Source: Thermothielavioides terrestris NRRL 8126
Lineage: Eukaryota; Ascomycota; Sordariomycetes; Sordariales; Chaetomiaceae
Assembly: GCF_000226115.1 (NCBI RefSeq)
Contig: NC_016461.1
Span: 4,216,001-4,280,000, forward strand
DNA: 64,000 nt
Direction of reading: 5' to 3'
A program made the translations under genes and the position numbers. Below are positions 1 through 64,000 of the stretch, in pieces (within the stretch, counting starts at the first letter, position 1; the number at the start of each line of letters is the position of its first letter). The notes under the pieces are model-generated. The model saw nothing but the letters and a program-made list of their open reading frames with translations. It was not told the DNA's origin and searched no databases.

Positions 1-1123
1 TCTGCTCCCGGGACAGCGTCAGCGTCGTCACGCGGCACCCGGTCTGGCGCACCGCCTCGATCGCAAACGAGCCCCAGCCCGTGCCGATCTCCAGCACGTG
101 GTCGGTCGGCTTGATCCGGGCGCCGTCGATGAACCGCTGCAGCTTGGTCATTTGCGCCTGCTGCAGCGACTCCTCCTGACCCTCGCCGCGCACCTCCCTC
201 CAGATCGGACAAGAGTACGTCATATCGGGCGACAGGAACGCGGCAAACATGTCGTTGCCGAGGTCGTAGTGCGCGGCGACGTTCAGCCGCGCGGTGGGCA
301 GCGTGTTGGCGGCGCGCGCGAGGCCGGCGACCGCGCCGACCAGCGCCGACAGCGGCGTCGCGCCGTCGCCGAGGGCGTCCCGGTTCAGCACGAACAGCCG
401 GAAGAAGGCGGCCAAGCCGTCGCCGCCGCCGCCGCCGCCACCGCGCCGCGGCTGGCCCCCCTCGCCGCCAGCCCTCGGCCCAGCTGCTGGCGCGTGAGCT
501 CCTCGACTACAACCCTGGTGAGATAGGGGTTTACCACGGGCGTCTCCCGGATTGCCGCCCAGGGCGGTCTTTTCGGAGGTCGCGGGTTGGGCGTCGCCGA
601 CGGGGTCGCCCTGCGCTTTCGGCATGGCGATGGCGCCATCGCTGCCGCCGTCGCGGTGCGCCACCACGACCTCGACCTCGCCGAGCATGTAGGCCTCGGC
701 GAAGCCCATGTCGGCGAAGAGGGCCAGGCGGGTCCAGAAGGCCTCGCTGCGGACCGTCAGCTCCACGCGGGGCGGAGGGGGCGGGTTCCTCCGACCTGGA
801 TACGCGGGGCGTTGGCTGTTCTTGTTGCTGCTGCTTTTGTGGTGGTTGCCATTGGCGGGGAGAGCAGCGGCGGTGCCGTTCGGCTTGGTGGTGGCACCGT
901 TTGTGGGGGGCTGCTGCTGCTCGTCGTCTTGCTGGCCGAAGACGAGGCGCTCGCCGCCGCGTGGCTCGTCAATGATGACCAGCGTGCCGACGGCGATGGG
1001 TGCGAGCTGGGCTAGGACGGCGGACCTGGCCAGGGAGACGAGGGGGCCCCAGGTGAGGTTGCCAAGCTTGTTGCGCAGGAAAGCCGCGCCGCGGTAGACG
1101 GGTTGGGAGAGGAAGTTGGACAT
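1..1123 (-). CDS. Cyclopropane-fatty-acyl-phospholipid synthase-like SAM methyltransferase (C-terminus outside window)
   Basis: The reading frame is open from an ATG at 1123 to the window edge (374 codons), so the C-terminus is missing. Near residue 341 there is a class I SAM-binding motif, VLEIGTGWGSFA, preceded by LFVLNRDALGDG (about residue 240) and the stretch LNVAAHYDLGNDMFAAFL, which is typical of the CFA synthase/mycolic acid cyclopropane synthase family. These enzymes transfer a methylene or methyl group from S-adenosylmethionine to unsaturated acyl chains of membrane lipids. Fungal members are long and often have an N-terminal extension, as here. Between about residues 150 and 233 there is a low-complexity Gly/Pro/Ala-rich insert with no stop; it could be a loop or hide an unrecognised intron. 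Family assignment is firm, substrate is not known. Confidence 0.85.
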   Translation of the reverse strand, partial: MSNFLSQPVYRGAAFLRNKLGNLTWGPLVSLARSAVLAQLAPIAVGTLVIIDEPRGGERLVFGQQDDEQQQPPTNGATTKPNGTAAALPANGNHHKSSSNKNSQRPAYPGRRNPPPPPRVELTVRSEAFWTRLALFADMGFAEAYMLGEVEVVVAHRDGGSDGAIAMPKAQGDPVGDAQPATSEKTALGGNPGDARGKPLSHQGCSRGAHAPAAGPRAGGEGGQPRRGGGGGGGDGLAAFFRLFVLNRDALGDGATPLSALVGAVAGLARAANTLPTARLNVAAHYDLGNDMFAAFLSPDMTYSCPIWREVRGEGQEESLQQAQMTKLQRFIDGARIKPTDHVLEIGTGWGSFAIEAVRQTGCRVTTLTLSREQ

Positions 1124-2959
1124 GGTTACAGCGGGCGATTTTGAGGTGGGAAGTTCATCTGAAGCGAGCTCGCTTCTCTGCTATCGGGCGGCGCGAATAA
1201 CTCAGAAATTTGGAACGGGGAGTGGAGAGTAGGATGGAGGAAGAAGAGAGGGCATCTGGAATTAGACGGAGATTCCTGGCCGCGGACAAGCTGCGGTGGG
1301 CGATTGTAGTGATATAGGACAGTAGGGTCCCTTTGGTGGCTGGAATTAGGGCTCTACGACAATGCAACGCACATTGATGGCAGAGGTGGAACAAGAGGGC
1401 TGTTACGAAGAGTTAATCAGAGCAATCTACAGCTGAAGGGATGAAAGAGAACAGGAGCATATCTCGGCGGGGTGCAGATCTGTGTGATAATAGTGCCACT
1501 TCACCACATGAACGGGGCTTCAACCCAGTTTTCCGGAAAGCATATGCAGTCCCGGAGCACTATTTGCAGTGCGGACACGTTCACAGTCAATGTCCGAGCA
1601 AGCACCGGGTCGAGCGGGCCTTTAGTTCGAGCTTGCATTGTAGTATTCAATGATGATTGGTGTTTAGATATGCAGTTAGGTCCGGTAGGGTTCCGGTAGC
1701 ATGCCATGCCCAGGGGGGGAAGTCTCCCGTGGAGCCTCTCTTGAAGTTAGCTTTTGATACATCTACACTATGCGATGGCAGAGCTTGTTTGCTCATTTTC
1801 TCGCCCATTGCTGTGCGAGGGAACCAAAACTAGGGCAAGGTAACCATGGGGTATATGATGCCGTGATGTCTTGACCATGGGCAACCTTGGTATTCACAGA
1901 GTATGCCTGGGGGTTTACCCTTGGAGCACCGGATAGCATGCGGCCTACCCCTGCGAGGAGGTGACGAGGTGACCAAAGAAGGAATAGTCTTGGACCGCCA
2001 CCCCGCCGGGGCTTGCGCCATATGCGTGGCTTTTGAAGATGTGCCCATGCAGGCAGGGCTTTGCTGGCTCGAGGTTAGGTTTCCTCGAAAGTCAAGATGT
2101 CGCCAGCTTGTTGATGTGCTGTTCTTCCCCTCGACTGCCTCAAGGGCTGCGTCTCAATGGTTTTGTCCTGAAGCACCTTTCGACGCCTATTTCCGAGCAG
2201 CCTGCGACTGTCATCACAGGTGCGATGGCAGGCCCTTTTAGCATGGAGGAAACCCCTCCCATCACCAGCACATGCATCAACACTCTTGCTAGTCTCGGAG
2301 TTGTACGGAATACACCGCCAACAAAAGTCTCCATCCCAACCCTGTCTGCGCTTGGCAGCGCCATCCCAGCGAGCCCAATGCCCGGCGCGGCCGACAGCGA
2401 TAGGCGAGCTGGAGTTGCGTCTTGACCATTGGGCGTTTTGTCAGGTCGGATGCCCAGGCCGAGTCAATTAAGCAACCATCTTATCACCTCGGGGCGCATC
2501 CATCCACCGCCACGGGGACGGGGTGATGGGTGTGTGGAGCAAGCAGGTCGTTGCCGTTCGCGGCCCGCTGTGCTACCCGAGGGCGAGTGGGGAATCTCCC
2601 TGCTCCAGCCTCTGTTCTTTCAAGTTCCCCCACCCACTCTCGGGAAGAAGACGGAGTTTACATCAGGTAGGTAAGTTACACAACGGATTCTTCCGTATTC
2701 TGGACACGACCGTGTAACGACCTCACGTTTTCGGAGTTAGACCCCTGCACTCGTTCGAGAGTGCAACTGCAGTGTCCCATGCCCCGTGCCAAGTCACCGC
2801 TGGGACCTGCTGTGGAACGTGTTCCACTCAAACTCCCGTCGGCCCGCTGCGACGCGTCTGCTGCTTCGCGTCTCCCACCTCTTTGTCCGTCTGTAATCCG
2901 TACTCAACTTACATGGCGGTGCATCTGAATTTCGAAGTCTTCTCAATACCTCTATCAGC
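1124..2959. other. Intergenic, no gene recognised
   Basis: Divergent upstream region between the methyltransferase (minus) and the RNase H2 subunit (plus). Short open frames occur on both strands but none resembles a protein family and none has a good start with exon structure. It probably holds both promoters and leaders. Confidence 0.6.
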
Positions 2960-3621
2960 ATGTCACAGCCCATGATCAGCCTGCAGCCGGAACCAGCCGC
3001 GGGCCACCCGCCCCAGGCAACAGCGCACCTGCTGCCCTGCCGCGTGCACCACAACGGATCCGTGGAGCCGGTCCAGTCCTTCTGGGAGCCCAAAGCCGGG
3101 GAGGGTAAGTCCAAATCTGGCCAGGCAAGGCGTATTTCTCCCTGCTTTATTTTATTTTTATTTTTATTTATTATTTTTTTTCTGTTTTCCTTCCCTCAGT
3201 TCCTCGGCTGCTAACCAGCGCGTCAGACGGCACCAGCACAGCATACTTCCGCGGCCGCAAGCTCCAGGGTAAGGCCATCAAGTTGCCCGACGGGTACCGC
3301 GGCGTCGTTGCCGCCATATCTGCGTCTGCGTCTGAGAGCCCGCTGGGGCGCCCGGAGGAAGCCGGTGTTGTCGACCTCGAGGCCGAGACGCCGCCGCGGG
3401 GAACGCTGCAGGCGCAGGCCGAGTTCGACGAGATGGTCATCTGGGGCCACGAGGTCGCCGTCGATGCCTCGGCCGATCCGTACATGAGGGGGGCGCAAGA
3501 GTGGATCGCCCTCGCCGAGAAGGTATGTCGAAGTCGTCCCGTTAAATTGTCTGCCTGTTCGTGGCTGACACTGCAGCCGCAGATTCACGCGTATTCCGCT
3601 CCCGACAGCAAGGGAAAGTGA
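2960..3621 (+). CDS. RNH203: Ribonuclease H2 subunit C (Rnh203-like)
   Basis: Three exons: 2960-3104, 3200-3522, 3583-3621 (168 aa). Introns are GT-AG with donors GTAAGT and GTATGT; the second acceptor could also be six bases upstream in frame. The N-terminus has the family pattern LLPCRVHHNG followed by FWEP, and the second exon has TAYFRGRKLQGKAIKLPDGY, both diagnostic of the RNase H2 C subunit. The protein is a non-catalytic scaffold of the nuclear heterotrimer that removes ribonucleotides from DNA and degrades RNA:DNA hybrids. The last exon is only 13 codons. It runs convergent with the aminotransferase that follows. Confidence 0.88.
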
Positions 3622-4055
3622 GCGAGCTGGAGGGATGCATGTTGCACAGCGTTCGATCCATTCTCATGGGGAAGCCTTGGGAGGGCTAGCCCGCGTTGCT
3701 GGTTGGTCCCGTTGATTGCTCGTGAGACCAGGGGTGTTTGCGCTCACCAGTCCGTTTCCATGAGCAACCGGGAAAGAGCCAAGGGCAGGAGGCGTCGTCG
3801 CCCCGGGCACGGGGCCGCAACCTTCTGCCCCTCAGCGTCCGCTGCGAGGAAGCCGTGGTTAGAACGCAGGTTCCAGGACTAGACGGACATTCTGCGATGA
3901 ATTCTAGAGAGCCTGCTGAGCTGGGTGAGGCGAAGGGGTTGAGCTGTCGATGGGTCTGCTCTTGGAGGAGATAGACCGAGCCGCCCTGGTTGCAGGCTGA
4001 ATCATAGAATGGCGTGCTTTCCGCCCTTCGCCACGTCCATCCACCGTGTATGCGA
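3622..4055. other. Intergenic between convergent genes
   Basis: 3' region shared by the RNase H2C gene (plus) and the aminotransferase (minus). Nothing recognisable apart from likely 3' UTRs. Confidence 0.5.
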
Positions 4056-5817
4056 CTATTTGAACTCGCCTGCTGACGCCTCGACCCGTTGGCTCCCCGG
4101 CGGCTGCCCACCCTCTGATCCCTCCAACATCCGCCTCAATACCCTCCCTAACCTCCTGACCCCCTTGACAAGATTCTCCTCCTCCTCCCACGAGAAGCAC
4201 AACCTAATATGCCGCGGAAACCTCGCCGCCTCCTCGTCCCCGCTGACCTCAAACAGCCGTCCTGGCGCCACAATCAGGTTCTCCTCCCTCGCCCGCTCCG
4301 CCACCGCCGCGGCATCCACGCCCGCCGGCAGCGTCAACCAGACGAAATACCCACCAAACACCTCCCCGCCCCCCGTCCTGGTCCCGCCAACCCCATTCCC
4401 GCTTCCCACCTTCACCCCCAGATCCACCCAGTCTTCCCCCTCCACCAGCTCCCTCACAACCAGCGCGTGCCTCCGCCGCAGCGCCGGCCGCACCACGTCG
4501 CGCAGGTGCGCCTCCAGCTCCCCCGCCGCCATCATCTGGTGCACGACCGCGGCAGCGAACTGGCTCGCCGCGCCGCCGCTGCGGTTCGAGCCCGTCTGGG
4601 AGAAGCCGAGCGTGAACGCGCCGAGGCTGCCGCTGCTGCTGGCGCTACCGCTGCCGCCGCTTCCGCTGTGGATCCAGCCCGTGCGCACGCCAGGCCCGAC
4701 CAGCTTGCTGAAAGAGCCGTTGGAGATGGCGTGCGGGAAGCGCCGGCTTCCCGGCGGGTTGTGGCGGGAGGGGGGCAGGGCGGCGTCGATTTGCGAGAGG
4801 AGGGGGAGTAAGGGCGGTAAGGGTAAGGGGGAGGATGATGATGGGGGGTCTGGGTCTGCCAACGAGGCAGTGACGGGCCACTGCAGCAGGTCGTAGACGT
4901 CGTCTGAGATGACGAGCGCGTCGTGCTCGCGCGCGAGGTGTACGAGCCGCCGGCGGCGGGCGAGCGAGAGCGTCTTGCCGGACGGGTTGGCGGAGGTCGC
5001 GACGAGGTAGATGATGTGTCGGTACAGCTTGCGGTAGGGGGCGGGCGATTTGAAGGCGCGGCCCTAGGAGTATGTGATATCATCGTTAGCCAGACTTTAT
5101 TTTACTACTTTCCCTGTATCCAGAAACAAAAGGAAATGAGACAGCGGCCCCACGCACCTCCCACGGCTTCTCCCCCTCCTCCCTCAACCCCCTCTCCAAC
5201 GCGTCCAGATCGATCCCGCCATCATCCTCGGGCACGGCCCTCAGTCTCCCGCGAAACCCGGCATCCTCAAAGATAGGACAGGCCAGGAAGTAGCACGGCG
5301 CGGCCATCCACACCGCCCGCGTATATGCCGGGTCCGCGAAAGACTGCAGCACGCAGGCCAGCGCCTGGCTAGCGCCGCCCGTGATGGCGATATCCTCCGG
5401 GCGGATGGGCGCGGGCACAAACTCGGCCTCAGACTCAGACTCGGACCCAGACTCAGGCGCGGATCCGCCCCGGGACGAAGACGAAGAAGAAGACGACGAA
5501 GAAGAGGAGGAGGAAGCGCAAGCGGGCGGCACGCCGCGATTGTACAGCGCGCCCAGCCACCGCGCCAGCTCCTCGCGCAGCGGGCCGTAGCCCTCGTCGG
5601 GCGCGTACTGCAGCGCGGGCACGGCGACGGCCGGGTCGGACAGCACGCGGGCGGCGGCGGCCTGCAGCTGGGCGGCGGGGAGCAGGTGGGGCGAGGGCCA
5701 GCCGCGGAGGAGGTTGATCAGGTGCTTTGGTTTCGAGGGGGTTTCATTTTCATTTTCATTTTTACGGGTGGTGTCACCCGGCTTGGTGGTGGTGGTGGTG
5801 GTGTTCAGGGTGGTCAT
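4056..5817 (-). CDS. PLP-dependent class I/II aminotransferase (YER152C/2-aminoadipate aminotransferase-like)
   Basis: Two exons, 5817-5158 and 5063-4056 (555 aa); the intron has donor GTGCGT, acceptor CTAG and is phase 0. Family signatures in order: LLRGWPSPHLL near the N-terminus, ITGGASQALACVLQSF, the TSANPSG turn, ISDDVYD with the aspartate that contacts the pyridine nitrogen, SNGSFSKLVGPGVRTGW with the Schiff-base lysine, and the C-terminal RLCFSW arginine that binds the substrate carboxylate. It probably transaminates an amino acid with 2-oxoglutarate in the cytosol. The ATG at 5817 is chosen because its context (CCACCATGACC) is near-ideal; an in-frame ATG at 5958 would add 47 residues. 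A long Ser run followed by a Ser/Glu repeat (about 5420-5520) interrupts the N-terminal domain. Confidence 0.86.
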
Positions 5818-7266
5818 GGTGGAGGAGGAGGCGGATGAGAATGAGAATGAGAACGACGGCGAGGGTTTGAATCTGGATCCCTTGAAGCAGCAACGGTGGG
5901 CAGCATATCTTGACTTGAGAGTAAACCGAACCCTGAGTTCCCGGAAAAGAAGCACCATCTGCTCAGTCCAACTCCATGGCTCGCATCTCCGGTTCGTGAT
6001 GGGATGCAGTGCGCAACCTGAGGTGGAGACGGACAGGCAAGAACGTCAACGAGAGATTAAGAAGCGGCGGCAGCGGGGAAACGCGCGCGGGAACCGACTT
6101 TCGGTAGGAGTGGCTCCAGAGAAAGCCCGACGCTTCCTTCAGTGGACTCTTGCGGAAGCGTCGACAGTTGAGCACAGTTCACAAGTGAAATGTTTAAATG
6201 TGTCTGGCATTGCTACCTTGGACATGAGGCTGCCGTCGAAGTGACGACACACAACCTAACCCTCCGTAACGCAACCCACCGCAGCCCCCACCTCTCTCGG
6301 CAGGACAGGGACGGCACCAGCACAAGCACAGAGACACAGGCCCGGCCGGATTGATCACTGATTCATGTTTCTGTCGAGAGATCGTAGAGTCGCCGCAACT
6401 AAGAACTATCCCATTGTGCAGCTACACCACCTGCCCCATCTTTCTGTCCGTCCGTCCTCGGTATCGCAACTCCGCGCGCGCGATGCGGGTTTGAGCCATG
6501 CAACGATCCATCCATCGATTCATCCTACTCATTTACCATCCGCTTCGAATACAAGAAGCGGCCCTCGCTTCTCTGGCCCGTACCGAGAGACCCAGACAGG
6601 ACAGAAGACATGCGCAGCAGTCTCCCTCATCCAGCCAGTCGTTAATCTGAGTTGAGCCAATGTTCATCGCTGCCAGAAATTGTCCACGCAGTGCGAGCAA
6701 CCGAGCCGCCCTGCTCCCGTCCGGCCTCGTCATCATCCATCCCCCTTCATTCCTTTATACGACCTGCATGCTCTCCAGGTCCTGCGCTCAAACTGTCTGC
6801 CCTCCAATGCGCACGCGCTCATGAAGTTTGGTTCGTTTTTCAGACTGCGGCAGGTTTCCGTGGGTAGGAAACAAGCGCATAGTTCGCAACCTCCCTTTGG
6901 TCAAGGACCAAGAGACCTGGCAGACCGGCGGGCTAGGCTGCAAGCAACCAGAAGCACGGACGGAGCGGCGGATGGAGGCTGCCGCATCGCCAATGCGAAA
7001 AGAGGAAAAAAAAGTGGAAGAAATCGAAACTAGTACAAGTGCTGCCGCTCGACTTTCGCGTAGCAGGCAGCGCTAGCGAAATATAGAGTAGATCAACGGT
7101 CGTCGGTTATCCCCGGGGACGCGGGTGCCCGTAGACTGCTGCCGTGCACGAGTGCGCTGCCGCTGTGCGAATGACGGTCGAGTGTGCCAAGATACCCTAG
7201 ACAAAAACTCCGACTGGGTCCCCGCCACCAAGCCCTCGCGATTGGTGTCGAGCGCGCGAGTCGCAA
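5818..7266. other. Intergenic, no gene recognised
   Basis: Upstream of the aminotransferase and downstream of the large disordered-protein gene, both minus strand. Only short, unconvincing open frames. Expected to hold the aminotransferase promoter and the neighbour's 3' UTR. Confidence 0.5.
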
Positions 7267-10200
7267 TTAGGTCTGAACTGGGTTTGTCGCGCTCCGCGAC
7301 CAGTTCTCGCGATCGCGCCCCCGGTAGCCTCCTCGGTGGTTCCTACCGTGCTGGGGGTTGGATCCGGAGCCACCGCTACCTGCGCCTTGCTCTGTCGAGT
7401 ATGAGGCAGACGTTTCGCGGACTCTGCCCTGCCGATACGGACCCGGCGCGCCGTGACGTCCGCCTCGCTGCCCGCCACGACGCGGGTTACTTCGAGTCCG
7501 CCCAAATGGAACCGTGATGTTCCGGCTCTCAGTGCCCGGAAGGCAAATCCGCCATACCATCCCCGCGCCCGACACGTCAGCGGGGAACGTGATAGGTTCC
7601 GCGCTTGACACGATTGCGTGCAGCTTCTTGGGCAGCGGCTTCGCCGGCGGGCTGGGCTGCCACGCCATCTCCGGTATCGTCTTGGGAAGCCGCACAGCCG
7701 GCACCGAGCCCATTTCTTGCTCCTCGAAGCATTCCTCAGCCATACCCTTCGTGGTGACCGAGGAACCCGGGGCGGAGGGTGGCGAAGGCTCGGCCAGCTG
7801 ATGGGGAATGCGGTTACCGCCGTCCGCTCCGGTGGTCCTGGGTGGCGGATGCACCTTCCTTCCGCCCAGCAGGTTGTCGATCTTCGCTTGCCACACGTTG
7901 TCCGGCTTCTGAACTTGGCTGCGCGCCCCGTGGTCGTGCTCCCTATATGCCGGCTGCGATGCCCATGCAAAGTCCGGCCCTTGCGACTTCGACTGTCCGA
8001 GCGAAGCCTTGGTTGTCTCGGCCGCAGTCGCCGGCACGTCCTTGGCCGCCGATGGTGGAAGACGCACAACAGGCTGGGGCCGCGGCAATGACACATGAGG
8101 GTGCGTCGCGTCGCCATCAAAGGCCGGATGGCCGGCCATATCGGGAGGAGGCGGAGAAGGGGATGAGTGCCGCATCGCTTCTGCGCTCGTCTCCTGGCGG
8201 ACCTCGCGGTTCGTTTCCGGACGGGCGTCCCGAGACGGGAAGAAGCGCGAACCCCTCGCCTGCTGGGCCGCTGCCGCCTGTGCGCCCAGCACCGACGCCG
8301 ATGCCATATCACGAACCGGTGGGCCGTACTCAGACGGCGCGCCACTCGAAACAGAGGCCGCTTGCTGCGAAGCCGCGAGTTTTGGCTCGGCCGAAGCCGC
8401 CCACGGGTTCTCCTGGCCAATCTGCAGCGTGTGCTTCGCGCCGGATTCAGTGCGCATGCCGTTCTCATCGAGCTTTGTTGGGCGCCACGTATCTCTGATG
8501 GCCGGTTGGATGTCTTTGAGCGTCCGGCCTTCTGCCTGCAACCGACGGTCCCGATCCTCGTACTGTGCATTCAGCATCTCAGAGAACTTGTTGTCGTTGA
8601 GTCGCACGGCAGCCGCCCAAGGATTCTCATTCATCTCGCGCTCGCGATCACCCGTGCCCCGCACTGCCTGCGCTTGCCTCGGAGGACCAATTGGCGGCTG
8701 CCTTGCGGCCGCCGTAGACATGTTTGCCTGCGGCGCCGAGGGCGCGCGGGCGCTATTCGGAGGCGCAATGGGACCGGGCCCAGCTTGATTAGGGAGCTGG
8801 GGAAGCTGCGATGTCCCAATGTCGGCGGCAAATGTGCCATTGCCCAGGCTGCGGTTGTTGTTCGGCGCGGCCCATACATTCTTCGTTGACGGCTGGGGGC
8901 CCCACGAGGCCGCTGGATGCCGGTCGGCTGGCCTTGCTGCCGGCCCCCAAGTGTGCGCGTTGCTGCTGCCAGGGGCTTGGGGACGAGACTCAACACCATC
9001 AGATGGAGGAGGAAGAACCTGTGCCGATCCGTTCGGCTGTGGAACAGGCTGCTTGGCATTTGGCTGTGAAATAGGCTGCTTGGCAGATTCAGGTCCGGCG
9101 ACAATGGCCGAGTCTCCCTCACGAGGTTGCGGCTCGGGTTTCTGAGGCGCGCTAGTCTCGCGCGCTTGAATCTGTGTAGGAGTGGGAGCCTGTTCCTTTG
9201 CCGCCGCTTTCTTCGCGCTGTTGGGCTCGGGCGCGGGGCCCAATGCCTCGAGCTTCAAGCGGATCCTCTCCCGTCGTGCCGCCTCTTCTCTCGCTTCCTC
9301 CTCCTGGCGGCGTTTCATGGCAAGCTCTCGGCGTTCCCGCATCAGCCTCTTTTGTAGCTCGAAGTCCTGTTCGGTAACCAGATGAACTGACGGCTGTTGC
9401 GGCTGTTGCGGCTGCTGTGGCTGCTGCATCTGGGGCGCTACGCCTCGGCCGTCGGACGCCTGAGCACCAGCGTGGTAAGGGGCCGCATGGGCGGTCGCGG
9501 GCGAAGCTCTGGGCTGCCACGGCGGGCCATGATGCGGTCCGCCCTGAAGGCCAGACGGGGAGAAATTTCTCGGAGATACCGGGCTGTCGGTTGTTCCAGT
9601 CATGGACGCTCGTCGCGCGTTGATGAGCTCGGGAGGCGGGAGGGGAGGCTCGAGGTTCCGGGGTCGTTGCCAGCTGCCGCTTCCGCCACTAACATTGGAA
9701 GATCCGCGCCTCCGGCCATACGGAACCTGCTGCTCGTTGTTCCTGCCCGCGTGGAACGCGCCAGGCGGTGGCTCGACCGGGCCTTGTTGTTCGTGGTGCG
9801 ACGACCGTTGCAGGAGGGCCATCTGTCGGCCGTGCTGAGGCTCCGCGCGCACTGGACCGCGTCGGTCGAGGACCGGTTCGTAGCGACCGGACTGCGAGTT
9901 GAACAGCTCTCTGTTGGCGCCCGAGGGGCCATCGCGCCAAGGAGTGCGACTGAAGTCGTCCGCGGCAATTTCCTTGACAGGCGGCGGAGGATTGGCCGCG
10001 TGCTGCGGATGATCCCTTGCAGGGAACCTCGTTCCCGGCTGAGCCGGCGCGTCGACCGCGAGCGGCGACACCTTGTCGATTTTGGGGAGAGGTGCCCAGG
10101 GGGACTTGGCTGGGGCGGGGGGGGCCGGGGGTTTCGCGACTAAAGTAGGTTTCTCGGGGGCACCCTTCAATACGAGTCCCTTGCCCGATGCAAGACCGCC

Positions 10201-11231
10201 GGGTTTGACGGATGGCGAGGTGCTAGGCGCTGGCGATCTGGCTTTCTCTGCGGAAGCGGGCCGAGCAACGGGTTCCGCCGCCGGCGGCGGCGGATGTTCC
10301 TCGGCAGGCGCGAGCGCGATCTTGGTGCCGTCCTTCCAGGTGATTGTCTCCGGAGCCCAATCCTCGTCATCGTCGTCGATATCAGCCCAGTTGGACTGGC
10401 CTTTAGTGTCGTCGGGCTGGAGTCGGGAGGCCATGTGGATCCCATAGCTCTTTAGCTCTTCATCGGTGTATTTCTTTGGTTCCGGCGGAGGGGCGGCTGT
10501 TCCGCGTGTCAGTAATCAATACAAATCCGCCGGCCGGCTACCAGCAGCGTGCTGCAGGGGGCAGTTGTTTGCTCACGTCGATTCTTGTTCCAGACCGCAT
10601 TCGGGTCCGGGGCTGACCCCGCCTTGGCCCCGTTGGCGCCGGACGATTTCGCAATCAAGCCGCTACCAGTTTTGGCAACCAACCTCGGCCGAGTAGTAGT
10701 AGTGACGGGCGCGGTCGGTGCGGCAGCGGCAACGGCTGCTGGCGGTGCCTTCTCGCCGGCCTTGGACTCGGCGCCGGGCGCAGAGCCCTTGGGATTGAGG
10801 AAGGTCTTGTTGACCTTGACAGCCTTGAAGGAAGCGGGCTTCTTCACGGCAGAAGCGGCACGGCCGTGGCCCTTGGTGTCGTCCTTGCCCTTGGAAGCAT
10901 CGGATTTGGCCGCTTCGGTGTCGGATCCTCCACTAATGCTAACTTCTGTTGAGTTCACCAAATCGTCGACAATGTCGGAGATGTGCTTGTTCTCGAGCTC
11001 GTCCCTAGCGGAAGCGGGGGCATCGCTACCGTTTACGTGCGGTCGGTTGAGGTCGACATTTTGCGAGTCGGTGTCGATCTTGATCGCCTGTGGGCGCAGT
11101 CAGCGACGACGGTCAGCGACAACCGACACCGGCGGGTCAGCAGCAGCAGCAGGGGTCGCGCGGCTCACGGGCTGGGGGGCAGAAGTCAGAGTAGCTTCAT
11201 CGGATCGCTGCTTAGGTGACTCAGTTGCCAT
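7267..11231 (-). CDS. Large intrinsically disordered protein with acidic WAPET motif, Q-rich helix and RGG tail; function unknown
   Basis: Three exons, 11231-11130, 11087-10577 and 10496-7267, giving 1280 aa with phase-consistent GT-AG introns. I do not know a function. Visible parts: a Thr/Ala-rich N-terminus; PNAVWNKNR joined over intron 2 to PEPKKYTDEELKSYGIH; an acidic block NWADIDDDDEDWAPETITW at about 240-258; Pro/Gly/Gln-rich linkers; a basic helical, coiled-coil-like segment with QDFELQKRLMRERRELAMKR near residue 580; repeated ENPWAA patches; and an Arg/Gly-rich tail (RRGGQRGGRHG, RNHRGGYRGRD). The composition suggests an RNA-associated or translation-related protein, but that is inference. 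The joined exon 2-3 segment is what makes the gene model convincing. Confidence 0.78.
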
Positions 11232-12673
11232 CCTACGGTTGTCGTGATCGTTCGGTAGTCGAGCGTGCGACGGGATTGACCGATCGCTGCGTCCACCTGG
11301 TCGTTCGCGGGGTATCGAGGGATTGGGGTACTTCGATGGGATCTAGCGCAAAACAGCAAATAGGTATCCAGTCAGCACGCTAAATAGAGCGATGAGGAGC
11401 TAAAATAGAGGAAGAAGCTTGCGCAGGCCTTTTGGCGAGAAACGTCGCCGGCAGGCGCACGATTTGCTGCTGTGCAAGCTCCGAGTCGCGCGAAATGTGT
11501 GGGCACGTACCTCGTTCTTCCCTGAAAATGTGTCGCGTGGAACTTGAATTAAGGCACCTACGCGAGTCCTCGAGATTGGGACCGGTATTGCGGGAGGCGG
11601 AAGGAAGGTGCGGGTGGGCTATCGGGAGCCGGAGGGGGTGGGTGGTGAAGAGTGAAGGTTGATGGAAGGGAATGTTCTGCTCCCTGCTGCAAAAGAGGCG
11701 ATGCGGCTGCTGGCTGGCTGGTCGTCTTTTCGCCGACTGACCACTGCTTGACGGCCAGGGACTGGCTGGGCGTGGTTGGCGACCACTGGCGGAAGCCAAA
11801 CGCTGGGAAGGTGACCGCTTTGGGTTTAGCGCCCGGAACAGGCCCTCTGACGCCTCGACAGGGAAGCTCGGCCTCAGAACTTGTTCAAAGCACAACCACG
11901 CACGGCAGTCTGTGATGCAACTTGCAAGCACGATATGAAGCTGACGCGGGAATCGGGAAGCCCCGTTTCAAGTTTTGGGACTCAAATGGCTTGGTGGAGA
12001 TCCAACAGAGCACTTTGCATGTGGATGCAGGGCCTGCCCATTTCCATTCAACATCCATCTCGACTCCAAATAAATCAGCTAGGTACCGATTTATTCACGA
12101 GTTTTCGCACGTTACTCTATCTGCGGGTTGCTGCTCAACTCGCGCATAGTCTTCCACCTACGCGGGGTATTCCAGGTTCTTATTGCTTGTGAACAACTTG
12201 AGCAACCTGGAACCATGCCCCTTTGTGCATTGAGAAGACTTCGATGTAACTCGCAGCTGTCTTGACTCAGCTAAGCGTCACGGCTCCAGACTGCCTTCGC
12301 TCCTCTACGCAGTAAGCTGGGCACCTGGCTGTTTGGTTGTAGTCTGACTTGGCGATGCCTGTATTCCGTACATGAACCAAAACCGTCCAGGCTTCAAATA
12401 AGCTAGGTAGCGAGCGAGCCGCCCGCCACAAGATCTCCAGTGGATTGACAGTGCAATTCCAAGCTGGACTTCCCCATCTGGTGACGGGCATTTGGCAAGG
12501 TCCAAGCGCGGAGCCCAAAGGGGTCCTTGGTCACTCTGAGAGCCGAGTAAGACCTTAGCGAAGCGGACAAAAGAAAACTCTGTTACGGTGCGTGCTGGGC
12601 ACGCCGTCTATTGATAACAGCTTATGTACACGCCTGGGTCTTGGCCAAGTTGAAACGCTCTCGCAGCTGCCAT
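11232..12673. other. Intergenic, no gene recognised
   Basis: Promoter side of the 1280-residue protein gene and 3' side of the ATP synthase subunit f gene. No family match in any frame; open frames here are short and without coherent composition. Confidence 0.5.
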
Positions 12674-13370
12674 CTAGTGGGCGTGGTTCTTGTGGTGGCC
12701 TACGCGAGACTGATCAGCAACCCATGACGGCCTTAGGGAGTCCAGAAAACCCAGCACTTACGGAGGTGGAAATAGTAGTTCTGGGCATAGCCGACGATGA
12801 GCAGGAGGCCGATGGCGTGAATGATGGCTAAAGAAAAAGATCAGCATCTGTTTCCCCAAGCAGCTGAACTTCAGCGCGAATGAGATGCAGTTCACATACG
12901 CTTCGCCGACGGGTTCTTGCCGAAGTGCTTGGCCTGATATCTGCCGAGAATGCCGGTAGCCTTGACCTCGGGGGCCGGGCCGCGGGGAAGCTTCTCGTAG
13001 AAGTTGACAACACGCTGCATGCGAACCGCATCAGGGGCGGCACCGATGGCCTGAGGGTCGCCCTTAGTTAGTCCTCGGGTCCTATGGAAGGCCGCCCTCC
13101 CGTTGCCAATCCGTCGTCGCGCAGGAGTACCACAGCCATCCTATCCTGGTTCCTCCCCCAGAGGAATGCAGCTTCGAACCGTATCCTCCCCAGCTCCGGA
13201 CCGCCCGGTGTGCCGGCTTCGGGACCAGCTGAACGGGGAAAAACGTACCTTCGGCGACGCAATCTAAAGGAAAAGCAGTTAGCAGCCATTCCGACGCTGT
13301 CGCCTGGCAAGCGACGACCTACCTTGGGCGGAATGAGCGTCGAAAGCGCCCGGCGAGTGATGTAGCTCAT
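12674..13370 (-). CDS. ATP17: Mitochondrial F1Fo-ATP synthase subunit f
   Basis: Five exons: 13370-13323, 13263-13249, 13050-12900, 12827-12762, 12699-12674 (101 aa), all GT-AG and phase-consistent. Exon 2 is a 15-nt microexon (IASPK). The protein begins MSYITRRALSTLIPPK, then APDAVRMQRVVNFYEKLPRG, GRYQAKHFGKNPSAK and a single hydrophobic segment PIIHAIGLLLIVGYAQNYYF ending in a His-rich tail HHKNHAH, the standard layout of fungal subunit f. It is a membrane stator/dimerisation subunit of complex V in the inner mitochondrial membrane. The gene is divergently paired with a complex I subunit gene 444 bp away, so the two may share a promoter. Confidence 0.92.
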
Positions 13371-13814
13371 TTTCGCAAAGTGCGGCGCGGGCGCTCGCAA
13401 ACTCGTCGAGAAGTGGATGAGGAGGCACGAGAACAACGCAGACAAACGCCCAACTGCTCGATGCGCGGGTCCGGCTCAATTGGGCGACGGTCGTTTGGGC
13501 GTATTTGAGCTGTTAAAGGCAGGATCGAGCGGGAAAACGCTGGGTCCATCGTCGGCGAGATGTTGTTGCGCGCAGCGGTTGTTCCCGGCAAACCAATCAG
13601 GTGCTGCGCAGTGGGGCTCGCCGCAATTGGAGCAAGGCCGGCGGGCAACGTCGAACTGCATCGCCCTCATCAGCCACTCAAGGCGAACAATTCGAGCTCG
13701 CCGCTGCCGGAACAATTCGAGTTCGCAGCTGCCAAACAATTCGAGCTCGCAGCTGCCGCAGCTCGAGACGACTACGGACCGCCGACCAGACCGACGAGAG
13801 AGGGACCATCAGCC
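13371..13814. promoter_or_regulatory. Shared divergent promoter region of two OXPHOS genes
   Basis: The 444 bp between the start codons of ATP17 (minus) and NDUFS4 (plus) must contain both promoters and leaders. It contains a tandem repeat on the NDUFS4 side. No specific factor site is claimed. Confidence 0.55.
13686..13757 (+). repeat. Three-copy tandem repeat, 23-nt core
   Basis: Three near-identical copies of a core reading AACAATTCGAG(C/T)TCGC(A/C)GCTGCC start at 13686, 13711 and 13735, with one or two spacer bases. The core holds a GAGCTC (or GAGTTC) box and a CAGCTG-like box. It lies 58 bp upstream of the NDUFS4 start codon. Confidence 0.9.
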
Positions 13815-14620
13815 ATGTCCTCATTACGAACCACGACTTCGGCCGCGCGCCTGCTGCGCAGTGCGTCGCATGGCCGCGCCGTGCTCCCCGCCGCGCGCCG
13901 CTTCGAGAGCTCGAACTCGAGCTCCATGGTGCCAGCAAAGACCGAGGAAGAAAAGAAGGAGACTTCGCCGATGGCCACCTTGCCCCGGAACTCTCCCGAC
14001 TACAATGTCCCCATTGACACGGCTACCTCGTACGAGCTCCTCCCAGCCCGAGCCGCTCCGCTCTCCGTCCGGGTCTGTTGTTGTTGACTTTTGCATTCCT
14101 GCAGCACCTTCACCCCGGTGCCGAAGCACGTCCAAGACGGCAGCGAGGAGGGTGTCCTCCCAGCCGGCCTCGTATCCGGTGCGCCCATCGAGCTCCAAGC
14201 CAGGACAGTCCGGTCCGTACAAAGCCCTTCGCCCCCCTTCCTCTCCTGTCTTCAACCACAAATGACGAACCCACTAACCCTCGCCCGCCTTCCCCTCTGC
14301 CCTGCAACAGCATCTACAAGCCGACCAAGCCGGCCACGCAGTCGGGCGACCACATCGGCACGCGGTGGCGCATGGACTGGGACGTGCTGCCCAAGGGCCA
14401 CCGGTGGGAGAACCCGCTGATGGGGTGGCAGTCGTCGGGCGACTTCATGCAGGGCACGCACATCCACTTCAAGAGCAAGGAGGACGCCATCGCGTTCGCC
14501 GAGAAGCAGGGCTACGAGTACTTCGTGCAAGAGCCCAACGAGCGCAAGTTCGCGCCCAAGGCCTACGCCAACAACTTCTTGTACTCGCCGGGCAAGCTCA
14601 AGCACATCCGGACCAAGTAG
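13815..14620 (+). CDS. NDUFS4: NADH:ubiquinone oxidoreductase subunit NDUFS4 (fungal 21 kDa subunit)
   Basis: Three exons: 13815-14029, 14105-14212, 14311-14620 (210 aa); both introns are phase 2, donors GTACGA and GTCCGT. The N-terminus is Arg/Ser/Ala-rich with no acidic residue in the first 29 positions, as expected of a mitochondrial presequence. The conserved core follows: [42 protein letters not shown], and the C-terminal [16 protein letters not shown]. In mammals and fungi this accessory subunit sits on the peripheral arm near the NADH module and stabilises complex I. It is head-to-head with ATP17. Confidence 0.92.
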
Positions 14621-15094
14621 AGGGAAGGAAGGAAGGAAGGAAGGAAGGAAGTTTGGTGGGAGCGCATGAGGAGGGGGCAATTCTGTTACTCTTGCTGTAC
14701 ATAGGACCCGTGGACGTGCTGCGACTGCGGATTTCCGCTCATAGAATGCGAAGGACGAAGGGCGTACGAAGAACTTCCAACAAGTTTGTTGACCAGTGCA
14801 TACTCGAGACACTTCGCGGAACAAACAGTCGAAACGAAACACAATGCCAATACGTCTTGTCAGAGCCCGGGTCAGTGCCTTGCGGCTCCCAACACTCCTC
14901 AAAACCTTGTAACACTACCACCGCAACGCCGCCATAATAATGCTTCCATACCCCATCCCGAGACAAAGACCATCTCCCAGTCCCATCGCCGGAGCCGTTT
15001 GCCTAACGCCTAAGCCTGAACGATAGCATACCCATACCCTGAAGTAGCCTCACAAAAAAACGCCCTCGTCATCATGATCATCCGTGCCCTTTTC
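14621..15094. other. Intergenic between convergent genes, with GGAA microsatellite
   Basis: 3' region of NDUFS4 and of GID8. A GGAA/GAAG microsatellite of about 30 nt starts right after the NDUFS4 stop codon, inside the probable 3' UTR. Nothing else recognised. Confidence 0.6.
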
Positions 15095-16434
15095 TCATGT
15101 CGTCATCATCGGCTCATCGCCGTTGTTGTCATTGTCGCCATTGTCGCCGCTCTCTTCTTTGTCCGCATCGAGGCCCACGTCGAGAGACTCAGGCAAGTCC
15201 TTCTTCTGAGCCCGCGCCGACGTCTCGGCCCACGCCCTCATGCGCACAAACTGCCGGATGGCCGCTTCCCGGCGCTGGTTCTGCTGGAGCAACACCGCCT
15301 CGTTGACCTTGGCCGCCGTTGTCCGGCGAAAATCAGAGTCCAGCAGGGCTGCGAGCTCCGGCTGCAGCTTGTCGTGCGGGAAAAGGAGCAGGGACATGGT
15401 CTTCTCGAGATCACCCAGAAAGCTGGGATTCGCGGCTGCCCGCGGACCCAGGTTCTTGGTCGCGAACTCGAGCGCCGGGATGACGTTCCCGCCTTCGCAC
15501 TGCCGGATCAGCTCCACCATCTGCAGCCGGAGGAGCAAGAAGTGCAGCTCCGGGTTTGTGTCCAATATCTGGCGCCTTGTTAGCTTGGAATACCCCAGCG
15601 CACGGCAAGGAACAAGTCAGGGATGAATAGATGTGCGTCTCATAATCTGCTTGTGGTTGTGTCTCATCACCGGCCGGAGGCCTATGCGTGGTGCATGATG
15701 AAACTCGTTTTCTAATCATCGGAGCGAAAGGGGTCGACACAAACAAGAGCTACCGTACCTCTGGATCAAACTCGTTGAGAGCTGAGATGGCCATCTCGAT
15801 GTTGCCGCTGTGGATGGCATGCTGGACCTGCTGACGCATCTGAATGGAAGGGTCCGGCTGCTGCGGCTGCAGGTTGGCCTCCTTACAGAACCTTGCCGCG
15901 GCCTTGGGGTACCCTTCCATTGTCAGATAGTCAAGGATCAGGGCGTTGATGTCGCTAGTCCGCAAGTCAGCACAAGCACAGCGCAACTGATCGGATACAA
16001 CGCCAAGTAACAGAGTGCAGGGCAAATCAGGGTGTTAACGAGCATGTGCAGAGTTTCTCAACATGAAAATTTTCAGAGAGATTCCCATTGATATGCAATC
16101 ATCATTTTGACCGGGTCTCGTCATCGATCGAGACATCACGGTGGGGGGCGGATCGAGCGGTGCTTGTCGCTTACCTCTTCGGCGCCTTGACCGCGGCGGC
16201 GCGCTTTTCAAACGCATGTTGGGCAGAGGTCGGCGCTGTGGATGGGGAACTCTGCGATCACCAGCGCGGTCAGCATGGCCCGCCCCGTGCAATGATTTTC
16301 CGGCAGTCGCGCCCAGCACCGGGCGTACATACCATCTGGCCAAAACTCTCGCGAAGCTGAGCAAAGACTGTCTCCCGAAAGGTTGAATCAATGTCGAGTC
16401 CGCCAAGTTCCAGGGCCGCGTTCCAGCTTGACAT
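15095..16434 (-). CDS. GID8: GID/CTLH ubiquitin ligase subunit GID8
   Basis: Four exons: 16434-16333, 16251-16175, 15954-15759, 15568-15095 (282 aa); GT-AG introns, phases 0, 2, 0. The protein starts MSSWNAALE, then has a LisH motif (DINALILDYLTMEGYPKAAA, about residues 60-80), a CTLH segment ending SGNIEMAISALNEFDPE, and a C-terminal CRA-type region starting ILDTNPELHFLLLRLQ. This order is that of GID8/TWA1, the core scaffold of the multisubunit E3 ligase that in yeast destroys gluconeogenic enzymes when glucose returns. The C-terminal tail is acidic with an Asp/Asn/Gly run. Exon boundaries restore the continuous LisH-CTLH frame. Confidence 0.9.
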
Positions 16435-17257
16435 GTGCTTAGACTGATGAGTCTCGGTGTCTCACATCTGCTTGCACGAGTGCCGAAACCCCTGGGCCGG
16501 CACGCTGATGGCTGGACGGGGAGAAGAGGAGTGGAATGTTTTGAAGAAGGCAGCGGGATTGGGAGTGGAAGTTGGTCAAAAATATACCTGCACAGCGGCA
16601 GGCGTCAAAGCTCCTCTATGTGGGGCCGTGCTTGGTGGGTCGGAGCACACTATGGATACCTGGTAGGTAGTGTACCAGCAGAGTAACTATCGCAATGAAC
16701 CACAAACAGGGCAAAAAGTTAAATAACTATTACGGTGACAGTACCATCGGAACTTGAAATACACGTCACCATGAGTTAGAGGATAGGAAACCTAAATTGA
16801 AGGGAAAAAGGTAAGCTGTATAGGGAACATGCAGGTTCTGACATCTACGTTACCTCTGTGCGGAATACAGAGCGGGGCACATGGTCAGAATACCTGATCT
16901 TCCGTCCATGTGCAGTGCAGTCGCTCGATAACAGTGCCCCCGCTCCGCAACCCGAAAAAGGAAGATCTTGCCTGGCTCACAGCCATCGTCCAGCTCAACG
17001 GGCAGCGAATCAGACGAAGCAACGTCCAAGCATCTTCTCACCTATCTTTAGGCTTTTCTCGCCTCGTCTCCTCTCGAAGCGAGACTGTGATCCCAGATGA
17101 ACGGTCTGCAATAGTGCAATCAACAGCCTGACTTGTCCAAAGCTTGGCAAGTGCAGGTCCGCCTCGATTCAGGTCCCACGCCCCGTCCTGCAGCTTCCTC
17201 GGCAAGCCTGCGCATTTGTCCTGCTGCCGCGGCAGCACCCGCAGCGGCGACGCAACC
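16435..17257. other. Divergent intergenic region GID8/URK1
   Basis: About 820 bp upstream of both GID8 (minus) and the uridine kinase gene (plus). No gene recognised; likely two promoters. Confidence 0.5.
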
Positions 17258-19154
17258 ATGGCGCCTTCGGCGGCCGACGAACCGGAAGTCGCCCTCAACG
17301 GCACGGCATCCCCCGAAACGGACGGCATGATCGCAACGAGGGCACACTACGCGCCGCCCTGGGCCGATGTCAGCATCATAGGCATTGCTGGCAGCTCTGG
17401 CTCGGGCAAGTCGACACTGTCGCATGCCATCGTGAACAAGCTGAACTTGCCGTGGGTTGTCATCCTGTCCATCGTAAGTCCCGTGGGATGGTCAAAAAAA
17501 CGGTAGCCAGAGGCTTATTGAGCGGCGTGGATTCTGGCACGCGTAGGACTCGTTCTACAAGAGCTTAGATGCCGAGTCATCAAGAAAGGCGTTCCGTAAC
17601 GAATACGACTTTGACTCGCCAGATGTAAGGCTACCTAATAGAAGTTCCCTCAACACCCGGCTCGGCCCAGGCTCATCACCTCGCCAGGCCCTAGATTTCG
17701 ATGTGCTGGTAGAACGGCTGCGTGATCTCAAAGCCGGGTAAGTGCATAGACAGAGCATCAGGCCCCGCCCGTAGCTGATTGATGGTTCCCCATGTAGGAA
17801 GCGCGCGGAGATCCCGGTGTATTCCTTCGAGAAGCATGCGCGCCTGGACCGGACCACGTCGATATACTCGCCGCATGTGCTTATCCTCGAGGGCATATTT
17901 GCGCTTTATGATCCTCGAGTGCTCGAGTTGATGGATATGAAGGTAACCGAGACTTTCTTCTCTATTTTGAGACTCCGCCAGGGCTGACTCGATTTTTTTG
18001 GCAAGATTTTCTGCGAGGCGGATGCGGATACATGTCTCTCGAGGAGGAGTACGTTGACAGATGCCGCCTCTCGCGCTTCCGCTTCTGATCTCATTGCTCT
18101 GACGTGGGATGAACAGTATTGCGCGACCAGAGAGACCGTGGCCGAGATCTCGAAGGCATCATCAAGCAATGGTTCACGTTTGTAAAGCCGAATTTTGAGA
18201 AGGTGAGCGCTACTCGTCGTCGATTACTGGGATATCCCGCTGAAGCTCTTTGTGCGTTCAGTATGTCAACCCTCAGCGGAATGTGGCCGATATCATCGTG
18301 CCTCGAGGTGTCGAGAACCATGTGGCCATGTGTAAGTGGATCGGCACCCAACACAGGGAACCCGAGATCTGACAAGGCCCAGCCATGGTTGTCCAGTTCA
18401 TCCAGCAAAAGCTGCTCGAGAAGTCGACGCATCACCGTGCAGCACTCACACGTCTGGAGCTCGAAGCTCAGTCGGCACCGCTCTCAGACAGGGTGATCGT
18501 CATGAAACAGAGCTCGCAGATGCGCGGCATGAACACCATCATCCACGACATCGACACGTCGAGCGAAGATTTTATCTTCTACTTCGACCGCCTCACGGCG
18601 CTATTAGTCGAGGAGTACGGATCCTGATCGCCCGTCCGTAGATCCGGCGAGCACTAACAGTCAAATCTAGAGCGCTAAACAAGGTCCCCTTTGTGGCGTG
18701 GAACATCACCACGCCGCAAGGGCACACGTACGCCGGCCTGCGACCGAAGGGCGAGGTGTCGGCCGTGATCGTGCTCCGGGGCGGGGCGGCGCTCGAGGCC
18801 GGCCTGCACCGCTGCATCACGGACTGCAAGACGGGCCGGGTGCTGATCCAGAGCAACGTCCGGACGGGCGAGCCAGAGCTGCACTACCTGGTGCTGCCGC
18901 CGGACATCGACAAGCACGAGGCGGTGCTGCTGCTCGACGCGCAGATGAGCAGCGGCGGGTCGGCGCTGATGGCGGTGCAGGTGCTCGTCGACCACGGCGT
19001 GCGGGCCGACAGGATCGTCCTGGTCACGTACAGCGCCGGGCGCATGGGCCTGCACCGGCTGACCAAAGTGTTCCCGGAGATCACAGTCGTAGTGGGCCAG
19101 GTGGTGCCCGACATTGAGGAGCGGTGGGTGGAGAAGAGGTATTTTCGGTGCTAG
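17258..19154 (+). CDS. URK1: Uridine/cytidine kinase with C-terminal UPRT-like domain
   Basis: Nine exons: 17258-17473, 17547-17624, 17688-17737, 17798-17942, 18006-18048, 18117-18202, 18262-18331, 18383-18614, 18671-19154 (467 aa). The kinase P-loop GSSGSGKS is at residues 45-52, followed by DSFYKSL, the RTTSIYSPHVLILEGIFALY strand with Walker B character, and CLSRRILRDQRDRGRD, the lid segment. From about residue 245 a uracil-phosphoribosyltransferase-like domain follows (RGGAALEAGL, LLLDAQMSSGGSA). The enzyme phosphorylates uridine and cytidine in pyrimidine salvage; in this two-domain family the UPRT half often lacks its own activity. All nine exons join in frame. Confidence 0.92.
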
Positions 19155-20009
19155 CGTTAGCTAACGTTGGATCTGGTCATGATCCGTCGGGGCATGGTGT
19201 TGTGGACAGATACAGGTAGATAGGCGTTGTAGGGGGCCGGAGGCGGGTTCTGCATTTGGCCTGGCGTTTCTCAGGTGCCCCCTTGCTGACTTGATAGGAC
19301 TGAATGCATGCCGGTCCTGATACTCATGCTGCGTCTGATGGGGGCATTTCTCGCCCGCTGACTGTTTACCTCCGTCGAGGGGCCCCCTCTTCTCCCGCGG
19401 GCGGCACGGATGGTCCGTGGACCTGCAAATGCCCCTGTCGTGACTGTCCAGTAACTGCGGCACAGTGTCGCGAATCACGCTACAGTACCGGGTTTGCTTC
19501 CACAGTGTGGTAAAATACTGTGAGCAATTTGAAGAAACGCGGCATATGGCGGACCAGGTATTGTACCCACAGCCACCTAGCAGCTGAATGAGTGATTCTC
19601 ACTGGACGAACTGAGTGTAACGTACCTTAGTGGTTTGCTGCTTGTGCAGTCACTGACGGAGCCCAGTATAAGCCTGAACGTGAGCGCCATGGGAGTTGGC
19701 TGATACGACACAATGCAGCAACTGCATCGCTGCGGTGCTGTCACCCGAATTTTGCCCTCAACCTCTGCAAACTCTCGTTTGACACTCCCGAATTTGCCCT
19801 CCACTTTCACTGCTAGGTTTCCTCGCTCAAGTCGATCCTTCCCTTCGCTTCCCTTCTGATGGCCCGTAACTGAACGCCAGGGGAGGGAGGGAGTTGTCTT
19901 ATCGCGGCCTCTGTTGACGTCACGGGGGAAATCCGCCCCGAAACGATTCCACGCCAGAACGTGAAGGAAAAACACCTGGGCAAAAACAGCAGAAAAGGAA
20001 GGCGCGACG
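19155..20009. other. Intergenic, no gene recognised
   Basis: 3' side of the uridine kinase gene and promoter side of the NADH dehydrogenase gene. No supported coding content. Confidence 0.5.
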
Positions 20010-22094
20010 ATGCTACTCGGGCCCCGGGTAGCACGAAAAAGCGGGTGCTTGTGCCCTCGAAGCGCCAATTTGACCGCCAGGCACCGATGGAACCAACGGA
20101 GCAGCAGGACACAAACCCAGCCACTATGCACGCGGACCACGGCGCAACAAACACCCAAGAGCGCACTCCTCCTCCGCGGTTCGACTCCCTTGCGGCGACT
20201 ACGGCCCGCGCCACTGACGCTCGCACGCCTGTTGTCCGGCAAGCCCCTCCCGCAGCGCAATTCGAGGTTGCTGAATTTCTGTTACCGCGCCGCCGCCTGG
20301 TTCGGCGGCTCGATTCTCTTCCTAGGCATCGGCATCGTCGGCTTCTTCCTCTACGATGCCTCGACCTACCAATCGCACGCCAGCCAGGCCGACGTTGCCG
20401 TCTCGGCCCTCGCTATTAACCCCCGCCGCGGCGGCCCGAAGAACCTCCCGATCCTCGAGATTTGCCTCGACGACGATGACAGCGAGGAAGCGCGCAGGCA
20501 AAAAGAGAAGCCGCGGCTGGTGATTCTCGGCGGCGGCTGGGGTGGCGTCTCGCTGGTGAAGGAGCTGGCTCCCGACAACTACCACGTCACCGTCATCTCG
20601 CCGGCCAACTACTTCCTTTTTACGCCCATGCTTCCGTCCGCGACGGTGGGAACGCTCGGGCTGAGGTCGCTGGTGGAGCCGATACGCAGGATCATACATG
20701 GCGTGGGCGGCCACTTCATTCGAGCGCGCGCCGAGGACGTCGATTTTTCCGCGAGGTTGGTCGAGGTCTCCCAGACGGACTGCCACGGCAACGAGCAGAG
20801 GTTCTATGTTCCCTACGACAAGCTGGTGATCGCCGTCGGATCCGTCACAAACCCGCACGGGGTCAAGGGCCTGGAACACTGCCACTTCCTCAAGGACATC
20901 AACGACGCTCGGGAGATCAGGAACAAGGTGATCCAGAACCTGGAGCTCGCCTGCCTCCCGACCACCACAGACGACGAGCGGAAGCGCCTGCTTTCCTTCG
21001 TCGTGAGCGGCGGCGGGCCCACGGGAGTCGAGTTCGCCGCCGAGCTCTACGACCTGTTGAACGAGGACCTCATCCAGCTGTTCCCGAAGCTCCTCCGCAA
21101 CGAGATCTCGGTGCACCTCATCCAGAGCCGCGACCACATCCTCAACACGTACGACGAGACGCTGTCCAAGTACGCCGAGGACCGCTTCGCGCGCGACCAG
21201 GTCGAGGTGCTGACCAACTCGCGCGTCAGCGAGGTGCGCCCCGACTCGATCGTCTTCACCCAGAAGTCCGAGGACGGCAAGATCATCACCAAGGAGCTGC
21301 CCATGGGCTTCTGCCTCTGGTCGACCGGCGTCTCGCAGAACGAGTTCTGCAAGCGCATCGCCAAGAAGCTCGGTCCCGCGCAGACCAACCACCACGCGCT
21401 CGAGACAGACACGCACCTCCGGCTCAACGGCACTCCGTTGGGCGACGTCTACGCCATCGGCGACTGCGCGACGGTCCAGAACAACGTGGCCGACCACATC
21501 ATCACCTTCCTGCGCAGCCTGGCCTGGAAGCACGGTTCGGACCCGGAGAACCTGCAGCTGCGGTTCGAGGACTGGCGCAGCGTCGCCGAGCAGGTCAAGA
21601 AGCGCTTCCCGCAGGCCATTGGCCACCTCAGGCGCCTCGACAAGCTGTTCGCCGAGTACGACCGCGACCAGTCGGGCACGCTCGACTTCAACGAGCTGCG
21701 CGAGCTGCTCAAGCAGATCGACAGCAAGCTGACCAGCCTGCCCGCCACCGCCCAGCGCGCCCACCAGCAGGGGCGGTACCTCGCCCACAAGTTCAACAAG
21801 CTCGCCCGCGCCACCCCGGGGCTCAAGGCCAACGAGATCCGCGAGGGCGACCTCGACGCGGCCGTCTACAAGGCCTTCGAGTACAAGCACCTCGGCAGCC
21901 TGGCCTACATCGGCAACTCGGCCGTCTTCGACCTCGGCCCCGGCAGGGGCCTCGCCGGCGGCCTGTGGGCTGTCTACGCCTGGCGCAGCATCTACTTCGC
22001 CCAGAGCGTCAGCTTCCGCACGAGGGTGCTGATGGCCATGGACTGGGCCAAGCGCGGCCTGTTTGGGAGAGGTGAGTTGTCCTTTTGCAAATGA
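20010..22094 (+). CDS. NDE1: External alternative NADH dehydrogenase (type II) with EF-hand
   Basis: Single long frame, 694 aa. The first 90 residues are Arg/Leu/Ser-rich like a mitochondrial presequence; a membrane segment lies at about 97-114 (SILFLGIGIVGFFLY). Two Rossmann motifs follow: FAD-binding VILGGGWGGVSL near 171 and NADH-binding VVSGGGPTGVEFAAEL near 330. A canonical EF-hand loop, DRDQSGTLDFNE, sits at about residues 551-562, marking the calcium-binding external enzyme class. It oxidises cytosolic NADH and reduces ubiquinone without pumping protons. The start is the only ATG upstream of the conserved part, so it is plausible but not certain. The last residues after RGLFGR may be read through an intron (donor GTGAGT at 22072), so the final few codons are uncertain. 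Confidence 0.9.
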   Translation: MLLGPRVARKSGCLCPRSANLTARHRWNQRSSRTQTQPLCTRTTAQQTPKSALLLRGSTPLRRLRPAPLTLARLLSGKPLPQRNSRLLNFCYRAAAWFGGSILFLGIGIVGFFLYDASTYQSHASQADVAVSALAINPRRGGPKNLPILEICLDDDDSEEARRQKEKPRLVILGGGWGGVSLVKELAPDNYHVTVISPANYFLFTPMLPSATVGTLGLRSLVEPIRRIIHGVGGHFIRARAEDVDFSARLVEVSQTDCHGNEQRFYVPYDKLVIAVGSVTNPHGVKGLEHCHFLKDINDAREIRNKVIQNLELACLPTTTDDERKRLLSFVVSGGGPTGVEFAAELYDLLNEDLIQLFPKLLRNEISVHLIQSRDHILNTYDETLSKYAEDRFARDQVEVLTNSRVSEVRPDSIVFTQKSEDGKIITKELPMGFCLWSTGVSQNEFCKRIAKKLGPAQTNHHALETDTHLRLNGTPLGDVYAIGDCATVQNNVADHIITFLRSLAWKHGSDPENLQLRFEDWRSVAEQVKKRFPQAIGHLRRLDKLFAEYDRDQSGTLDFNELRELLKQIDSKLTSLPATAQRAHQQGRYLAHKFNKLARATPGLKANEIREGDLDAAVYKAFEYKHLGSLAYIGNSAVFDLGPGRGLAGGLWAVYAWRSIYFAQSVSFRTRVLMAMDWAKRGLFGRGELSFCK

Positions 22095-22594
22095 AAAGCC
22101 CATCATGTAGGACTGAGTGGCTGATTTCGTGAAAGACTTGATGAGCTACTAGAAGTACGACTTGCTTCCCCATGGAGATGGCCCGCCCATTTGTGGCCGA
22201 GCTGAGCTGCCGATGGCTTCCCTATGTAGGTAGACGGCTGAATCTGGGTGACGATCTAGCCACCAGCTGTGTATGCTGTCGAGCCATTTTCTTCATCTTG
22301 ATATACCTCGCACCGAAATTCAGGAAGGCGCATGATGCTCACAATGATATCCCTGTCCGTACTCCCGCTTCGTCGTTGAGGTGTGCGAGAGATCCGGATT
22401 AGCATAAGTCGATTACCCCTACTGTCAAAGAATTACCGAGAAAGAAATCTTATGACTTGGTTCAGATAGTCGACTGCACTGCGGGCCAAAACAACATAAT
22501 GATCTTCAATTTGTGACTGACCGGCATAAAGTGAGAGAACAGTAGGAAGATAGTCGGGGGTCAGCCCAGAGTCAAGATATAAGAGGCCACTCCC
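22095..22594. other. Intergenic between convergent genes
   Basis: 3' sides of the NADH dehydrogenase gene and the NLR-type gene. No gene recognised. Confidence 0.5.
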
Positions 22595-25500
22595 CTAGTG
22601 TGGCTTCGGCCCACCAGCGCCAGGGTGGTGGTTGCCAATCTGACCACCTTCCACTGCACATGAAGGTTCTCTGTCTGTGCAGTGTTGTGCTGGAACTGTC
22701 TCCTCCACCTTCTCGGAACATGCGGCGGCAAGCACCGCGTCGATTCCTCTTGCGTCTTTGGCCGCTGGATCGGCCCCATCCGATGGAGCCCTCGCGTTGT
22801 CGAGCTGGCCATGAACGACGTGACTTCCCACCGCCGGCCGAGAACCAGCCACCGGTCCTGCCAGTATATAGGGGTCTATGCCCATGCGGCGGATCAGCTC
22901 CTCCACGATCCAGGCTTGTCCACCCTCTGCGGCATACTGGACAAGTCCATATGCTGCGCTGGTCTGACCGAGATTGTCCGAACGGCTAAGCCCAATGTGG
23001 GCCGACAGCAGGCGAGAGAGGCTCTGGCTGTCATTGAGCTGCGCTCTGATCTGACAACGACATTTCTCCCAAGCCAGACTCGGCCCCCTGAGCCTGGTGA
23101 TGCAAGTCCATGCCTCGGTCGAGCATGGAACGAACGAGCTGGACATAGCCACAGTGGGAGGCAGCTTGCAGCAACATGGTCCCTGCCTGGGAGCGACTGA
23201 AACTCGACCAGTGTTTGGTACTCGCCAACACCTTTGCGATGGGTTCTTCACGCAATGGCCACAGGACCAGAAAGGTAGCCGCGCCTGTGTACTCCACCGG
23301 CCACAAAGCCTGCAGCATGCGGGCGAGCCCGGATTGAGCGTTGAGCGCTTCGTAAGCTTCAAGATAGCCCAGTTCCACTAGGCAGTCGATAGCTGTCGAC
23401 ACTAACGGTGGCGTCCGTAATCGCTGCCGGGTCCGTTCTTTGGCTTGGATTTGCTTCAATAAATCAGAGAATCGTTCCCACGCCGCTGCTTGAACTTGCT
23501 TTGTGTCGGCTCCCTGGAGGTCCAAAGCTGCCAATTCAAAAAGAACTTCGCGAAAATCGACTGGCGGGCGTTCAAACCCTTCTGGACTCAAGAGGCACCG
23601 AGCAAGGTATGCTTCCAGCGGCAAGCTTCCACCAAGCCTGGTCCCGCAGCTGCGCGGATACAGAACCTTCAGAAGCTTGACACAGCGCAACGACGCTTCG
23701 CTTGATAGGTTATGCAGCGGGCTGGTTTCGATGCGAGTTGCTCCTTTCAACGCAACACAGAGGCCCTCGTTGAAGAGGCTTTGGATCAATCCCTCCGATT
23801 GTGATAACCCGGCAAGGGCACCTGGATTTTGATTTTCGGTGCCGTCTTCAGCAGACTTGTATCCGTGTCTCTCGGCCCAGAATTGCAGAAGGGTGGCGGC
23901 AGTTTCCTCGTTTCCCGACCTGAGCGCTTCCATTAGTGGGGTGAAGCCCTCCGGGAACGTAGTGGTCCGCAGGGCCCGATCGAGGGCCTCGCGGTCCGCA
24001 GCGTTGACGATTGCTTTCAGCTGTTGGGGCTTAGCCAGATTGGCATGCAGCACGCTGCGTCCGCGCTGATCCCGTTGGTCGACACTGAGTCCAGCCAGCT
24101 CGAGAGACCGCACGAGATCTTCCAGAAGCTCCGAGTCCTGGTCCGACCGAGCCCAACAATCCCAGCCCCAGACATGAAGAGGCGTCTCGCCGTTGTCGTC
24201 TGCGATTAACGGAGATATGCCAGCTTTGAGCAATCGGTCTGTGACGATACGGAGCTCTGTGATATTGCGATAGTAACGGGGACCTTCCGTAGCGACATGA
24301 AGCAAGGACCCTCCTCTCTCGGTGCGAAGGCCTAAGGGGTCGAGCCGTGGGTCGCTCAAGAGCACGTCTAAAGACGCCATATCAGCCGACCTGACAGTGC
24401 TGATGGCCCATATGGGAAAGGCATCCTCCGTAAGCCAAATCCTAGAGTCGAGAGTAGATAGCAGCTGTTTGGAGAAGTTTCCAGCCAAATCAAAGTGCGC
24501 CATAACCTTCCACACAAGAGAGGCCAATGGGAGCGCGCTAGGCGCGCTCTTGGCCAGGTCGTTCAGTGATAGGAGGAACAAGGGGAGGGCTTGAGCCAGG
24601 GGTGTGGGCTTCGCGGACAGGTCTCGGAGGAAGAGCGAGCGCATCAAGAGCCTCTCGAATAGCACAAGCTCCCGTTCACTGACGGTGACGCCGTGCGCCA
24701 GCAGCATGCCGATCACCGAGAAGTCTGTCAAGTCGCGAGCAGCAAAGATGGCAGTTCTCATCAAGGAGATGGTGCTCCCAGGCAACAGGTAGGAGTCGTC
24801 GCATCTCGCACCGGCGGCAAGGAGGCACTCGACCGTCTGACCCATACAATTAGGTGGAGTTTCTGGTGTTCCCGCGGATCTTGGTCGGTAGAACCACCCG
24901 AAGTTTGCCATATCGGCCACGTGCGATTTCTGGTTTTGCAGTGAAAGGAGTCGAACACCGGCAGTGGCGCACTGCAGCGGAGAACCCAGCGGGCTTTGAA
25001 GGTTGATTTGGGAAGTTTGGTCTTTGAGGATCCGGCAGCAAGTGTTCGGGAGCCCAAGCAGCGCAGCTAGGTGAAGAGGCTGCAATGTGTTGTGGAGCAT
25101 CTTCGCTGCCGTCCCGACCAGCTCACGTTGGTGCCTGGGACTGTTTTCACTAGCATCAACAAAGTCTCCTAGATGACCACGCAGAGGCGAGTATGCATGC
25201 ATGACCGAACCCGCAGTTTGAATCTGCAGGCTGAGGCACAGCGCCCAGCGATTGAATGCCGGTGTTTTCTGGGGCGCAAAGAAACTTGTAGCCAGGTCTG
25301 CAACCTCCGGGTCTTCCATCTCGCCGCGTGCATACACAGCCCAAAAGACGGACGCGTAGTCGTAGAACACGTAGAAGCGCTTGTTTTCTCGGGCAACGGC
25401 CCCGATGCTTTGGATGGTGGCTTCCGGGACCTTGTTGAAGTTGTCCAGCATCAGGTAGCGCAGACACTGCACTGCGAGGAGCCTGGCACAACTCGACGCC

Positions 25501-27327
25501 GACACCCTGAAATGTTCGAGGCCGAGATCCGCGAGCTCGTCGCTGTCAAGGAACTCGCGGACGGAGAAGTGGGCAAACTCGAAACGAGACTTGAGGTCGT
25601 GCCCACTGCCCGACTTTCTGATCAGGCTGCTGCACAAGTCGGAGATGGTGGTTTGGCGGATGATGTCGCCTGGTCCGAGCGAGCCTCCTTTGGCCGAGGG
25701 AGAGATTGCATGCTCGAGCAGGGGAATTGGAAGGGGCGGGTGGGCGAATGCGATGAAGTTCAAGGCCATCTGGGCGACGGCGACCTGCCTTCGGGGGATC
25801 CGCTTGAGGATACGACTGTAGGTTTCGGAAAGCGTCGGCGGGAGGGTTTCGAGAGCATCGCGGCACTCCCTGTCCGTGAGGCAGGTGCCAAGATGGTCCA
25901 GTTGGCACGCGACCCAGCGAAACCTATTCAAGGCCGGGAAGGCGTCATCACGACCTTTGAGTTAGCGCGGCAACTTGAGTACTTTCCAAGTTAGGTAGCA
26001 AGTGATTAGGCACCCACATTCCAGCTGCTCCTTCTGTTAGACGATCGAGGATTTCCCCTTTCAAACGATCGTCGTGGATCCGCAGCCTTCCGGTCCGGAT
26101 GCGCTCCTCGATTTGGGCCGAGACGTATTCGGCGACATCGTCGGCGCGAGCTGCGATCTCGACCTTCTCATAGTCATCTTCCAAGCGAACCCGGATGGCG
26201 GTCTCGTCACGGCTGAACAGGGCGATGCTCAGCCGTTCTTCGTTTTCGGCCCAGGAAGCGATGGCGGCGACGACATCGCTGACATGGTTCCCGCATTCAT
26301 CGAGAGCATCCACAATCAGGTACGCTCGGTCGAACAGGCTCAGCATATTGGAGAGTACCTTTTGAAGACCCGATGTGGTCGGATTCCGCGACAAGTGGCG
26401 GGCGCCGTGCAGCTCCTGGTAGTACCGGGCCAAGACGCCATACGCTTCATCCTTCTGCAAGGCCAACTGGGCGGCAAGGGCACCCAGAATGTTCACCGGC
26501 AGCTGGGTGCTCTCGTCCTTGTAGTCGCAGAAGAAGAAGGCGATGGCAACATTCTCGCTGCCTCTGGCAAGCGCTGCTTCGATGACGGAGCCGGCAAGGA
26601 CAGTCTTGCCCGCTCCTGGGATTCCAGTGAGCCACAGCTTCGATCCAGCCGTGTCGATCCATCTCTGGAAGGCTGGCAGACGGAGGAGCCACAGGCCGGT
26701 CCGCGGATGCCGCAGGCTCAGGCTCGTCTCGTATCGCCCCTGCGGGTTGGCCTTCAGAAAGAAGCTGAGCACACGCTGCCGTTCTGCATCCTCCTGAATG
26801 CGGGCAGTGATTCTTTTAGTGTCCCTGATTTCAGTGAGGATCTTGGACGTGGACGCCTGGAGGCTGCTTCCCAGGGCGAGACAGCGCAGGATTCCGTTCA
26901 TCGAGTCGGCCAAGGTCGCCATCGAGATGCTTTCTTTGTGTCTCGATAGCTCAGACATGAGTTCCTTGATGCGCTCGGTAGAGAGCGGCCATCGGAGTTT
27001 GCGCTGTAGGACGGTGAACTGGCTCGGACTCTCCAGTTCTTTCTCGGCCTTCTTTAGGAGCTGGTTCAGATCAGACAAGACGCGGAAGCAGCCGTCGATA
27101 TGGTGCATGCGCAGCGTGGCATCAAACGGCTCGTCTTCGAGCGCGCGGGCCAACCTCGAGAGGCTGTTGAGAAGGCCGCCGACAGCGTTGACCTCGTCCG
27201 CCCACGCCTTGGCCTCACTCGCCGCATTGCTGGCTGATTTGGCGTACTTGACGAGCCGAGAGAAGACGACATCGACAAGCGTGATGACGCCGGCGATGCT
27301 CGCTGCCATCGAGAGGGGATCGGCCAT
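22595..27327 (-). CDS. NLR-type STAND protein: HeLo-like N-terminus, NACHT NTPase, degenerate ankyrin repeats
   Basis: Proposed exons: 27327-26018, 25923-23080, 23027-22595 (about 1528 aa). Intron 1 is clear: it joins EGAAGM to FRWVACQLD. The N-terminus MADPLSMAASIAGVITLVD matches the Helo_like_N type of fungal NLRs. A NACHT P-loop GIPGAGKT lies near residue 234 and Walker B YLIVDALDEC near 334. After EFAHFSVREFL the C-terminal half has ankyrin-like stretches such as GETPLHVW, GRSVLHANLA, GFTPLMEALRSGNEETAATL and LVQYAAEGGQAWIVEELI. Such proteins are candidate innate or allorecognition receptors. The last join is uncertain: without the 52-nt intron (weak donor GTCTGG) the frame stops at 23031, so a frameshift is the alternative. 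Confidence 0.8.
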
Positions 27328-27758
27328 GGTTGATGAGCCAATGCAGTCCGTCGCATTCAAGTTGATTATCGGCAAACCATTTTCAGTCGGTTCAGAGGCG
27401 CAACAGAATATCGAAAGACAAAGACAGTCTGGCCGAAGCGGCTAGGTAAGCCCCTGAATGCTTGCTCAAAGTACCTGATTCGAGCGGCAGCACTGCAGGT
27501 CTGCCTCACGCTCTGGCCGATGCGGGCCAAAATACCTCTACTTGGGCTCCCATCAAGGCTGCCGAGGAATACCCCTTCCACCAATCACTGCAGGGCGTGG
27601 TGGCGTGGTATTGGCGGTAAGGACTGCACTGCCTCCCCTCTGAATCCGAAGCGCGCTCCGGGGACGGAAATGTACTGAGGCGCAGTGTCATCACGAGGTA
27701 GCTCACTACACAATGGCTCCCGTTTGATCGATAACAAGATCCCAGTCCATGATTAACG
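27328..27758. other. Intergenic, no gene recognised
   Basis: Promoter side of the NLR-type gene; no coding content recognised. Confidence 0.45.
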
Positions 27759-28510
27759 CTAGCACCGACAGATTGAGTCGAGAATTTGCCGAGATCGTGT
27801 TTCTCTTCTAGGCACGCCTTGCCGCAGTCGATGCAAATCCGATGGCTCTCCGCACTGCTGCTTGAGAGATCTCAGCGCCGCGATGGATGGGTCTCGTTGC
27901 AGCCGCACCTCAAGCTGCCGGACCCGCGATCGGTGTCTTGCCTCGTCGTCGCGCAGCAGTGCTTGCCCAATCTGTCCTGCACCTGTCTGGCCCAACTTCA
28001 GCTTCTTTATCGACCATCCGCTCTTGAATGGCCAAGGGCTTCTTCTCCTTGTGCCTCAGAGCGTCCACGATCTTGACGGCCGAGTCACGGGAGCCATCAT
28101 GCTCCCAGGTCGAAGCGCCGTCCCGAATCAGGTCACTCCAGAACCGCTCTCGCAGTGATTTCAGCCTCGCCTGGCCCCTTTCAGCCCCATCCCAGAGCCG
28201 GCTCCGCTTGGTGGTGACCAGCGAGAGGTTGGGGAGCCCCGCCGCACCGCACAGCGCCGCGAGCATCCGGATATTGTCGGCCGCGGCACCCTGCATCCGT
28301 GCTTGATCGGATATCGGGTGTAAGTAAAGATGCCGCTCAACCACACCCCCGACTCGTAGAGGATGGAGAGGTGAACGGCAATGTCGGCAAGAATCGCGCC
28401 GTCGGGACGGTCGGAGCTCCCGATTCCCGCGAACGGGAGGCCAATTGGAGGATCAGGTGATCTACCAAGTCCTCGACGGACTAAGGAAGACGTGTTTGAG
28501 GAATTCACCT
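27759..28510 (-). pseudogene. Relic of a fungal AIG1/G-domain GTPase-like gene
   Basis: Three frames on the minus strand together reproduce a family pattern. Frame one (28508 downward) gives DRPDGAILADIAVHLSILYE then SGVWLSGI; frame two gives YLHPISDQARMQG, then MLAALCGAAGLPNLSLVTTK and SRLWDGAERG; frame three (27995 downward) gives the C-terminal charged helix. This matches the middle and end of AIG1-like fungal GTPases (switch region, HPISD box, TTKxR in place of NKxD, helical tail). At least two frameshifts separate the parts, and the P-loop end is missing or replaced. Introns do not explain the shifts. It sits between an NLR-type gene and a HET gene. Confidence 0.68.
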
Positions 28511-28680
28511 ACTTACCTACCCAGGAGCCAGAAACGCAGCCACGCTTTCCAGCCGATGCCAACGCACACCCGACGCTGGTCAGGCTGAATGAAGTTTGGC
28601 GCTGAGAGGGTCCCGTTGTTGTCCATACGCGGGGCGGGCCGCACAGGCTTCTCGCCAATGGTCCGAGAAATTCGTGCCAG

Positions 28681-28850
28681 GATCCAGGAGCTGCTGAACC
28701 TCAGCTAAGCTTTCCGCCCGTTGCTGCCCGACACACACGGCATCAGGCACCCGCACGTGGCGACGATCAGCTTGAGGACTGAGAGGGAAATGACATTCAC
28801 ATATGCACGCGGGGTCGGCCATGCCGAAGTATGGCGCTGGGGGCCCCATG
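28681..28850 (+). repeat. Direct repeat copy 1 (about 170 bp)
   Basis: Starts GATCCAGGAGCTG and ends GCCGAAGTATGGCGCTGG. It aligns with 29045-29221 through shared blocks CGCCCGTTGCTGCCCGACAC, GCATCAGGC.CCCGCAC, GAGGACTGAGAGG and GCCGAAGT.TGGCGCT, with small insertions. A shorter tail-only copy (TGAAGTTTGGCGCTGAGAGG) lies at about 28589-28608. Confidence 0.8.
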
Positions 28851-29044
28851 TCCTCCAGGCGCGAAGTGGACTGAAGAGGCTTCTCTCTGGTGACGCAATG
28901 GCTTGAGTGGCGTCCAAAGGACTACCGCCCACGTCAGATCTAGTTTCGAGGCTACGCGCACACATCGATAGAATTGGATAGCCCTACTAATCTTCGACAG
29001 ACCTAAGGAGAGACGCTAACTAAGGGCTCACTAAGTTGAGGAAG

Positions 29045-29221
29045 GATCCAGGAGCTGGAAACTTAGCTACGCTTATCGCCCGTTGCTGCCCGACACGCTG
29101 CATCAGGCGCCCGCACTTTGCGATGACCAGCTTGTATCTACGTTGGGTCTAAGAGGACTGAGAGGAAAACGACGACACCTACACATGTCTACGGTGCCGG
29201 CGATGCCGAAGTTTGGCGCTA
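29045..29221 (+). repeat. Direct repeat copy 2 (about 180 bp)
   Basis: Second copy of the repeat at 28681-28850, same orientation, about 364 bp downstream, diverged by substitutions and indels. Non-coding in appearance. Confidence 0.8.
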
Positions 29222-29519
29222 AGGGCAGGGCCCTTTCCAGGTTGACGTCCAGGTTGCGAAGCGGACCGCAGATATTTCACCAGCAGCCCGACCTGCATCC
29301 AGAAAGGTTTTGGGCTGCGTCCCGGAATCTTGCTCCCACGACTGCGTTCAGCACGTGTGGATGAAGTGCTCTTACCACATCTCCCACGGACGAAACTATC
29401 CCACGCCTGGGTCTGGACAGATTGGCCCGGCTTTGCCCAGCATTACATCAGAGCCTCTCTGCCGCCGGTAACAGAAACGTTCGGTCTGCTGTCAGACGCC
29501 GAAGCCCAGCACCTGCGCC

Positions 29520-31775
29520 ATGTGGCTTATCAACACCAGCACGCTAGAGCTCGAGTACTTCGCCTGCCCGCCTGACCGGTACGCGATCTTGTCCCACACG
29601 TGGATGAGCGACCAAGAGTTGTCGTTACAGGAGTTTCGCGAACTCCAATGCGCGCATCCGGACGAGCGCGCTGCGGAGCTACGCGCTAAGAGCGGCTATG
29701 CCAAGATCCTGCGATGTTGCAGCCTCGCCAAGGACGAGGGCCTCTCGCACGCATGGGTCGACACGTGCTGCATCGACAAGACCAGCAGCGCGGAGCTGTC
29801 GGAGAGCATCAACTCCATGTTCGCCTGGTACAAGGGCTCGACCGTCTGCTACGCCTATCTGGAAGACGTCGACTCGTCCACGAGCACACGCAAGCCCGAC
29901 GGCTCAGCGAGCCGATGGTATTCCCGTGGATGGACGCTGCAGGAGCTTGTGGCGCCACTCCGCCTCGACTTCTACAATGCGTCGTGGCGCAAAATCGGTT
30001 CCAAGATGAGCCTCCGCGGGGAGATCTCGGACGTGACGGGCATCGGCGAGCTTGACCTCATCTTTTTCGACCCGGAACGCACAAGCGTGGCCCAGAAGAT
30101 GTCATGGGCGGCGACGCGGAAGACAACGCGGGAGGAGGACAAGGCGTACTGTCTGCTGGGCATCTTCGGCATCCACATGCCGCTGCTCTACGGCGAGGGG
30201 AGGAACGCCTTTCGGCGCTTACAGGAAGAGATCATCAAGGTCTCGGCCGACCAGACCATCTTTGCCTGGACCCACCCAGAATGGGACGACTCCCTGCCAT
30301 GGGGCGTCCTCGCCAGTTCGCCGGCGAGTTTCCAGTACTGCGGACAGCTCACACGGTCCCGCGCACACCTCAAGCAGCCGCCGCCGTCGCCAGGTCCCCC
30401 TCTTCGCCCCGACGGCAACTCGTACGCCATGACCAACACGGGCTTGAAGATCGAGATCCCCGTAATCGAATACCCGTCCACATCTGAGCTGTCCATTTGG
30501 AACCACCACCATCTACAACTGCCGGCGTTGCTGGACCGCAAGTTCAAAGACCAACCCACTGGTTCGCACGTGCAGCATGTCATTGCCGTCTTGGATTGCC
30601 TCGACGGCTCCCGAGAGGACGGCCTGGCCATGGGCATCATCCTGACGGGCTACAAAGGGTCATCGGTCTTCCACCGCGTGCTCCACGAAGACCTGGTCGA
30701 AGTGGACACCAGGTCTGCCGGTGGAGGATCCATGGCCATCGTGATCTCGCTCGAGAGCAAATGGCTCGCATCGCGGGCCGACCCTCGGCCGCTGGGAGAG
30801 AGCAAGTATTTCGCCCATGTCTTCCTTCACCCTAGCGTCTCGCTGAATAGGTCTCGGCTCCTCTTGCCGACCTCGGCAGCTGAGATCCGGGAGCAGGACG
30901 GCGGGGTTTGCCTCGAGCTCACGTACGACGCGGCCGCCATCATGGATCTCGTCGTTGACGGCCAACCGTGCGCCGTCTACTTTGGCATCCTCTCCAAGAG
31001 GCGACGCGGCCCGCCGTGGGTGGTGTGCTGCAGGGTCACGACCGACGTCGATTCCCGAACCATCGGCCTCGATGCCTGCAAGAAAAGACTTGGCCATCAC
31101 GGCGAAGCGCGCAGTGACCAGGACGGTGTCTGGACCAATCACCAGCTGTCTGGTGGGAGGATCATCTCCATCTTCGCTTTCAATGCTTCCAGGTCCGGGA
31201 ACGAAGCTCGGGACCTCGTGTACATCGGCTACGACGGGGCAAACTCGGCACCTTCGACGCACCCGGCGTCTTCGACGCCCCCCGCGTCTTTGACGCCCTC
31301 GTCAACTTGGACGCCCTCGTCGCCTTCGACACACCCGGCGTCTTTGACGCCCTCGTCGACTTGGACGCCCTCGTCGCCTTCGACACACCCGGCGTCTTCG
31401 ACGCCCCCCGCGTCTTTGACGCCCTCGTCAACTTGGACGCCCTCGTCGCCTTCGACGAGCCCGGCGCCTTCGCCCCCCCTGGCACCTTCGGTCCCCCTGG
31501 CGCCTTCGATCCCCCCCGCGTCTTTAACGCGCGTGGTGCCTTCGAAAACCCCCGCGCCTTCAACGCGAGTGGTGCCTTCGAAAACCCCCGCGCCTTCAAC
31601 GCGCGCGGCGTCTTCGAACCCCCCCGATCAAGCATCCCTTCTACCCTCGGTAGTCGAGCTTGCCGAGCTGCCGTTTCGATCTGTGCCGCTGAAACAGCAC
31701 ATACGAGCGCGCAGAGCAGATCGCGCAGTAGCAAGGGCGGCAATTTTGAACCCCGATATACGGTTGATACTCTAG
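29520..31775 (+). CDS. HET-domain (heterokaryon incompatibility) protein with C-terminal Ser/Thr/Pro repeat array
   Basis: One exon, 751 aa, starting MWLINTSTLELEYF. The HET domain spans about residues 1-220 with the usual blocks: YAILSHTW, HAWVDTCCIDKTS, RGWTLQELVAP and the closing CLLGIFGIHMPLLYGEG. HET proteins trigger cell death on fusion of incompatible hyphae. The middle (about 230-570) is a poorly conserved region also seen in the HET-D/HET-E-like group. From about residue 577 the protein becomes a tandem array of five-residue units of the type (S/T)xPAS / SSTWTP, then a basic tail. The array is made of 15-nt DNA units. The gene sits next to an NLR-type gene and a GTPase relic. Confidence 0.88.
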   Translation: MWLINTSTLELEYFACPPDRYAILSHTWMSDQELSLQEFRELQCAHPDERAAELRAKSGYAKILRCCSLAKDEGLSHAWVDTCCIDKTSSAELSESINSMFAWYKGSTVCYAYLEDVDSSTSTRKPDGSASRWYSRGWTLQELVAPLRLDFYNASWRKIGSKMSLRGEISDVTGIGELDLIFFDPERTSVAQKMSWAATRKTTREEDKAYCLLGIFGIHMPLLYGEGRNAFRRLQEEIIKVSADQTIFAWTHPEWDDSLPWGVLASSPASFQYCGQLTRSRAHLKQPPPSPGPPLRPDGNSYAMTNTGLKIEIPVIEYPSTSELSIWNHHHLQLPALLDRKFKDQPTGSHVQHVIAVLDCLDGSREDGLAMGIILTGYKGSSVFHRVLHEDLVEVDTRSAGGGSMAIVISLESKWLASRADPRPLGESKYFAHVFLHPSVSLNRSRLLLPTSAAEIREQDGGVCLELTYDAAAIMDLVVDGQPCAVYFGILSKRRRGPPWVVCCRVTTDVDSRTIGLDACKKRLGHHGEARSDQDGVWTNHQLSGGRIISIFAFNASRSGNEARDLVYIGYDGANSAPSTHPASSTPPASLTPSSTWTPSSPSTHPASLTPSSTWTPSSPSTHPASSTPPASLTPSSTWTPSSPSTSPAPSPPLAPSVPLAPSIPPASLTRVVPSKTPAPSTRVVPSKTPAPSTRAASSNPPDQASLLPSVVELAELPFRSVPLKQHIRARRADRAVARAAILNPDIRLIL
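31246..31630 (+). repeat. Tandem array of 15-nt units inside the HET gene
   Basis: About 25 imperfect copies of a 15-nt unit of the type CCTTCGACGCACCCGGCGT or CCCTCGTCAACTTGGACG, arranged partly in 45- and 75-nt higher-order blocks. Because the unit is a multiple of three, the host frame stays open, and so do a plus-strand frame (31307-31891) and a minus-strand frame (31180-31743). Confidence 0.85.
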
Positions 31776-32204
31776 GGAACCGAGCCCGGCAGAGGGAAGC
31801 TGACGTCGCTGGGTCGACCCTCCAGGCCGTCCTGGCACGGGCCGAGAACAGTCTGTCTGTGGGATCTTTTCCCGAAACGGACGACCGATGAATGGGAAGG
31901 CTGGGCTTTTGCCCTAGTTTTGTTTTGAGTAGTGTATCAAGAGTAGTTCCTTTCGGCGCAGAGACACGTTCATGTTGCTTGAGGATGTTGGGCTCCCAAT
32001 AACAGCATTCTACTTCAGACGTCCGATCGCGGGACCATTGCGAGCAGCCCTTGTGTATGCCGCGCTTGGCAAGGACAGAGAGTATTGCCTGTTGCTGAGC
32101 TTACATCCACTCCCCACCCCTGGAATCATTCATAACGATTGCCTGGATAGGAGCCGGGCGTCTCCCCACACGCATCATCTCAGTCTCCCCCAAACAGCGT
32201 TTCG
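31776..32204. other. Intergenic, no gene recognised
   Basis: Between the HET gene and the membrane-protein gene; no supported coding content. Confidence 0.45.
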
Positions 32205-33601
32205 ATGTCCCAGTCCATGTTGGCCCCCGACTCGGCCGCCCGCGACCTGACCCCGTCGACGTTCTGCACCACGCCGCGCTGGAAATCGGTGGCGAACGCG
32301 GCCCCCTTCCCGAGCTGGCTCCAGTCGCCGGCGAGACGTCCTGGGACGTGCTCAGCGAGAAGCACGAAGCAAGCGGCCAAAGCGGCAGGGGCGTCTCGGC
32401 CCTCACGGACATCCAGTTGGACGCCGACGCGTACGGCGCGGCCTACGACCATGTGCGGGTCGAGTTCGCCGCCATGTCGCACATCGCCCGGCGGGAGATC
32501 CTCGACGCGTGGCGGGACAAGCACCACACCCCCAAGGCCACCACCAAGGCCGACGAGCGAACGCCCCTGCTGGGGCTGCCCAAGCCGCCGACCCACGAGT
32601 CGCCCGCGCCGCCCGGGTGGATCACGCACCACGGCGCGTCGTCGTCGTCGGCAGCCACCGCGTTCGAGGAGAGCCTCACCAAGTCCTTCACGCTGTGCAA
32701 GCCGACCTTCAAGCCGACCGACCTGAGCAGCATCAAGCTGGGACACCTCGGCCTGCATCGGCGGCGGCGCCGGCCGCGACTTGGCGTGCCAGGAGAGACC
32801 GATGGGGCCAAGCCGGCGGCGGAGTCGACAGCCGTGCAAGCCGTCGACATGACGGGCTTCGTGGGGCGCGGGGCGGCGATGGGCTGGCGGGAGGGCGAGG
32901 AGCTGGACCGGCGGATCCGGACGCGGTTCGCGCCGTTCGACGATGCGTGGTTCGCGTCGGAGCACGAGGCGGAGACGCCGCGCGACAACGTGCTCGCGGC
33001 GCTGCGGGACCTGCGGCCCATCGCCTCCTTCACGAGCCGCATGCCGGGCTTCTGGCGCCGCGCCGCCTGGCTTGCGCTGCACCTCGTCCTGCTGGCCCTG
33101 CTGGCGCCCGTCGCCACCGCCCTGCTGCTCGTGGGCCTCGTGCTCGAGCTCGTCCTGCGTCTAGTCGTCGCGCTCGTTTATGGGCTGGTCGTGCTCGTCA
33201 AACTGCTGTGGAAGGTAGTCGAGGTTCTCGCCGCCGCGGCCCTGTTCATCGCCGCCGGCGCCTGCGTCGTCGGGCTCGTCGTCGGAGCCGTCTACGTCTC
33301 GCTACCGCTCATCGTCGCGGGGGTCGTCATGTTCCTCGTCGCCTCGCTGGGGGGCCTGCCTTTTCCGGACCTCGACACGCCTCAAGAGTCCTCGGACAGG
33401 CCGTGGTCTCGTGCCCAATGGGTCGGTGGCGTCGTCATCGCCTGCTCTCCGGTCGCTGCGATCGTGGCGACCGTGTATTTGTTTGGCTGGCTTTGTGCCA
33501 ACGCTCCAGACGGCCGTTTTGTGGTTGGCTCGGGAGGATGTAAGCGATGTCTGTGGCTGGCCGTGTCATTTCCCTTTTGCATAGTTAATGATGGTGTATA
33601 A
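32205..33601 (+). CDS. Orphan multi-pass membrane protein; start uncertain
   Basis: I do not recognise the family. The main frame (open from at least 32348 to the stop at 33599-33601) encodes a polar N-terminal half with DAYGAAYDHVRVEFAAMSHI and DERTPLLGLPKP, then about four strongly hydrophobic segments between residues corresponding to 33065 and 33360, and one more near 33430-33500. The ATG at 32205 opens a good-looking frame (MSQSMLAPDSAARDLTPSTF) that is out of phase by one base with the main frame, so either a frameshift near 32330, an unrecognised small intron, or an internal start at 32474 (AMSHIARRE) applies. Coordinates are therefore a compromise. Confidence 0.5.
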
Positions 33602-34010
33602 ATCGGTATAAAATGGCGAGGCCACTGTCATATACTGCATGTTCTTGCGCGGGGGTTGTCCCTGCTTAGGTAGTTAGACGGACACGCATTAATGATGGTC
33701 TCAATTTCACAAGTCGCAAGTGTCCGAGGGTTGGGCACACTCCAGGCACCCGGGGCTTGACCCAAGCAATACCACCTACCGGCGTGTGGGAAAGGGGTGG
33801 CATTGCTGGGAACATGCATCAATGACTTTTTCCGCACCGAGTGGCGGTGACTTACTGCGACGAGGCTGTGAAGAACTGAGGTTGGATGAGCCTCATGACG
33901 TCGGGAAAAGCGGCACGAGAACGTGGTTGCTGCATTGGACGAGGAGGACGAGGACGGTTGGCGGCCACAACAGCAGCCTGCCTGAGATGTATTCAATGTG
34001 TTTCAACCCT
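33602..34010. other. Intergenic between convergent genes
   Basis: 3' sides of the orphan membrane-protein gene and NOP53. Nothing recognised. Confidence 0.45.
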
Positions 34011-35398
34011 TCAGATCGAGAAATCCTTGAACGCCCACTTCTCGGTGATCTTGCTCTTGGCCTGTTTTCTGAACGGAATCTTCCTCCGACTCTCCATCTT
34101 GCCTCGGAGAAGCATGCTGCGGTACCGGTCTTTGAGCAGGTTGCCCTCGGGCTTGAGGAGCCTGAGCGAATCCTGAAGCTCGTCCGGTAGCACCAACTCC
34201 AGATCCTTCTCGGGGAGCTTGAACTTGCCCAGCTGCCTGCGCCGCAGCTTCACGTCGTCACCCTCCTCCTCGCTCGCATCGCTCATCTCAATCTTCTCCA
34301 GCGCCATCCTCCGCTCCTTCTCCGCCACCTCGAGCGCGATTTGCTTGACGCGCTCCGCCTGCGTATGCTTTCGCTTCATGGCCGCCTCGTGCTTCGCCTT
34401 CCGCTCCTCCTCCTTGCGCCGCTTGATTCGGTTCCTCTCGGCCTGCGTCTTGCGCCGTGGTCTCTTGGCCTTGACACTCAGCTCCTCGCCCGCGCTCTCG
34501 AACCCTTCCCAAGCGGAATCGTCCTCCCACTCGGACAGATCAGCCCGTGCCTCCGCCGCTTCTGCCTCGGCCGCCGATCGCGCCGCTGCCTCGAGCTTGA
34601 GGCGCTCCGCCTCGAGGGCCGCGAGGCGCTTTCGCTCCGCTTCGACAGCCTTTTCGCTCTCCTCGATCAGCCGGTCCTGGTAATCGGTGAAGGCCGGGTT
34701 GTAACTGTGGCCACCTTTCGGCTTCGGCACCGCAGGGATCGGCTTCCCGCTGGCTGCCAGCGAGATGGGCTGCTGCTCGAGAGTCTTGGGCTTCTTCTTT
34801 TGTTCGGCTTTCGGCAAAAAGGAGAAGGTCTCCTCAGGTTTCTGGTCCTCCTTCGCCTCGGCCCAGATATCGTACTCGGCATCCACAACCGCGACTGTTT
34901 GCTCGTGGTGGCCGTCGGCAACCTTTTTTAACCTCGAGAGCTCCTTGTGCGTGACATAGTCGGTGCGCTGCCGCTTGACGGGGAGAATGCCGTCTGTGGT
35001 TTTGTCACCGGACCGCTTGCGCGCCGACACGGCAGGTACAGCCGAGCGCTGCGCAATGATCTCGTCGGCCTTGAGGCCCTTTTTCACGTGTTTCGGGAAC
35101 CGCTTCTCGAGTTCGACGTCACCAACAGTATCGAGAGAAAAGAGGCCCGGGGTATCCTGCTCGGCGAGAACTCCTCTGGAAAGAAGGAAAAGAAAACAAG
35201 TCAGCAATTGCTGTCAAGCCGCGTCAAAAAAAGGCATACTCCGTACCCTTTAATGATTTGCTCGCTCCGTTCCTCGAGGCCCTGCTGCACCTCGGAAATG
35301 TCGATGTTCTTGCGCCATGCCTTCTTGCCTTTCCTGGACGGCTGCTTGTATTGCTGGGGGGCGTCTGGGTTGCCCGAAGGCGGTCTCAAGACGGGCAT
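34011..35398 (-). CDS. NOP53: 60S ribosome biogenesis factor Nop53
   Basis: Two exons, 35398-35247 and 35175-34011 (438 aa), intron phase 2 with donor GTACGG. The N-terminus MPVLRPPSGNPDAPQQYKQP with SRKGKKAWRKNID is the classic Nop53/PICT1 start; after the intron come GLFSLDTVGD, a basic region, KPKGGHSYNPAFTDYQDRLI, long Glu/Lys/Arg-rich helices, and a C-terminal KFKLPEKDLELVLPDELQDS followed by RYRSMLLRGKMESRRKIP. In yeast this nucleolar protein recruits the Mtr4-exosome to pre-60S particles for 5.8S/ITS2 maturation. Length is normal. Confidence 0.93.
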
Positions 35399-35570
35399 CG
35401 TGAACGAGCGCTACTAAGTGTCAGACCCGGCGCACCGTACTGAATCTGTATGCGTTTCGGCGTCGGGGTTGATGAATCGCAGCAGCTAAGCTGCAAGCGG
35501 TGGGGTTGTTGCTCAAAATTTCAGTCCAGAATGTGGCCGATAAGATAAGCATGGTGCGGAATACGGTTAT
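35399..35570. other. NOP53 promoter side
   Basis: Short upstream region of NOP53, ending at the left inverted repeat of the small element that follows. Confidence 0.4.
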
Positions 35571-35747
35571 TCTTAAAGAGGTCCCGCCAAGACTAATTTC
35601 GGAACCTACCGCTTACAAGTATTTACAAATTGCCGCGAGGGAGCGGGGTCGCCACGACTTCGAGCAACATCAACAACGAAGAATTGCAAAGACTCGTAGC
35701 AACAACTTTACGAAACCTCAACCAAATTGAAAAAAAAGAAAACGAAG

Positions 35748-35801
35748 TTAACCCGCACCCTAACCTTGACCCTCACCCTAACTATAACCCTTACCCTAAC
35801 C
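35748..35801 (+). repeat. Degenerate telomere-like (CCCTAA)n tract
   Basis: Over 54 bp the sequence shows three exact CCCTAA hexamers and several one-base variants (TAACCC, TAACCCT, CCTTGACCCT). TTAGGG is the usual telomere unit of filamentous ascomycetes. It lies inside the small inverted-repeat element. Confidence 0.75.
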
Positions 35802-35802
35802 A

Positions 35803-35827
35803 GCGGGGGGCTGGCGCCGCCCCCCGC
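35803..35827. repeat. GC-rich perfect hairpin
   Basis: GCGGGGGGC and its complement GCCCCCCGC are separated by about seven bases (TGGCGCC), directly after the telomere-like tract. It could form a stable stem-loop. Confidence 0.65.
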
Positions 35828-36427
35828 ACCCCCGGCGAACTAACCCGTGGCTAACCCGTGGCGATAGTGCAAACCCCTTGGCGGTCTTGGCGGGGTACTG
35901 ACGCTGTAAAAACATTGCCGACAATTGGCCGAAATTAGTCTTGGCGGGACCTCTTTAAGATCCAGCGCGGAATACTGTGTACACCACGGATATCCCGTAG
36001 GAGTAGTTCCGTATCTGTACTGTGCATAGCCTACGGGCGGGCACTTACCGTTACGGAGAGTTAAGGACACTGGCGTCGGATGCGTGCGGAAACGGAATTC
36101 TCCGTACAGCATCCGCCAAGCACTCTGCGCCCCTTTTTGCAGGGGCCAGAGCCACGAGGGTTGCTCGCCAGGTGCCAAAGCCGGCGTCATTGCGGTCGTT
36201 GTCCGTCACAAAGCAACGCAGACAAAAACCTCGATTTTCATCTTCTGCACCAGCCAGTAAAGGAAGATACTTGGCCTCAGAAGGTTCCATTTGCGAAGCC
36301 AAGGTCCATCAACGAAGCCGTCCTCACGTCGCCAGCCCATAACTTCGCAGCGCATCCCTGAGAGCAGCACGCCACGAACGAGAACGAGCGCTCGGCGCCA
36401 TTCCCTACGCCAGTCACTCCAACAATC

Positions 36428-37382
<955 letters not shown>

Positions 37383-38150
37383 AGTGGTGCCTCGGGGAAC
37401 GGAGTTGTGGTGATGGGAAGGACGGATGGAGAGTGTGTGTCACTCGCTCTGCATTTACGAGGGGGGTGGTTGTACTGGGAGGGGAAGGCAAGGCAGGGGA
37501 CGCGGGATATGGAGGCTTCGTCTGCATCAGCGTCTTACCATGAATCAATTTAATAATATCTACTGACATCCGTTTGGTTCTGGTGTTCCCGATGTGAAGC
37601 CTCGCCTCATGGTCACCGTGTGAGCTGCAAGCGGACAGAGGGGAATCCAAAGAGCCAGTACAGACGCCATCTCGATTCGACAGCAATTTTCAAGACAAAA
37701 CAACATCCAAAATCTCGTCCGCAATTCTCCGCCTTGCGACGGACCGACTGGCGTGTGCATTTTATCCTCCCCTCAGTCTCAGCAACCAGGGGCGTAATGG
37801 AGAACCTAGGTATCAAGCTAATCACATGCCCTATAATTCTGTGACAAGTTCCGCCTCCGATTAACGCCGACTTCGCCAGTTTTTCCCAAAACCGATGGTG
37901 TCTATGAGTGCGCCTTTCGCTGGCGCAGAAACCTCCGTCCGACAGAGCCAGCAGCGTCGCGGCACGTGGGTCCCGAGAGCTACTGTCTGCTCCCTGCAAG
38001 ACCGCCTGTAGTGCTCGATGAGAAACACCCCAAATCCTTGCCCTTGCGTCCTCCATTGCGGATGGAACCGAGCCGTGATGTTGAGGCCAAGGGCGGGTTG
38101 GTGGAAGGGGACCGGTAGCACCGAACATAGGAGTTGTAGGCCTAGGTCCC
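37383..38150. other. Intergenic between convergent genes
   Basis: 3' sides of the Rab gene and RLP24. No gene recognised; the minus-strand frames here are extensions or shadows of RLP24. Confidence 0.5.
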
Positions 38151-38903
38151 TCAATCCGTATCCATGCCGTCGTCGTCCTCGTCGTCGTCGTCCTCCCCCT
38201 CTTCGTCGATGTATCCGCCTGTAGACTCCACGGTGTGCTCGACGCCGCCATCCACCCGCAGGTGGGCCCTGCGGACCTCGCCTCCAAACGCCTTGCTCTT
38301 CTTGCTCGTGCGCAGGGCGGCCAGCTCCTCGCGCTCGAGCTCCTCGACGGAGATGCCGCGCTCGGCGGCCAGCTCGGGCAGCCGCTTCTTCTCGCTGGCG
38401 CGCAGGCGGGGCAGCAGGTGCTGGTTCTCGGACACGAGCTTGCGGGCGGCGGCGAGCTCGCGGGCGCGCTTGCCGGCCATGCGCTTCTTGTAGAAGACGC
38501 GCTCGCGGCGGCTGCGGATCTCGCTGATGCGCTCCATCGCCTTGAGCGTCTTGGCGATGAGCTCCCGGTTGTAGCGCACGGGCACGTTGCGCCGCGCCGC
38601 GAACTGCAGTGTGCTGTCCACCACCATCTCCTTGCCCGCGTTCTTCCGGTACGCCTTGGTCCACTTGAGCTTGCGCGGGTTCCGCTTCATCTTGAAGTTC
38701 TTGTGGCACTTGGAGCGGCAGAACCGGAAGGATTTGCCTGGCGGGAGGGAAAGGGCAGAGTCAGTACCATGGAACGCAGGCGCTGGCGTGCATGGTGGGA
38801 GCAGGAGAAAGAGAGGGGGGCACACACCGTCGTTTCTCATAAAAGTAATGCCTTTGCTGGGCCACGCGGGCCGCCCGCAAAAGAAACAGTTCTCGACACG
38901 CAT
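38151..38903 (-). CDS. RLP24: Ribosome biogenesis protein Rlp24 (L24e-like)
   Basis: Two exons, 38903-38828 and 38737-38151 (220 aa), intron phase 1. The L24e zinc-binding fold is split by the intron: [19 protein letters not shown] then [20 protein letters not shown], with the four cysteines in place. A conserved [16 protein letters not shown] segment follows and then the long basic helical extension that separates Rlp24 from ribosomal protein eL24; the tail is acidic ([14 protein letters not shown]). Rlp24 holds the eL24 site on pre-60S particles in the nucleolus and recruits the AAA ATPase Afg2/Drg1 for release in the cytoplasm. Confidence 0.93.
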
Positions 38904-40869
38904 CTCGACTCTCGGAACCGACGGGTGCCTTCACGGCTTGCCGAGGTGCTGCTGCTTGGAATGCTCCAACCTCACGGGGCTGATGCGGGCCGCAAATGTC
39001 GATAAAAATTGACCGCCTTTGCTGCGGAGACAAGGTGGGTGTAGGCTTATCTCTGGTTAGTCAGCACGATAAGGTTCAGCCTAGGGTTAGGGTGTCTATC
39101 GTTTTTTCCGCCATCAGGCAGCTTGCCTCGCGGACCACTCACATCGAAGCTAACTAAGGTACCTACCTTAATCATCAGTCGACTGAAGCGATTGTTTCTT
39201 CAACCGGACAACTACACGTACATTAAGGTTGATACTTGTTTGCTGTGTGTATTGTGTAGCGAGCTGCCGCGGATCCCTACAAGGCTCCGCTCAATTACCA
39301 AAGTTGTCAGTTGCGGTTTCAGTCAGAACGACCCACAAGGCCGTCGACCCTGGATTCACGCCAAGCCAGCACCTCAATGATTCCAAGCTCCACTTCCCAG
39401 ACGAGGAGGTTCTCACGAGACCAGCAAGTGTGCGCGCTCTGATGTTTTGGACAACTATCAGGAAGGACACGGGAAAGGATAGGGGAATTCACTTCAGAAT
39501 ATTGAGTTTTTGGTTCAGTCTGGAATTTCGATGAATGATCGGCAGGCAGTCTTCTGTCTAAACCTTGTTCATAACAACTTGCTCCTGCTTCAGGGAGGAA
39601 CCACTTTGGTATGGTCAGTTTTCAGGAGGGTGTTTTAAAGGAAAGGGCCTTACTATGACAGCCAATTAATTGACTTCCTGAGCTTCTCCTGTGTCGCGTG
39701 CTTAAATCCTCCAGCCGGCCCATCTTGCTTACTATCCTTCCATGTTAAAGTGTGGAATTGCGACTGGTCAGCGAGCCGAGTCGGAGTTTCGATGCCCATG
39801 GCCAACAACAGAAGGCGAGTGGCTTTGGTGATCTCGTGCTCCACCAGCTCCACTTCATGCGGGGAGCGGAATCTGGGGAATGTGGAGCTTCACGAACAAC
39901 AAGATCCACCTGCCCCTGCCAACACGCTAAACGAGCAACCCAAAAGATATCACTGGGTTTATTTAAACATCAAGACAACGACGATGAGAGTCCAATGTGA
40001 TATCGCTGTTGTTTGCCCCGACAACGCGAGGTCGACTGGTCGTACCATCCACGGGTGGGCCGTAGTCAATTGGACGGAAAGGTTCAGCCCTCCGGATCAT
40101 CTGGCATCTTCCCTCTAGGTAATCCGCCCTCTTCATGAAAATGCCACTTACTGCAATGTGGCTTGCCCCGGTCGTTTCGAGTCAGTGGGAAGGACTAAGC
40201 TCTCTGTGCAGCAGATGCCTTGTAAGTGCAGAGTGACGTCCATCAAGGCAGTGATTGGTGCTGGGTAATACACATGGCGACTCTTACCCCGCTCGGCCAG
40301 GGGCCAGCCGATGGTCTGAGAAGCCTCCCTCCCTGCCACGAAGGCCACTGCTGGGTTTGGAAGCTGACGGGACAGGTCCTTTTGGGTGGCGTTATGTACT
40401 CCGGATGCGCCAACCCATCCACGGCTGTGTGGTCGCTCATTTCCATTCCAGTCACACTTAAAGCAGGTGCCCCCCTTTCTTCCCCTCCCCTCTTTGTGCA
40501 ACATCAGCTTTCCCATCTCGCTGTACTAGCACAACCAACGCCTTCCAATCGATACAGTCATCTCGCCATCCACTTTTGACCATCTTCTGCATCAACGCGC
40601 AGGCAAAGCCATCTACATCGGGGTAAGCATGTTTTGTTATTCTTCGGCCTGCTCTTCTTGTCGCTCCGGTCGGGGCGTAGAGCAGCGCAAAGCAATGGCC
40701 ATCTCCGCTCGGCGTCGCTGCTTCATCGCCGCCCCTTCGCCACGCACTTCTTCCCGATTTCCACCCACCGCCGTCGTCAGACTTGTCCACTGACATCAAG
40801 GCATCGGTGCCACCAGCCGCTCCTCAACAAAACAACTTACCCGAAACTCTCCACTCTCCACCCATCAAC
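38904..40869. other. Intergenic, no gene recognised
   Basis: Almost 2 kb with only short unrelated frames. It should contain the RLP24 promoter and the promoter of the small gene at 40870. A short GGGTTAGGG-type motif occurs near 39085 but is too short to be called a telomere tract. Confidence 0.5.
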
Positions 40870-41193
40870 ATGCCTGTCCGCATTCCCGCCGCCACCAGGA
40901 CTGAGGTCTTCTGCATGGGCGCCGCCGGCGTCAGCGGCTTCGCCCCGTTCTACCTGATGGCCCCCGGCGCCGAGGAGCGCCTCTCGCGCCAGACCCTCAA
41001 GTGGGCGCCGCGCTGGGAGCGCAACATCACCATGTTCCGCAACCCCGTCGAGCGGGGCGTCCAGCGCGCCGCGCCGTCCATCGAGAGGGCCGTCCAGAGG
41101 CTCGAGCGCCGCCTCCCCTTGGAGAGGGCGGCCAAGAGCGTCGACAGGAGCATCAAGAGGAACCTTGACAGGCTGGGCATCAAGCACTCCTGA
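40870..41193 (+). CDS. Small uncharacterised protein, 107 aa
   Basis: Starts MPVRIPAATRTEVFCMGAAG at the first good ATG (context ATCAACATGCC). The N-terminal third contains a moderately hydrophobic segment (GAAGVSGFAPFYLMAPGA), the rest is strongly basic and amphipathic with repeated Arg-Val-Glu-Arg patterns (ERGVQRAAPSIERAVQRLER). The layout (short hydrophobic part, then basic helix) resembles small mitochondrial or membrane-associated proteins. I have seen similar small hypothetical proteins in other Sordariomycetes, but no function is known to me. Confidence 0.62.
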   Translation: MPVRIPAATRTEVFCMGAAGVSGFAPFYLMAPGAEERLSRQTLKWAPRWERNITMFRNPVERGVQRAAPSIERAVQRLERRLPLERAAKSVDRSIKRNLDRLGIKHS

Positions 41194-42137
41194 GCGACCA
41201 TCGATCAGATTGACGTTGGAAGACTGACACGGTCACGTCGGGTGCATGGAAGATCTCTGGCCCTGGTCGGAGCTCGGATTTGCTTTGCCACTTTGTATAT
41301 AATACCCCGTGGGGGGTCATGCTTTCCAGTCTTTGTGTTGCGAAGATTTGCAAGGAGGAAAGGATGTTGTCCGTGGCAAGCCGCTCCCGGGGCCATCGAG
41401 ATAGCATTGATCAGGACGCAGGTCAGGGATAATGGTCGACATCCCTGGCCGGCTTGTCCCATAGCAGCACGCAAGCGAATAAACGACGCTTCACTGTTCC
41501 AACGGCCGACCCCATCTGCAGTGATTACGAGCCAAGGGTTTCTGTGTTGCGGAATGTTTGCCGATCCCGCGAACCACGTCAGAGATTCTCAATACCACAG
41601 TAGCCCCCGCCCCATGTTGGGGTCATCCTTCACGCCCCCAAGTGAAGACTTACCCATCTGCTTGGTCTGTTCATGGAGAAGCGGCTACGTTAATATGTTT
41701 TCTTAAGGTTATCTACTTTAAGGAGAATGGCTAGTCTTCAGTCCCTCTAAAGGACGGACATTTTGGGCTTCCCTCGTTACGGTTCTGGAATTGGGCTGAG
41801 CTGCTGGTCGTTCCGCTTCCATCTCGGTTTGTGACATCAAGGTAGGCACAGTACATAGTTGAAATGCAAATCTGTGACTGGGGGTTGTTTGGCTACCGAT
41901 TGACTAGTCATGTCCTCACGTCCCAACATATCAAGGCCGAAAGAAGGAGAAACATGGTAAGCCCCTGCGACGCTACAGAGCATTTGGTTCTGGCGCTTCG
42001 CCCTACTAGGTGCGAGAGGAGAGCCTAACGTTATGAAGAACCACTAGCTCTCGAAGTCTTGCTTCGACGGGGCAAGCTGTCTGCCAAGCGGAGTGAAAGC
42101 AAGTCTTTGAATTAGGCCAGCAAGGATAGATAGGCGA
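41194..42137. other. Intergenic, no gene recognised
   Basis: Between the small basic-protein gene and the broken oxidase gene. No coding content supported. Confidence 0.45.
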
Positions 42138-44091
42138 TCAAGGCTTTTGTGCTCTGGACAAAAGAAACCCGCCGTTCTGCAGCGTCTGAAAAACGTGCCT
42201 CGGGTCATACTTCTTCGCCACAGCCTTCAGTTTTGCCAGACTTTCCGAGCCGTACGAGGCCAGTGGGTTCTGGTCACGCGCGGCATCGTTCATGTAGAGA
42301 AACGGAATGCCAATGTCCCTCTCCACCGCAAGTTGAGCCCATTTCTCGGTTGTATCAACGGAAACCGATCTGACCAGGTCATCATCTTGGGCACTTTGCC
42401 AGTCAATTGAGGTGGTCCACCCTGCAAAGAATTACATTAGCTCCACAGTGTCCTAATGCTATTTCGCGCAGCGGCCAGCAGAGGCAAAGGGGAGGGAAAA
42501 GGACAGAGACGAGAGACGCACATTGTTGAGGTCCTTGCGGTATATCTAAGGCGTTGTCGCCATTTTTGGTGGCTTGGTCAATCAGATTCTGGCCGACGTG
42601 CTGGAGTACAAATATTTGGTTGGCCCCTGTGGATTGTCTCACTGGGAGAGCTTTCTTTCTCCAGAGGCTGTAGGCTTCCTAAGTCAGGTTCGTGTCGATT
42701 CGGGAACTGTATCCTCTGTAATCGTGTCTAGTTGAGGACGACGCCCACCGTTAACTATTTTGTTCGTGTCAAGAGGGGGAAAAACAAAAAGGTAAAAAAT
42801 AAGAAAGAAAGAAAGAAAGATGCACGCATACCGACCTGGGGTTGAGAACCCAGCAGTCTCTAAAACTGCGCTGAGCTGATTCAAGGTCAAGTTCGTCGGC
42901 GGCAAGGCTACTTCAATAGGCTGCAGAGCAGTGAATGGCTGGAAAACTTGGAGAGGCTCTGCTCGAGGCTCCGAGTGAACCAGAATGAGCACGATGTAAT
43001 CAAGAGAGATGATGATATCTGCGTTGGACTTGGTGTCTGACCCTGCACTTCTCTGCCACTCATCAAATGCGGCAAGCACGTTGGAGCCATCATTGGGCGA
43101 GTAGACGTTTATATGCACCCAGACGTAATGGACCGGCACAGTATAGAGGTCGTAGCGCGTCACGACGCCAAAATTGGGGCCGCCTCCCTTGAGGGCCCAG
43201 AACAGGTCGCTGTTTTGTTCCGAGTTCGCGTCGACGATGGAGCCGTTTGACAGGACGACCTCGAAATTCTTGACGTTATCGGCTGCCAGACCGAACTGGT
43301 TTGGCAGATGGTGATAGCCCCCTTTTTCTTCTCCGTTAGTTTTCCCCTTCTGTTTCCCCACTTCGCCCCCTGTTCTGTGCCAGGCGGAGAGAAGAAGGGT
43401 AGAACTGACCACCAAGGATGGAACCGCCGACCCCGACGGTGCGATCTTTGGCGCCAATAACAGACGTTCCATGACTGTCCAGCACCGAATACACGTCGCC
43501 CCAGCGGGCACCAGAGCCGACACTGGCAACGCTGCCGTTGCCTGAGACGGTGACAGAGTTGAGTTTCTGCAGATCTACGAGAATGCCGTCGCTCCCGATA
43601 CTGGACCACGTCGGATTCGGCGAGTGGCCTCCGCTCCTGATAGAAAAGCTTGACTTGAAATTCGTCGATAATCTTCAACAAGGCGGCAACGTCGTCAGCA
43701 CTCTGCGGTTGAGCAACGCAGTGGGGCTCCACCCAGCAGGCCTGGCTCCTGATGGTTGCCATCGAGATGAATTAGGGCCGTGTAATACAACATCAGGTGG
43801 GGAAAAGAGCTTTTCGCCTCAAATTACCAGTTCTCTTGCACGATGCTTTCGTTGATGGGCCGGCTTTGGGCCTGGGTGGTATCCAGCGAAGCAATCGCGG
43901 CCTGGCAAGTGACCTCGGCAACTTCGGAGGGAGTCGTCGCCCGGGCATGTTGTCTTGCCAGAGCGTGCGACGGGGTACCCTGCTAAGCCGAGGGTCTTAC
44001 CCAGGGAGACAACGTTGTCTCGTGCCTAGGAGGCAGGGACGGCACCCGCGATAGAGACGGTGCAAGACAGAACAAAGTAGGACAACCGCAT
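42138..44091 (-). pseudogene. FAD-linked oxidase (BBE/FAD_binding_4 family), disabled
   Basis: The family pattern is readable throughout: signal-peptide-like MRLSYFVLSCTVSIAG, CVAQPQSADDVAALLK, the flavinylation motif [53 protein letters not shown], and the BBE tail beginning FLYMNDAARDQNPLASYG. Exons and GT-AG introns can be placed. Two lesions cannot be removed by splicing: one base too many near 43645 just before the SIRSGGH motif, and an in-frame TAG at 42681-42679 where relatives have a coding residue (NLT-stop-EAYSLW). An intact family member lies 3.7 kb away. Sequencing error could explain one lesion, less easily both. Confidence 0.75.
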
Positions 44092-45498
44092 AACTTCGGT
44101 AACTGTGATTGCTTCCAACAGAGACGGCCTTCGGAATGAATCAAGAATCAACAGAGCTGGGAGAGAGAATGGTGTGGAATCGGTGTGCTAGGGGAGGCAC
44201 TAGATATGTAGGTGATTGATCCTCCGACGGCAACTTACTTCTTGGGAGTCATCATAGTACCGTTGGCACATACATGACATTACTGTTTTCCTTATTATGT
44301 TGCGTTCCTCTGTGTACTTGCTTTTTTTGGCCAGTTGGCTGTCAATTAGGGTCCTCTCAGTCCCTTCCCCAGAGGAGACAGGACTGTCACAGCCCCTGTC
44401 CTTCGATTGCCAATGTTCTCAACCTTCCGGTGATGGAGGTGATTTTACCGCGCCACAACACGGCGTGTGAAAGGAAACCAAACGCGGGAGGATGGGTAAC
44501 AGCGGGTGTACCTATACGTATACACCTCCTCTAGGATATAGAATCCTTGGTGCAAATGTCGATCACCTAAACGTAAATCAGTCAAAGTGCTAAGAAGTTT
44601 AGATATAGCCAAGCTATATACAATTTCTATCACAACAAAAGTATCAGTACTAAAAGGAGTGTCTTGCTAGTAGCTCGGGCTATTTGCAAAGTAGTCCTAT
44701 TTGCAGTGCTTCCGTAAGGCCCGGATTTCGATCTTTTCGTCGTGCGTAAGAGGTGTTGAATGCCGAAGACCTTGAGAAACTGGGCCACTGTGCAGTTTGG
44801 CCTGCCTTTGCAACTGGAGCTGGTAAAATCGCTAGGCTGAAGGCGACGTGTGGATGTCGTTGTTGTTGATCAGAGCCTGGATATCCATTGTTGCCGTGGT
44901 TCGAACCGCAGGTTGGTGGATTGAACTGCAGTATGGTGGATTGGATTCGATTCGGTTCGATGGATGTATCATTCGAAGTATCTTGCTAAATAAATTGCTA
45001 GGGGATTGACTTACTGGCTGAAAATGGAATAAAGTTTGGAACCAACAAGAACAACAACAACAACAACAGCAAAAACAGGGTCGCGGCACGGCTTCCTAAT
45101 GATTGGCTAAATCACGAAATGGACACTGGCCAGCACCAACTGCAGTCGCACCCCATCCACTGCAACGGTCTGTCATTGGTAATTGCATTCAGTTATTGTT
45201 CAATTATGATCCGCTCTGCGCGATCACTCGTATCTTCGAGATCCCGATGATCCGGCTGCATACCTATGCATGATCCCTGAATGGTTGGCTACGGCCACCA
45301 TCTGGCCGGATTTGATGAAGTGGTTGTTGGTTCGTGACACTTTCCACACACCGCCCAGCCAACCCCCCCTTTTCCCCAACCTTTCTTCTCCCGTGGCCCC
45401 CAGAAAAAAAGAGAGAAAACAAATCACCCAATCTCTTGCGCCCTCAGCTTCCCCCCCAGTCTCTCGTCCTTAAACGAGCCCTACCGTCTCTCTTGAAA
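44092..45498. other. Intergenic, no gene recognised
   Basis: Divergent region between the broken oxidase gene (minus) and the dehydrogenase gene (plus). AT-richer than its surroundings; no coding content supported. Confidence 0.45.
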
Positions 45499-46593
45499 AT
45501 GGCCACGACGGACGAGGAGAAGCACTTCAGCCTCCTTCGCTTCCTTTACCACCAGATCAGGTACAAGCCTTTCGCGGTGAAAGATGTCGACCTCTCGGGC
45601 AAGACTGCCATTGTTACGGGATCCAACACGGGCGTCGGCCTCGAGATCTCGCGGCAGCTGCTGGGCCTGGGCCTAAGCAGGCTTATCCTCGCCGTGCGCG
45701 ACCAGGAAAGGGGCAAGGCCGCCGCGGCCAAGCTTGCGCCCGCCGACCCGTCCGTGATCGAGGTGTGGCACCTCGACCTACGCGACTACGATTCCGTTGT
45801 GGCGTTCGCCGATCGGGCAAAATCGCTGGGCCGGCTTGATATCGCGGTGCTCAACGCAGGCATCTGCCCGGTTAAGCGCATTTTCAACGCGAAGACGGGC
45901 CACGACGAGACCATCCAGGTGAACTACCTGTCGACCGCCCTGCTGGCAATCCTCCTTCTGCCTATCGCCAAGGCATCCAGCGCCAGCCAGCCCGCGCCGA
46001 CGAGGATAACCTTCACCTCGTCCGAGTTCTCGGCCGTGGCAAGATTCAAACTCGGCAAAGAGACGCCAATCCTCGCGGCCCTCGACAAGCAAAAAGGCCG
46101 TGTCGATACGATCGACCGGATGTACGTCTCCAAGCTGCTCGGCCAGTTCTTTTTCCGGGAGCTCGCGAGGCGCGTGCCCGCCAGCGTCGCCGTCATCAAC
46201 GCCGCTTCGCCGGGCGCCATCCACGACTCCGAGTTTATGCGTGACCTGGACGGGACATTTGCCGGGGCCATCATGAGAGCGGGCCTGAGGCGGATTGGGA
46301 ACTCATCGGCGATTGGCGCGCGTATGGTAACCGACGCCGTTGTGAACCATGGGGAGGAGACGCACGGGCGGTTCTGGTCGTTTCAGAAGCCCGCACCGTA
46401 AGTGATTTTTGAACATCTGGTCTTCTCTATTACATTGCTAACAGCGATCTGACGTGGCTATGATTCTTGCAGGCTGGCGCCGGTTGTCTATACGGAGGAA
46501 GGAGACAAGATCTCGGCACAGCTGTGGCAGGAAACCATGGAGGAGTTGTCATTTGCGCACGTGGAGGACATCCTGAGGGATATCACTTCGTGA
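45499..46593 (+). CDS. Short-chain dehydrogenase/reductase-like protein lacking the catalytic tyrosine
   Basis: Two exons, 45499-46397 and 46473-46593 (339 aa), GT-AG intron phase 2. A Rossmann nucleotide motif TGSNTGVG is at residues 40-47, then LAVRDQERGKAAAAKL, LDLRDYDSV, LNAGI and the serine strand TRITFTSSEFS. The usual YxxxK active site should end at Lys212, but position 208 is methionine (DRMYVSKLL), so the catalytic tyrosine is missing; a Tyr at 209 is one position off. The family reduces or oxidises small molecules with NAD(P)H. This copy may be inactive, altered, or decaying like its neighbours. Confidence 0.85.
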
Positions 46594-46742
46594 AACAGCC
46601 CGAGATCCAACGGGCTATTGACTGGAATAAGAAATTCTGTGTTCTTATGACTGCGAGTACCCGGTCGGCTGATCAAACTTGCAAACTTAACACCATGAAC
46701 CACAGTTGGAAGCCTCATGCGCCTCGCCCGCCGCTAGCATTC

Positions 46743-47460
46743 TTAGTCGACCTTATCATCGCGCACGGCAAACCGTCTTTGGAACACGCTCGCTTCCATC
46801 TTTTGGCAGGCCAGGTCCCAGTCTGACGTCCACTTGCGGTAAAAGGGCTGGTAGCCCAGGAGCCCACTGCCAATCACTCTTCCCAGGACGACTCCGAGGA
46901 TGATGGAGACGGTCTGCCCAAAAGGGACCCACCACGGCAGTGACAGATAGGTTCCACTGGCGTCAAACATCTGTTTGTGCGGCATTCAGCCGAGGATTGA
47001 TTTGATATCGCCCGCAGGGAGAGAAGACTCACGCATAAGACCTGGATCAAGTCGATCCGCTTTCCGTTGGCGAGAACCTCGTCTTGGTGCTTGTACCAGT
47101 TCTCGAAGAAAGATAGGATTCAGCTGGAATACGTGGTCTGTCTTCTCGCCGCTTAGGAGAAACCTCACGGCGTCTGGTCAGGGTCCTGGCGTTCCAGCGG
47201 GATGAGGTAGGAGCGATGGTTGACTTAGGGCCTGATGGCGAACCGTCCGTCGGCAGGCGTGAGCACAAGCTCGCGTCCCTCGATCTCTAGCCCGAGCTTG
47301 CCCTCTAGGGACTCAATGCACTCCTCCTGCGTGTGGAAGTGAACTGGCGGCTTGCGCGAAAAGAACTCGGCGCCCATGACTAGATCGAGCGTCACTTCAA
47401 TGGCGAACGATCACTCGGGGTGCTGGAGTAGCCGCCCGGAAACGGCCTTCTTGAGACTGT
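46743..47460 (-). pseudogene. Cupin-fold gene, heavily disabled
   Basis: Read on the minus strand: LKKAVSGRLLQHPE, TGA (47413-47411), SFAIEVTLDLVMGAEFF, PPVHFHTQEECIESLEGKLG (cupin metal-site region), RELVLTPADGRFAIRP, TAA (47227-47225), VNHRSYLIPLERQDPDQT, a frameshift near 47190, FLLSGEKTDHVFQLNPI, a second frameshift near 47110, FFENWYKHQDEVLANGKR, an intron, and an exon from MFDASGTYLSLPWWVPFG to the stop at 46743. Relatives appear to have Trp at the TGA position (HPEWSFA), consistent with a G-to-A change. The last exon is hydrophobic. Four lesions make this a firm pseudogene. Confidence 0.78.
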
Positions 47461-47837
47461 TTTGCGCAGTTATCACTACTGGAATTGTTCACGAGCAACG
47501 TTATTTACCTCTAGCTAATCACAGGGGAACCTGAAGCCTACACTTCAACTCTGAAGTCCGAGGGACCGTATTGCACTGTTTTGGCGTCGGACTCGGGCAT
47601 TTTGCCTTGCGATTTTTCTGCGAGTTTCGCGCAGGACGAAGGTGAGAGCTCGGTTAAGGGGGTGACCGTCGTCTCCTTGGGGGCTGCCGTCTCAGGGCAA
47701 GAAAGACGGCCATGCCCTGCTTCCCTCCCGTCCGAAGTCACGCTGGTCTCTGAACAGCGGAAAAAAATGGCCGACGAGGGCTGCAAGGCTCACTCGGCCA
47801 ATGCCTTCGGTTCTCTCCCTTCCCTAAACCGACAAAA
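47461..47837. other. Intergenic, no gene recognised
   Basis: Possibly includes the lost first exon of the cupin relic; no coding content recognised. Confidence 0.4.
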
Positions 47838-49526
47838 TTAGCATTTCAGAGGCAGTTTCTGCCCACCAGGCACCAGTCTTTGGAAGACGCCATGCGGATC
47901 GTAGCGCCTGGCCACCTCCCACAGCCGCCGCACGTTTTCGGGGCCGTAGCTCGCAATCACTTCCTGCCTCGCGTTGGCGTCGTTCATGAACAAGTAGTCC
48001 AGCCTGGTACCCGAGCGCGCAGCCAGGGCGTCGATCTTGTCGCGGAGGGCGTGGACGGCTCCATCGACGACGCCGTCGTCGTCGGCGCTGGCCCACCCCG
48101 CCGACACGGACCACCACGTCTGCTCGACGGCCTCGAGGCCGAGCGCGTTGCCGCCGCGCCGCGCGCGGCCCGCGAGAACGGCGCTCGCGCTGATGGGCTG
48201 CACGGCCATGATCAGCGAGCCGGACGCCGCGCCCGCGACGGCCGACACCTCGGGCGCGGACGGCGCGAGCAGCGCGCTGATCTCGGCGTACAGGCTGGCA
48301 TTGGGCCGGAACGAAGTGTCGTACCAGGTCCAGCGGGGCAGCGTGGCCGGGGGGAACAGTTCCATCAGCTGGTGCAGGCTCATGACGCCGGTCTGCTCGG
48401 ACACGGGCGTCAAGCTGTAGAAGGGGGCGAAGGCGGCGGGCTTCTCGACCGGCTTCAGATAAACCAGGGTCAGGAGCAGCAGACCGTTGGTCGGGAGCAA
48501 GTTGATTATCAGGTTCGCCTCCGGGTCCTGGGGCGCCGTCTGGTACTCGTACAGCGCTTGCATCAGCGCCGCCATCTGATCGGCACCGAAGACGAGTAGA
48601 CCGCCCCATACCTGCGGTGCGGGAAACGTCTGGCTTGTGAAGCGCGTCAGGACGCCTTTTCCATAATCATGCAATTAGTCATTTAGAGTCTTAAAAACAA
48701 ACAGTTGCTAGTGGTGGATTTTCCTTACCAAAGTTGTTGCTTCCCCCTTTGAGCGCCCAAAACAGATCCGGGTGCGATATTTCGCTAGCTTCAACGATTT
48801 GTCCGTCGGCCAAGACCACCTAGCATGTGTTTGACTGGTTAACATGTCTTGTCTCTGGGTAAAATCTCGTCCACGGTAAGGGGAAAGGGGCTGATTGGCC
48901 GGTGGAACGGAAGGGAGGGTTACCTCGTAGCTGACGATGTTATCGCATGCCAGCCCATGGAGGTAGGAGAGGTAACTCAGCCCGCCTCCGAGCGTGAGTC
49001 CGCCAACGCCAACGGGCATGACACGGCCCCCGACGACGGTGACGTTGTGCTGGTCCAGGGCCGTATACACGGCGCCCCAGAGCGCGCCGGGGCCGATGTT
49101 CGCCAGCTGGCTATGGGGGTTGTATGTGACTTGATTGAGGCGGTGCATCGAGATCATCACGCCGGAGCCGTCAATGGTGGCGTCACCGCGGTTGGGCGAG
49201 TGGCCACCCGAGCGGATGGCGAAGGGCACCTCGGCCTTGACCAGCGTCTTGACCAGCAGGGAGACGTCGGCGGCGCAGGCCGGCGAGGCCACACACGCAG
49301 GTCGCTGCCAGACCGTCTGCGACCAGTTTTCATCGCTGAGCTGCTCGAACTGCTCCGTCTGGGAGGGCAGCGTCACGAGGTCGGGGCGGAGGGCGTGCAG
49401 CTCGAGACACGTCAAAGAAGCACGACGATGTGCTGCTTCCTGGACATCACGGGTACCGGTGCTGGCCATGATTTTGGTGGGAGATAGAAGCGTCCAGACA
49501 ACGGCAAAAAGAGCGATGACGACCAT
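47838..49526 (-). CDS. Secreted FAD-linked oxidase (BBE family), intact
   Basis: Three exons, 49526-48924, 48819-48729, 48655-47838 (503 aa), GT-AG introns in phases 0 and 1. The ATG at 49526 gives a signal-peptide-like start ([16 protein letters not shown]); an in-frame ATG upstream at 49637 is less likely. The FAD domain has [11 protein letters not shown] with His109 as the expected covalent flavin site, [14 protein letters not shown] without the second cysteine of bicovalent enzymes, and [19 protein letters not shown]. The C-terminal BBE motif [19 protein letters not shown] closes the protein. Such enzymes oxidise alcohols or close rings, often in secondary metabolism. The substrate is unknown. 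Confidence 0.88.
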
Positions 49527-50354
49527 GGTAAGAGAGAGAGAGGGAGAAAGAAAGAGCGAGAGTGAGAGAGAGATACACCAGCCCGTAACGATCCAGGTAC
49601 TTGGCGTGGCTCGCCGAACTTGTTCCCGTGTCTCCAACGGTCCTGAGCAAACTCAAACGCAGTGCAACCCACGGGTGAACATTATCCGCTTTTCAACTAA
49701 ATGGGCGGCATGCCTACTACCCTGACCTTTGCAGCACGCCCCCGGAAGACACAAGCGTGCGGTTGAGAATCAGCCAATGCCTCGGGGCCCGGCGTGACCG
49801 AAGGCCGATTGTGTACCGATAGGCGGGATGGTGTGAGGTTGGGGGCGGTGCTGCAGTCAAGTAGATTAATTGATAGCCTTGGTAGTCCCAACAGCAAGGT
49901 CGCTCAAACATCCGGCCCCTAAGCCAACACTTGCCGTGCTTCGCTTGCATCAACCCTGCGCAGTAATGGACGCTGCAGAGCACATGCTGTCTGCTCGCGG
50001 CACAGCAGGCGTGAGAGGTCCTTGGTCTGTCTGCTGTGTGTTCCCCCAGCTCAGAGCAAGTTTTTTAAAACCGTGCCGCATGTCACGGCGTGTGCGGCGT
50101 GGTTTTCCTTCTGCATATTCGTGGCACCCTTCCCGCCCCTCCTAACCCACCCCAACCTGTGTGTGGTGTCTGGCGTCTGGCGTCTGGAGTCTAGAGTCTG
50201 GTGTCTAGTGTTTGGAGTCTGCCAACCTCCCGCTGGTGATGGGAAGATTGAAAAGTGCCGCTGCATCCCGCAGTGGGTTAAACCATTTGCTGAGGAGACG
50301 CTTCTCGTGCTCCCCAAATCGTTGTGCTCTAGTTGCTTTCTATCTTCCACCACC
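49527..50354. other. Divergent intergenic region
   Basis: Between the oxidase gene (minus) and the rhodopsin-fold gene (plus). It has a CT/GA-rich microsatellite near 49530-49575 and a short TCTGG(C/A)GTCTGG-type repeat near 50165-50220. No gene recognised. Confidence 0.5.
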
Positions 50355-51701
50355 ATGTCATCCTCGTCCTCGGCTTTTCAGCTGCCCCCGGATGAAGACC
50401 ACAAGCACGCGCTGCAAGCGGTGTGGTGGGCGGAATTCTCCATCGCCACGGTGTTCATCTGTTTGCGATACTGGGCTCGCCTCCCAAGAGGAGCTGGGGA
50501 AGTGACGACCTGCTCATGACGGGCTCTTGGGTATTTGCTTTTCTCACTATCCTGCTTTTCCAGTCCGTCCCGGGTCATTGAAGACCTAACATTGTTGGCA
50601 ATCAGGCTTGTGTTTCCTGGCGGAGGCGGTGACGAGTAAGCGATCAGCACACATATTCAAGCCCCCCCTGTGTGCGAGTCATCGACGGAGTCATTGACCG
50701 CTTGCCCAGTCAATTATGTGGCCGAAACCGGTCGCACCCGTCACCTGCTCTATATAGCAGAGGCGGGCGGATTCCCGGCCGTCGACTCTGCCGTCATGTG
50801 GTACATTATCGTGCTCGACATCGGCATCTTCGTCACCGGCTTCGGCAAGATCGCCATCGGCCTCACCATCCTGCGCGTCCTCGGCACCACCTCGCAGTGG
50901 CAGCGCTGGACCATCTATGTCACCCTCTTCCTGACGGTGGCCACCTGCATTATTGACTTTTGCATCTCAACCTTCCGGTGCGGAAACCCCAGCAACACCT
51001 GGACGATCGAGTCGTGGCAGACCGCCACGTGCGTGAGCGTCGACACGCAGACAGACATCAACATCTTTGCCAACTCGGTCCAGTGCTTCGCCGACTTCGC
51101 CTTTAGCGTGCTGCCCATGGCGGTCGTGTGGCAGCTGCGCCTGCCCATGCGCAAGAAGCTGTTCCTCGTCATTGCGCTAGGCCTGACGCTCGTGACGGGC
51201 ACGGCGGCCATCATCAAGACCGTGTTCGCCGCCACGATGGACCAGGCAGACATCACCTACACCATCTTCCCGTCCCTGGTGTGGTTCTCGACCGAGTCGA
51301 TGCTGATCATCGTCTGCGGATCCGTGCCGAGCCTGTACCCGCTCTACGAGCGGCACGTCAAGCGGCTGCGCCAGGGCTACAGCTCGCAGAAGACCTCCAA
51401 GGCGTCGCGCACGTACGTCTACTCGGGCGGCCGGGAGGCCTCGCACGCGTCAAGCAAGAAGAGGCTGGCTCCTACCGCCGCAGCCGCCGCCGCCGACTGG
51501 TCGCTGGCCACGCTCGACAACTGGGAGGACACCGAGAGAGGACAGCCCAATTTGGAGATGGCGCGGCTGGCGGGCGGTCTCGTGCAGCAACCGGTCATGA
51601 TTGCATCTGCCCATGTGGCGAAGCCGCAGCTGCAAGGCATGCAGGATGCACAGGGGATCCAAATCGTTCAAGAAGTGCGTGTAAGCTCCCGTGAGCGGTG
51701 A
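50355..51701 (+). CDS. Fungal rhodopsin-fold (PTH11-like) integral membrane protein; 5' part has frame problems
   Basis: The conserved body runs in one frame from about 50711 to 51701 with TM segments at MWYIIVLDIGIFVTGFGKIA, IYVTLFLTVATCIIDF, CFADFAFSVLPMAVVW, LFLVIALGLTLVTGTAA and IFPSLVWFSTESMLIIVCGS, plus a cytoplasmic tail after LYPLYERHVKRL. The 5' part starts MSSSSSAFQLPPDED at 50355 and has the first TM (WAEFSIATVFICLRYWAR). The typical SDDLLMTGSW that should follow is in another frame, and a small exon (LCFLAEAVT) is again out of phase. The last intron (GTAAGC to CCCAG before 50711) fits. Either two frameshifts broke the gene or the 5' model is wrong. Confidence 0.62.
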
Positions 51702-52033
51702 GGAAGCCCGCTTTTCACGGGCTATGTGAAATATGTGCCGCGTATGTAGAGTATTGCAACACAGCCGTCCGTCTGAATCACCGCTGGGTAGAGCTGCCAG
51801 TCCTTGAGATGATCATTACCGTGACCTCGCTTGATCGTGGCGTCTCAGTGTTGGAACCACTGCGCGCACGCAGGCGAATGAAACTATGGCGATCTGAGCA
51901 CTCAACAGCGATGCGTTCAATGGTGACGTTGATCTGTGTATTGGAAGACTGTGGAAGAGAGGAGACAAGATACTGGGAAACTGACAGCCGTACTGTATTG
52001 GAGACTGCCAATCCAACGGCCCAACCGCCCAGA
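51702..52033. other. Intergenic between convergent genes
   Basis: Short stretch between the rhodopsin-fold gene and the CorA-like gene. Nothing recognised. Confidence 0.45.
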
Positions 52034-53993
52034 CTATGGCTCGTGTGCGTGGGATGCCTCAGCCGATGCCCTATGGACTGAAGCCCCTGGCGGCGGCAGC
52101 GGTGACAAGTGCGTTGGCGGACGAGACTCGCTGTCTTGATTGCGCCATGGACGCGACGAGATGATTCGACGGTAAACCTCTGCGGTCCAATCCGACAGAT
52201 TCTCCAGCTGCGCGTCAAGAAACCCACGAGCCTTCTTGATCAGAGTCCGTTTCTCAGCTTCGTTGGTTCCCAGAAACCAGGCAACAGCCATACAGATGAT
52301 GTACGTCAACAACGGAACTACGATGAATGTGGTCGTAAATCCAGATGGTATCGTTGGCTGGCCGCTACTTCCATCGCCGGCAGAGTTGGAGAAGAAGGGC
52401 AATGCCCAGAAGGCCTGCAGGTCGGGTCTTAGTTGAAAGCTTGTGACACGGAGCAGTATGAGATTCCGCAGGCAAACGTACAGCTAGGAACCCAATCGGC
52501 GTGTAGAGAACCGTTACGACAGTGAAGACGTAGATGGCACGGTTCAAGGCAATGCTCTTTCCGGCCTCGCGCAACGAAGTGGCGTTGAACAGCTAGGCAA
52601 GAAAGCGAACCGTTAGCATGGGCTTGCCGGCTGGAGGTGGGGTCGCGGCTGTGACTCGTACACCGTCCCGAAGGCTCTTGATTTCTTCGGATTTGCGGGA
52701 AATCGTGGCCTGGACGCGCTGGGCTCTGGCCTCGATTATTGCGGTGGCTGTGTCCCAGTTGTGTGCTGCATCTGCCAAGTCATCATCGGAGAACATGCCG
52801 CTAGGACAGACAAGACTGTTCCATCGCCGGCGCAGGTCGGACCAGTTTCGAATGGTGTCGTCAACCATGTTAGAAGCTCGACGCAACGTTTGCAGAGCGG
52901 CAAAGTACGTTCTCGACAAGTGGAAGGAGTCATCAAACATCAGGGCGTCAAGGGCCTTGTCGCGGAGCGTATATCCCAGCTGGCCAGGTCACGACACTGT
53001 CAGCGTACCTCACCATCCGGGGGCAGGGCATCTCCACATTGGAAGTAACGCAGGGCTTGTGACTGACCTGGAAGTCTGCAGCTCTGTCAATAGCGCGGAG
53101 GGCACGGAGCCACTCTTCTTCCCACCTCGCAAGAACCGCGAGGATCATCCGCATAAACTGGGTCAGGCCAGCACATCGTCCTGCAGGGCGCAACCCATCC
53201 GGACCATCCCCTTGAAGCACCCGCGCGTCGGGAAACACGCCGTTTCCGGCCTTGTCCACGAAGCCATATGCCAGATTCCGATCCATCGACATTAAAAACC
53301 GCATGGCGTCGTCAAGGAGCACAACGATGGAGTATGGCGCATCCTTCGTGTTCAGGATCGTGAGGGAAACTGAGGAGACGCGTTCAAGCAAGGGCACCGC
53401 AACATCGTGTTCACCCCGTATCATTGCCTGTTGTCGATGGAGAAGCACGCGGGGCTTCTCAAAATAAGCGTCCTGATCCCATGTTGCGTCCCTCAAACTG
53501 AGATGCCGGGTATGGTACTGCAGCGCCAGGTCAACAGGCTGGTGGTTAAACGAACGGTTGAGACCGAGCAAGACATGCTGCAAGGCGGAGAGTCGGCTAT
53601 CGGGATCCACAAAGGTTCGAACGAAGCGAGCTCCAGGGGAGAAAGAATGGTAGAGTCCGTCTCGGGCTCCGACTCCGTATTCGATACCAAGATCGGCTGT
53701 CTGGCAGTAGTTCACGACGAATGCAATGAGATCGAGGGACATGGCGAGCATATGACTGTCGGAATCGGCGAGGTCGTCGGCCACGACCCTGGAGTATTTG
53801 GTCAGCAACTGCAACTGAGAAAATAATCATGGGCGAAGAGCAAGATTAATCATTGAAAGGGGCTATACCAGATTCTACTGTGGCAAGGCAGTTCATTATC
53901 TAAGATCACGTCATGTCGAAGGCGTTTGCTTTTGAAGTCGACTACCCTGATCCACTGGTTCTCCTGGTTGACAGAATAGAACGTGTTGGAACC
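52034..53993 (-). pseudogene. CorA-like Mg2+ transporter-type membrane protein gene, 5' end cut by a copia retroelement
   Basis: Four 3' exons join cleanly: 53814-53068, 52979-52662, 52592-52482, 52414-52034. They encode a long helical cytosolic domain (FDDSFHLSRTYFAALQTLRR, SLRDGLFNATSLREA) and two C-terminal membrane segments (YVFTVVTVLYTPIGFLA and GFTTTFIVVPLLTYIICMAV), the layout of fungal CorA-like proteins. Exon 53814 starts with TTG right behind a TTTTCTCAG acceptor, so it is not the first exon. Coding-like sequence continues upstream (FYSVNQENQWIRVVDFKSKR) until the LTR at 53994. The 5' end is therefore missing from its place and the gene is probably dead, though the remaining exons carry no stops. 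Confidence 0.72.
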
Positions 53994-54193
53994 GCTACGC
54001 AGGCTCAGGAAGATGAAGCTATCACGATACAAGCAATGTACACAACTGGGATCAATCGTAGTGTTTAGGATAATGTATTGTAGGAGAGTTCTCCTAATTA
54101 GGAGCCCAGTCTTAGGCGGCAGTTGGGCAGCAAGCCGATAGATCCTAATCTCGGTAGGCCGGCCCGGTGCCCCGGGCCAGGCTAGTTCTAACA
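53994..54193 (-). repeat. 3' LTR of the copia element
   Basis: 200 bp, TG...CA on the minus strand (TGTTAGAAC ... GGTTCCAACA). On the minus strand it is directly preceded by a purine tract, AGGGGGGTG. It is less AT-biased than the interior. The five bases outside (GAACG at 53989-53993) would be the target duplication if the other end could be checked. Confidence 0.8.
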
Positions 54194-57100
54194 CACCCCC
54201 CTAGGTCGAGCCTCCGGCTCCGGCCTACCAAATCCAGTAATCTATAAAGCTATTCCCAACACTACGTCCTTCCTAATCTAGCAATTCTATAGTGTTGAGG
54301 TCCTTTTGCTATCGCCCTAATCTACCGAGCCTTGTACACCTACCCTTCTCAATCCTATATATTATACTATAAACTAGACCTTCTATTTGGCTAAAGCCTT
54401 CTTCTAGCCCTATATTTCTTCCTTCTACGCTACCTAGTAGGCGTAGATCTTGATAAAGGCCTAGATATCTATTAGATTAAGCATTTCTACGAACTTCCTA
54501 TAGGGCTCTAGTTCTAGCGCCTTCGTTAGGCCGTTAGCTAACATCTAGTTTAAGGGTATATAATCTATACTAACCCTCTTGTTCTAAGCTTCTTAGCGTA
54601 GCTAATAGTTATAAATGTCGATATATTTTAGCTTTGTCTATAGTATAAGTATCTTAGCGTCGATTAGCTAGATCGTCTATTTGTTATTGTATTAGATTAA
54701 TAGGATCTTATTATCTAGATAGATCTCTAGGGCCTTTAATAGGCGCTAAAAGAATATATCTTCTTTTACTACCTATATAAGTGCCAATAACTTGGCTTCT
54801 ATAATCGATATAGTTACTATATCCTATTTACTAGCTTACTAAGCGATTAGCTCTCTAAATAGGATAATAATATAACTTTATAAGCTTTTACGATTGATAC
54901 TATTGTTAGTAAAGCTAGTATCACTAGCTATAATTAGGATATCTCCTCCTCCTAGCTAGAGGGCCTAGAACCTCGTTCGATAAAGGTATTATAGTACTCG
55001 ATTAGCTATATAGTAGTGTTTAGGTCCTAGGTTCTAATTGAACTATATAAGCTTAGAGGCTATAAAGGCAATGTCTAGGCATATATTGACGATAGTATAT
55101 AGGATTGAGCCGATCTTCCTTTGATAGAGCCTAATAGAGCTATAGCTAGCAATATCGTTATATAGGAGTAATTCGCCTTTGGCTATTAGAGTCTCTAGCT
55201 CTCCTTCTTCCTAGGCTAACTTTACGATCTTTTCGATATATACCATCTAGCTAAGCTAGATTAAACACCTCTTATAGTTGCGATGAATCTCTATACCTAG
55301 GAACTATAGGAGGTTATCTCCTCCTATAAGTTCGTACTTTTCTCGTAGTTGGCTAATCACTTCGTTAGCTCGGTACTAATCCTTTTTATAGTAGACGAAG
55401 ACGATATTATCTATATAGAAGAAGATAATAATGCCTTTGTTTATTATAATATAAGGCTCTTATAGTATAGCTTAGAACCTTAGGTTCTTTAGAGTAGCTA
55501 TTAGCTTTCGTTACTAAAGGAGAAGAGACTTTTATAGGCTATAGAGTACCTTCTTTAGCTTTAGGATAGTTCTTAATTTACAATAGCTATATAGCATCTC
55601 TATATAAATGTCCTTATCGATCTTTATATTGACGAAGACGTTGACTATATCGAATTACTTTAGTTTTAAGTCGAACTTCGCTATAGTAGTAAACACTGTT
55701 CTAAAGGATTATATAGCGAGTATAGCTATATAGTTCTCCTTAGCGAACCTTTTCTTTTGTTGATCGCTATATACTATAAGCCTTACTTTATATTTAATAA
55801 GGTATCCGCTTTTATTGAACTTATAGACGTATACCTATATATAATCTAGGATCTATTTGCCCTAGACCTCTTTGTTATAGTAGCGAATCTCTTCCTAAGA
55901 GCCTATTACTTCGTAGCTTCGAAGATGATCGCGTTCCACTTTTAGGAATAGCTAGCCTAGTAGATAATCTTTAAGTTTAAAATGCTATCGAAGTATAGGC
56001 GAGAGTATCAACTAGTAGATAGATCTAAGCTTACCTTCTTACTATAGGCAATCGACTTCTTCTTAGGAGATCCTCTTAGCGTCGTTAACTTTCTTCTTAA
56101 TAGTACCAACTACCTTTTTAGCCTTCTTTTTACTCTTTTAGGCGAGCTCTTCTCTCTCTTCCTCTATATAGAGGACCCTCCTTAAGTACCTACGTTCAGC
56201 AGCTCTAGGGCCCAACGTTCCTACGTTGAAGGCGGCCTCCTATAGCTAGAACACTCCTTTAGAGGCTCTAGGCGAACGTAAGCCTAAGAAGGTAGCTACG
56301 ATTAGAGCGTTTAGCGAAGTAGACGGAGGAGTTGGATATTAGAACTCTAGGAAAATGCCTATAATATCGCCTTTTACTACAATAGTATCTAACACTTCTT
56401 TGATAGTAGCTAGGCTCTCTTCTAGTTCTTTAAAGGTTGTTAAAAGTGTATTAAACACCTCTATTATATCCTCTTCCTTAGCTATAGGCGTAAGATCACT
56501 GTTATTTGGCTAATCGGCATTATTAGCGTCTCTAGCATTAAGCTAGCGTTTTAGCTCTTCGAGGTCTATTTAAGGAATGTCTTGTACTATAAGTTTTAGA
56601 TCACTTAGGTATATCTACTTCTTATTAAAGATTATATTGTATATATATACTACTTGGTTGGTAGCTAGGTTCTAGATATAGTAGATATTCAAAGAATTAT
56701 ATTCTACAAGGTAGCTAATCCAAACTCTCAGTTAGAACCGTTTAAAGCGCCTTTCTTTCTTTTTAGCTATATCTATTATAGTATATACCTTACAACTATA
56801 GACCTTTAAATACCCTTGGTATAGCTTATACTCTAAGGCTCTTAGGCTATCTCTTTTAGCAAAGAAGGTATAAAAGTGATCTAGCGACGTTATCTACTCT
56901 ATTGTTAAGAATAGTGTCCTATTGTAGAGATATATCGTAGCCCTTATAACTTTTAGCTACAGTTGCCCTAGCAACTATATACCAATAGCCATCGTTCTAG
57001 CCTTCTCCTTAATTATACCCCCTAAGCGTTTAACGCCTCTGTTCTATATAGGCGTATTAGGCATTGAAGGCTCTATTCAAATGCCTTATCTCTCTACCTA

Positions 57101-59026
57101 GGTAGTAATAGCGCTCGCCTATATAAATTCGTTGTTATACTCTAGGACCTTAATACGTAGCTGATATTGCTTTTTAAACAGTATAGCGAGGTGTTTAATA
57201 GCTACTAGGATGCTTAGAGCCTCGTAGTTGTATAGATAGTAGTCCTATATTATACCTAAATAGCGATCTATCGCCAATAGTAGATGTTTAAAGCGCTATT
57301 AGCCTTCCTAGAAAGGGTATAGATCTAAAGCGATCTTGTCGCCTAGGCTATAGTTCAACGGCCTAGGAATACGATTGGGCCTACGTTTTAACTTGCTAAG
57401 GCTATAGCCATTATACTCGAACGTTAGTACGCCTTTAATACGCCTTCCTTATAAGCAATTGACAAAGTGTTCAAGGGCCCTCGGGCCTATATAGCTAAGG
57501 CGTAGGTGCTAAGTTATAGTATCTACTATACTCTCTACGTAGTAAGCTTAGTGATCGAGCCTCTTTGTTTAAGCGGCAAAGGCTATAGGCGTATAGTCCT
57601 TAGGTATATATTCGAGGATATATTGTTAGAGCTTCTTCGTAGTATATCCAAAGAGCGTATAATCTTAGCGCCTAAGTAGGTAGTTCGGTATACTCTTTAG
57701 CCTATTGTCCTACTAGATTCCTTGTCGGTTAAGCTACTCTAATAATACAATGTTATATACGAAGGTCGGGCAGTAAGCTACATTATATAGTATAAGGACT
57801 ATAATACCCTTGTCGTTCTATAGTTTAATATCTATCTTACTATATCCTTTAATCTAAATAGGGTACTTGCCTACCTAGATATAGTCATTAAGTATAGCTA
57901 ATTTAGAAGGCCTTTTAAACCTATTTAGATAGTTAGCAATGTAAATAGTTGACCTTGAATCTAGGATCACTAAGTTGATTAGGGGATATGTCTAGCCTAT
58001 CTAGAATGTAGCTAGGATTATAGCGAAGCTTGCTATATATTTGCCTATAGCTCTCTATCGCTATATTTTCGCGATATACTAGTAGCTAAATATTACTATA
58101 ATGTTAGTACCTATATCGGGGGCATTGCCTATATTAGGGGCGATACCTACTTTAGGGGCAGTACCTTCTTCCTAAGTAGTACTCTCTTTAGAAGTAATGC
58201 CCTCTTCGAGGGCGTTAGTATCTACTATATCTACTTTGGGGACCTTGAGCTCCTTCGTTGAGAGCGTAGCTATAGCTCTTTTAGAGTGGTTAGCTAGTTA
58301 ATACGATAGCGGATCTTCGTCTATATCGCTCTTTGTATCGTCAACGAAGCTACTTCTAGACCTCTTTATCTAGAGCTTATTGGCCTCTGCTTATAGAGTT
58401 GAATTAGCTTTTAAATTAGCCTCTATACGAGCCTTAACGTATTCTCTAGGTTCCTACCTAGGCGGTATACTTTTAGGATTTAAATAATAGTATCGTTCAG
58501 TTAGATAGAAGTAATTGTATATATAGCACTTCCTTAATATGCTCGAGGACCTTATAGAGGTACTAGGGGCTATAGGTATACTTAGCTTACGTTTAGAGCG
58601 GGATTAGCCGATTCTAGCTCCCTCTTTACGACTAGCTTAGCGTCTAGGGCAATTCTCTTAATCTTCTAGTTGCTTAGGGTCCTTATTTTCTTTCTCTCTA
58701 GGGCTATAGATCGAGAAGGAACCTTTCTCTACGTAGTTAGGCGCCTTTTCGAGGAATAGATATGTGCCTTTATAGACTTCTATAGCTATAACTCGAAAGG
58801 TTAGCTTCTTAAGGATCTCTATCTTATTTATAGTATAGAGGGAAATAAAGCTTAGGAATAGCTTCTCTAGTATAGCTATTAGTTCGTTGAACTATAGGCT
58901 AGGATCCTTCGCCTTGCTTATTTTCTAGAGGGAGGCCTTATCTATTAGGTTCTCCTACTTGATGAGCTACCTCTCGAAATTAGCCTCCTTAATATATACG
59001 TTCTTAGGATATTTAAATGTATTGAG
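53994..59026 (-). mobile_element. Ty1/copia LTR retroelement, RIP-mutated, 5' part displaced
   Basis: Very AT-rich, full of TAG/TAA, and readable only piecewise on the minus strand. Visible parts in element order: gag-like HLNIPRTYIKEANFER at 59000; integrase with IEPSMPNTP, NRGVKRLGGIIKEKARTMAI around 57,000; reverse transcriptase with FYIDNIVFVYYKKD near 55,400 (YVDD box as YIDN) and ELIGGDN...FLGIEIHR; RNase H end near 54,500; then a purine tract and the 3' LTR. Gag-integrase-RT-RNase H order is that of copia. The pervasive C-to-T style decay indicates RIP. The 5' LTR is not seen because a gypsy element interrupts gag at 59027. Confidence 0.85.
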
Positions 59027-59620
59027 TGTCAGGAGCGGGGGCTCCCAGAAGGAAGGGGGTATACGTTGAAGTGACGGAGTACGAGCAAGGCACAAGCAGA
59101 GCACGCGCTACAGGGTAGCTACAGGTAGGGGGGTTGCGGGTGGTTGCATTGAACGCTGGCCTCTCCCACTGCCTGTGGGTTCCATCCTCCTTATTTCTCC
59201 CATCCTGGCCCTCGATCTTCCTCCGCATCGGCCAGCCTCCATTCCTGAGCTCGCAGATCCTTTCCTGGGCCATCCTGTGGCGCCTGCATAGCTCCCTGAG
59301 TGCGCCCAATCCGCTCTGCTGCCGACCCAATGTCTCAGTTCCCCGCACTTGCTCAGCCTGATGCCCCGCACTTCGCTCAGCTCTGTGCCCCTCCGATCGC
59401 TCCTCCGGGTGGCTCGCGTGATCTGGGCTACTGACGTGCGCCCTGGTGGCGCACGCAGATGACCTGCGTGGTGCCCTGTGGTTGGCCAGGCTGCGCCGGG
59501 TGCCGGATGCAGGGCGAGGTGGTCGGGCCGAGGGTTGTGCCAGGTGCCGAGGCGCGTTCCGAGGGCTGTGCCGGGTGCCGAGGCGGGTCCCGCGGGTTAG
59601 GGTGGCTCCGGGGCATGACA
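59027..59620 (-). repeat. 3' LTR of the gypsy element
   Basis: 594 bp, beginning TGTCAGGAGCGGGGGCTCCC and ending GGCTCCGGGGCATGACA on the plus strand, so TGTCA...TGACA terminal inverted bases. On the minus strand it follows a polypurine tract. Confidence 0.8.
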
Positions 59621-59638
59621 GGGCCCTCCTCCTTCAAG
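59621..59638 (-). other. Polypurine tract of the gypsy element
   Basis: Minus strand CTTGAAGGAGGAGGGCCC directly before the LTR start TGTCATGCCC, the expected priming site for plus-strand DNA synthesis. Confidence 0.7.
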
Positions 59639-60480
59639 GTCCCTGACCCCAGGGACTGCCGTGCCGTAGCCTGAGGGGCGCAGTGGTCGCGCCTCGGGGT
59701 CGTAGCCTTGCATGCCCGGCGGCGGACTGCGTAACGGTAGTTCGGGTGGCGCATGCGCGGCTTACGATCTTGCCGCACGCGTGGTTCCTGTCAGTCGCGC
59801 TTCGGCCCGCGGCCTAGCCTGCCGGCGGCAGATCGCGTAGCGGTAGTTCGGGTGGCGCATGCGCGGCTTGCGATCTTCCTGCATGCGCGGCCTCCATCGA
59901 TCCAACTGCTCCTCCGCATGCGCGATCCAGGGCGGCCCAGATGGAAGTGGCCTGTTCAGATCTGGGGCCGCCTATTCAGGGCCTATTCAGGCCCGAAACA
60001 GGAAGGCAACAATAGAGCTGAATAGAACTGAATAGAAGGTGTGCATGTTTGGGGTGACGGCAGGAAAGAAAAAGGGGTAAGGAGCGCACACTATGCGCGT
60101 CCCAAGCGCCTTCGCTGCGCACATGGAAAAGGGGAATTGAAACTTCTGCCAGAACATTGCGATGCAAGAAACACAGGATTTTGAGCCCTCCAAGCTTGGA
60201 CCACCTTACCGAGTATATCTTCTGGGCTCGCGGCTCCCAGCCTTCCTTTCCTCCTTTTCTTCCTTCGCGCCATCTTCGTAAGTGCCCAGCCCACCTAAGT
60301 GCCCAGCCCACCACGACGACAATGCGATACTGGCCCGCGATTGCGATCGCGCGCGTGCCCTCTGCTTCCTCCTAACGCTCCCTCTGATCGCGCGCGCATG
60401 GCTGACTTCTTCGCTCTGCAGATGATTCGTTTTTTTTTTGGCGCTTCCGCCCTCGCCTCTCCTCGGTAGGTCGCCCCGCG
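59639..60480. other. Non-coding interior of the gypsy element, upstream of the antisense gene
   Basis: GC-rich stretch between the polypurine tract and the start of the opposite-strand gene. It contains a 43-bp direct repeat and, nearer the gene, a run of T at 60431-60440 and CT-rich sequence. It presumably acts as promoter for the plus-strand gene. No frame with family resemblance. Confidence 0.5.
59729..59877 (+). repeat. Pair of 43-bp direct repeats
   Basis: GCGTA(A/G)CGGTAGTTCGGG through GCATGCGCGGCTT(A/G)CGATCTT occurs at 59729-59771 and 59835-59877 with two mismatches, 106 bp apart. A weaker GCATGCGCGG echo follows near 59881. Confidence 0.8.
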
Positions 60481-62063
60481 ATGGTTCGGTCGATTGGCAG
60501 GATGGCTCTCGATCGACAGGATGGCTCTGGCGATTCCAGCGTGCGAGGGCCGCGTGGCTGGCGAACTCGCTGCGCGGCCGGCGGGAAGAATGCAATGGTG
60601 CGCTGACAATGTGGCAGATTCAAATAACTCATTCATTTCCGGCCGCGCCTCGTGAGTGACCTTCAACGCTGAGATGTCGATGGATGGAGCAGGGCGGACG
60701 CTGCTGACACGCTGGGTAGAAGCAATCATGTCAAAGTTGTTCTCGAGCCTGGGCTTCCGGCCCATCAACGCGGCGCCTGAAGAGCGCCCTGCTGGCGAGG
60801 CGGAGTCGCCCGCCGACGACGCGCCCGCGGCTCCCGCGGAGCGTGCGTCTGGCGCGGCGGCTGCGCCCGCCAACGACGACGAGAAGGAGGAGAAGAAGGA
60901 GGAGGACGAGGACGAAGAGATGGAGGAATCCGAGCCTCCGACTCCGCGCAAGGGCGGCTTCGGCCGCAAGAGAAGGGCGGTACGTAGAGAGGGCGCAGAT
61001 GGGGAGCAACGCGATCGCTGACAGTGCGGCAGTCCAGTGACCTTGACTCGACGCCCAAGAAGAGAGTCCCTGCGGGCGCTGCCCGCATCATTCCGTAAGT
61101 GCAGAGAGCGCAACCGAAGCGTGTCGGAGGCGCGGGCTGTGCGTGTGCTGACAATGGTAGCTGCCGCCGTTGTGTGGCCAAGTTTTTCGACAGTGGTGGC
61201 GCCCCCGTCTGCCACCATCAAGCCGGTGCGTGTCTGCGTGTAGGTTGCGTGTTCGTTGCGTCTGACATGCTCGTAGGTTCCGGTTCGCGCTGCGTCGAGT
61301 GTGCGCAAAATAACCATACTTGCCCGGCTGTGAGTTGCCCTCCTCCTTCAAAGGCGCTGACCTCAGCGCCTTGAAGCCGAAACCTGCGTTTTCGTTGCGT
61401 GTGCGTTGCGCTGTTGCTGATCCCTCTGAAAAAATGAAGATTCATCCTACTGCCCTCGCCGCAGTTTGCGGCTTTATCGAAGCCCTCGACAAGAGGGACC
61501 ACCCCGCCGCCGATGAAAAGGTAAGTTTTCAAGTGTCTCCCCTGCGTGCGCGATGCGTGTACTGAGCGCGTTCTAGCCGGCTGCGCTTGTCCAGGGCGTC
61601 GTCGACGCGCTTGCGGTGGCCCGCGAGGCCATCAGCGGTGCCCCGGTCGCCCCCACCGCCCGCTCCGAGAACTTCTCGGAGCAGTGGGGGGAGGTGCGGA
61701 AGGCGGAGGGCGTGCTGAAGAGGCGCCTCCGGCGCTTCGTCGGCGCGCCCGCGCCGCTCCCACCTCCTCCCCCTCCTCCTAGCACTACGCTGGAGGAGGT
61801 GGTGGAGAGGCTGGCCAAGCTGGAGGAGCAGCAGAAGCGTGTGGAGGGGGTGGTGGTAAGTCTGCGAGTCCGTTGCGTCCACGAAGCGTGTGTGTGGCTA
61901 ACAATCAAAGAATGAAATTTTGGTGGTGGTGAAGAGCTGGGGTCCGCCGCCGGAGGAGGGTGAGGAGGGGGAGGGGGGTAGCGAGGAGGGCGCTGATGAC
62001 GCGCAGGTGGCCGAGTTCGTGACGGAGTCGATCCAGGGCTTGGAGAAGGACTTGGCGATGTAG
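60481..62063 (+). CDS. Nine-exon gene on the antisense strand of the gypsy element: six-Cys cluster, NLS and coiled coil; uncharacterised
   Basis: Exons: 60481-60540, 60618-60651, 60720-60979, 61033-61094, 61161-61225, 61277-61329, 61440-61520, 61577-61855, 61911-62063; 1047 nt, 348 aa. All eight introns (51-110 nt) are GT-AG, five with a CTGAC-type branch site shortly before the acceptor, and all phases agree. Start ATG at 60481 (CCGCGATGG). Residues about 75-100 are acidic/Lys-rich; PKKRV at 126-130 resembles a nuclear signal; cysteines at 140, 143, 156, 166, 169 and 176 form C-x2-C-x12-C-x9-C-x2-C-x6-C, reminiscent of fungal zinc clusters; a poly-Pro run and a coiled coil (about 275-310) follow. 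It ends 114 bp from the pol stop, tail to tail. I know similar anonymous cysteine-rich proteins from fungal genomes but no function. Confidence 0.78.
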
Positions 62064-62177
62064 GGGGTGGCTGTTGGGTGGGTGGGTGGTTCTTGCGTTG
62101 TTTTTTTCTTTTTTCCTTTTCTTTTCTTTTTTCCTCAATTGAAGCGCCGCTTGGCGCCCTCGTTGCGTTCCCGCCGC

Positions 62178-64000
62178 TCATCGCCTGCGCCTGTGCTCAT
62201 CTTGAATGCGTGCTTCGTAAGCGCGCAGTAAAGGCCCGTCATCAATATGCCTGCGCGGCTCCCAGGTGTTCTCCTCTGGCGGGTAGTTCTTCCACTTGAT
62301 GAGGAAATACCTGTCGAGAGGTGGCCCTGCATGATCAAGAATGGCTTCGACCTCCCAATGCTGCTCCTGCGCAACGACCTGCACGCGATCGCGGTACGCG
62401 AGCGCTTCCTGCAGGTTGCCGTTGAACGGCTCGAGCATCGCAACAGAGAAAACAGGGTGGAACTTGAACGCAGGCGGGAGATCCAAGCGATACGCCATCT
62501 TCTTGCTGCCCACATCAGCGATGATTTTGAACGGCCCGAGATACTTATCTGCGAGTTTGCTGCTCGGGCGCCGCTGGCGAATGTGCCTTGAATCAACCCA
62601 AACCCACTGGCCAACTCTGAAGGTCATGGGCGTGCGCTTGCGGTTGTACCACTTCGCATAACCTTCGTTGGCTTGCACCAGGGCCTCGCGGATTCTTTCC
62701 CGATCCTTGGCGAGCTTCCTAGCACGCTCCTCCGCAGCGGGAACGTTGCTCGAGCTGTTCGCAAGCGGGTCTGCCGGATCGCGCGGGTGGTAGCCGTAAA
62801 GGAGGTATGCCGGGGTCGCCTTCGTAGCCGAATGCACTGAGGTGTTGTAAGTGTGTTCGGCCAGAGCCAACTTCTGCGCCCAGTCATGCTGCTCCCACGC
62901 GCAGTAAGTGCGCAGGTAATGCTCCAACGCCTGATTCTGCCTCTCTGTCTGGCCGTCAGTCTGAGGATGGTACGCAGTGCTCAGCTTTTGCGTGACATCC
63001 AAGAGGTCGCAGAGTGCGCGCCAAAACCCGCTTGTAAACAAGCTCCCGCGGTCGGAAACAATGGTCTGCGGCAGGCCGAAGGGTCGGTAGACGTAATCGA
63101 AGAAGAGGTGGGCAAAGGCGCCAGCCTGGAGCTGCTTGTGCGTTGCGATGTAGAGGGCGTACTTGGTAAACTTGTCGACGATGACGAGGACGGCGTCGCA
63201 GGGTTTGTGCGTGCGGGGGTCGATGGAGGTGGGCAGGCCAGTGACGAAGTCGACCGTGATATCCTGCCACGGGCGCTCAGGAACCGGCAGCGCTGCGAGC
63301 TCGCCGTAAGGGCGGTGGGTTCTCGCTTTCGTGCGGCCGCATGTGACGCATTCCACCACATGTTGATCGATCTCCCTGCGCATGTCCGGCCAGTAGTAGT
63401 AGCGCATCAGGCGCTCGCGAGTCTTCCTGATGCCGCCATGGCCACCTGTTGCAGCGTTGTGGTAGCGCGCCAAAAGCGTGTGCCGCAGGGCCGCAGGCAC
63501 ATAGATCCTGCCGCTGTAACGCAGGATGCCATCGTCTCCGAGCTTCCACTGCCTGCGCATGCGAGCCGTCTTCCAAGCGCCCTCAGTCACCCAGGGATCG
63601 ACTTCCTGTGCCTGGATTAGTTGCTGCTCAAAAGGCCAGCCTTCGTCCTCCACCGGCTTCCTAGCAGCGGCAGCGACGTACGGGCGGTGATCAGGCGCAC
63701 GCACGCCGCCAGCCAGACTGCTGCGGGCCGTCTGGTCCGAGGGGGGTCGCCGCCCAGGCCCCGGGTGGCCAGGTTCCCTTGCGTGTGTTTCCTGGGCCTC
63801 CGGGGAGCCACGCTCCAGCGGCGGTTTACCAGGTCCATCTGGGCCGCGGGTGGCACTTCCGTCCAAGCCGTGGTTGACCAGTGGAAAAGCGTCATCCAGG
63901 CGAGGCCTCTGCGCCGCCGCCTCTCCCTCGTCCCCAGCCGTGGGCTCACGGTGACGCTTGCCGCTACCCACGCGCTGCGAGACCTCCCGATGGCCCTCCT
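62178..64000 (-). CDS. Ty3/gypsy polyprotein, C-terminal part: integrase and chromodomain (partial)
   Basis: The frame is open from the window edge to the stop at 62178 (about 607 residues seen). The integrase zinc-binding part has YHNAATGGHGG and ECVTCGRTK (HHCC). The catalytic core has DITVDFVTGLP, VSDRGSLFTSGFW and STAYHPQTDGQTERQNQALE, giving the D,D-35-E triad. After a GPY/F-like FRVGQWVWVDSRHIRQRRPS segment, a chromodomain closes the protein (WEVEAILDHAG, YFLIKWKNYPPEENTWEPR), which targets integration to marked chromatin. Reverse transcriptase and RNase H should lie beyond the window. No stop or frameshift is seen, so the copy may be recent. Confidence 0.92.
   Translation of the reverse strand, partial: EGHREVSQRVGSGKRHREPTAGDEGEAAAQRPRLDDAFPLVNHGLDGSATRGPDGPGKPPLERGSPEAQETHAREPGHPGPGRRPPSDQTARSSLAGGVRAPDHRPYVAAAARKPVEDEGWPFEQQLIQAQEVDPWVTEGAWKTARMRRQWKLGDDGILRYSGRIYVPAALRHTLLARYHNAATGGHGGIRKTRERLMRYYYWPDMRREIDQHVVECVTCGRTKARTHRPYGELAALPVPERPWQDITVDFVTGLPTSIDPRTHKPCDAVLVIVDKFTKYALYIATHKQLQAGAFAHLFFDYVYRPFGLPQTIVSDRGSLFTSGFWRALCDLLDVTQKLSTAYHPQTDGQTERQNQALEHYLRTYCAWEQHDWAQKLALAEHTYNTSVHSATKATPAYLLYGYHPRDPADPLANSSSNVPAAEERARKLAKDRERIREALVQANEGYAKWYNRKRTPMTFRVGQWVWVDSRHIRQRRPSSKLADKYLGPFKIIADVGSKKMAYRLDLPPAFKFHPVFSVAMLEPFNGNLQEALAYRDRVQVVAQEQHWEVEAILDHAGPPLDRYFLIKWKNYPPEENTWEPRRHIDDGPLLRAYEARIQDEHRRRR

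Follow-up and report, generated by a model that had tools for sequence, protein, structure and literature searches.

What kind of gene, if any, is carried with its introns inside a retroelement that passes through an RNA cycle? The question is raised by a locus near the right end of the window, i.e. the whole stretch of 64,000 nucleotides of the Thermothielavioides terrestris NRRL 8126 genome analysed here (C5:4216001-4280000). As the initial annotation had stated, a multi-exon frame on the plus strand sits between the stop of a minus-strand pol gene (62178) and the 3' LTR of the same element (59027-59620). Antisense accessory genes of LTR elements raise the question of what they do, and a multi-intron example makes this easier to test. 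We therefore characterized the host element, the gene model, its occurrence across the copies of the family and the predicted product, and weighed these against alternative explanations of the frame.

The host element is a Ty3/gypsy chromovirus

The part of the element lying within the window spans 59027-64000 on the minus strand. Self-comparison delimits the whole as 9,433 bp (C5:4275027-4284459, minus strand), extending beyond the window end and bounded by two direct repeats of 594 bp each, which are 100% identical and 8.8 kb apart. The 3' LTR (59027-59620, minus strand), identical to the second LTR beyond the window, has the TG...CA ends of Ty3/gypsy LTRs; the element is flanked by a 5-bp target-site duplication, TTGAG, and target duplications of this length are seen at three of five identical copies. 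Pfam detects RVT_1, RT_RNaseH, Integrase_H2C2, rve and Chromo, with the integrase following the reverse transcriptase (RT) and the chromodomain at the C-terminus, an architecture that identifies a chromovirus. The gag part has a gag domain and zinc knuckles, and the pol part RT and RNase H; the 3' portion of pol in the window (62178-63971, minus strand) encodes the H2C2, integrase core, SH3-like and chromodomain segments, the full pol frame continuing outside it. Hence, on the side of the element, the claim of a gypsy chromovirus with an intron-bearing antisense gene is supported by RT, RNase H, integrase core and chromodomain alike.

The gag and pol genes form a single frame with one TAG between them (L009:7253-7255, outside the window), and the same arrangement recurs in all five undamaged copies; this suggests stop-codon readthrough. 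A likely polypurine tract adjoins the 3' LTR at 59621-59635 (minus strand), assigned by its position. In the interval that separates the antisense gene from the 3' LTR, at a site expected for a promoter, a 69-nt sequence is repeated at 87% identity with a spacing of 106 nt (59716-59890).

Structure of the antisense gene

We model the gene at 60728-62063 (plus strand) with seven coding exons and six GT-AG introns, running from an ATG at 60728 to a TAG at 62061-62063 and encoding 314 aa. Coding exon 1 (60728-60979) specifies residues 1-84 and is followed by an intron with the boundaries GTACGT...CAG (60980-61032), exon 2 (61033-61094), a GTAAGT...TAG intron (61095-61160), exon 3 (61161-61225), which contributes cysteines 106, 109 and 122, a GTGCGT...TAG intron (61226-61276), exon 4 (61277-61329), with cysteines 132, 135 and 142, a 110-nt GTGAGT...AAG intron (61330-61439), exon 5 (61440-61520), a GTAAGT...TAG intron (61521-61576), exon 6 (61577-61855; 93 residues), a GTAAGT...AAG intron with the motif GCTAAC (61856-61910) and exon 7 with the stop codon (61911-62063), all on the plus strand. 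Upstream there is a likely first intron (60652-60719, plus strand; GTGAGT...GCTGAC...TAG), which lies either in the leader or after an alternative start: an ATG at 60609, read through this intron, gives a protein of 331 aa. Both starts are better supported than the one originally proposed. The gene and pol are convergent, with stop codons 114 nt apart.

The initial annotation had joined nine exons with eight introns. Seven introns stand, each with a GTRNGT donor and an AG acceptor. The other part of the chain, an exon at 60481-60597 followed by a 20-nt intron (60598-60617), is doubtful and was rejected: neither is needed, and the intron is too short, as we know of no fungal intron of such length. 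The nine-exon chain is nevertheless formally open if 61439 is used as the intron-5 acceptor, a site at 61464 having been discarded as it breaks the frame; the length of that chain is 367 codons and not the 348 originally given. Five introns (60652-60719, 60980-61032, 61095-61160, 61226-61276 and 61856-61910) contain a CTGAC or CTAAC motif which, taken as a 6-mer, starts 14-17 nt from the intron end. The intron 61330-61439 has GCTGAT at 24 nt from its end, and no canonical branch motif was found in the intron 61521-61576.

Five of the six coding introns lead to an early stop when retained singly; retaining 61226-61276 leaves the frame open. The antisense frame is expressible only after splicing of the plus strand, and spliced reads would be unambiguous proof of its expression. 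The 110-nt intron 61330-61439 also holds a second copy of the polypurine-tract sequence: positions 59623-59657 match 61337-61371 with 15 nt exact and 83% identity over 35 nt, and a 15-nt repeat of this kind appears in 10 of 200 mononucleotide shuffles. A hairpin next to the intronic copy is strong (z -3.2), while that on the LTR side is no stronger than in shuffles (z 0.36).

Evidence for splicing and coding

A scan for strong fungal-type introns recovered five on the plus strand of 60600-62100 and none on its reverse strand. Among 5,000 dinucleotide shuffles, 4,624 had no such intron, 355 had one and 21 had two. Elsewhere in the window, the scan found one intron in the remaining 62.5 kb of the plus strand and six on the whole minus strand (64 kb), and it found none on the gag-pol strand of the whole chromovirus. 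Four of the five introns in the cluster are those of the model, the fifth (61273-61376) being a chance pairing of sites. A spliced-ORF search in which the branch motif was required yielded 792 nt with four introns on the real plus strand; this length was reached in two of 150 shuffles and 945 nt in none, and a single shuffle used three introns, none using more. As the open length is matched by some shuffles and the intron cluster is not, the cluster is the strong evidence and the open length the weaker. The contention that such a structure is unlikely by chance therefore holds for the intron cluster, which lies far beyond the shuffles; the canonical branch sites that had also been invoked are confined to part of the introns.

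GC content by codon position is 0.71/0.51/0.79 in the antisense exons and 0.65/0.45/0.72 in pol, and the introns have 0.57 overall. The complement of the exons shows the mirrored pattern, so that GC alone cannot fix the strand; a frame of 340 codons runs on the opposite strand of the same stretch.

The gene is a fixed part of the chromovirus family

Searches of the genome (36,912,256 bases in 6 contigs) returned at least 32 matches to the DNA of the gene region and at least 73 to pol at the protein level. At least 33 of the latter match the 3' half of pol at 54-100% identity, the other 40 or more pol matches being 26-31% identical. The antisense gene lies within 200 bp, on the opposite strand, in 30 of the 33 pol 3'-half matches listed; the other three are pieces without the pol 3' end. 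It is thus a fixed part of this chromovirus family and shares with the aORF-3R class its position, its antisense orientation and its presence in most family copies. Two of the 32 gene matches listed do not adjoin pol, and look like the far halves of copies split by insertion.

Five copies, one each on C1, C2 and C3 and two on C5, show no difference from one another along the 9,433 bp, and the antisense frame is intact in all of them. A further 18 older copies (L016-L033) were aligned to the chromovirus, 12 end to end and 6 in part. The gene and all its intron positions are present in each of these 18, and no intron is missing from any of the 23 copies examined base by base. This is as expected if the introns survive by virtue of antisense orientation, as initially suggested.

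The differences of the older copies are almost all C>T and G>A changes in CpA and CpG contexts: the copy L016 has, over its length, 1,219 C>T/G>A changes, 6 T>C/A>G changes and 2 transversions. Such a pattern is the signature of repeat-induced point mutation (RIP). Because of this damage, stop codons and disrupted splice sites, taken as they stand in the older copies, are uninformative. For instance, an AT at the intron-5 donor in all 18 older copies was considered as a derived donor and rejected, since 30% of CpA sites show a change in every one of the 18 and RIP explains it.

A selection test with all substitutions was likewise set aside, as nearly all of them are C>T/G>A, and the other changes alone were used. 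In the exons of the 18 older copies 11 of 27 such substitutions are synonymous against 5.8 expected (p=0.018; shifted frames p=0.88 and 0.54), and among variants common to at least two copies 5 of 9 are synonymous where 2.2 would be expected (p=0.049, as compared with 0.76 and 0.95 in the shifted frames); these p-values are uncorrected, variants shared by related copies are counted and the copies are not independent. By the same test pol has 53 of 82 synonymous against 19.3 expected (p=3e-15), and gag gives no significant signal (10 of 24 against 8.1, p=0.27). The copies L025 and L031 share five third-position changes, one first-position change and a 3-nt in-frame exon deletion. This deletion is the only indel event in the 945 exon bases of the older copies within 59621-62200, whereas introns and flanks together have 17, mostly in T or T/C runs; gag and pol have no indels. 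The pattern of changes suggests modest, frame-specific purifying selection on the antisense frame, and gives modest evidence that the gene codes for a protein. The comparison of copies for selection that had been proposed for this gene thus gives a frame-specific excess of synonymous changes, with p at about 0.02 before correction.

Features and relatives of the predicted protein

The predicted protein has a strongly acidic segment (residues 50-70), a basic segment (74-97) with two KKR/KRR clusters, and a cluster of six cysteines (106, 109, 122, 132, 135 and 142) followed by a seventh at 154. A proline run then precedes a heptad-like stretch (243-272). In Pfam, neither the full-length protein nor its cysteine or helical segment scores above cut-off against any family, Fungal Zn2Cys6 and other named zinc domains included, and a PDB search returned no matching chain. 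The structure predicted for coding exon 6 alone has three helices at low confidence (mean pLDDT 59.5, pTM 0.29). The basic and heptad-like segments are far apart and match no bZIP profile, and hence do not form a bZIP of the HBZ kind. HBZ of HTLV-1 is not known to have a six-cysteine cluster, and its splicing and promoter arrangement differ from those of the gene described here. The likeness between the two would be at most one of mode of action: HBZ is also a spliced, antisense gene of the 3' region of a retroelement, with acidic, basic and heptad-type segments.

Homologues in other LTR elements, for which a profile search had been suggested, did not emerge from word-based searches: in the protein database the product matches THITE_117983 of T. 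terrestris NRRL 8126 alone, and this derives from the RIP-damaged copy L016 of the same family. THITE_117983 can be traced exactly on L016, by a computed path distinct from the public annotation. The path has two introns identical to those of the model (60980-61032 and 61095-61160) and shares further sites, such as the acceptor of 61226-61276 and the donor of 61521-61576; several junctions differ. No Botrytis protein is among the matches to the product, and the cysteine segment has no match, in these word-based searches, beyond the reach of which a distant family would lie.

Elsewhere in the genome, a stand-alone, single-copy partial relative is found at C1:2829404-2829559. It is 45% identical over residues 117-167 and, at the DNA level, 82% over 66 nt matching coding exon 4 and 68% over 117 columns; order and orientation agree with those in the antisense gene, and a similar pyrimidine-rich tract lies downstream. 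Its reading is interrupted by stops, and no significant LTR or pol match occurs near it in 4 kb. Possible identities are a decayed host gene, the relic of an element and a sequence with introns of its own. The presence of such a relative in the same genome makes it possible that the antisense gene originated from a host locus, captured in antisense together with the introns; the copying could equally have run from an element. A second region, at C1:6116259-6116480 (within C1:6115801-6117000), resembles residues 178-259 at 36% over 86 columns (E 5.8e-4) and has a long open frame; part of the similarity is proline-rich and there is no DNA match to the chromovirus. Distant relationship to a host sequence and shared composition are both possible explanations. 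A third genome match, at C4:921553, has E 0.07.

Relationship to known antisense genes of retroelements

An antisense gene in a fungal chromovirus is not in itself the novelty that the initial annotation had taken it to be: Boty of Botrytis cinerea already has one, brtn, in the available text of the relevant papers (PMC7264820; PMC8365987; PMC4227169), and the gag-pol of a Boty-like element is described there as carrying a CHROMO domain (PMC4227169). Our comparison with brtn is by description and covers its antisense placement in a fungal chromovirus. Among plant gypsy elements, gene23 of Grande and the corresponding ORFs of RIRE2, Retand (ORF4) and PvRetro13 share the position, the orientation and the presence in most copies; the accessible part of that account does not mention introns in them (PMC7264820). 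The likeness of these plant ORFs to the present gene is one of arrangement. The maize gene23 is described as encoding a nuclear protein and as having its own promoter (PMC7264820), and we count this as a precedent for an accessory gene. The ORF3s of LTR elements in bdelloid rotifers are also extra ORFs from spliced messages; they are enzyme-like, and the sections available describe no antisense multi-intron gene (PMC5408684). For Penelope elements the text available argues likewise that introns are retained when the template is antisense (PMC3846280). In the literature searched, which covered little of the subscription literature, there is no intron-rich antisense gene in a fungal LTR element. 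An antisense accessory ORF is thus a known kind of component of LTR elements, fungal chromoviruses included, and its intron-rich structure is, as far as this literature shows and with brtn compared by description, the new part.

Nature and possible role of the gene

We consider it fairly probable that the frame is a true accessory gene of the chromovirus, spliced and coding for a protein that acts on the element, and thus a member of the aORF-3R class, the antisense additional ORFs located between pol and 3' LTR. Its expression and promoter, and the nuclear location, metal binding and role of its product, we infer as follows. Transcription would probably start from a promoter of its own within the chromovirus, between the 3' LTR and about 60600. 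After integration the host would probably splice the plus-strand transcript, giving a protein of 314-331 aa. The predicted product would combine an acidic and a basic, NLS-like stretch with a cluster of six cysteines that probably binds metal and with a heptad-like helix; by analogy with gene23 of Grande, it would probably act in the nucleus on the transcription or integration of the element, a role of the kind already proposed for comparable genes. The introns most likely persist because reverse transcription uses RNA of the opposite strand, in which they appear as CT...AC complements and are not splice sites. If expression holds true, the gene would be a clean case of introns surviving reverse transcription by orientation, and the family a small fungal system for studying the role of such a gene. 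A more specific proposal, which we regard as rather unlikely, is that the product is a host-derived cysteine-rich nuclear factor made only from integrated DNA by splicing, which would control the element or its escape from silencing, the antisense orientation being the means of carrying introns through the RNA cycle.

It is possible, though not probable, that the gene is a passenger: a host gene captured with its introns in antisense orientation before the family expanded, and carried since without benefit to the element. The stand-alone relative on C1, with its similar downstream tract, and the weakness of the selection signal are in keeping with such a history, although that locus has stops and could equally be a relic from an element. 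Against a mere passenger, every listed match that retains the pol end also has the gene, the five identical copies preserve an open frame, and an older lineage, that of L025 and L031, differs mainly at third codon positions and by one in-frame deletion.

Control by antisense RNA would make the coding capacity secondary: a transcript running into the 3' end of pol would pair with the genomic RNA and tune silencing or reverse transcription. The convergent arrangement of the two genes suits this idea, and antisense RNAs are described as restraining Ty1 (PMC7175516) and are discussed for plant elements (PMC7264820) in the accessible portions of these papers. However, such an RNA needs neither six or seven introns, nor a coding frame, nor a frame-specific synonymous excess, and we find this explanation doubtful. 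That the whole frame is an artefact, a GC-rich noncoding stretch in which splice signals and an open frame coincide by chance, is very improbable: GC-rich DNA does yield long open frames, as the one on the other strand illustrates, and two of the 150 shuffles equal the length of the best branch-constrained model, but five strong introns are set against at most two in any of the 5,000 shuffles, and the substitution pattern is specific to the frame. The preferred reading thus remains that of a spliced accessory gene acting on the element.

Recent history of the family

The five undamaged copies coexist with many RIP-damaged ones in the same genome, and no other undamaged copy is among those found. 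The presence of undamaged beside damaged copies suggests that the element has moved since the last round of RIP. In most of the 18 older copies RIP-type changes are almost as frequent at CpG as at CpA; RIP in Neurospora, by comparison, has a strong preference for CpA, unlike the pattern here. Directly to the left of the chromovirus, the stretch 54000-59000 of the window has 34-39% GC as against 55-65% in its neighbours, and looks like another RIP-damaged repeat. Two of the identical copies, at C5:3245499-3248830 (L011 and L012) and C2:5100088-5103419 (L014), are without matching target duplications, and each bears the other's half (GTTAC and TACTT). These swapped halves point either to a reciprocal ectopic exchange between the chromosomes or to a misassembly at the perfect 9.4-kb repeat.
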